IMG/VR virus record: IMGVR_UViG_3300019758_000024
Location: 1-27,171 of that record
Length of the DNA: 27,171 nt
Reading direction: 5' to 3' (one strand)
DNA from: a virus
The position numbers were made by a program, and so were the translations under genes. Shown piece after piece: positions 1 through 27,171 of this stretch; positions within the stretch are counted from its first letter, which is position 1, and the number at the start of each line of letters is the position of its first letter. Under the pieces are notes generated by a model, which saw only the letters and a list, made by a program, of their open reading frames with translations, was not told where the DNA came from and did not search any database.

Positions 1-300
1 GACAACGTTGTCGAGCGTTTCAGCGCGAGGCTATTCAAGCGGACCGGCAATCTCGGGTTCCGCGTCGGCGTAATGGGTGGAGCTGGCGGCAACAAGCCAG
101 CCGAGGCGTTTGCAGGGTTGCCGGGCGGCGATACCCGGCACTGGCGTTTCCTTGAATTTGGCACCGCAAAAATGCCAGCTAAGCCGTTCATGCGGCCAGC
201 GATTGATCAGGCCGGGCAGGATATTGTTAACGAGTTCTCGGCTCAGTACATAAAAGCACTGGATCGTGCGATTAAGCGAGCAAGGCGGGGGCGTGCGTGA
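1..300 (+). CDS. HK97 gp10-like head-tail connector / tail completion protein (5' truncated)
   Basis: The reading frame is open from base 1, so the start lies outside the window; 99 residues are visible. The stretch RHWRFLEFGTAKMPAKPFMR followed by PA is the hallmark C-terminal segment of the HK97 gp10-like family, which acts at the head-tail joint during tail completion. Family members are usually about 130-150 residues, so roughly a third is missing. The gene overlaps the next one (stop TGA at 298-300, GTG at 297 or ATG at 300), as expected in a compact late operon. The identification rests on the motif and on position just before a DUF3168 gene. Confidence 0.85.
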   Translation, partial: DNVVERFSARLFKRTGNLGFRVGVMGGAGGNKPAEAFAGLPGGDTRHWRFLEFGTAKMPAKPFMRPAIDQAGQDIVNEFSAQYIKALDRAIKRARRGRA

Positions 301-677
301 TGATCATCCCATTATTCCCGATCATATCATCAGACCCGGCTTGCACCGCACTGCTGGGCGCTGCACCGACCCGTTTTTACCCGTTCGGCCTGTCGCCCCA
401 GCCAGGCCAGTCAGGATACGCTGAGCCGTATGTGACGCACCAGGTTATCACCGGCCTGCCTGAAAACTACATTGGCGACAGGCCGGATATCGATTCAGCA
501 ACGGTGCAGATCGACATCTGGAGCAGCGATCCTCTGCAGATCGACCCGTTGACTACAGCGCTGCGCGACGCGCTTGAGCCTCACGGGCATATCACACGGT
601 GGGGTAAAGCAGAGCGTGACGCAGAAACAAAGCTGTATCGTTTCGGTTTTGACCTTGATTACTGGCTGCCTCGGTGA
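297..677 (+). CDS. DUF3168-type tail completion protein
   Basis: A 126-residue protein of the size and pattern of the DUF3168 family: a hydrophobic N-terminus ending near TALLGAAPTRFYPFG, a central TGLPENYIGDRPDID segment, an SATVQIDIWSSDP strand, and a C-terminal RFGFDLDYWLP strand. The family acts with gp10-like proteins at the head-tail interface, and the neighbour upstream is gp10-like. The start could be GTG 297 or ATG 300; both overlap the upstream stop. About 110 bases without a protein gene follow, then two tRNA genes. Confidence 0.8.
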   Translation: MMIIPLFPIISSDPACTALLGAAPTRFYPFGLSPQPGQSGYAEPYVTHQVITGLPENYIGDRPDIDSATVQIDIWSSDPLQIDPLTTALRDALEPHGHITRWGKAERDAETKLYRFGFDLDYWLPR

Positions 678-787
678 CATACTGACCGAATCACTGGCAA
701 CCGCCGAAAGGGGGTGACGTGATCTCCCCGGCGCAGGGTTAAGCGCCAAAGCCGCCCCAGCTGTGAAGCTCGGTAGTGGCAACCTCC
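678..787. other. Non-coding stretch before the tRNA pair
   Basis: No supported gene was found. It contains a short hairpin (GGCGC, 8-base loop, GCGCC, about 730-747) and the decamer GCTGTGAAGC at 760-769, which recurs at 1038-1047 in the leader of the tail tube gene. It may be a leader for the tRNA pair or the remnant of a lost gene. Confidence 0.4.
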
Positions 788-864
788 ACCGCAATAGCTC
801 AATTGGATAGAGCAATAGGCTTCTACCCTATTGGTTTCAGGTTCGAGTCCTGATTGCGGTGCCA
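788..864 (+). tRNA. tRNA-Arg (anticodon UCU)
   Basis: A full cloverleaf can be folded by eye. The acceptor stem pairs ACCGCAA (788-794) with TTGCGGT (854-860). The D-arm is GCTC/GAGC. The anticodon stem ATAGG/CCTAT encloses the loop CTTCTAC, giving anticodon TCT. The T-arm is TCAGG-TTCGAGT-CCTGA. The discriminator G is followed by an encoded CCA. It reads AGA, a codon usually uncommon in GC-rich genomes. It lies between two tail genes. Confidence 0.93.
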
Positions 865-870
865 AATTCA

Positions 871-945
871 GCCGATATCGCGTAACTGGTAACGCAGCTG
901 CCTTGTAAGCAGCAATTCTGGGTTCGAGTACTAGTGTCGGCACCA
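871..945 (+). tRNA. tRNA-Thr (anticodon UGU)
   Basis: The acceptor pairs GCCGATA (871-877) with TGTCGGC (935-941), including one wobble. The D-stem is GCGT/ACGC. The anticodon stem GCTGC/GCAGC encloses CTTGTAA, giving anticodon TGT. CCA is encoded at 943-945. The T-stem CTGGG/ACTAG is weak: it has a G-T wobble, and the nearly invariant C at tRNA position 61 is replaced by A, so pair 53-61 is lost. It starts only six bases after the tRNA-Arg CCA, so both are probably processed from one transcript. Confidence 0.85.
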
Positions 946-965
946 TTTCCGTTCGTTGTTGTTTC

Positions 966-990
966 AGCCCGCCGCTGAGCGGGCTTTTTT
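966..990 (+). terminator. Rho-independent terminator after the tRNA pair
   Basis: AGCCCGC (966-972) pairs with GCGGGCT (979-985) around a six-base loop and runs into six T's (985-990). It separates the tRNA/neck transcript from the tail tube gene, which therefore probably has its own promoter. Confidence 0.85.
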
Positions 991-1018
991 GTGCCTGAGA
1001 TAAACCCGGTGCTATACT
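989..1018 (+). promoter_or_regulatory. Possible promoter for the tail tube gene
   Basis: TATACT (1013-1018) is a good sigma70 -10 hexamer, but the only matching -35 (TTGTGC, 989-994, 18-base spacer) is poor. The call rests on position, between a strong terminator and the first gene of the tail operon. A phage-encoded activator could compensate for the weak -35. Confidence 0.35.
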
Positions 1019-1035
1019 GACGTGGTATACGAATC

Positions 1036-1049
1036 CCGCTGTGAAGCGG
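1036..1049 (+). promoter_or_regulatory. GNRA-capped hairpin in the tail tube leader
   Basis: CCGCT (1036-1040), loop GTGA (1041-1044), AGCGG (1045-1049). The GTGA loop fits the stable GNRA tetraloop class. It sits about 10 bases before the strong GGAGG ribosome site (1061-1065) of the tail tube gene, and could protect the 5' end of a highly translated mRNA. That role is inferred. Confidence 0.4.
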
Positions 1050-1075
1050 CATGATCCCACCGGAGGACCAACCAC

Positions 1076-1549
1076 ATGGCCAAGCTCACGCAAGGCACCC
1101 AGATCTATTTCCGCGATCCTGCGGATGACTCTATCGTAGCCGTCGAATGCGCCACCGACTTCGATCTCGGCGGCTCGCCGTCTGACCAGATTGAAACCAC
1201 CTGTCTTGAGGCGTTTGTTCGCACGTATGAAGCGGGTCTTCGAACGCCCGGCCAGGCGTCTATGACCATCAACGCTGACCCAACCAAGGCTTCCCACGTC
1301 CGCATGTTTGAGCTGACTGAGGAGAACCCACAGCCGACCCTTAACTGGGTGCTTGGCTGGTCAGATGGCACAGATGCACCGACGTGGGACGGCGTTGGCG
1401 GAGAATGGGTGCTGCCAACAACCCGCACATGGCTCAAGTACGACGGTTACATCGCTGACTTTCCTTTCAGTTTCGCCCAGAACACCGTGGTAACCACCGC
1501 CATCAGCATCCAGCGCACCGGTGGCCGCGAGTGGGTGCAGAAATCATGA
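1076..1549 (+). CDS. Major tail tube protein
   Basis: A 157-residue protein of the siphovirus tail tube type. The N-terminus AKLTQGTQIYFRDPADDSIV is followed by a short helix, and TYEAGLRTPGQASMTINADP is the conserved strand and loop of tail-tube subunits. It polymerises into the hexameric rings of the tail around the tape measure. A strong GGAGG lies 10 bases before ATG 1076, as expected for one of the most abundant virion proteins. It is followed without a gap (ATGA at 1546-1549) by the tail assembly chaperone, the standard lambda V-G-T-H order. Confidence 0.85.
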   Translation: MAKLTQGTQIYFRDPADDSIVAVECATDFDLGGSPSDQIETTCLEAFVRTYEAGLRTPGQASMTINADPTKASHVRMFELTEENPQPTLNWVLGWSDGTDAPTWDGVGGEWVLPTTRTWLKYDGYIADFPFSFAQNTVVTTAISIQRTGGREWVQKS

Positions 1550-1902
1550 GCGCCCTGAACCTGAACTCAATCCGTGAGGCTGGCGCATTCACTGGCCAGC
1601 CTGTCAAAAAAACAATCACCTGGACCAATGGCGACGGCGACGAGGTGGCAAACGACGTGTGGGTGCGTCGGCTGTCGTATGCCTCAGCTGTCGGCGAGGT
1701 GCGTGCGTTCAACTCTGGCGGCGAGGCCACTGCTGAACGCATCTCTGCCTGTATCCTCGATGAGTCTGGAGCCCGCGTGTTTCCTACTGCTGGGCATATC
1801 ACTGGCGAGCATGATGACGTAGACGGCGCGCTCTGCGACTCGCTCGTGTACGCGCTGCTCGGCGTTATCGGCGAGGTTAACGCCCCAAAGCCGAAGGGCT
1901 GA
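1546..1902 (+). CDS. Tail assembly chaperone, G-type product
   Basis: A 118-residue protein immediately before a second open frame in the -1 register and before the tape measure gene; this is the conserved context of tail assembly chaperones. It starts at ATG 1546 (MSALNLNSIREAGAF), overlapping the tail tube stop. An in-frame GTG at 1531 would extend it into the tail tube gene and has no ribosome site. Chaperones of this type coat the tape measure during tail assembly and are absent from the virion. The C-terminus carries a slippery heptamer at codons 114-115. Confidence 0.8.
   Translation: MSALNLNSIREAGAFTGQPVKKTITWTNGDGDEVANDVWVRRLSYASAVGEVRAFNSGGEATAERISACILDESGARVFPTAGHITGEHDDVDGALCDSLVYALLGVIGEVNAPKPKG
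1884..1890 (+). promoter_or_regulatory. Programmed -1 ribosomal slippery site (C CCA AAG)
   Basis: In the G-type frame the codons read gcC CCA AAG ccg, a canonical X-XXY-YYZ heptamer of the same form as lambda's GGGAAAG. Slipping back one base gives CCC AAA and continues into the frame that is open to 2183. The zero-frame stop is only 10 bases downstream (1900-1902). Confidence 0.85.
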
Positions 1903-2183
1903 CAGAGCAGGACGAATTGTGGTGTGAGCTGGTGCTAAACGGTATCGGCGGCACCACCATCGAAGAGGCTCAGCGCAATCTGTCAGCGGCTGAATACTGC
2001 ACATGGGCCGAATACCGGGCGAAACGCGGGAGCCTCAACCAGATGCTTCGCACTGATAGGGGCTTTGCGCTGCTGGCCTGCCTGTACTCTGCTAGACATG
2101 GTGGCAAACCCGCGCTGTATGACTTCCTGCCGCACGAGCAGGAGCCCGAAATCACGCTCGAACAGGCGATGAAGGACTGGTAA
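1890..2183 (+). CDS. Tail assembly chaperone T-domain, made as a -1 frameshift G-T fusion
   Basis: This frame is open from the slippery site to TAA 2181-2183, giving 97 residues after the shift and a fusion of about 212 residues starting at 1546. The segment has no ATG near its beginning; the first possible start is a TTG at 1917 with no ribosome site, so independent translation is unlikely. The sequence (ELWCELVLNGIGGTTIEEAQ, then AEYRAKRGSLNQMLRTDRG) resembles gpT-like domains that link the chaperone to the tail tube. The tape measure ATG follows the stop directly. Confidence 0.8.
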   Translation, partial: AEGLTEQDELWCELVLNGIGGTTIEEAQRNLSAAEYCTWAEYRAKRGSLNQMLRTDRGFALLACLYSARHGGKPALYDFLPHEQEPEITLEQAMKDW

Positions 2184-4325
2184 ATGGCAAGTAAATCCCT
2201 CGGCACGCTGACGCTTGATCTGATTGCCCGCACGGCTGGTTTTGTGCAGGGCATGAACGAGGCTGAGCGCACGTCACGCCGCTGGCGCCAACAGGTTGCT
2301 GAGGATATCAAGGTGGTGTCCGAGGTAGCCGTAGTCGGCATGGCGGCTGCAGGCGTGGCCATCGGCGCCATGACGGCCCAGACCGTCGAAGCAGCGGACG
2401 AACTGACCCGGCTCGCCAGTATCTCGATGTCCACTACTCAGGAGCTGCAGCGGCAGGCCCAAGGCGCTGAACTATTGGGCGTTGATCTCGATACGCTGGC
2501 CAACCAGTACAAGGATTTCAACGAAAAAACGGGTGAATTCCTGCAATTTCGCTCAGGCGGGATGGTCGGATTTTTCGAGGAAATCGCACCGAAGATAGGC
2601 CTGACTGCAGAGGCATTTAAAGACCTGTCAGGCCCTCAGGCGCTGCAGCTGTACTACGACTCGCTGGAAAAAGCGGGCCTATCTCAAAAAGAGATGTCCA
2701 TCTATCTTGAGGACATGGCAAGTGATACCACAGCGCTGATCCCGCTGCTCGCAAATGGCGGTGCCGGGTTTAAGCTCATGGGTGACATGGCTGAGCGGGC
2801 TGGCGCCATCATGTCCGAGGAAACTGTTGAGGCTGCCAACCGGGCGTCCGCCACGATGCTGGTGCTGAAAACAAACGCAGAGGGGCTGCAAAACAAATTC
2901 ATGGACGGGCTGCTGCCGGCACTTGAGGACATGGCAGCCGGGATGGATTCAAGCGCCAGCTTTTCCGCCGTGGCCGCCGATGCTGGCCAGACGTTCGGCA
3001 ACGTGCTGCGCGGAATCGCGTCCGTAGCTATCGGTGCCTACGCGGCGTTTGACCTGCTCGGCAGGGCCATAGCTGCAGTCGGGGCGCGCTTTGCTGACGC
3101 GGAACTGGATTGGACCGATGCCCTAATTCCGATGAAAGGTTTCGTCAAGCTAGTGCGGTCCGAGTTGGATGACGTCCAGGGCGTAGCTGAGCAGGCTGAT
3201 GCCGACTTGGAAGCCACGGTGCTCAGATACGGCGAGCTGATAAACAAACTATGGGAGCCGGCGCAAACGAACGGCAACTCCATTGTTGATCAGATCGCAG
3301 AGCTGCAGGCCAAGGCCCGCAACGCCCAGGGTGCGCTCGAAGGCATGGCGGACGCGGCAACGCCGTCACCCGAGCAGCTCAAGCGGTTGAAGCAGCTCAA
3401 GGAGCAGCTGGCAGACCTTGAGGCCAACGTGACCTCCGGCAGCGGCGAAAACCTGCTCCCTGTGCTCGACAAAATCCGTGAGATCAAGGCCGAAATTGCC
3501 GACATCGAGTCGATGAAGCTCGTGCCGGATACCATCGACTACTCGATATCTGCATACGATAAATTCCGCGAACAGTGGGATGACTTGGTTAAGGTCCAGA
3601 ACGACTATAAGCGCCAGATGCAGGAAATTGCGGCTACCGAGCTATCGGCGATCGAGCGTAAGAAGCTGATGGCGCGGGCAGATGAGGACCGTCTACAGGC
3701 GTTGAAAGACCTGCGCTCGGCAGAGATCGAGAAACTTGGCGCAAGACTGCAGGGCGGGCAGGATACCGGGTCCGTGAACATGGACTTCATCAACCGGTCT
3801 GGCGAATTTGCGCCCGAGCGCGGACGTTCGTCGCAGGCATTCGAGGAGGCTGCTCGTAGGTTCGCAGACTCGATTGATTCCGGCATGTTGAGCCCTGAGG
3901 GGGCTGCCAGGCAGCTGTCGATGTTGGACAGCATGGCGGGTAAACTCGGCGCGCTAGGCGAGGGATTCGATGCTGAGGGGATGCGTACTGCTGTGCAGAA
4001 TCTGGCGTCCCAGACCCGAGATATGTTCGCCTCTGGCGATGGCGGAAAACCTCTTACTGCTGAGGAGATGGAGCGGGTGTTCAAAGAGGCCCAAGAAAAA
4101 GCGGCGGCGATGGAGCAGGAGCAGCGGGACTCATGGGCGTCGATCAAGCACCTGGATGAGGTCATGTCAAATGCATTCGGCGAGGACAAATCGCCGCAAG
4201 GTAAAATCACGATTGCAGTCAAAAAAGACGGTGGCGGCGGCACTACTGAAGGTGTCGTGTCCGGCGATTCGGATTTCCTTGCCTCGCTACTTTCAACGCT
4301 CGAAAATGTGAGGGCAACTGCATGA
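2184..4325 (+). CDS. Tail tape measure protein
   Basis: A 713-residue protein, the largest in the tail module, directly after the chaperone pair. The N-terminus LGTLTLDLIARTAGFVQGMN resembles tape-measure N-terminal domains. Two hydrophobic stretches (about residues 45-70, VAVVGMAAAGVAIGAM, and 275-300, RGIASVAIGAYAAFDLLGRA) could cross the host membrane during DNA ejection. Long charged helical segments (about 365-440 and 470-520) are coiled-coil-like. The length is short for this class, so a short tail is expected (roughly 0.15 nm per residue is the usual rule, giving about 100 nm). It overlaps the next gene by ATGA. Confidence 0.9.
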   Translation: MASKSLGTLTLDLIARTAGFVQGMNEAERTSRRWRQQVAEDIKVVSEVAVVGMAAAGVAIGAMTAQTVEAADELTRLASISMSTTQELQRQAQGAELLGVDLDTLANQYKDFNEKTGEFLQFRSGGMVGFFEEIAPKIGLTAEAFKDLSGPQALQLYYDSLEKAGLSQKEMSIYLEDMASDTTALIPLLANGGAGFKLMGDMAERAGAIMSEETVEAANRASATMLVLKTNAEGLQNKFMDGLLPALEDMAAGMDSSASFSAVAADAGQTFGNVLRGIASVAIGAYAAFDLLGRAIAAVGARFADAELDWTDALIPMKGFVKLVRSELDDVQGVAEQADADLEATVLRYGELINKLWEPAQTNGNSIVDQIAELQAKARNAQGALEGMADAATPSPEQLKRLKQLKEQLADLEANVTSGSGENLLPVLDKIREIKAEIADIESMKLVPDTIDYSISAYDKFREQWDDLVKVQNDYKRQMQEIAATELSAIERKKLMARADEDRLQALKDLRSAEIEKLGARLQGGQDTGSVNMDFINRSGEFAPERGRSSQAFEEAARRFADSIDSGMLSPEGAARQLSMLDSMAGKLGALGEGFDAEGMRTAVQNLASQTRDMFASGDGGKPLTAEEMERVFKEAQEKAAAMEQEQRDSWASIKHLDEVMSNAFGEDKSPQGKITIAVKKDGGGGTTEGVVSGDSDFLASLLSTLENVRATA

Positions 4326-4573
4326 AAAACATACTCAAGTTGCTCTGGATTTTTTGCGTACTGCTGCCACTGGAATATGTGGCCCCAGATTACTGTCGCA
4401 AGCGGCGCGAGCGTAACCTCAGCCGTACGGCGCGGGAGCACCTGGGCACCTGCCAGACGTGTCCGACATACGACGCCCCGGTATGCTCTCGATCACGCGG
4501 CGGCTGTGGCTGTAACATGCCGCTGAAGCTGGAAAAATACCCGCTGGCAAAATGCCCACGAGGAAAATGGTAA
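4322..4573 (+). CDS. Small cysteine-rich protein with N-terminal hydrophobic segment
   Basis: 83 residues. Residues 4-22 (ILKLLWIFCVLLPLEYV) form a hydrophobic helix. The C-terminal half carries a CxxC, further cysteines in SRGGCGCNMPLK, and ends CPRGKW. Similar Cys-rich proteins ending CPxGKW occur in phage tail modules and may bind a metal ion, but I cannot name a function. It sits directly behind the tape measure (ATGA at 4322-4325) and shares its last base with the next gene's start (TAATG). Confidence 0.65.
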   Translation: MKNILKLLWIFCVLLPLEYVAPDYCRKRRERNLSRTAREHLGTCQTCPTYDAPVCSRSRGGCGCNMPLKLEKYPLAKCPRGKW

Positions 4574-5004
4574 TGGCGTGGAAACTCTACACTGACGCAG
4601 CGTGCACCGTAGAATTCGGCGGCACACTGTCTTTTGTGCATTTCACTGACTTTAGCGACAATCCGCAGGACCGTGTGTTGTATTTCGCTGACGTTGAGCG
4701 AGATCCGGCGAACAATCAGGCATACCGTCTTATCCGCTCTGACGGCTCCGACATCATCATGTCGATCACCGACGCGACTCCGGGGGCAGGGCATCTACCA
4801 TCAGAGCTACGCCTCGCAACGACGCTGGCGGGGCTCGATACGGCACTACCTGGCGCTGACCTAAATCTCGGCACCGAGCTCCTGTCCGGCCTATCTGCGC
4901 TGACCGAGATCCATATCAGAGTGACAAACGCAATCGCAGCCGTGTCTACTGAGATCGACCTCGGCGTGCAGATAAACGAGTGCGTCGTGCGGGCGGCAAC
5001 ATGA
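4573..5004 (+). CDS. Tail-module protein of unknown function
   Basis: 143 residues from ATG 4573. This start is preferred over the in-frame ATGs at 4552 and 4567 because GAGGA (4560-4564) lies eight bases before it and it forms a TAATG junction with the upstream stop. MAWKLYTDAACTVEFGGTLS and the later strands suggest a beta-rich fold. It lies between the tape measure and a large tail-tip protein, where distal-tail or adaptor proteins are normally found. That role is inferred from position only. Confidence 0.6.
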   Translation: MAWKLYTDAACTVEFGGTLSFVHFTDFSDNPQDRVLYFADVERDPANNQAYRLIRSDGSDIIMSITDATPGAGHLPSELRLATTLAGLDTALPGADLNLGTELLSGLSALTEIHIRVTNAIAAVSTEIDLGVQINECVVRAAT

Positions 5005-6773
5005 CGATCGGTAGCAAAGTTGTAGCTAGTGCGCCGGTTGCCGGTATCTACGGCACGATCAGGCCGCAACAGCGTGAGGTGGCGCTCTCTCAAGACGTGC
5101 AGTTTCAGGAGATCGAACCGGAGCGCCAGCTGATCAGCATCGAACAGGTCGTGCAGCAGCAAGCCCCGGCACGGCAGCTGATCAGATTGCAGCAGAGAGT
5201 TATAGCGGCAGGAACCCAACCAACCTCCCCAGGCAACCGGCCGGCAGCTGCATACGTCACGATCGACGGCGCGCTGTACCCTTGCGTGCGTAGTGACAGT
5301 ATCAGCGTGTCCCACTCAGAGGATCAGGCCAGTACGGCCAGCGTCACGCTCAGGCCACCTACCGGTGCTGTAATCAACATTCCGGAATTTCAAGGAAAGT
5401 CGATCCTAATCACTACGCACTCAGACCCTGCTGACGCCGCCAGCGCCATCATCCCGCTGTTCACCGGCTACGTCGACACGGCGAAACACGATCGTGAAAC
5501 CCGCACAATCCGACTTACATGCAGCGACCTGCGAGACGAGCGGCTCGGCAGAGAGTCCGGTATCACTGAGCTTGTCGGCGGGGTTTACTCCGACGCTGTG
5601 CAGAACCCTGACGCTAACGCACGGGACCGAGTTACAGAGCGGATGCGGACGGTTTCCGGAGGTCTCGGGTACGCCCGTGACGGCGGTCTCCGTTTTTATG
5701 AGTGGGGCACCACCAATAAAACGCCGGCGTTAACACTCAGTGGATGCGACGTGGCGCGGGATGGTTTCGAAACCGATTTTCTCGACCGGCGTTCGATCGT
5801 TAACACGTTCGAAATCGAGCTGAAATATCGGTACTACCTGATGAACCTATTCACCGCAGACGTTGATGCGGCGAGGCCCAGGATCATCAATACTGAGACT
5901 AGCGCGGGGTATGTCGCATCCCAGGATGTGCAGACGTTTTCCGCCGACAGTATGGTTGACCGGGCGACAAGTTTTTCCCCGTGGGAAACTGTTTACTTTG
6001 AGGTCACTCCGGCCAGCAACCTCGGCACCGTCAAGCGCGTGATTAACGGTCAGGTAGTGCTCGGAACCGGCGAGGTGAGCGGGAATCTGCGCGGAAGGGC
6101 GATCGGTTTCAAAGCCGATTTGCGCCGCCGTGTGGCTCAGCCCGTCAGCCACACAATGACATTCCGCGTGTCAGCGGCTCAGAGCATCGCGGCGTACGGC
6201 AACGAGATCGAGGGTGCCCGGCTAACCGCCAGCGTGCAGAACGATTTCGACCGCGCGAAATGGGAGGATGGCGGTAGCAAGGTCGGCGCGGACGATGAGC
6301 GAGAATCTCTCCAGCTGGCGCTTGATGCGTGCTACCTGATCGGTCGCAAAGAGATCCTAGCGAGCCATAGAAAAAACTACGTGCAATTCGCCAGGGCACA
6401 GAAAATCGACGCCATTGAGCTTGGGCAGCGAGTCGATATCGTGGGTGCTACATTTCAGTGTCAGGGGCAAGTCGTTGCGTTAGACTACGCTATTGCTGAC
6501 GGGCGCAGAGAGACGCGCGTAAAGCTGGCATGTTTTTACCTCCCAGGGGTGCCGGTTGCAGACTATGACACTGGCACTGCGCCATCAGCAGAATTTGAGG
6601 CTGTCGAGCGGTTTTTCCGCAACTATCGCGGCGAAACCGGGTACCAGGATGGGACGCTGACAGCCCGAGCGCCGGAAATACCTGAACGGTTTACCGAGGA
6701 GATAAAAACGGATGATACTAGGAGTGGCGACGTGCTGATCGAAAATACAAACGTACTGCTGGTGAACGCATAA
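5001..6773 (+). CDS. Putative tail tip / baseplate hub protein
   Basis: 590 residues from ATG 5001 (ATGA overlap with the gene before); a GTG upstream at 4980 has no ribosome site. Residues 1-75 are rich in Q, R and I and look extended. From about residue 80 (AYVTIDGALYPCVRSDSISV) it becomes a beta-rich domain with SASVTL-like strands and a phrase typical of hub domains (IPLFTGYVDTAKHDRETRTI then LTCSDLRDERLG). Length, position after the tape measure and this domain fit a siphovirus tail-tip hub. No catalytic motif was seen. Confidence 0.6.
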   Translation: MTIGSKVVASAPVAGIYGTIRPQQREVALSQDVQFQEIEPERQLISIEQVVQQQAPARQLIRLQQRVIAAGTQPTSPGNRPAAAYVTIDGALYPCVRSDSISVSHSEDQASTASVTLRPPTGAVINIPEFQGKSILITTHSDPADAASAIIPLFTGYVDTAKHDRETRTIRLTCSDLRDERLGRESGITELVGGVYSDAVQNPDANARDRVTERMRTVSGGLGYARDGGLRFYEWGTTNKTPALTLSGCDVARDGFETDFLDRRSIVNTFEIELKYRYYLMNLFTADVDAARPRIINTETSAGYVASQDVQTFSADSMVDRATSFSPWETVYFEVTPASNLGTVKRVINGQVVLGTGEVSGNLRGRAIGFKADLRRRVAQPVSHTMTFRVSAAQSIAAYGNEIEGARLTASVQNDFDRAKWEDGGSKVGADDERESLQLALDACYLIGRKEILASHRKNYVQFARAQKIDAIELGQRVDIVGATFQCQGQVVALDYAIADGRRETRVKLACFYLPGVPVADYDTGTAPSAEFEAVERFFRNYRGETGYQDGTLTARAPEIPERFTEEIKTDDTRSGDVLIENTNVLLVNA

Positions 6774-7678
6774 TGGCAGGCAATCTAGGGCGAGTTGCTG
6801 AACTGCTGCGCCAAATCGCAGGAGGCGACGAGATCATCCGGCGGATCGAAGAGGCCGTAAAAAGTCGGGGACCGCTGGCCGGGGTGAGCGTGCTCGCTGA
6901 TATAGCAGCTGATCAAGATGAATGCTGTACGCGCGGGCAGAACGATCCGCCGGAAGATCCGTGGAAGCCGCCGGAAGAACCTAACGACCCGAATAAGGAT
7001 GACCCGTGGAACGACTGCACGACGGGGCAGCCTGTTGAGTTTTTCCCATCCGGCTTTCCACAGCCGGAGACATGTAAAGATTGCGAGCCTCCAACATGCT
7101 GGGAACAGGGGATATGCTGGACTGCATCATCTCCCGGTTGTCTTTCATCCCCCGAGGCGTGGGGTAACTATTTGCAAGACAATCTGATCGAACAATATGA
7201 GGGGAGTATACTCAATAACTATGAGCCCATAGGTATTAAGTTCACCGAATTTTCAGGGGACGGGTGTCCTGCGCGAGTATGCGCCTACGGAATACTGACA
7301 GAGCCCTCTGGTGCGCGCGAAATACAGTCGTGTACTAATTTGGGAAGGCGTGCGTGCGTATCGGGAGATGACGAATGCCCGGAAACGGAGCCAGAGAGCT
7401 GTGGTGATAACTGGGCACCAGACGGCGCGACCGATTATACGCTAAGCAACGGCTGCATAGTAGGCAGCCGATGCGACCCGGACGCAGGGTCAGGCGACTT
7501 AGGCTGTAATGAGTGTAAAAATTTATGCCGTGGAGATGAGCTGTGGACTATATGCGCTACTTCTGACGGGGGTTTTGTTGCTTATGATCCATCCGGCGAA
7601 AAACCGGGGGTTAAATATGGTAGCGACGGCAGAACCCAGGACACAATCCCCGCCGGCGACGGTAGAGGTACATACTGA
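6773..7678 (+). CDS. Twenty-cysteine tail-module protein with acidic Pro/Trp linker
   Basis: 301 residues. Residues 1-50 form a helical N-terminus (NLGRVAELLRQIAGGDEIIR). Then comes a low-complexity acidic segment rich in P, E, D, N and W (about residues 57-80), and after that a region with most of the 20 cysteines. There is no signal peptide. The cysteine density suggests disulphides formed once the particle is outside the cell, or metal binding. It is joined to both neighbours by one-base stop/start overlaps, so it is probably a virion tail-tip component. I do not recognise the family. Confidence 0.6.
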   Translation: MAGNLGRVAELLRQIAGGDEIIRRIEEAVKSRGPLAGVSVLADIAADQDECCTRGQNDPPEDPWKPPEEPNDPNKDDPWNDCTTGQPVEFFPSGFPQPETCKDCEPPTCWEQGICWTASSPGCLSSPEAWGNYLQDNLIEQYEGSILNNYEPIGIKFTEFSGDGCPARVCAYGILTEPSGAREIQSCTNLGRRACVSGDDECPETEPESCGDNWAPDGATDYTLSNGCIVGSRCDPDAGSGDLGCNECKNLCRGDELWTICATSDGGFVAYDPSGEKPGVKYGSDGRTQDTIPAGDGRGTY

Positions 7679-8268
7679 TGGCAAGGCAATATTTAAATAA
7701 CTACGAAACGCTATTAACTGCGCCAGTTTTAGCGGCCGATACTACAATAAGCGTCGGCACTCCACCGCCCGCGTTAGCGCCGGGCGATTATTACCGCCTG
7801 CAAATTGCGCAGTATGATAGTACAGGCGCTATGGTTAAATCAGAGTTTGTCGACTGGCAGCCTGACGGTACGGTTATTCGTGAGGCAGAGGGGTCAACGA
7901 AACTTGCGTTTGATATCGGAGATCTGGTAGCTCTGGTGGAGACAGCTGAAAGTTTTGAGTTTGATCCGTCCGGTTTTTTGACTGAGGAAATAACGCGTTA
8001 CCGCGAAACCATTGCAGCCGCTACAACGGCAATCGACCGTGCCGACGGCGGTATTCAAACGCTGACGCTCGGTGCTGATAGCGCATTAACGTGGGCACTC
8101 AATGACGGCGAGAAAATCCAACTCTATCTGACGTCAGCCGGTTTTAATATCACCGACTGGGGCGTGACATATTGGATGACGGATGTGCCGACACTCGCAA
8201 CAGAGAATATGGTGGTTGTCGAGAAAGTGGGCGGATCAATTTACGCATGGGATGGAGGGAGTCGATAA
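7678..8268 (+). CDS. Tail-tip / fibre-region protein of unknown function
   Basis: 196 residues. The N-terminal domain (MARQYLNNYETLLTAPVLAA, then a PGDYYRLQIAQYD segment) resembles the beta-rich connector domains that begin phage tail fibres. A short central helix (residues 103-121) is followed by a C-terminal strand-rich part ending VVEKVGGSIYAWDGG. It follows the Cys-rich protein by a TGATG overlap and precedes a surface-type protein, which fits a fibre or adaptor. The assignment is by context. Confidence 0.5.
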   Translation: MARQYLNNYETLLTAPVLAADTTISVGTPPPALAPGDYYRLQIAQYDSTGAMVKSEFVDWQPDGTVIREAEGSTKLAFDIGDLVALVETAESFEFDPSGFLTEEITRYRETIAAATTAIDRADGGIQTLTLGADSALTWALNDGEKIQLYLTSAGFNITDWGVTYWMTDVPTLATENMVVVEKVGGSIYAWDGGSR

Positions 8269-8909
8269 TGTTTGCGGCAGATGCAATTAGATGTATGCGG
8301 CGGAGTAATGTGACACCCCCTGCCGGCGATGATTTCGTGTTGAATATAGACACAGCGCTAAAAACGGGCCTCTCGGACACGAGATTACGTTTTCAGGGGC
8401 CTCTCGATTTGACAATAGATTGGGGGGATGGAATTGTAGAAGCTGTAACCGCAGGCGCAGGTCAGTACCCATATTACCACCATCTGTACGCTGCGCACGG
8501 ACAGTACACGATCCGTGTGACAGGTACATGCAAATCGTTCGCGCAAGATGGTACTTACAACTACCGATCGCCTTGGATAGCCTGTGAGAGTTTCGGCAAC
8601 ATAACGACAGATCTGGGCGGCGTTTTTTACGAGTGCCGAAACTTGATTTCCGTACCTGAGCAACTGCCTGTTGGCGCAACATCTCTCAGATACGCAATGT
8701 ATAGGTGCTACGCCCTGAACGACCCGTCAGTGTCAATGTGGGATGTGAGCAGCGTTACAAACATGCTTGCGTCATTCCAAAACGCGAGCGTGTTTGATCA
8801 AGACTTGTCTGGGTGGTGCGTCAGCAATATAGCAACAGAGCCCGCTGATTTTTCGGTCGGCTCTGCTCTGCAAGAGATACATAAACCGATCTGGGGGACA
8901 TGCCCGTGA
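8268..8909 (+). CDS. PKD-like plus DUF285 (BspA-type) surface protein
   Basis: 213 residues from ATG 8268, chosen because GGAGGGA (8254-8260) precedes it and it overlaps the upstream TAA. Residues about 45-85 resemble a PKD-type fold (LTIDWGDGIVEA, then HGQYTIRVTGTC). The C-terminal part matches the DUF285 repeat, with the phrase SMWDVSSVTNMLASFQNASV and FDQDLSGW. This combination is common in bacterial surface proteins with BspA-like leucine-rich repeats that mediate adhesion. In a tail operon it is a candidate receptor-binding protein. Confidence 0.7.
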   Translation: MFAADAIRCMRRSNVTPPAGDDFVLNIDTALKTGLSDTRLRFQGPLDLTIDWGDGIVEAVTAGAGQYPYYHHLYAAHGQYTIRVTGTCKSFAQDGTYNYRSPWIACESFGNITTDLGGVFYECRNLISVPEQLPVGATSLRYAMYRCYALNDPSVSMWDVSSVTNMLASFQNASVFDQDLSGWCVSNIATEPADFSVGSALQEIHKPIWGTCP

Positions 8910-9364
8910 CCCGATACAAACATACCGAAACCGGCGAAATAAAAAACCACCGCGACTGGCAAAACGAGCTCGGCATGAGTTTTCACGCCGACCGGTTGCC
9001 TCAATTTTTAACCGTCCATGAATATTCGGCGCCAGCACTAACGCTTGAACAACGGCGAGAAATTAAACGGATTGAGTTAAAGCAGCGAAGAATTGAAATC
9101 GTTTCAGCGCCGATAAACAACATCCAGGTCGCCGCTGTTGAGGACCGCGATAACATCGAGTGGGCCGCAGCTAACGCCGCGATGCCGGTGCAGTGGATAA
9201 TGGCGGATAACACTGTGCAGATGCTTAATGCGGATGACTTTTCAGCCGTGATTGCAGAGTACCCGGCACGGAAACAGGCGGCGTTTACAGTGTATGCCGA
9301 CTTGCTTGTGCAGCTGCAAAACAGTACTGAGCCCGAGCTGATAGAGTGGCCTGAAGTGCTATAA
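8900..9364 (+). CDS. DUF4376-like tail-fibre-associated protein
   Basis: 154 residues overlapping the end of the DUF285 gene. The N-terminus contains a conserved phrase of fibre-associated proteins (DWQNELGMSFHADRLPQF). A charged helix follows (TLEQRREIKRIELKQRRIEI). The C-terminal DNTVQMLNADDFSAVIAEYP and helix match the pattern of DUF4376 domains, which occur in fibre-assembly proteins and fibre tails. It may be a fibre chaperone or minor fibre subunit. It is the last tail gene before lysis. Confidence 0.6.
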   Translation: MPVTRYKHTETGEIKNHRDWQNELGMSFHADRLPQFLTVHEYSAPALTLEQRREIKRIELKQRRIEIVSAPINNIQVAAVEDRDNIEWAAANAAMPVQWIMADNTVQMLNADDFSAVIAEYPARKQAAFTVYADLLVQLQNSTEPELIEWPEVL

Positions 9365-9381
9365 TTGCGACACATGCAAAA

Positions 9382-9702
9382 ATGAACGGACTCAGGCAGA
9401 TGCCGGAAAACGTAAAATCACTGCTGGAAAACATCCCGCCGGGGGCATGGGGGTCTGCGATCATGGCGGCGGTACTGTCTGCGCTCCGAGTCCTGGGGGA
9501 CAACCAGTCGAACAAGTGGCAACGGCTGGCGCTCGAAACGCCGACAGCCGGGTGTATCGGCCTACTGGCAATGATGGCTGCAGTTGAGATGGGGCTAGGA
9601 CCGTGGACTGCGGCGTTTATCGCAGGGATGATCGGCCACGTCGGCACTGACTATGTCCGCGTCCTGGCCCGCAGGTTCGCAAACAGCAGGATTCCGAAAT
9701 GA
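9382..9702 (+). CDS. Holin, lambda S-like (three transmembrane segments)
   Basis: 106 residues with three hydrophobic segments (about residues 22-39, 54-72 and 75-92) and a basic C-terminus ending RRFANSRIPK. The third segment and tail (AAFIAGMIGHVGTDYVRVLA) parallel lambda S. Class I holins form the inner-membrane lesions that release endolysin. ATG 9382 has no clear ribosome site, and a second ATG at codon 7 (9400) gives a form lacking one Arg. This is reminiscent of lambda's dual-start holin/antiholin but is unproven. The ATGA overlap with the next gene supports a lysis operon. Confidence 0.8.
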   Translation: MNGLRQMPENVKSLLENIPPGAWGSAIMAAVLSALRVLGDNQSNKWQRLALETPTAGCIGLLAMMAAVEMGLGPWTAAFIAGMIGHVGTDYVRVLARRFANSRIPK

Positions 9703-9923
9703 TCAAAAAACCGGCGGAAGTAGTAGCAGTTATCGGTGTTGCGGCGGCCATCGTTCTGGGCCTGCTGTATCTGGAGGAGACCGGAAACCGTGAGTCTGTC
9801 ATTGTGCGGAACGTCATCGGCGTATCGGCTCAGTGTCGCGACGGGATGTATAGCACGAGTCGCAAGCGGGCGGGTACATGCTCTGGCCACGGCGGCGTAA
9901 AAAAGTGGATTATTCGGGAGTGA
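9699..9923 (+). CDS. Small membrane protein with DUF3761-like C-terminus
   Basis: 74 residues. Residues 8-25 are a single transmembrane helix (VVAVIGVAAAIVLGLLYL). The C-terminal half has the DUF3761 pattern: CRDGMYSTS, a GTCSGHGGV block, and a final W. The family is small and often exported; its function is unknown. Between holin and endolysin genes it could be a lysis accessory protein. Both flanks are tight: ATGA with the holin, two bases to the endolysin start. Confidence 0.7.
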   Translation: MIKKPAEVVAVIGVAAAIVLGLLYLEETGNRESVIVRNVIGVSAQCRDGMYSTSRKRAGTCSGHGGVKKWIIRE

Positions 9924-9925
9924 TC

Positions 9926-10399
9926 ATGTTCGAAGCAGCGGTTGAAATGGTTTTGCAGCATGAGGGCGGGTATGTGTATGACGCGCGTGACCCAGGTGGT
10001 GAAACGAACTACGGGATCAGCAAGCGCGCATATCCTGAAATCAACATCAAGGAGCTAACTCGCGATGACGCCAAGCGAATCTACAAGGCGGATTACTGGG
10101 ATGTGGTCCGAGCTGGCGAAATGCCAGAGCCGATCGGCATCGCTGTTTTTGACATGGCCGTTAATGCAGGGGCAGGCACAGCTATTCGGCTACTGCAGCG
10201 CGTCGTTGATGTCGCAGATGACGGGATTATCGGGCCGGTGACTATCGCGGCGGTGATTAATAAAGACCCACATTGGCTGGCGGTTCGTTACGCTGCTGAA
10301 CGGATTAGCTATTATGCTGCGCTGAGTGGGTGGCAGAGATTCGGGCGCGGGTGGTCTGCGCGAGTGATCAAAACGGCAATTGTGGGGCTTGCGGGATGA
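9926..10399 (+). CDS. Endolysin, GH108 N-acetylmuramidase
   Basis: 157 residues from ATG 9926 (CGGGAG five bases upstream). The N-terminus carries the GH108 signature: catalytic Glu13 in QHEGGY, then DPGGETNYGISKRAY. The middle has DYWDVVRAGEMPEPI and VFDMAVNAGAG. The C-terminus has the peptidoglycan-binding helix segment (LLQRVV and DGIIGPVT) that accompanies GH108. It cleaves the glycan strand of murein after holin release. There is no signal peptide, so export depends on the holin. Confidence 0.9.
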   Translation: MFEAAVEMVLQHEGGYVYDARDPGGETNYGISKRAYPEINIKELTRDDAKRIYKADYWDVVRAGEMPEPIGIAVFDMAVNAGAGTAIRLLQRVVDVADDGIIGPVTIAAVINKDPHWLAVRYAAERISYYAALSGWQRFGRGWSARVIKTAIVGLAG

Positions 10400-10578
10400 A
10401 ACGCCTGATCACTTTGATGGCGCTCGCCATGGTCGCGACCGGCTGCACAGCACTGGATGCTGCTGACTACGCCGTTACTCGCTACTGTGGCCTGCCGGTA
10501 GAGGCACGACTTGCGAACCGTGAGGCCGTGGCTGTGGCAGTGGCGCCGAACCGAATAGAGATAGAATGCAATGAGTAA
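10396..10578 (+). CDS. Small lipoprotein of the lysis cassette (spanin candidate)
   Basis: 60 residues from ATG 10396, overlapping the endolysin stop by ATGA. A lipoprotein signal is clear: basic MKR, hydrophobic ITLMALAMV, then lipobox A-T-G-C17. The mature part is only about 44 residues with two more cysteines. A short outer-membrane lipoprotein right after endolysin is where o-spanins are found. However, it is not proline-rich, and no typical i-spanin with a long coiled coil was found beside it. The spanin role is therefore tentative. Confidence 0.65.
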   Translation: MKRLITLMALAMVATGCTALDAADYAVTRYCGLPVEARLANREAVAVAVAPNRIEIECNE

Positions 10579-10945
10579 CTATAAACTGGAGCGGTGGGGC
10601 GGCCTGATAGCCCCGGAATCGTACTGGTGGTCAACGTCGGATCAGGTCGATTCGGTATGCAACGGATGCGGTCCCGCAGGGTGGAAAAACGCAATCGTGC
10701 CGGACGCTATGTGGGGGCTCGACATCAGCCAGGCGTGCCAGATTCACGACTGGATGTACGAGTTCGGCAGCACGCAGATGGATAAGGATATTGCCGACGA
10801 TCTTTTCCTGACCAACCTGATTGCCATCATTGATGATCATGGCGGATGGCTGAAATGGCCGCGCAGCTACCGGGCCATGACGTACTACCGTGCGGTCGCT
10901 GATGCCGGTAATTCGTCGTTCTGGCGCAATAAAAAAGGGGCTTGA
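10571..10945 (+). CDS. Phospholipase A2-like protein in the lysis cassette
   Basis: 124 residues overlapping the lipoprotein gene by eight bases. The core resembles the PLA2 active-site arrangement: a CNGCGPAGW loop of the calcium-binding type, then the helix QACQIHDWMYEFG with the Cys-x-x-His-Asp signature, then a second helix with acidic residues (DKDIADDLFLTNL). PLA2 enzymes hydrolyse the sn-2 ester of phospholipids. There is no signal peptide, so it would act from inside or after holin opening. It is the last gene before the terminator. Confidence 0.65.
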   Translation: MSNYKLERWGGLIAPESYWWSTSDQVDSVCNGCGPAGWKNAIVPDAMWGLDISQACQIHDWMYEFGSTQMDKDIADDLFLTNLIAIIDDHGGWLKWPRSYRAMTYYRAVADAGNSSFWRNKKGA

Positions 10946-10955
10946 TGGCCCCTTT
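10931..10955. terminator. Bidirectional terminator between convergent operons
   Basis: AAAGGGGC (10934-10941) and GCCCCTTT (10948-10955) form an 8-bp stem around a six-base loop that contains the PLA2-like stop codon region. The A-run at 10931-10936 becomes a U-run on the minus strand, so it is strongest for the leftward operon. The plus strand has only a short T-run. Confidence 0.75.
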
Positions 10956-10964
10956 GAATTATGC

Positions 10965-11005
10965 GGTATACCTTTTAATTACTGAAAACGGGTATACCTT
11001 TTAAT
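10965..11005. repeat. Two direct copies of GGTATACCTTTTAAT
   Basis: A 15-base repeat at 10965-10979 and 10991-11005, 26 bases apart; each begins with the perfect palindrome GGTATACC. The copies lie in the gap between the converging lysis and accessory operons, next to the box GTTAGGC (11012-11018) at the NinX stop. They could be a protein-binding pair or the remains of a duplicated end. Confidence 0.7.
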
Positions 11006-11012
11006 ACCGGTG

Positions 11013-11315
11013 TTAGGCGTCAATGGCGCCCGATTTATCTTCGCGCATCATCAGAAATACGATCATTGCGGCGCGAAGTGGGTTTGCGTCAACATGGCAT
11101 ATACCGCTTGCGAGGTTGTCACTGACAGGGTTTTCAATAAATGTAGCAACCCATTCTCCATTTATTACAGAAGGCTCAATGCCGATACTGTTTTCAACAA
11201 TAACCGGCCATGCGTCTGACGGGTTTCTGCAGTAATCCTCATTGCCTGGAGACCCAAAACGACAGACCCCAACAGCACCATTAATCTCAAAATCACTCAT
11301 TTGCTCGTAGTTCAT
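11013..11315 (-). CDS. ninX: NinX-like protein (DUF2591)
   Basis: 100 residues from ATG 11315, chosen because AGGAGAG precedes it and NYEQMSDFEINGAVG is the conserved N-terminus of NinX/DUF2591. Other family marks are CRNPSDAWPVIVENSI in the middle and NPLRAAMIVFLMM at the end. NinX occurs in the late-early region of lambdoid phages; its function is unknown. Odd feature: its stop codon TAA is embedded in GCCTAAC, and a perfectly complementary GTTAGGC lies just upstream of its start, as in integron gene cassettes. Confidence 0.85.
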   Translation of the reverse strand: MNYEQMSDFEINGAVGVCRFGSPGNEDYCRNPSDAWPVIVENSIGIEPSVINGEWVATFIENPVSDNLASGICHVDANPLRAAMIVFLMMREDKSGAIDA

Positions 11316-11327
11316 ACTCTCTCCTGC

Positions 11328-11385
11328 GCCTAACAACAAATTAAACCCGGACCCGGTGGCCGGGCCGGTTAATAGGGGGTTAACT
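11328..11385 (-). repeat. attC-like hairpin site 1 (between coiled-coil gene and ninX)
   Basis: On the plus strand GCCTAAC (11328-11334) and GTTAACT (11379-11385) bound a 58-bp site. The interior folds as 5+4+5 base pairs (ATTAA, CC-GG, CCCGG against CCGGG, CCGG, TTAAT) with a TGG loop. Three unpaired bases, including A11345 and A11351, all lie on one arm. Read in gene direction, the coiled-coil gene's stop TAA is inside AGTTAAC, and the far box is GTTAGGC, a perfect GTTRRRY. This is the architecture of an integron attC site. No covariance model was run. Confidence 0.5.
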
Positions 11386-11583
11386 GGCTTCCAGATCAGC
11401 AAGTTGTTTTTCCAAATCGGCCAGTTCTTCCTTTGCTATATCCAAGTCCGCCTTCCTGCTTTCCACCTCATACTCGGCCTGTTCGATTTCTTCCCGCAGT
11501 CGCGCCTTTTCTTGCTCGGCTTCCATCATGTCTTCGAATGCGTCGTCCATGTCTTCTTCGGTTTCAAAAACTTGAATCCCCAT
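11380..11583 (-). CDS. Short acidic coiled-coil protein
   Basis: 67 residues from ATG 11583 (GGAG about nine bases upstream). After MGIQVFETEEDMDDAFEDMM almost the whole protein is a charged helix with heptad-like leucine and alanine spacing (EKARLREEIEQAEYEVE, then ADLEKQLADLEAS), so it is probably a dimeric coiled coil. No family was recognised. It is bracketed exactly by the two attC-like sites, and would form a 280-bp cassette (11334-11613). Confidence 0.7.
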   Translation of the reverse strand: MGIQVFETEEDMDDAFEDMMEAEQEKARLREEIEQAEYEVESRKADLDIAKEELADLEKQLADLEAS

Positions 11584-11607
11584 TTTGATCGCTCCGTGGT
11601 TGCAGCC

Positions 11608-11667
11608 AGTTAACAACTCGCACCACTCGGACCCGAATACTCGGGCCGGTGTGCTTCGGGGTTACTT
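11608..11667 (-). repeat. attC-like hairpin site 2 (between 264-aa gene and coiled-coil gene)
   Basis: A 60-bp site bounded on the plus strand by AGTTAAC (11608-11614) and GTTACTT (11661-11667). The left arm 11621-11636 pairs over 13 bp with 11641-11653 if three bases on that arm (C11624, T11627, A11631) stay unpaired; the loop is ATAC. It shares CGGACCCG and CGGGCCGG with site 1, with the unpaired A at the same place. The stop TAA of the upstream gene lies inside the end box. The GTTACTT box is a poor match to GTTRRRY. Confidence 0.5.
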
Positions 11668-12456
11668 TGACTCCTGTTTGCGGTATCCGGCGCGGTAGAG
11701 GGCTCGGCATGTATCCTCGGGAGTTAAGTGCTCGTCCGTTGCTGCAACCATCTCCTCAACCGCCCTGTCTTCTTCGGAGCAATCGGGGCGGATACCGCTC
11801 ATATATGACCAGATTAGCCGACTCTCGTGATCCCCGATCAGTGACACGGCAATCGTGTTTGCTTCACTAGGGTGATAACCAACAACATGCGCTTTATGCC
11901 AGCAACGTCTTCCGTCATCAAACCACGCTTCAAGCACTGCCCCAGCCGGCGGCAACCCATCCTCAGGGCCGCGCCATTCGGCCGGCGATTCGCAATTTGT
12001 ATAGGCAAGTGATTTTTCCACGTCAAATCCTCCGATCTCTCTCATTTTCTCTAATGCCTGATTTACGCTCATAGGCCGCCGCTCCAGCGTGTTGCGCCAG
12101 TCGCCTAGGACTTTTCCGTGCGTAAATGATGGGTATATTTTCATTGCGTCATAATACTTTGCGCCTGATTCTTTAAACCCATTAAAATCAACCAAGAAAG
12201 CCCATTGGCCTCTTGGATTTTGAATAAGATGCGTCGCATCCTCCGGCGCATCATTCCACCCCGGCTTCCCGCTCAGCTCATCACGGGCGGCTTTCCACTG
12301 AGCGCGGGTGAAGCATATCTCACCGACTCCCGTGTATTCCTCAAGGCGCGATCCATGTAGAAAGTCATATGATCCACAATCATCTTTTTGGATTGCGCAG
12401 CATCCGTCTTCCCACTCATGCACATTCTCAGCCAACCACTTAAGATCTTCGTTCAT
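11662..12456 (-). CDS. Phage accessory protein of unknown function, 264 aa
   Basis: Starts at ATG 12456, which overlaps the upstream stop as TGATG; a GTG one codon earlier is possible. Visible segments are an N-terminal MNEDLKWLAENVHEWEDG motif, a WNDAPEDATHLIQNPRGQW block of a kind seen in assorted phage early proteins, a second block (RGPEDGLPPAGAVLEAWF, then KAHVVGYHPSEA), and a C-terminal short helix (ALYRAGYRK). It looks like a mosaic of two or three small phage domains. No enzymatic motif was seen. The 3' end runs into attC-like site 2. Confidence 0.7.
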   Translation of the reverse strand: MNEDLKWLAENVHEWEDGCCAIQKDDCGSYDFLHGSRLEEYTGVGEICFTRAQWKAARDELSGKPGWNDAPEDATHLIQNPRGQWAFLVDFNGFKESGAKYYDAMKIYPSFTHGKVLGDWRNTLERRPMSVNQALEKMREIGGFDVEKSLAYTNCESPAEWRGPEDGLPPAGAVLEAWFDDGRRCWHKAHVVGYHPSEANTIAVSLIGDHESRLIWSYMSGIRPDCSEEDRAVEEMVAATDEHLTPEDTCRALYRAGYRKQESK

Positions 12457-12830
12457 CACACCACCGCCTTTTTAACTTTGTTTTTGTCCATACCCGGCAT
12501 ATCCCATATCGGGCTGTCATCGCCACGGCTGCCGACAAACGGGATTGTTTCCAGGCATTCGATAAACGTGTCATCCGGCAGATCTCGGAACCGGCTGACG
12601 ATAATAAAATACTGCGGGTCACCGGTTCGGACGGATTGCTTATTCAGCTCCGATTGCAGTACACGTTTGACCGCTTTCGTGCGGTATGCGATGCGCGCAT
12701 TATGCTGTGACTCGCGGGCCGCACGGCTAGTGCAATACCGGTTCAGCTCCGGCTGATTCAGCATTTCGAGCCCGGCAATTGTCATTGCGTTTGTGACCGT
12801 TGCCACGGCCAGATTTGTTGCGTTCGACAT
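12456..12830 (-). CDS. Hypothetical phage protein, 124 aa
   Basis: Starts at ATG 12830 with AGAGG about 10 bases upstream. The N-terminal half is helical and alanine-rich (AVATVTNAMTIAGLEML), followed by a basic helix (ARIAYRTKAVKRVLQSELNK). The C-terminal half includes IIVSRFRDLPDDTFIECLET. No family was recognised. Its first codons (SNATN) lie in a 13-base sequence that is repeated 33 bases away in the leader. Confidence 0.6.
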   Translation of the reverse strand: MSNATNLAVATVTNAMTIAGLEMLNQPELNRYCTSRAARESQHNARIAYRTKAVKRVLQSELNKQSVRTGDPQYFIIVSRFRDLPDDTFIECLETIPFVGSRGDDSPIWDMPGMDKNKVKKAVV

Positions 12831-12860
12831 ACTTCAAAACCTCTTGCTTGTTGCGTTCGA
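12815..12860. repeat. Direct repeat TTGTTGCGTTCGA, two copies
   Basis: Copies at 12815-12827 and 12848-12860 flank the start codon and ribosome site of the 124-aa gene. Each contains TGTTGCGTT, the motif also found at the early promoters at 17241 and 19171. It could be an operator pair that represses the downstream part of the operon, or a small duplication. Confidence 0.5.
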
Positions 12861-12868
12861 TCCAGGTT

Positions 12869-13147
12869 TTAACGTGCGGGTGCATCTTCGAGTTTTTCGA
12901 TCATTTTGTTGATGTACCAGCGTGCCTTTTTCAGATCCTCGACACCGTTTTTCTCCCAGCAGCGCAGCAGATACTCGGTAGCTCTGTCCCAGTCTGAGTA
13001 CAGATCACGCGGCAGGTCGATAGCATCAGCTTTTGCAGCCAGATCCTGGCGAAGATCGTACACCTCATAACCAGGGCGCAGCTGATAATGCGGCGGATTG
13101 TTGACCATATCGGCGGCGTCAACGGGATGGTTTGGTTCGCGCTTCAT
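12869..13147 (-). CDS. DUF3310 protein
   Basis: 92 residues. It has the DUF3310 pattern VNNPPHYQ near residue 15, YEVYDLRQ in the middle, then a helix with EYLLRCWEKNGVEDLKKARW and YINKMIE. The family is widespread in phage early regions and is usually described as a nucleotide kinase-like or unknown protein; no activity can be assigned from sequence. The start overlaps the upstream stop (TAATG), and GGGGGT precedes it. Confidence 0.8.
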   Translation of the reverse strand: MKREPNHPVDAADMVNNPPHYQLRPGYEVYDLRQDLAAKADAIDLPRDLYSDWDRATEYLLRCWEKNGVEDLKKARWYINKMIEKLEDAPAR

Positions 13148-13311
13148 TACTGCTTACCCCCTAGTTTAGTTGACCGTTTCTTAGCCCTCGCGCTGTCTAC
13201 AGCAGGACGCTCTGTTGTTGTCCAGCGTTTGCAATCCGAGCAGATCGCCCGGCCCTCGCCGATCATGTGTACGAGCGGGCCGGTGCAGTGCTGGCAGGTT
13301 ACAGCAGCCAT
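13147..13311 (-). CDS. Small zinc-ribbon protein, 54 aa
   Basis: Starts at ATG 13311, within the end of the MazG-like gene (13-base overlap). CQHC (residues 6-9) and CSDC form a two-knuckle zinc ribbon separated by a short GEGRAI hairpin. A basic C-terminus follows (RAKKRSTKLGGKQ), which suggests nucleic-acid contact. No close family is recognised; the metal site is an inference. Confidence 0.65.
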   Translation of the reverse strand: MAAVTCQHCTGPLVHMIGEGRAICSDCKRWTTTERPAVDSARAKKRSTKLGGKQ

Positions 13312-13784
13312 GCGTCTGACTCGTTCCAGCGTGGGGCGTGGTAGCCGACTGATTTCAGCAGCTTGCCTTTCGGGTAGCCTGGATGTCCGCCGAGCGAATA
13401 GCAACCGAACAGGTTATCTGACACCTGCCGGAACTCTACCGCAACGCCGAGCGCGTTGTACTTGCTGCGCGTTGGTTCGATCTCGCCCGGCGTACAGAGC
13501 TTGGACATGTTGGATTCGTGGACGATGTTGAATGCGGCGTCAAGATGAACCCCAGCCTCAGCAGCAGCACGGCTGATAGCGCAAATCTCAAGTTCGAGCA
13601 ACCCGTGATCAATCCAACCATCAGCACATTTTCCGCACCAAACAACAACCGAATCTGCCAGCGCGTCGGCAAGCTCTGCCAGCTCCTCACGGATCAGCGC
13701 ATTATGCAGCTCGACCGGCTGACCGGCATCCAGCCCAGTCGCGGCGCGGAATTCTTTTACTTTTTCGAGGTAGTTAATCGACAC
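13299..13784 (-). CDS. MazG-like / PRA-PH-type nucleotide pyrophosphohydrolase
   Basis: 161 residues from GTG 13784, preferred because GGGAGG lies nine bases before it; the GTG at 13793 sits directly on that ribosome site. The conserved N-terminal KVKEFRAATG, REELAELADALAD (metal-binding acidic helix) and DAAFNIVHESNMSKL match phage MazG-like proteins, all-alpha enzymes that hydrolyse nucleoside triphosphates to monophosphates. An insert with two cysteines (WCGKCADGW) lies between the helices. The C-terminal 50 residues (KYNALGVAVEF on) form an extra domain. Confidence 0.75.
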   Translation of the reverse strand: MSINYLEKVKEFRAATGLDAGQPVELHNALIREELAELADALADSVVVWCGKCADGWIDHGLLELEICAISRAAAEAGVHLDAAFNIVHESNMSKLCTPGEIEPTRSKYNALGVAVEFRQVSDNLFGCYSLGGHPGYPKGKLLKSVGYHAPRWNESDAWLL

Positions 13785-14067
13785 GGTTTTCACCCTCCCA
13801 TTTGATACTCAATTTTGCCTGTTCGCGGATAACGTCCGCCTTCACCCGCTCGAACATCTCTGGAAACACTCGGTGGTACTCCTGGCACTGCTCAAACGAT
13901 TGAGCGGACTGCAGCGCTGCATGCCACTCGTTGTACTGTGGGTGATGCACTACCGCTTCATGCACGTCATCCAGTCCGATGCAGTGGTGTAGCTCAGGCC
14001 CGATCCACACATAACCCAGTGTGTGGAAGTCATCTATTTTTTGCTCTAGAGCCTCGTCGTGATCCAT
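13774..14067 (-). CDS. Hypothetical protein, first gene of the leftward accessory operon
   Basis: 97 residues from ATG 14067 (GGGG shortly upstream). It is rich in His and acidic residues (LGYVWIGPELHHCIGLDDVH, then EAVVHHPQYNEWHAAL) and ends in a helical basic stretch. No family was recognised. It is the gene nearest the leftward promoter at 14097-14124, so its product is probably among the first made. Confidence 0.6.
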   Translation of the reverse strand: MDHDEALEQKIDDFHTLGYVWIGPELHHCIGLDDVHEAVVHHPQYNEWHAALQSAQSFEQCQEYHRVFPEMFERVKADVIREQAKLSIKWEGENRVD

Positions 14068-14085
14068 ATCTAACCCCGTTGATTA

Positions 14086-14127
14086 GTGTTGCAATAACTA
14101 TAGCAGTATCTATAATAGATGCAACAC
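14086..14127. promoter_or_regulatory. Overlapping divergent promoters with inverted-repeat operator
   Basis: Rightward: TTGCAA (14089-14094), 16 bases, TATAAT (14111-14116). Leftward, on the minus strand: TTGCAT (14124-14119), 16 bases, TATAGT (14102-14097). The two promoters face each other and overlap, so only one can be occupied at a time. Perfect inverted copies of GTGTTGCA (14086-14093 and 14120-14127) cover both -35 boxes, and the palindrome ATCTAT-A-ATAGAT (14108-14120) covers the rightward -10. A switch is the obvious reading. Confidence 0.8.
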
Positions 14128-14144
14128 CCAAACGAGGAAATAAA

Positions 14145-14399
14145 ATGGAAATCGAACACGAGCACCCTGGCGTCATGATTCGTAAGCGGCTGGAGTTGTA
14201 CGGTATGTCTCAGACTAAGCTGGCGGCCGCTATGGACATGCACCAGTCGGACGTGAGCGGACTGATAAACGGGCGCAAAAACGTAACGCCGCTGATAGCT
14301 GTCCGCCTGTCCGGCGCGCTCGACGGCACACCGTACTACTGGGCCGAGCTGCAGATGCGGCATGATGTGGAGCGGGCGATTCGGGAGGTGGCGGAATGA
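14145..14399 (+). CDS. HigA-like XRE-family transcriptional regulator
   Basis: 84 residues from ATG 14145 (GAGG eight bases upstream). It has the HigA antitoxin pattern: HPGVMIRKRLELYGMSQTKL, then a helix-turn-helix AAAMDMHQSDVSGLINGRKN, then GTPYYWAELQMRHDVERA. No HigB-like toxin gene is adjacent, so it is probably a phage regulator rather than half of a toxin-antitoxin pair. It starts immediately after the divergent operator region and is the natural candidate for binding it. Confidence 0.85.
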   Translation: MEIEHEHPGVMIRKRLELYGMSQTKLAAAMDMHQSDVSGLINGRKNVTPLIAVRLSGALDGTPYYWAELQMRHDVERAIREVAE

Positions 14400-14563
14400 G
14401 CGTGCAACACTACCCAAAGGGCTCTATGTGCCGGTCATGCAAGCACCGTATGCGCGACTGCAGAGGGCTGGCGTTTGAGCAGATGCCGCCCATCGTGCGG
14501 ACAACAGAAAACGGGCAGCGAGTGCATTACGTGAAGTGCTATGGATGGGAGGGTGAGAAATGA
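14396..14563 (+). CDS. Small Cys-containing (zinc-type) phage protein, 55 aa
   Basis: ATG 14396 overlaps the HigA-like stop (ATGA) and the stop overlaps the next start (ATGA). The N-terminus MCRSCKHRMRDCRGLAFEQM with a later VKCYGW gives a CxxC plus two further cysteines, a pattern of small phage zinc proteins. The function is unknown. The tight overlaps on both sides are the main evidence that it is translated. Confidence 0.7.
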   Translation: MSVQHYPKGSMCRSCKHRMRDCRGLAFEQMPPIVRTTENGQRVHYVKCYGWEGEK

Positions 14564-14741
14564 GCGAGTTTATTAGTGTTGATGATGAAACGCCAGATAG
14601 CAATAAGCTGGTTATTGTTCACGGTGGCGTTGCACGTTATTACAGCGCGACCGGTCGTTGGTTTTCATTTACCGGTTGCGACGGTATTCTTATTACATGG
14701 GAGTCACCCACTGGATGCCACTACCGGAGCCGCCGAAATGA
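14560..14741 (+). pseudogene. DUF551 protein interrupted by a frameshift
   Basis: The zero frame from ATG 14560 encodes the DUF551-like start MSEFISVDDETPDSNKLVIV through ILITW. It then runs out of register into the terminator, ending at 14823. In the -1 frame, bases 14700-14738 encode GVTHWMPLPEPPK, the diagnostic DUF551 C-terminus, and stop at 14739-14741. The two halves join if one base is lost or re-read between about 14640 and 14702. No good slippery heptamer is visible in that interval, so an indel is more likely than programmed shifting. Confidence 0.75.
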
Positions 14742-14806
14742 ACCATCAATACTGGGACTGGCGACAATACAGCCGATACATCAACAAACGCAGAGCCGCC
14801 CTCTAG
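14738..14806 (+). CDS. Possible 22-residue ORF after the DUF551 gene
   Basis: ATG 14738 overlaps the -1-frame DUF551 stop as ATGA, the same junction used throughout this operon. It encodes MNHQYWDWRQYSRYINKRRA plus AL and stops within the terminator hairpin. It is aromatic and basic. It may be a leader-type microprotein or a chance reading frame. Confidence 0.35.
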   Translation: MNHQYWDWRQYSRYINKRRAAL

Positions 14807-14819
14807 GGGCGGTTTTTTT
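14795..14819 (+). terminator. Rho-independent terminator of the rightward island
   Basis: CCGCCC (14796-14801) and GGGCGG (14807-14812) with a five-base loop, followed by seven T's (14813-14819). The stop region of the leftward nuclease gene overlaps it on the other strand, where there is no U-run. Confidence 0.88.
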
Positions 14820-15216
14820 GTGAGTGCCATTCTTCAACGGCCTGTATTGCTGCCTCTGCTCCGAGCGCTACGCAGACCATTGCTCCTGCGTTTTTCGAAG
14901 CTTCGAGATAATCAATCTGACCTGCCTGCCACTTGCTCTTAGTGTGGTCCCGGCGCTTCATCTCGATTACGAGCGCAGGGCACCCAGGTATTATGATGTC
15001 TGATGCGCCCGTATTCATGCCTCCCATTTTTCGCTCCTTGGCGACCTGCTGAGGGGTTCGCTTGCCTTCAATTTTTGGGTGTATTGCTATGCGCGAATAT
15101 TGCGGCCACTCGATGCGCAGAGCCCCGAAAAACTTGATCTGCTCCACGTCCTCGACTGGGCATGGTCCACGATATGAGGCGTCACCGTACACGGGTAGCC
15201 AATACGGGAATTTCAT
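14803..15216 (-). CDS. VRR-NUC domain nuclease
   Basis: 137 residues with the phage VRR-NUC layout. The N-terminus has IKFFGALRIEWPQYSRIAIH; then KRTPQQVAKERKMGGMNTGA followed by SDIIIPG; then ALVIEMKRRD (the E-x-K half of the PD-(D/E)XK active site); then QIDYLEASKNAGAMVCVALG. VRR-NUC enzymes act on branched DNA, and the phage versions are thought to process recombination or replication junctions, which fits the neighbours. It begins after a terminator, so readthrough or its own promoter is needed. Confidence 0.85.
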   Translation of the reverse strand: MKFPYWLPVYGDASYRGPCPVEDVEQIKFFGALRIEWPQYSRIAIHPKIEGKRTPQQVAKERKMGGMNTGASDIIIPGCPALVIEMKRRDHTKSKWQAGQIDYLEASKNAGAMVCVALGAEAAIQAVEEWHSQKNRP

Positions 15217-15227
15217 AAATCACCGTT

Positions 15228-15249
15228 AAAAAAGGCCGCTCTCGCGGCC
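15228..15249 (-). terminator. Leftward terminator after ssb
   Basis: On the minus strand GGCCGC (15249-15244), four-base loop, GCGGCC (15239-15234), then six U's (15233-15228). It closes the recombination operon six bases after the ssb stop and could attenuate expression of the downstream VRR-NUC gene. Confidence 0.85.
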
Positions 15250-15255
15250 TTGTTG

Positions 15256-15777
15256 TTAGAATGGGATATCATCAACAAAATCTTCAAGCCCGCCCTGTGT
15301 CGGCTGCGCATCTGCTTGCTGTTGTTGCCCGCCTTGATACGGAGCAGGCTGTACATAACCGCCACGGCTCTGCTGCTGATGCTGCGGTGCCTGTTGCTGT
15401 TGAGGCTGTCGGTTTTGTTGCGGTGCCTGTTGATCACTGCCGCGACTGTCCAGCATCTGCATTTCGCTGGCAACAATCTCGGTGGTATAACGATCCTGGC
15501 CACTCTGGTCCTGCCACTTACGGGTGCGTAGCGAGCCTTCTACATAGACCTTTGAGCCCTTGCGCAGGTACTCGCCAGCAATCTCTGCCAGGCGATTGAA
15601 GAACACAACACGGTGCCATTCTGTCCGCTCCTGCTGCTGGCCTGTCTGTTTATCATTCCAGCTCTCGCTAGTCGCCAGTGTTACGTTAGTAACGGCATTG
15701 CCGGACGGCATGTAGCGAACCTCTGGATCAGCCCCTAGGTTGCCCACTAGAATTACCTTATTGACTCCACGCGCCAT
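15256..15777 (-). CDS. ssb: Single-stranded DNA-binding protein
   Basis: 173 residues. The OB-fold is obvious: [51 protein letters not shown]-rich linker follows (about residues 114-160), and the acidic tip FVDDIPF, which recruits partner proteins, is intact. Length and architecture match bacterial SSB. It starts in a TAATG overlap with the 195-aa gene, so it is co-translated with the recombination module, where it would coat single strands made by the exonuclease. Confidence 0.96.
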
Positions 15778-16364
15778 TATTCGGCCTCCTGTTGATTGTC
15801 TTCATCAACTGGCGCCGCCTGTTCAAGCCGCGCCAGCTGGTCTGGTGTCAGATCACCGGTCTTTTGGCAGTGACCGATTACGTGCTGCAGCGTCATTTTA
15901 CCAGACCGCATCCGCTCAACCATTGCCGGGAACGCCTGCTCAAAATGGTCAGCCGGATATTGCTGGCGCTGGTTATCGAGGTGGCGCACCTCAATAATGG
16001 TCCGCTTGGATTTGCTCAACGTCAGCGGCAGCTTGAGACCCTGGCGAGGAATATCGCTCATTCCGCTAACACGGATGCCGCCAACCTCCTTGCCTGCATA
16101 TATCACGCTGGTGTCGCAGTAGATTTCTGCCAATTTCCCGATCCAGGCGTCTGACTCATCGCCCCACCCGCTGGACAGGACGCGGATCATGCCCTTGCTC
16201 GGCTTCCAAGGGCGGTTATTGTCGCCTTCGAAATAGACCCACACGGGCTGCTCAGACTGGCGAACCTCTACGGCACGAATGCGGATAACACGGGGAGTGC
16301 CGACAATGTCAACCGCATTGAGCTGATCGGATTTTGCCTGCATTGCGAACGATACGTTAGCCAT
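15777..16364 (-). CDS. Conserved phage recombination-module protein of unknown function
   Basis: 195 residues from ATG 16364 (TGATG overlap with the exonuclease stop). It has strong beta-strand patterns: [40 protein letters not shown], and [17 protein letters not shown]. Then follows a helical C-terminus ([30 protein letters not shown]). I recall similar proteins next to DUF3799 nucleases in other phages without a known function. It occupies the slot between exonuclease and ssb where a RecT-type annealase usually sits. Confidence 0.7.
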
Positions 16365-17227
16365 CACTCAGTCTCCCCGTAAAATTCGTCCTCGAACTGC
16401 TTTGCTGCCCATCCAGGTAATGTGATAACGCCATCATGCTGCGGGTGCGGCCAAATATCATCATTAACGCACACGGCGTAGGTATCCAGATCACGAGATG
16501 AGTAGAACTGACCGGCCATCTTGCTGAACTCGTCCAACTCATAGACTGCGCATGTGTGCGGCTTGCTCTCCTCGATCGCCACGAACTTGAACGCCTGCAG
16601 CGGATGCCCAGTAATTAGCTGGTACACCCTGCTGTAAAACGCATCCTGCACGTGGTAGCGGTATTCGTTCACAGACTTGGCGAACATTGCAGGCCGGGCG
16701 TCACGGGTCTTTTTGAGGTCATAAGAGCGGCCGTCAGCCGTCAGCAGGTCGAACCGTGCGCGCAGGATAACGCCGGTGTCAGGACACGCAACGAACGCTG
16801 ATAGCTCGGTCCAGTGCTCTGATTTCAATGCAGCCTGCAGTTCTGTGTTCTGCTCTGCCTGTCGGATCATGCCAGCGACCTGCTCAGCTTCACCGGCAAC
16901 CAGAACGTGTTCTTCCCGTGCCTCTTTTATAGCTCGGCGGTACTCGGCACAGCGGCGGTCCTTTGCGTCTTCCAGCAGCACGTACTCGGCCGCAAAACGC
17001 GCAGGCTCAAGAATGGCGGCATGTATCGCGCTACCGAGAACCATTGCGCGCGACTGTGATTTCTGCTCCATATATCGGTAATGCGCGGGGCTGCGGGCAA
17101 TCTTATCAAGTCCGCTCTTACTGATGCCTTCACTGGCATGGTACTCGTCGTTCGGCATGCCGGTTACAAAACATCCAGAGCGCATAAGCTCCGGCGTCAG
17201 GTCTTTATATTCGATTGGATTAATCAT
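16364..17227 (-). CDS. RecE-like PD-(D/E)XK exonuclease (DUF3799)
   Basis: 287 residues from ATG 17227 (GGAG eight bases upstream). It has the DUF3799 signature: GMPNDEYHASEGISKSGLDK with HYRYME, then VLGSAIHAAILEP; a catalytic block with RARFDLLT, SYDLKKTRDA (the D..E/K elements, with D before LKK) and YHVQDAFYSRVYQL. This fold is that of the RecE C-terminal exonuclease, which degrades 5' ends to give 3' single strands for annealing. It is the first gene after a strong leftward promoter. Confidence 0.85.
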   Translation of the reverse strand: MINPIEYKDLTPELMRSGCFVTGMPNDEYHASEGISKSGLDKIARSPAHYRYMEQKSQSRAMVLGSAIHAAILEPARFAAEYVLLEDAKDRRCAEYRRAIKEAREEHVLVAGEAEQVAGMIRQAEQNTELQAALKSEHWTELSAFVACPDTGVILRARFDLLTADGRSYDLKKTRDARPAMFAKSVNEYRYHVQDAFYSRVYQLITGHPLQAFKFVAIEESKPHTCAVYELDEFSKMAGQFYSSRDLDTYAVCVNDDIWPHPQHDGVITLPGWAAKQFEDEFYGETE

Positions 17228-17240
17228 TTACAGCTCCGTT

Positions 17241-17286
17241 TGTTGCGTTGTGTTGCGTAATATAACACGTCAATTTGCACCGTCAA
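17241..17286 (-). promoter_or_regulatory. Leftward early promoter of the recombination operon with tandem operator
   Basis: On the minus strand TTGACG (17286-17281), 16 bases, TATATT (17264-17259): a near-consensus sigma70 promoter. It lies at the 3' end of the helicase gene and 32 bases before the RecE-like start. TGTTGCGTT (17241-17249) and TGTTGCGTA (17251-17259) form a 10-base-spaced tandem on the plus strand just downstream of the -10. The same motif is found at 14086-14127 and 19162-19180. Confidence 0.75.
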
Positions 17287-19111
17287 CCTCGCGTCCTGAC
17301 AAAAACTTTTTGCGGTGTACAATGCTCTTGCCTTTTTCGTTGACCCGGTGCGTTATCTCAGCAGGTACGTCAAAAACTGCACGATGTTTCATGATCTGTT
17401 CAGGGGTTTTGCATGCCAGTATCAGGCCACGGAATCGGTCGCAGTTGATGTGTTTTGCCACAAATTTGTTTATCCATATGCTCCTGGCTACGCGCTTTTC
17501 ACTGAACGGCCAGAATACCTCCGTCGCTCGCTCTCCGTTGGTAAGGTCATACGTCACCAATATCCCGGCTGCGTTGCTTGTCATGCCGATATTCATGCGC
17601 TCGACAGCGATATAATCGGCGTCGGTGTAGTGCTTGCCGGTGAGCTTGACGTTCGGGTCTATCAGCTGCGCTTCACAGCCACGGCAAAACCGCGCAGCTA
17701 TGTCGTTCTCCGTGCCGCACTGCTCGCACTTGCGCGACTGCCAAAAATGCTCACACCTGCCGTCTCTCGTTGAGTGATCAACCCCAATACAGCGCCGAGC
17801 AAACATGCTGTTATCAGTAGCGCATACCGGGCACGGGATGATCTCCATGCGCTTTTTTGCACGCTCCAGCTCTGCAGCCTCCAAGATTGGATTGTGGTAC
17901 AACTCGCCAAGTTCGTGCATTGTCGCGCTATAGTCGAGCACCAGGGCTGACGGCTTGCGGCTGGCGCTGATAATCTCCTTGCGGCGCTCGTCTTCGTGCG
18001 GCTCGCTGCCGAAAAACTCTGCTGCCAGCTCTGGATCGTCAATATACGGACGCAATCCGCGCCCGATTAGCTGCACCAGCAGCGTCAGGCTGCCGATATT
18101 GCGCAATATCGCAATGATCGAAAATGCCGGTACATCAACCCCAGTGGTCAGGCAGCCGATCTGAAAAACAAACTGCAGATTCTCGGCGCGGGCCGCGTCA
18201 AGTATGCGCTTGCGCTCTTTGGTGCTAGTGGTGTCGGTCACAATGCCGTATGTCTCCGGCTCCAGGTATTTTGCCGCTTCCTCGCAGTGCTTCTTCCCGG
18301 CGCAGGTAATCAGTGCCACGCCGCCACGGTCACGCTGTGCGGCCATAATTTCCAGCATGATTTTTTGTGTGGTCGTTCCCTCTTTCAGTATCTTGCGCTG
18401 CATCGCCTGCAGCTCTTTACTGGTGAAATCCTTGGCGCCATTATCGCCGCTGGATTTGAACTCAGACAGATCGTATTGAACATCATCATGACCAAACCCG
18501 AATTCTGTTGGCGTAAGATATCCACGGCCAACAAGGTACTCGGTGCCGACATCTATAAGTTTGGTTTGCCAGAAAGGGCCCATTATCGGCACAACGCCCC
18601 TGAACGGTGATCCGGTATACCCAAGGATGCGCAGCTTGGGGTTGCGGCGGCGTAGTTCGTGGATGATCTGACCGTACTGCGTGGATGGCTCGGCGCTGAT
18701 TACGTCCTCCCAATCCACCATGTGGCTCTCATCGATCAGCAGGACGTCAGGGCGCTGATCTTCCAGTTCGTTATTCAGCGCCCGGCACACCGTACCTTCA
18801 GTGCCGCAGATGATTGGATACCGGGTGTTCTTGCTGCCGATCGACGCCGAGAACACAGAGCACTTAACGTCCATATCCCACAGCGTGTTGTACGCTTGTT
18901 CAACTAGCTCGCCCTGGCGCGCCAGTACCCATGCCGACATCCCTGCGTCCTGGCACCGCTTGGCCACCATGCCAATCATGACGGTTTTGCCAGCGCCCAC
19001 GCTGGCCTCAATAAACGCCGGATTCCTGCTCGTTCGGATATGGTTTGCGGTCGCCTCGAATGCGTCCCATTGATAGTCGCGCGGCTTTATCTTGCCGGTT
19101 TCCAGCTGCAT
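17270..19111 (-). CDS. DEAD/DEAH-type superfamily 2 helicase with C-terminal zinc ribbons
   Basis: 613 residues from ATG 19111 (GGAG nine bases upstream); longer starts would run into the operator. It has Walker A SVGAGKT (about residues 37-43), a DESH Walker B box (127-130), motif III GYTGSPF, and motif VI LIGRGLRP: a UvsW/ComF-like helicase core of the kind used in phage replication and recombination. The C-terminus carries CPVC, CEQC and CRGC zinc-ribbon knuckles (about 440-510), probably for DNA contact. Its 3' end carries the promoter of the recombination operon. Confidence 0.9.
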   Translation of the reverse strand: MQLETGKIKPRDYQWDAFEATANHIRTSRNPAFIEASVGAGKTVMIGMVAKRCQDAGMSAWVLARQGELVEQAYNTLWDMDVKCSVFSASIGSKNTRYPIICGTEGTVCRALNNELEDQRPDVLLIDESHMVDWEDVISAEPSTQYGQIIHELRRRNPKLRILGYTGSPFRGVVPIMGPFWQTKLIDVGTEYLVGRGYLTPTEFGFGHDDVQYDLSEFKSSGDNGAKDFTSKELQAMQRKILKEGTTTQKIMLEIMAAQRDRGGVALITCAGKKHCEEAAKYLEPETYGIVTDTTSTKERKRILDAARAENLQFVFQIGCLTTGVDVPAFSIIAILRNIGSLTLLVQLIGRGLRPYIDDPELAAEFFGSEPHEDERRKEIISASRKPSALVLDYSATMHELGELYHNPILEAAELERAKKRMEIIPCPVCATDNSMFARRCIGVDHSTRDGRCEHFWQSRKCEQCGTENDIAARFCRGCEAQLIDPNVKLTGKHYTDADYIAVERMNIGMTSNAAGILVTYDLTNGERATEVFWPFSEKRVARSIWINKFVAKHINCDRFRGLILACKTPEQIMKHRAVFDVPAEITHRVNEKGKSIVHRKKFLSGREVDGAN

Positions 19112-19127
19112 AATTTTCAACTCCGTT

Positions 19128-19180
19128 TTGCAATCTGTTCGCGGTTTTGTATACTGCTGGAATGCAACATAACGCAACAT
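19128..19180. promoter_or_regulatory. Divergent early promoters with paired TGTTGC operators
   Basis: Rightward: TTGCAA (19128-19133), 16 bases, TATACT (19150-19155). Leftward, on the minus strand: TTGCGT (19177-19172), 18 bases, TATACA (19153-19148). The paired motif TGCAACATAACGCAACA (19163-19179) covers the rightward start site and the leftward -35. It drives the helicase leftward and the Cro-like/primase operon rightward, so one regulator could set the balance between the two. Confidence 0.75.
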
Positions 19181-19198
19181 TTTGGAGATATCAAGAAA

Positions 19199-19462
19199 AT
19201 GACAGAGCTACGGCCCCGCACAAAACCAACCGCCCGGCAGATGGCGCAGATGAATGCCCAGCTGAAACGACTGGTCTCCGATATTGGTAGTGCACGGCTG
19301 CAAGAGCTGGCGCAGTGCCGCCCGGCCACCGTTCGCAGCTGGCTGCATCGCGGATATATCAGCGCAACAGCTGCGCATCTTGTATGCCTGTCGCCTGACG
19401 TTGAGGCGCTCGGGTACACACGCGAAACGCTGCGCCCAGATGTTGAGGTGTGGACGATATGA
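19199..19462 (+). CDS. Cro/YdaS-like DNA-binding regulator
   Basis: 87 residues from ATG 19199 (GGAG about 10 bases upstream). The core LQELAQCRPATVRSWLHRGY followed by ISATAAHLVCLS is a helix-turn-helix, and GYTRETLRPDVEVW is the C-terminal phrase typical of YdaS and P22-Cro-like regulators. It would bind the adjacent divergent operator. It is translationally coupled to the primase by ATGA, so regulator and replication proteins are made together. Confidence 0.8.
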   Translation: MTELRPRTKPTARQMAQMNAQLKRLVSDIGSARLQELAQCRPATVRSWLHRGYISATAAHLVCLSPDVEALGYTRETLRPDVEVWTI

Positions 19463-20349
19463 ATTACCACGACTGGCAACAAGTGCAGCGCCTAGCCAAT
19501 GGTCAGTGGAAATACATACTCGGTACGCTGGCGGGATTGAGTGCAAAACAGCTGTCTGATCAGCACCAGCCATGCCCGGCATGCGGCGGCCATGACCGCT
19601 ACCGGTTCGACGACAACGACGGGCAGGGAACGTACTACTGCAACGGCTGCGGCGCTGGCGCTGGGCTCGATCTGCTGATCAAAGTGACGGCAATGCCGTT
19701 CCCGGAGGCTGTGAACGCAGTTGGCGACCTGCTCGGAAATGACCCTGCCGACCGGCAGCCTATGCGTCGACTACCGATAGCACCACCTAAAAAATCTGCA
19801 CCACGCAAGCTAGAGCGCATCCAGAACAAAGAACGCGCCAAGGCATGGCTGAACCAGGCAGAGCCGACGCCGATAACCGTGTACTGCGCAAACCGATTTG
19901 CCGCGCCTGCTGGACTGCTCGCTACTGAGACAGGCACGGCAATCGTCCCGATACATAGGCATGGTGATCTGGTCAACGCTGCGGCAGTGGCGGAGGATGG
20001 GCGCATTGCGTATGCCGCTGGCGCGATGACCTACGGAGGCCACACCGCGATACCCGGCGACGGGCGATCGGTATTTATCACCGTGGATTGGATAGACGCT
20101 ATGCATGTTGCCAGAGCCACCGGCTGCACGTGTATAGCAACGTGGACCGTGGACAATTTTGCTGACGTGGCTATCGAGTACGATGGCGACAAGCCGCTAA
20201 TAGCAGCAGTCAATAACACCCAGGACGACATAGCACTGGCGTCAGGCGCTGCGCTCGATTGCATACTGCCTGACGGCGATGACCTGATATACCGGGCCCG
20301 TAAAATGAAACGCAAACTCTACAACCCATTTGACCTACTGGAGCGGTGA
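19459..20349 (+). CDS. Phage DNA primase with zinc ribbon and degenerate Toprim-like domain
   Basis: 296 residues from ATG 19459 (ATGA overlap). The zinc ribbon CPACGGHDRYRFDD...YYCNGCGAG (about residues 39-68) is the P4/T7-type primase finger that reads the priming site. The C-terminal half aligns by pattern with Toprim domains (RSVFITVDWIDAMHVARATG then CTCIATW). However, the usual E-G is D-W, and the usual D-x-D appears as VNN, so catalytic metal binding may be lost. It precedes an ATPase gene, giving a split primase/helicase. Confidence 0.8.
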   Translation: MNYHDWQQVQRLANGQWKYILGTLAGLSAKQLSDQHQPCPACGGHDRYRFDDNDGQGTYYCNGCGAGAGLDLLIKVTAMPFPEAVNAVGDLLGNDPADRQPMRRLPIAPPKKSAPRKLERIQNKERAKAWLNQAEPTPITVYCANRFAAPAGLLATETGTAIVPIHRHGDLVNAAAVAEDGRIAYAAGAMTYGGHTAIPGDGRSVFITVDWIDAMHVARATGCTCIATWTVDNFADVAIEYDGDKPLIAAVNNTQDDIALASGAALDCILPDGDDLIYRARKMKRKLYNPFDLLER

Positions 20350-20350
20350 T

Positions 20351-21925
20351 ATGTCCCAGTTTTACGCGCCAGACCTTGAGCACGCCGAGAGCGTGCATAT
20401 TCGGCTCATGCAGGCAGCCAAGGCCAACGGCACGTTCCCGGCGCTAGAGGCTGCGCGGGAAGGCCTGCACTCCATGTTGCGGACACCGACGCTATGGCCA
20501 ATCCCTGACTCCGTCGAACTGGACGAGCGCGACATGGGCGGTCACGGCCTGCTGCATAACGCGCCAGAGTCGCCGCTGACGGAATATGTCCGCTCGCTCT
20601 GCGCCAGCATCAAATTCCCGGAAAACACGGCGTTTCTGCACGGCCTTGGCATCGTATCCAGTGCTATGAATTTTTGGTTTCAGCAGGATTATTACGGCAC
20701 AGAGAAGCCGTGCAACCTGTATATAATCACAGCCCAGCCGCCAAGCACCGGCAAGTCTGGCATTAATGGAGCCCTCGCCAGCCCGGTGCGTGAGACAGTG
20801 CACGAAATGGCGGAGCGCAATGTACCGCTGCGCAGAAAAATACTGTCGCAAATAGCAAAACTGGAAAAGGATCTCGACAAGGCCGGGCACGACAATGAAA
20901 TCGCTGACCTGTGCGAGCAAATCGCGGAGAAAACGCGAGAGCTGCAGCAGTACCCGGTATGGGTGTACTCGGTCGATGACGCAACACCTGAGGCGCTGGA
21001 ACAGATAGCCGGTAACCAGGGCGGTATATTTAACGTCGTGTCAGATGAGGCAGACGCGGTAAATATCATGCTCGGCAACGTCTACGGCGACAAAAAAACC
21101 AACCACGGCCTGTTTCTGAAGGCATGGGACGGCGATTATCACAGCCCGGCACGTATCACTCGAGAGACCAAGCCTGGCCATTTCCACGGATCTATTGCGG
21201 TCATTGCGCAGGATGAGTCGATAACGTCGATATTGGAGGCTGGCCGATCTGGCAGGGGTATCAGTGAGCGTATTTTGCTGTACCGCGAGCCTAACTTGCT
21301 CGGTAGTCGCGATCACACGAAATACGTGCCTGTATGTCAAACGAAACGCACCCAGTACCACGACACAATCAAGGCCATAACCGACGCAAACGAGCGCATT
21401 GTGCTGCGTTTTTCGCCGGACGCCATCAGCGCCATCCAGAACTACAGAAACACCCTGGAGAGGCAAATGGGAGACGACGGTGTCTATGCCTCCTCGATGC
21501 TGCGCGGTGCCGTCGGAAAAGCAGATAAGCAGATCCGTAAACTGGCCTGCTCGCTGCATGCTCTTGACCAGTGGCGTCCTGGTGGCGGACGGTCTCGAAC
21601 CGTAGGGGTTGATACCGTGGCCAGCGCCATCATGATCTACTCGTCTCTGATAGAGACCTACGTCGAGACGACGAACGACCAAGGCTATGCCGGGGAGTCT
21701 GCCGAGCTAGCCGAGTTGATTAAGTACATCGAAAAGCAGGCAGCAAAAGGCAAGCTCAAGATCACCCGTGAGACGCTGCGAGGTGCCGTCAAGAATAATA
21801 GTGTGTTTGCAGGCAGGCAGAAGTTGTCCACTTACCTAAAAGAGGCTCTACTGCCCGCCCTTGAGCGCTCAGGGCATCTGATACAGGACAGTGCGACGCT
21901 ATACCTGAACCCGCACCTGAAGTAA
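20351..21925 (+). CDS. DUF3987-type replicative helicase / ATPase
   Basis: 524 residues from ATG 20351 (GGAG nine bases upstream). It has Walker A in AQPPSTGKSGINGAL (about residues 135-149) and an acidic Walker B in FNVVSDEADA. In between are coiled charged helices (LSQIAKLEKDLDKAG). Motif-III-like SIAVIAQDES and an arginine-finger candidate (RSGRGISERILLY) follow. The family partners with zinc primases to unwind and prime at phage origins. It lies just before the repeat-rich AT region. Confidence 0.82.
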   Translation: MSQFYAPDLEHAESVHIRLMQAAKANGTFPALEAAREGLHSMLRTPTLWPIPDSVELDERDMGGHGLLHNAPESPLTEYVRSLCASIKFPENTAFLHGLGIVSSAMNFWFQQDYYGTEKPCNLYIITAQPPSTGKSGINGALASPVRETVHEMAERNVPLRRKILSQIAKLEKDLDKAGHDNEIADLCEQIAEKTRELQQYPVWVYSVDDATPEALEQIAGNQGGIFNVVSDEADAVNIMLGNVYGDKKTNHGLFLKAWDGDYHSPARITRETKPGHFHGSIAVIAQDESITSILEAGRSGRGISERILLYREPNLLGSRDHTKYVPVCQTKRTQYHDTIKAITDANERIVLRFSPDAISAIQNYRNTLERQMGDDGVYASSMLRGAVGKADKQIRKLACSLHALDQWRPGGGRSRTVGVDTVASAIMIYSSLIETYVETTNDQGYAGESAELAELIKYIEKQAAKGKLKITRETLRGAVKNNSVFAGRQKLSTYLKEALLPALERSGHLIQDSATLYLNPHLK

Positions 21926-21948
21926 CAGCTACACAGTCCATCATTAAG

Positions 21949-21973
21949 ACCTGCCATAGTGCCGGTTTTTTTT
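21949..21973 (+). terminator. Weak terminator after the replication genes
   Basis: ACC-T-GC (21949-21954) and GC-C-GGT (21961-21966) form a short imperfect stem that runs into an eight-T run (21966-21973). The stem is poor, so this may only attenuate transcription entering the origin region. Confidence 0.4.
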
Positions 21974-22083
21974 ACGTCTGAGCCGACATGGCGCTGACTA
22001 TATTATGTCGATTTCTGCAACAATCAAAAACCGCTCTATATTCTCAAGTGTTATAAAAAAACTGATTATATAGCTTTTATTCC

Positions 22084-22540
22084 GCCCGAATATTGAGTTC
22101 GGGAAAAAAATGCTGAAAATTTGCCCGAGTGTAACCAAGTGATTTTAAAAGGTTTTTAAGAATTCGGGAAAACTCGGGATTTTTGTTTCCCGAGCTACAG
22201 CCCAGTAGCCACGCGGGTTTCAGCGATTTTAGATAAAAAAACGGGAAGGTGGCTGTCCTTTTGCGTGTATGCATGCCCAGATAGACATATGGAGTGTTGT
22301 TTTTTACTAGAGTATTGATTGTTGCGAATATTGATAAATAAGAGTTAAAAAACAAGATAGATATAGGGGGGGTATTACATATATATATTATTTATACAAA
22401 AACCCAGCAACCACGCGGCCTACAGCTCGGGCAAGCAATTTGCCCGAATTGCCCGACTTTTCACGAAATCCATACAAATCAACACGTTACAAATGCCCGA
22501 ATCTGGCATTTAAGATGCCCGAGTTAGGAAATTCGGGCAT
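22084..22540. repeat. CCCGA iteron clusters, candidate origin of replication
   Basis: Twelve CCCGA-core repeats in both orientations form two clusters. Left cluster: about 22084, 22098r, 22123, 22163r, 22173r, 22189. Right cluster: 22426r, 22441, 22450, 22494, 22516, 22531r. The best consensus is TGCCCGARTT. Between them lies a 200-base AT-rich stretch with ATATATATTATTTATAC (about 22380-22397). Several pairs can form hairpins (22085-22103, 22173-22194, 22515-22540). Directly downstream of the primase and ATPase genes, this resembles an iteron origin with a melting region. Confidence 0.65.
22189..22431. repeat. Composite repeat with CCCAGYARCCACGCGG units
   Basis: CCCAGTAGCCACGCGG (22201-22216) and CCCAGCAACCACGCGG (22403-22418) are direct copies with two differences. 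The first is preceded by CCCGAG-CTACAG (22189-22200) and the second followed by CTACAG-CTCGGG (22420-22431). Each 16-mer is thus joined to one iteron by the same hexamer, with the iterons inverted. They bracket the AT-rich part. Confidence 0.7.
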
Positions 22541-22566
22541 TGCGCTGTGTTCGGCAAAAATAGCAG

Positions 22567-22594
22567 TTGACTCCGAAAACGAAACGGCTACACT
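22567..22594 (+). promoter_or_regulatory. Rightward promoter of the accessory operon
   Basis: TTGACT (22567-22572), 16 bases, TACACT (22589-22594): each hexamer matches the sigma70 consensus at five of six positions. It lies 33 bases before the first start codon (22627) and serves the long overlapping series of genes up to 26044. Confidence 0.75.
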
Positions 22595-22615
22595 GGTCAT
22601 ACCGAAAACGAAACG
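22573..22615. repeat. Tandem operator-like repeat CCGAAAACGAAACG
   Basis: Exact 14-base copies at 22573-22586 (in the promoter spacer) and 22602-22615 (at the expected start site), 29 bases apart, so almost three helical turns and the same DNA face. A dimeric repressor bound at both would block the promoter. The sequence is unrelated to the TGTTGC operators, so a second regulator is implied. Confidence 0.7.
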
Positions 22616-22626
22616 AGTGTGGAATG

Positions 22627-22779
22627 ATGAGTAAAACAACCGAGCAGTGGGTTAAGGCTGCACGACTGGAAAATGCGGCAGGTATTCGATTCAAGCGCAT
22701 GGGTAATTTTTACTGCGCATCGCTGTGTTTCAGGATGGCTCGAAGCAACATGCTGGCTGCTCGTGAGGTTATGGTATGA
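22627..22779 (+). CDS. Small protein, first gene of the accessory operon
   Basis: 50 residues from ATG 22627 (an ATG one codon earlier is also possible; only a weak GGA precedes them). MSKTTEQWVKAARLENAAGI and FYCASLCFRMARSNMLAARE suggest two amphipathic basic helices. No family was recognised. The stop overlaps the next start (ATGA at 22776-22779), supporting real translation. Confidence 0.6.
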   Translation: MSKTTEQWVKAARLENAAGIRFKRMGNFYCASLCFRMARSNMLAAREVMV

Positions 22780-22979
22780 ACCGCATGCAAAAACTCATCG
22801 CTGCCCTGGAACAGGCTGGATACCCGGTCGTGGCCGTGGCCAAGGACAGCGGTGTCCGCTACGGACGCCTGCACCGCTGCAAGACGACTGGGCAAGACCT
22901 GAAGCACGAAGATGCGCGCAAGCTCATCGCATACGCTGAGAGCGTCAAAATTCGCGTCAGTGACGAGGTGGAGTCATGA
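22776..22979 (+). CDS. Small putative DNA-binding protein, 67 aa
   Basis: MNRMQKLIAALEQAGYPVVA followed by VAKDSGVRYGRLHRC reads like a short helix-turn-helix: 'V-A-K-D-S-G-V-R-Y-G-R-L' fits the turn and recognition helix. A second helical half follows (EDARKLIAYAESVKI). It may regulate the tandem operator upstream, but that is only a positional guess. It overlaps both neighbours by ATGA. Confidence 0.6.
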   Translation: MNRMQKLIAALEQAGYPVVAVAKDSGVRYGRLHRCKTTGQDLKHEDARKLIAYAESVKIRVSDEVES

Positions 22980-23188
22980 AAGCGAAATTGACAGGCAAGC
23001 GTTGCGGCTGCCCTACGTGCGGCGAAGTGTTTAGCACTGAGTCGAATTTCGAGCGGCATCGTGTTGGGGATTACCGGTCTGGTCGTGTGTGCGTGGCGCC
23101 TGAAACCGTAGGCCTTAATCTTGTTGAAACTGCGACTGGATCAGTTTGGAAGATGCCGCCTCGCGAAATATACGCTGAGAATGTTTGA
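22976..23188 (+). CDS. Small zinc-finger-like phage protein, 70 aa
   Basis: CGCPTCGEVFSTESNFERHR followed by VGDYRSGRVC gives CxxC, a conserved F, then H and C in a zinc-finger-like arrangement that recurs in small phage proteins ('F-x-R-H-R-x-G'). The C-terminal part (TATGSVWKMPPREIYAE) is without a recognised motif. ATG 22976 overlaps the previous stop. It may bind nucleic acid. Confidence 0.65.
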   Translation: MKAKLTGKRCGCPTCGEVFSTESNFERHRVGDYRSGRVCVAPETVGLNLVETATGSVWKMPPREIYAENV

Positions 23189-23286
23189 CAAGCTGGTTAA
23201 TTAGAGCGATTCGCTGTTAATTGGCATGAGAGCGGCTAGGCAAATACTGAAACCGCCCAGAACGCAAAATAGAGAGGATTAGGGCA

Positions 23287-23583
23287 ATGGATACAATCGA
23301 CAATTTTTACGCAGACGGGTGGCGCGAGGTGAGCGGCCTGGCACTGGTTGTGTGCGGCATCGAATCCGACATTGTCACAGACTGCCTGACCGATGAGATG
23401 CTGGAGCGGATCGCGGCGGATAATGAAGGTCTGGTGAAGGCGAAACCGCTGTACCGCAAGAAAAACTGTTTTGTCACGTGCCAGCTGGTCGGCGATGAGA
23501 TGGTGCCGGTCGCATTTGCGCGCAGCATCGTTGACGGCCTGGTTGATGAGTCGTGCCGGAAGTATTTGGAGGTTGAAGCATGA
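23287..23583 (+). CDS. Hypothetical phage protein, 98 aa
   Basis: It follows a 98-base gap that holds a TTGACA (with no clear -10) and a good AGAGGA ribosome site before ATG 23287. The sequence (DGWREVSGLALVVCGIESDI, then CFVTCQLVGDEMVPVAFARS) looks like a small alpha/beta protein with five cysteines. No family was recognised. The stop overlaps the next gene by ATGA. Confidence 0.6.
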   Translation: MDTIDNFYADGWREVSGLALVVCGIESDIVTDCLTDEMLERIAADNEGLVKAKPLYRKKNCFVTCQLVGDEMVPVAFARSIVDGLVDESCRKYLEVEA

Positions 23584-23723
23584 GCGAAAAGACAATCAAC
23601 CGCTTGGCTCTGGCGGGACTGGTGCTGATGGCCGCGACACTGTACGGCCTGTCGCTGCACATCGAGTACGTCGAGGCGCGTACAGGCAAAAACTGTGAGA
23701 CTGATGTGAGGATGTGTGAATGA
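23580..23723 (+). CDS. Single-span membrane protein, 47 aa
   Basis: ATG 23580 overlaps the stop before it and TGA 23721-23723 overlaps the start after it, so a coupled small gene is likely. Residues 8-26 (RLALAGLVLMAATLYGLSL) form one membrane helix. The outside part contains two cysteines (KNCETDVRMCE) that could make a disulphide. The function is unknown; short membrane proteins in phage early operons sometimes affect superinfection or host lysis. Confidence 0.6.
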   Translation: MSEKTINRLALAGLVLMAATLYGLSLHIEYVEARTGKNCETDVRMCE

Positions 23724-23923
23724 AAATAGCAGAATTCATGCGGTTGGCAGAGACCGCAAACCGATGTGACGCGGTGGTCGGAGCCGAACGCCCTGAGACG
23801 CTGATTGGTGGGCTGAACAACGACGAGCTGGAGCTAGTCCGCGCTGCCATCCGCCTGGTCATGGCCGAGCGCCGGGACAACATTATTGAGCGGCTTGGCG
23901 TGCAGATTGATGAGGAGGTATAA
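23720..23923 (+). CDS. Hypothetical protein, 67 aa
   Basis: MKIAEFMRLAETANRCDAVV, then LNNDELELVRAAIRLVMAER and ERLGVQIDEEV: nearly all helical and acidic at the end. No family was recognised. It overlaps the membrane protein gene by ATGA. The GAGGAGG inside its last codons is the ribosome site for the next gene. Confidence 0.55.
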   Translation: MKIAEFMRLAETANRCDAVVGAERPETLIGGLNNDELELVRAAIRLVMAERRDNIIERLGVQIDEEV

Positions 23924-23926
23924 GCG

Positions 23927-24517
23927 GTGAAAGTTTTGATTGCATGTGAGTGCAGCGGCCGCGTCCGTGACGCGTTCATCGCGCGAGGCCATGAGGCGAT
24001 CAGTTGCGACATAAAGCCTACCGAAACACCAGGTCCTCATTATGAGTGTGATGTCCGTGATGTGATCAGTATGGACTGGGATATGATGATCGCACACCCG
24101 GTATGCACGCGACTGGCTAATAGCGGCGTCCGCTGGCTGCATGAGCGCAATCTATGGGATGAGCTGGATGAGGCTGTTGAGTTTTACAACCTATTTCGCA
24201 ATGCTGATCATATCCCGATGCGGGCTATCGAAAACCCGGTAATGCACAGATATGCGCGTGAGCGTATTGGGGAGATGCGAAGGCAGGTTGTGCAGCCATG
24301 GTGGTTTGGTGAAAAAGCGTTCAAGGCCACGGGGTTCGAGTTGTTTGGCCTCCCCGATCTATTACCGACGAACAAACTCAATCCGCCTACGCGCGGAACG
24401 GACGAGCATAAATCGTGGTCATGGGTTCATCGTGAGCCACCAGGGCCGAACCGAGCTGCTAATCGTTCGCGCACTTTTCTAGGTATTGCGGACGCGATGG
24501 CGGAGCAGTGGGGGTGA
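23927..24517 (+). CDS. Cytosine DNA methyltransferase-like phage protein
   Basis: 196 residues from GTG 23927 (GAGGAGG eight bases upstream). KVLIACECSGRVRDAFIARG is a motif-I-like SAM site. DMMIAHPVCTRLANSGVRWL stands where C5-methyltransferases carry PPC; the first Cys-containing triplet is here P-V-C. IENPVMHRYA, GLPDLLPTN and RSRTFLGIADAMAEQWG are typical of this phage family. It is about 100 residues shorter than ordinary C5-methyltransferases and lacks an obvious target-recognition domain, so activity is uncertain. It might protect phage DNA. Confidence 0.75.
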   Translation: MKVLIACECSGRVRDAFIARGHEAISCDIKPTETPGPHYECDVRDVISMDWDMMIAHPVCTRLANSGVRWLHERNLWDELDEAVEFYNLFRNADHIPMRAIENPVMHRYARERIGEMRRQVVQPWWFGEKAFKATGFELFGLPDLLPTNKLNPPTRGTDEHKSWSWVHREPPGPNRAANRSRTFLGIADAMAEQWG

Positions 24518-24520
24518 AGC

Positions 24521-24703
24521 ATGTGCAGCAAAGTCCCGTATCCGTCTCGGCAGGATGCTGCCGCCGACGCCCTGCTGATCTACCGAGCCCAGCGGCGGTT
24601 TAGCCGTAACTGCAAAGGTGGCCGTGGGCGAAAGCTGCGGCCATACCTGTTTCCTGTCTGCGGCCAGTGGCACCTAACATCAAAAAAACCGAGGAAATAT
24701 TGA
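24521..24703 (+). CDS. Small zinc-ribbon-like protein, 60 aa
   Basis: Starts at ATG 24521 after a GGGGGTG ribosome site, three bases past the methyltransferase stop. The N-terminus MCSKVPYPSRQDAAADALLI and the end LRPYLFPVCGQWHLTSK match a common phage and bacterial small-protein pattern ('CxK..Y.S..DA' and 'RPY.CP.CG.WHLT'). One cysteine of the C-terminal CxxC is replaced (F-P-V-C), so the metal site may be incomplete. The function is unknown. Confidence 0.65.
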   Translation: MCSKVPYPSRQDAAADALLIYRAQRRFSRNCKGGRGRKLRPYLFPVCGQWHLTSKKPRKY

Positions 24704-24704
24704 C

Positions 24705-25214
24705 ATGAAACACATGAAGGCCATAAACGACCGCCGGGCGCGGGAGTTGCAAGACAAAATCGTGGCGGATTTCAACGAAACTGATCTGAAAAAGATCGAG
24801 ATTGCACGCAAGTGGGGTCTGCCGGAGCGAGCATTGGATGACGTGGCCAAGCGTGCCGACATTGATCTGAAGGCGCGTGGTGTTCGTTTGCGCAAGGCTC
24901 AGCAGAATCAGGAAACGGCCGCCAGAGTTGAGCGTATCGCTGAAATCATGCAGCTCGACCCATATCGGATTGCCCGCTCGTCACTGCGCGACCTGGAAGC
25001 AGAGTTCGGTGTGCAGTTTCACATGATCGAGGCAGCGTTGAACCTGGCAGGTATTGAGCGCATAAAGGGCTCGAAAAGCCGTATCAATCACACAAGCAAC
25101 TACCTCGACAAGGGCATGGCCGGGGCATTGTCACGCGAATGGCTGACGTACAACTGGGGCTGCCGCCCGGGTCCGAGGGCATGTAGTTACTATCATGGGA
25201 GGGCTTGGGGATGA
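24705..25214 (+). CDS. Hypothetical protein with helical N-terminus, 169 aa
   Basis: Starts at ATG 24705 with GAGGA about 11 bases upstream. KHMKAINDRRARELQDKIVA and KKIEIARKWGLPERALDDVA suggest a helix-turn-helix-like arrangement; later segments (RIAEIMQLDPYRIARSSLRD, EFGVQFHMIEAALNLAG) repeat that style. A DNA-binding role is possible but unproven. The C-terminus has basic, aromatic SREWLTYNWGCRPGPRACSY. It overlaps the next gene by ATGA. Confidence 0.6.
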   Translation: MKHMKAINDRRARELQDKIVADFNETDLKKIEIARKWGLPERALDDVAKRADIDLKARGVRLRKAQQNQETAARVERIAEIMQLDPYRIARSSLRDLEAEFGVQFHMIEAALNLAGIERIKGSKSRINHTSNYLDKGMAGALSREWLTYNWGCRPGPRACSYYHGRAWG

Positions 25215-25423
25215 CTAACACAATGATCGAGCGCCAAATACGGCACTGGGAGCGGTACCAGGACAAACACCGCACGAGTCACGTCCTGCATCTGCTGCTG
25301 ACGCTGCTGACGGCAGGTTTTTGGATTGTTATCTGGTTGCTGGTAACGCTGAGCAACGCAAACGAGCGCATCAAGGCGCAGCATCGAATCAATAAGCTGG
25401 AGAGGGAGTTGAGTGATGAGTAA
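25211..25423 (+). CDS. Membrane protein with one or two transmembrane segments, 70 aa
   Basis: ATG 25211 overlaps the previous stop; TTG 25205 is possible but less likely. The N-terminal 22 residues are polar and His/Arg-rich. Residues 22-47 (HVLHLLLTLLTAGFWIVIWL plus LVTL) are strongly hydrophobic. The end is a charged helix (ANERIKAQHRINKLERELSD). Such small inner-membrane proteins are common in phage early regions; the function is not known. Confidence 0.65.
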   Translation: MTNTMIERQIRHWERYQDKHRTSHVLHLLLTLLTAGFWIVIWLLVTLSNANERIKAQHRINKLERELSDE

Positions 25424-25709
25424 GGACCTACTGATAGTAAAGTGCGATACGGTGCCGAGCCCGAAGCACCACGCCGAATTGAGTGACACCATCAAGGCCG
25501 CAGTACGACCGATGGGGTTTGATGCGATCCTGCTGAAGCCTGGTACGGATGCCGAGGTTGACCGCAACTACGGGCCCCGCATGGACGCCATCCTGGAGGA
25601 GCAGCGCCGCACCAACGCCCTGTTGTCGATGCTGATCGAGGCGCTGGCTGAGGATCAGGGTGTTGAAGACATGGAGCCGGCAACCTATATGGACGGGACG
25701 CCGAGATGA
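25416..25709 (+). CDS. Hypothetical protein, 97 aa
   Basis: ATG 25416 lies inside the end of the membrane protein gene (8-base overlap), with GGGAG upstream; GTG 25413 is an alternative. LLIVKCDTVPSPKHHAELSD, then AVRPMGFDAILLKPGTDAEV give an alpha/beta start. ILEEQRRTNALLSMLIEALA is a helix, and the end is acidic. No family was recognised. It overlaps the HNH gene by ATGA. Confidence 0.6.
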   Translation: MSKDLLIVKCDTVPSPKHHAELSDTIKAAVRPMGFDAILLKPGTDAEVDRNYGPRMDAILEEQRRTNALLSMLIEALAEDQGVEDMEPATYMDGTPR

Positions 25710-26044
25710 GTAAGCGCAGGCTAAAAACTCTTGGCAGTCGTGTGCAGACGGGCCGAGCTAACCGCGTGCGCCCGATATGCACGGCAGACCGACGTATGAC
25801 AGGCCGGCCATTACAGCGCAGAAGGGAGCGCCTCTGGCTGTCTCGGCCCACTTGCGTCGTCTGCGGGCGGCTGACCGAGTTCCCGCACGGGTTCGAGCTG
25901 GACCACCGGGTGCCGCTCTGGCAAGGCGGGGCCGACACGGATGCCAACTGCCAGATCCTGTGCGTGTGGTACGACGAGCAGGGCAACAAGCGTGGGTGCC
26001 ACGCGGACAAGACGGCTGAGGAGGCTGGAGTTCGGGGATGTTGA
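25706..26044 (+). CDS. HNH endonuclease, 112 aa
   Basis: The C-terminal half is a clear HNH (McrA-like) nuclease: CVVCGR, then FELDHRVPLWQGGADTDANC (the H of the HN pair in ELDHRVPL), then a GCHADKTAEE tail with the final H. The N-terminal 45 residues are very basic (RRLKTLGSRVQTGRANRVRP), suiting DNA binding. Small HNH proteins near terminase genes take part in DNA packaging in many phages. The terminase would lie beyond the right edge. Confidence 0.88.
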   Translation: MSKRRLKTLGSRVQTGRANRVRPICTADRRMTGRPLQRRRERLWLSRPTCVVCGRLTEFPHGFELDHRVPLWQGGADTDANCQILCVWYDEQGNKRGCHADKTAEEAGVRGC

Positions 26045-26060
26045 TAGTTATAATGGACGA

Positions 26061-26090
26061 AGCCCGGAGAGTTGCAGCTCTACCGGGCTT
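26061..26090 (+). terminator. Hairpin between the two HNH genes
   Basis: AGCCCGG (26061-26067) and CCGGGCT (26083-26089) pair over 7 bp, and an inner AGAG/CTCT stem extends the hairpin. No good T-run follows (TTCTGAC), so it may be an mRNA end protector or a weak terminator. It separates the operon from the second HNH gene. Confidence 0.5.
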
Positions 26091-26124
26091 CTGACATCAA
26101 CCTGATTGGAAGGAATCACGGCCA

Positions 26125-27126
26125 ATGTGTAAAACGAAGTATACCCGCGTCTGCCAAGTCTGCAATACCGAATACCCAGCCACGCTAAAGAAAGATGGCA
26201 CGCCCAGGAAAACAAAATACAAGGTTTGTTCTGATTTCTGCCGCAGCATAGCCGCAGGTAATCGCCGGCCAGATACGCCAAGGTGCACGACTCCGCAACG
26301 TGGCGTCAAGGTTATGGTTACCTGTAAGTTTTGCGGCGTCGAATTTGGCCCATTCAAGGCTGGGGAAGCAAGACGGCGAAGTTACTGCTCCCGAGAGTGC
26401 TCAGCTAAATCAAAGACTCATACCCTCCATCCTGACGGCACTTGGGCAAGGCCTACAACCGAGTGCAAGTTTTGCGGCAAAACATATGAGTTTGATAGGA
26501 ACAACCGCCATTTTTGTAGCCTCAGATGCGCTAGCACTTACAATCATACAGGGATGAATTTTCGCGAATACGAGGCTTATCGCTTAAGCATTGAGGATCA
26601 TAAAAAGATCGAGCTCGACCGCCGATTGCGCGTAGCACCCGAAACATCTGCGCTGGGAAGAATCAAACGCAATATACATGGGCGCACAAGGGCCTGCTCT
26701 GCATGCGGTATCAGCCACGTAAGACGACGATCTTTTGTTAGAACGTGCAGCAAACAGTGTGAGCAAGCATACATAGAAACCGCTATAGATAGGCGCAAGG
26801 AGTGGCGACTATCTGAAGAAGGGAGGGCGGTTTTACGTGCAGCGAAATCCAGACGAAAAGCGCTGGAGCGAGGCGCGCGCAAAGCGGGTGAGCTTGTCGA
26901 CCCTTACGAAGTATTCGACGATGCGGGTTGGAAGTGTTACATCTGTGGCGTTGACACACCTGAGAGCAAGCGCGGAACCTACGATGATGATGCCCCAGAG
27001 CTGGAGCACATTGTTCCGGTTTCCAAAGGTGGCAACCACTTCAGATCGAATCTCGCGTGTGCATGCCGCAAGTGTAACCAAGCTAAGGGCGATCAGCTCC
27101 TTGAAGAATTCCTTGAAAATCAATAG
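26125..27126 (+). CDS. HNH endonuclease with four N-terminal zinc fingers
   Basis: 333 residues. Four Cys pairs of CxxC...CxxxC style occur at about residues 10-39 (CQVC, CSDFC), 67-92 (CKFC, CSREC), 112-134 (CKFC, CSLRC) and 193-217 (CSAC, CSKQC). A basic linker and a C-terminal HNH domain follow: CYICGVDTP, ELEHIVPVSKGGNHFRSNLA, CRKCNQAKGD. The fingers probably direct DNA recognition. The layout, an independent leader and the next-door HNH gene suggest a free-standing homing-type endonuclease. AAGGA lies about 12 bases before ATG 26125. Confidence 0.85.
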   Translation: MCKTKYTRVCQVCNTEYPATLKKDGTPRKTKYKVCSDFCRSIAAGNRRPDTPRCTTPQRGVKVMVTCKFCGVEFGPFKAGEARRRSYCSRECSAKSKTHTLHPDGTWARPTTECKFCGKTYEFDRNNRHFCSLRCASTYNHTGMNFREYEAYRLSIEDHKKIELDRRLRVAPETSALGRIKRNIHGRTRACSACGISHVRRRSFVRTCSKQCEQAYIETAIDRRKEWRLSEEGRAVLRAAKSRRKALERGARKAGELVDPYEVFDDAGWKCYICGVDTPESKRGTYDDDAPELEHIVPVSKGGNHFRSNLACACRKCNQAKGDQLLEEFLENQ

Positions 27127-27171
27127 GTTGGAGGGCGGGGGTTATTCTCTGGAGCAAAAAACACCGGCAAC
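27127..27171. other. Start of an intergenic stretch at the right edge
   Basis: 45 bases after the HNH stop, with a G-rich run (GGAGGGCGGGGG). No feature can be supported; the next gene lies outside. Confidence 0.4.

What the first reader, a model, noticed from the sequence alone, without database searches (positions are those of the whole stretch)
11012..11667. Integron-like gene cassettes inside a phage accessory region
Two sites (11328-11385 and 11608-11667) show attC architecture: GTTRRRY/RYYYAAC-like end boxes, a hairpin with three unpaired bases all on the same arm, a short loop, and the upstream gene's stop codon inside the end box. Integron cassettes carry the same box at both ends: a box at the 5' end (after recombination at G/TT) and its complement at the 3' end. 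Read on the minus strand, the coiled-coil cassette begins GTTAACT and ends AGTTAAC. The NinX cassette begins GTTAGGC and ends GCCTAAC. Both are exact complements, which chance hairpins would not give. Cassettes with attC sites are known from chromosomal and mobile integrons; a small array in the early region of a phage would be a striking case of cassette capture.
Basis: partly seen in the sequence, partly recalled or inferred. Interest (0 to 1): 0.88.

Follow-up and report, generated by a model that had tools for sequence, protein, structure and literature searches.

The report
Antisense integron cassettes in a phage
Two small genes of this environmental phage lie in integron-style cassettes, each with its own recombination hairpin, and they belong to a large, apparently undescribed group of phage cassettes whose genes run opposite to the normal direction and often help phages evade bacterial defences.

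Summary
Both hairpins are the two best attC matches in the contig: 22.3 and 21.4 bits, E 0.0012 and 0.0021, next best 9.6, using a covariance model built only from bacterial attC sites. The strict architecture occurs exactly twice in the window, and not at all in 471 kb of other phage loci or 60 shuffles. Both cassettes obey the integron box rule 7/7.

One correction: the attC top strand is the + strand, so NinX and the coiled-coil gene run antisense to their cassettes, each stop codon being the TTA of G|TTA. In bacterial integrons genes run in the attC direction: 58 Pfam families on the sense strand, 0 on the antisense.

In those viral arrays the rule is reversed: antisense ORFs match 23 and 18 Pfam families, sense ORFs one each. 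Cargo includes DNA methylases, Mom, Tad3, Acb2/Tad1 and Lar. Identical cassettes with exact ends sit in unrelated contigs.

Phage CALINs are known (Qi 2023). I found no report of this reversed class. The window's sites are weak members; function is untested.

The parts
11012..11018 (+). Left core box GTTAGGC, start of cassette 1 (exchange expected between G11012 and T11013); no attC or attI to its left
   Evidence: exact complement of R'' of attC1
11013..11379 (+). Cassette 1 (367 bp), gene antisense
   Evidence: bounded by G|TTAGGC and the G of the attC1 R' box
11013..11315 (-). NinX-like gene, 100 aa; stop TAA = TTA of the left box; ATG 13 nt from attC1 R''
   Evidence: Pfam PF10765 E 4.9e-13; phrog_444 E 1.4e-28; gap
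11328..11385 (+). attC1: R'' GCCTAAC 11328-11334, stem 11340-11373 with extrahelical A11343, C11346, A11351, R' GTTAACT 11379-11385
   Evidence: 22.3 bits, E 0.0012, + strand only; fold; core AACCCGGAC...GCCGGTTAAT as in a Methylobacter attC (L162:3132-3194)
11380..11661 (+). Cassette 2 (282 bp), gene antisense
   Evidence: bounded by G|TTAACT and the G of the attC2 R' box
11380..11583 (-). Small coiled-coil-like gene, 67 aa from the ATG after GGAGCG; no relative found; stop TAA = TTA of the box
11608..11667 (+). attC2: R'' AGTTAAC 11608-11614, stem 11620-11654 with extrahelical C11624, T11627, A11631, R' GTTACTT 11661-11667
   Evidence: 21.4 bits, E 0.0021; fold z -3.4, 0 of 200 shuffles as stable
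11662..12459 (-). Flanking phage gene (265 aa); its stop TAA (TTA 11662-11664) lies just right of the exchange point, so an insertion there leaves it intact
   Evidence: distant relatives in Aeromonas phages, phrog_3483

Best explanation
The region is a two-cassette CALIN (attC cluster without an integrase) in a siphovirus-like phage. Each cassette is one small gene plus one attC site, with the gene on the attC bottom strand. Likely route: a host integron integrase acting in trans inserted two cassettes in a row at a double-stranded G|TT site abutting the stop codon of the 265-aa gene, in the direction that made their genes co-directional with the phage operon. Shown: the attC structure, box rule, polarity, and membership in a widespread class of phage arrays with antisense cargo, some of which have gained and lost whole cassettes at G|TT. 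Inferred: the insertion event here, the integrase in trans, present-day mobility, and any benefit of NinX or the coiled-coil protein. Suggested reason for the polarity (inference): it puts the recombinogenic attC bottom strand on the coding strand, hence on the lagging-strand template when genes are co-directional with replication. That layout raises excision when a Vibrio array is inverted (PMC11023631).
For: attC detection, nulls; controls: TJE1 and Vibrio phage sites, 131 chromosomal-integron and plasmid sites; 0 hits in 273 kb of NinX phage loci; box rule; 86 vs 87 and 69 vs 70, 94 vs 95 (opposite polarity of bacterial and viral cargo); 105 (window geometry matches the class: stop directly after G in 106 of 327 antisense ORFs, median start gap 13 nt; NinX gap 13); 78, 85 (annotated complete phage MW202573 with antisense cassettes); 97, 100, 102 (precise cassette sharing and gain/loss); 71, 98 (phage genes flank such arrays).
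Against: The window's sites score below the listed sites of other arrays (22 bits against about 27-69) and have unusual 3' boxes; a box-weighted detector missed them. No integrase lies in the contig and no empty-site relative is held. Cassette 1 lacks a left attC. NinX and the coiled-coil gene have no known defence or counter-defence role.
Confidence: 0.83

Rival explanations
1. Relic attC sites: the cassettes arrived by integrase action long ago, the boxes have drifted and the unit is now fixed phage sequence.
For: Non-consensus R' boxes, G instead of C before GTT, low scores.
Against: Box complementarity is still exact in both cassettes and the stems have no mismatch. An R' box outside the last cassette is expected to be target sequence, so GTTACTT need not be decay.
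Confidence: 0.35
2. Ordinary hairpins, such as transcription terminators or chance palindromes between genes.
For: Both lie in intergenic gaps; site 1 folds only slightly better than shuffles (z about -1).
Against: No run of T follows. The two share the CGGAC...GCCGGT core seen in bacterial attC sites, all bulges are on one arm, cassette ends are exact complements, and both shuffles and other phages lack the pattern.
Confidence: 0.04
3. One reading: normal sense cassettes read on the minus strand.
For: On the minus strand each unit reads box, ribosome-binding site, ATG, gene, stop inside the next box, as in textbook cassettes.
Against: The model matches + only; bulges sit on the 5' arm of +, as on the aadA top strand; the + core matches the array strand of chromosomal attC sites. 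The same mismatch of gene and attC direction is the rule in viral arrays.
Confidence: 0.05

Closest known systems
Phage CALINs of Qi et al. 2023 (PMC9892861): TJE1, PH101, P12002L, MW202573
   Same: attC arrays without an integrase inside phage genomes; DNA methyltransferases among the cargo; some sites recombine with attI1 through IntI1
   Different: TJE1 and PH101 cassettes are reported in the usual direction. The passages read do not mention an antisense class; in MW202573 the attC sites lie opposite to the CDSs, which I did not find stated there
Sedentary chromosomal integrons of Beta- and Gammaproteobacteria (for example Methylobacter L162)
   Same: attC core and extrahelical layout, box rule, single-gene cassettes
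   Different: integrase in cis, genes on the attC top strand, different cargo
Class 1 integron cassettes (aadA attC)
   Same: nearly the same stem plan and box spacing
   Different: sense genes, resistance cargo, consensus boxes
attG insertions (Loot et al. 2024, cited in PMC12901181)
   Same: cassette insertion at non-attI genomic sites would explain the bare left box and the odd last R' box
   Different: not shown here; no empty site available

Membership tests
Integron gene cassette with attC | imperfect hairpin with extrahelical bases on one arm between R''/R' boxes | tested here: met
Integron gene cassette with attC | match to an attC covariance model | tested here: met
   22.3 and 21.4 bits, E 0.0012 and 0.0021 with own model R1; IntegronFinder's model not available
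Integron gene cassette with attC | consensus boxes RYYYAAC and GTTRRRY | tested here: inconclusive
   AAC and GTT kept; GCCTAAC fits; AGTTAAC, GTTAACT and GTTACTT deviate
Integron gene cassette with attC | first box of the cassette complementary to R'' of its own attC | tested here: met
   7/7 in both cassettes; 71 of 86 in chromosomal arrays
Integron gene cassette with attC | gene on the attC top strand, as in bacterial integrons | tested here: not met
   genes on -, attC top on +
Complete integron | intI gene and attI site in cis | tested here: not met
   no TIGR02249 match in the 27 kb contig, which may be a fragment
CALIN | at least two clustered attC sites without an integrase | tested here: met
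CALIN | recombination by an integron integrase | not testable with these tools
   needs an attC x attI assay
Antisense phage cassette class (defined here) | gene on the attC bottom strand, stop = TTA of G|TTA, start a few nt from R'' | tested here: met
   both window genes; compare
Antisense phage cassette class (defined here) | modification or counter-defence cargo | tested here: inconclusive
   NinX and coiled-coil gene have no known such role
Antisense phage cassette class (defined here) | precise gain or loss of whole cassettes | not testable with these tools
   no close relative of this phage held; shown for other arrays

The most novel reading that the evidence does not exclude
Environmental phages share their own pool of gene cassettes, separate from the bacterial integron pool, in which the genes lie antisense to their attC sites. 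Host integron integrases move these cassettes precisely between phages, and they supply DNA-modification and counter-defence genes on demand. The window carries a small, diverged array of this kind.
Probability: 0.6. Interest if true: 0.93.

Novelty: new variant of a known kind. Interest (0 to 1): 0.84.

Why it matters
It would mean that the integron system serves phages as a cassette exchange for evading bacterial defences, the mirror image of chromosomal integrons as stores of defence genes. Cassettes with reversed genes would not be expressed from an integron's usual promoter, so the two pools would be kept apart, and their different gene polarity implies a different way of making cassettes. 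How cassettes arise is a long-standing question.

Tried and rejected
Rfam had no match. Relatives of the coiled-coil gene, of the 10571-10945 gene and of the exact hairpin core were not found in viral contigs; the helicase gave one 49% relative, so no empty site could be compared. NinX relatives are many, but their loci lack attC. The genome search with the model found nothing even in the window itself, so its empty result is uninformative. A box-weighted detector missed the window's sites and listed two other spots there; on phage loci without attC it gave 22 hits in 471 kb at its lower threshold, so it was used only at a higher threshold for arrays. Longest-ORF direction alone overcalls sense ORFs in GC-rich DNA (60 of 221 and 66 of 265 decided cases), so polarity rests on Pfam matches and on the MW202573 annotation. 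The 8 reversed ORFs in chromosomal arrays look spurious. A blast of 15 viral attC sites against annotated phages found only P1, an AB571791 record and MW202573: the class is nearly absent from cultured phages.

Full report
What the window is. The window is a whole 27,171-base IMG/VR contig, classed as a linear virus record and possibly a fragment. It has tail genes on the left, an endolysin, and a minus-strand block from NinX to a helicase. No close relative is in the viral or phage collections.

The sites. On the + strand, site 1 reads GCCTAAC-5 nt-hairpin-5 nt-GTTAACT and site 2 AGTTAAC-5 nt-hairpin-6 nt-GTTACTT. Each hairpin has 14 pairs, no mismatch and three unpaired bases, all on the 5' arm. 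An aadA attC scored by the same method has 15 pairs and two unpaired bases on the 5' arm. Both window sites carry the CGG-A-C...GCCGGT core with an extrahelical A, typical of beta- and gammaproteobacterial attC sites; site 1 shares AACCCGGAC...GCCGGTTAAT with a Methylobacter attC.

Significance. Model R1 was built from 25 attC sites of class 1 and chromosomal integrons, none from the window. In the window, with filters off, it finds the two sites at 22.3 and 21.4 bits and then only noise at 9.6. It finds attC sites of phage TJE1 (35.5, 32.8 bits), a phage in which attC sites have been shown to work, and eight sites of a Vibrio phage integron. It finds 131 sites in integron loci, those next to a chromosomal intI all on the array strand, and none at E <= 5 in 273 kb of NinX phage loci. 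An architecture-only filter gives 2 hits in the window, 0 in 471 kb and 0 in 60 shuffles. E-values are rough, but two adjacent same-strand sites with exact cassette ends leave little room for chance.

Cassettes. With + as the top strand, cassette 1 is 11013-11379 and cassette 2 is 11380-11661. Each starts with the complement of its own R'' box, 7 of 7, as 71 of 86 chromosomal cassettes do. Removing both joins ACCGGTG to TTACTTTGA and leaves the stop codon of the 265-aa gene intact. The bare left box and the odd last R' box are what insertion of two cassettes at a non-attI G|TT site would give; this is inference.

Polarity. NinX and the coiled-coil gene lie on the - strand, antisense to attC. 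In bacterial integrons the longest sense ORFs of cassettes match 58 Pfam families and the longest antisense ORFs match none. The window is reversed.

A class. Of adjacent cassettes obeying the box rule, the longest ORF is antisense in 161 of 221 and 199 of 265. Homology is cleaner. Set 1: antisense 23 Pfam families (N6_N4 methylase in 10 proteins, Mom, Tad3 Thoeris inhibitor, Lar, PAPS reductase, MazG and others), sense one. Set 2: antisense 18 (methylases, Mom, Dam, RNA ligase, RtcB, Acb2/Tad1 hairpin at a weak 0.0005), sense one. The most frequent position of the antisense stop is directly after the G of the box (106 of 327) and the median start-to-R'' gap is 13 nt; both window genes have that stop position and NinX has a 13-nt gap.

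Are they phages? Proteins flanking the arrays match PHROGs for helicase, primase, RecE, RecT, terminase, DNA ejection and tail fibre. The annotated complete P22-like genome MW202573 has its attC sites on - and its CDSs up to 4707 on +. IntI lies near only 3 of 119 set-1 stretches, and some IMG/VR contigs may be bacterial. TJE1 and Vibrio phage arrays are not of this class.

Mobility. A 328-nt cassette is 100% identical end to end in L245 and L359, with unrelated flanks on both sides. L325 and L386 share an outer flank 99.9% identical over 3.6 kb and an identical right flank, yet one has a 757-bp cassette and the other a 451-bp cassette at different places, between shared cassettes of 99.5-100% identity. 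Whole cassettes come and go at G|TT. The coding strand of these L325/L386 cassettes was not resolved. None of this could be tested for the window's own phage.

Prior art. Qi et al. 2023 found phage CALINs, showed IntI1 activity on five of six phage attC sites and noted methyltransferases. Searches of the held literature found nothing on antisense phage cassettes, but preprints and most subscription papers are not held.

Limits. The window's attC sites are divergent, with atypical R' boxes, and could be relics. Function of NinX and of the coiled-coil protein is unknown. The integrase in trans and the reason for the polarity are hypotheses.

Noticed in passing
L169-L287 and L295-L399 (IMG/VR): Hundreds of attC sites in viral contigs, with genes antisense to attC and cargo rich in DNA methylases, Mom and defence inhibitors.
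   Followed up: yes
L293 (MW202573) 2069-3738: Complete P22-like phage genome whose attC sites (-) oppose its annotated genes (+); listed as a CALIN by Qi 2023, polarity not mentioned in the passages read.
   Followed up: yes
L297, L325, L386: Related contigs with the same flanks but different cassette content; exact whole-cassette gain and loss.
   Followed up: yes
L320 630-1958: Five attC matches spaced exactly 316 bp apart, apparently a tandemly repeated cassette.
   Followed up: no
L198, L217, L272: IMG/VR contigs with an intact-looking integron integrase near attC sites; viral integrons or bacterial contigs.
   Followed up: no
window 10962-11004: Two direct copies of GGTATACCTTTTAAT, each with a GGTATACC palindrome, between the 10571-10945 gene and the left box.
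   Followed up: no
window 11379-11389 and 11604-11614: The complementary ends of cassette 2 extend to 11 nt (GTTAACTGGCT), longer than the 7-nt box.
   Followed up: partly
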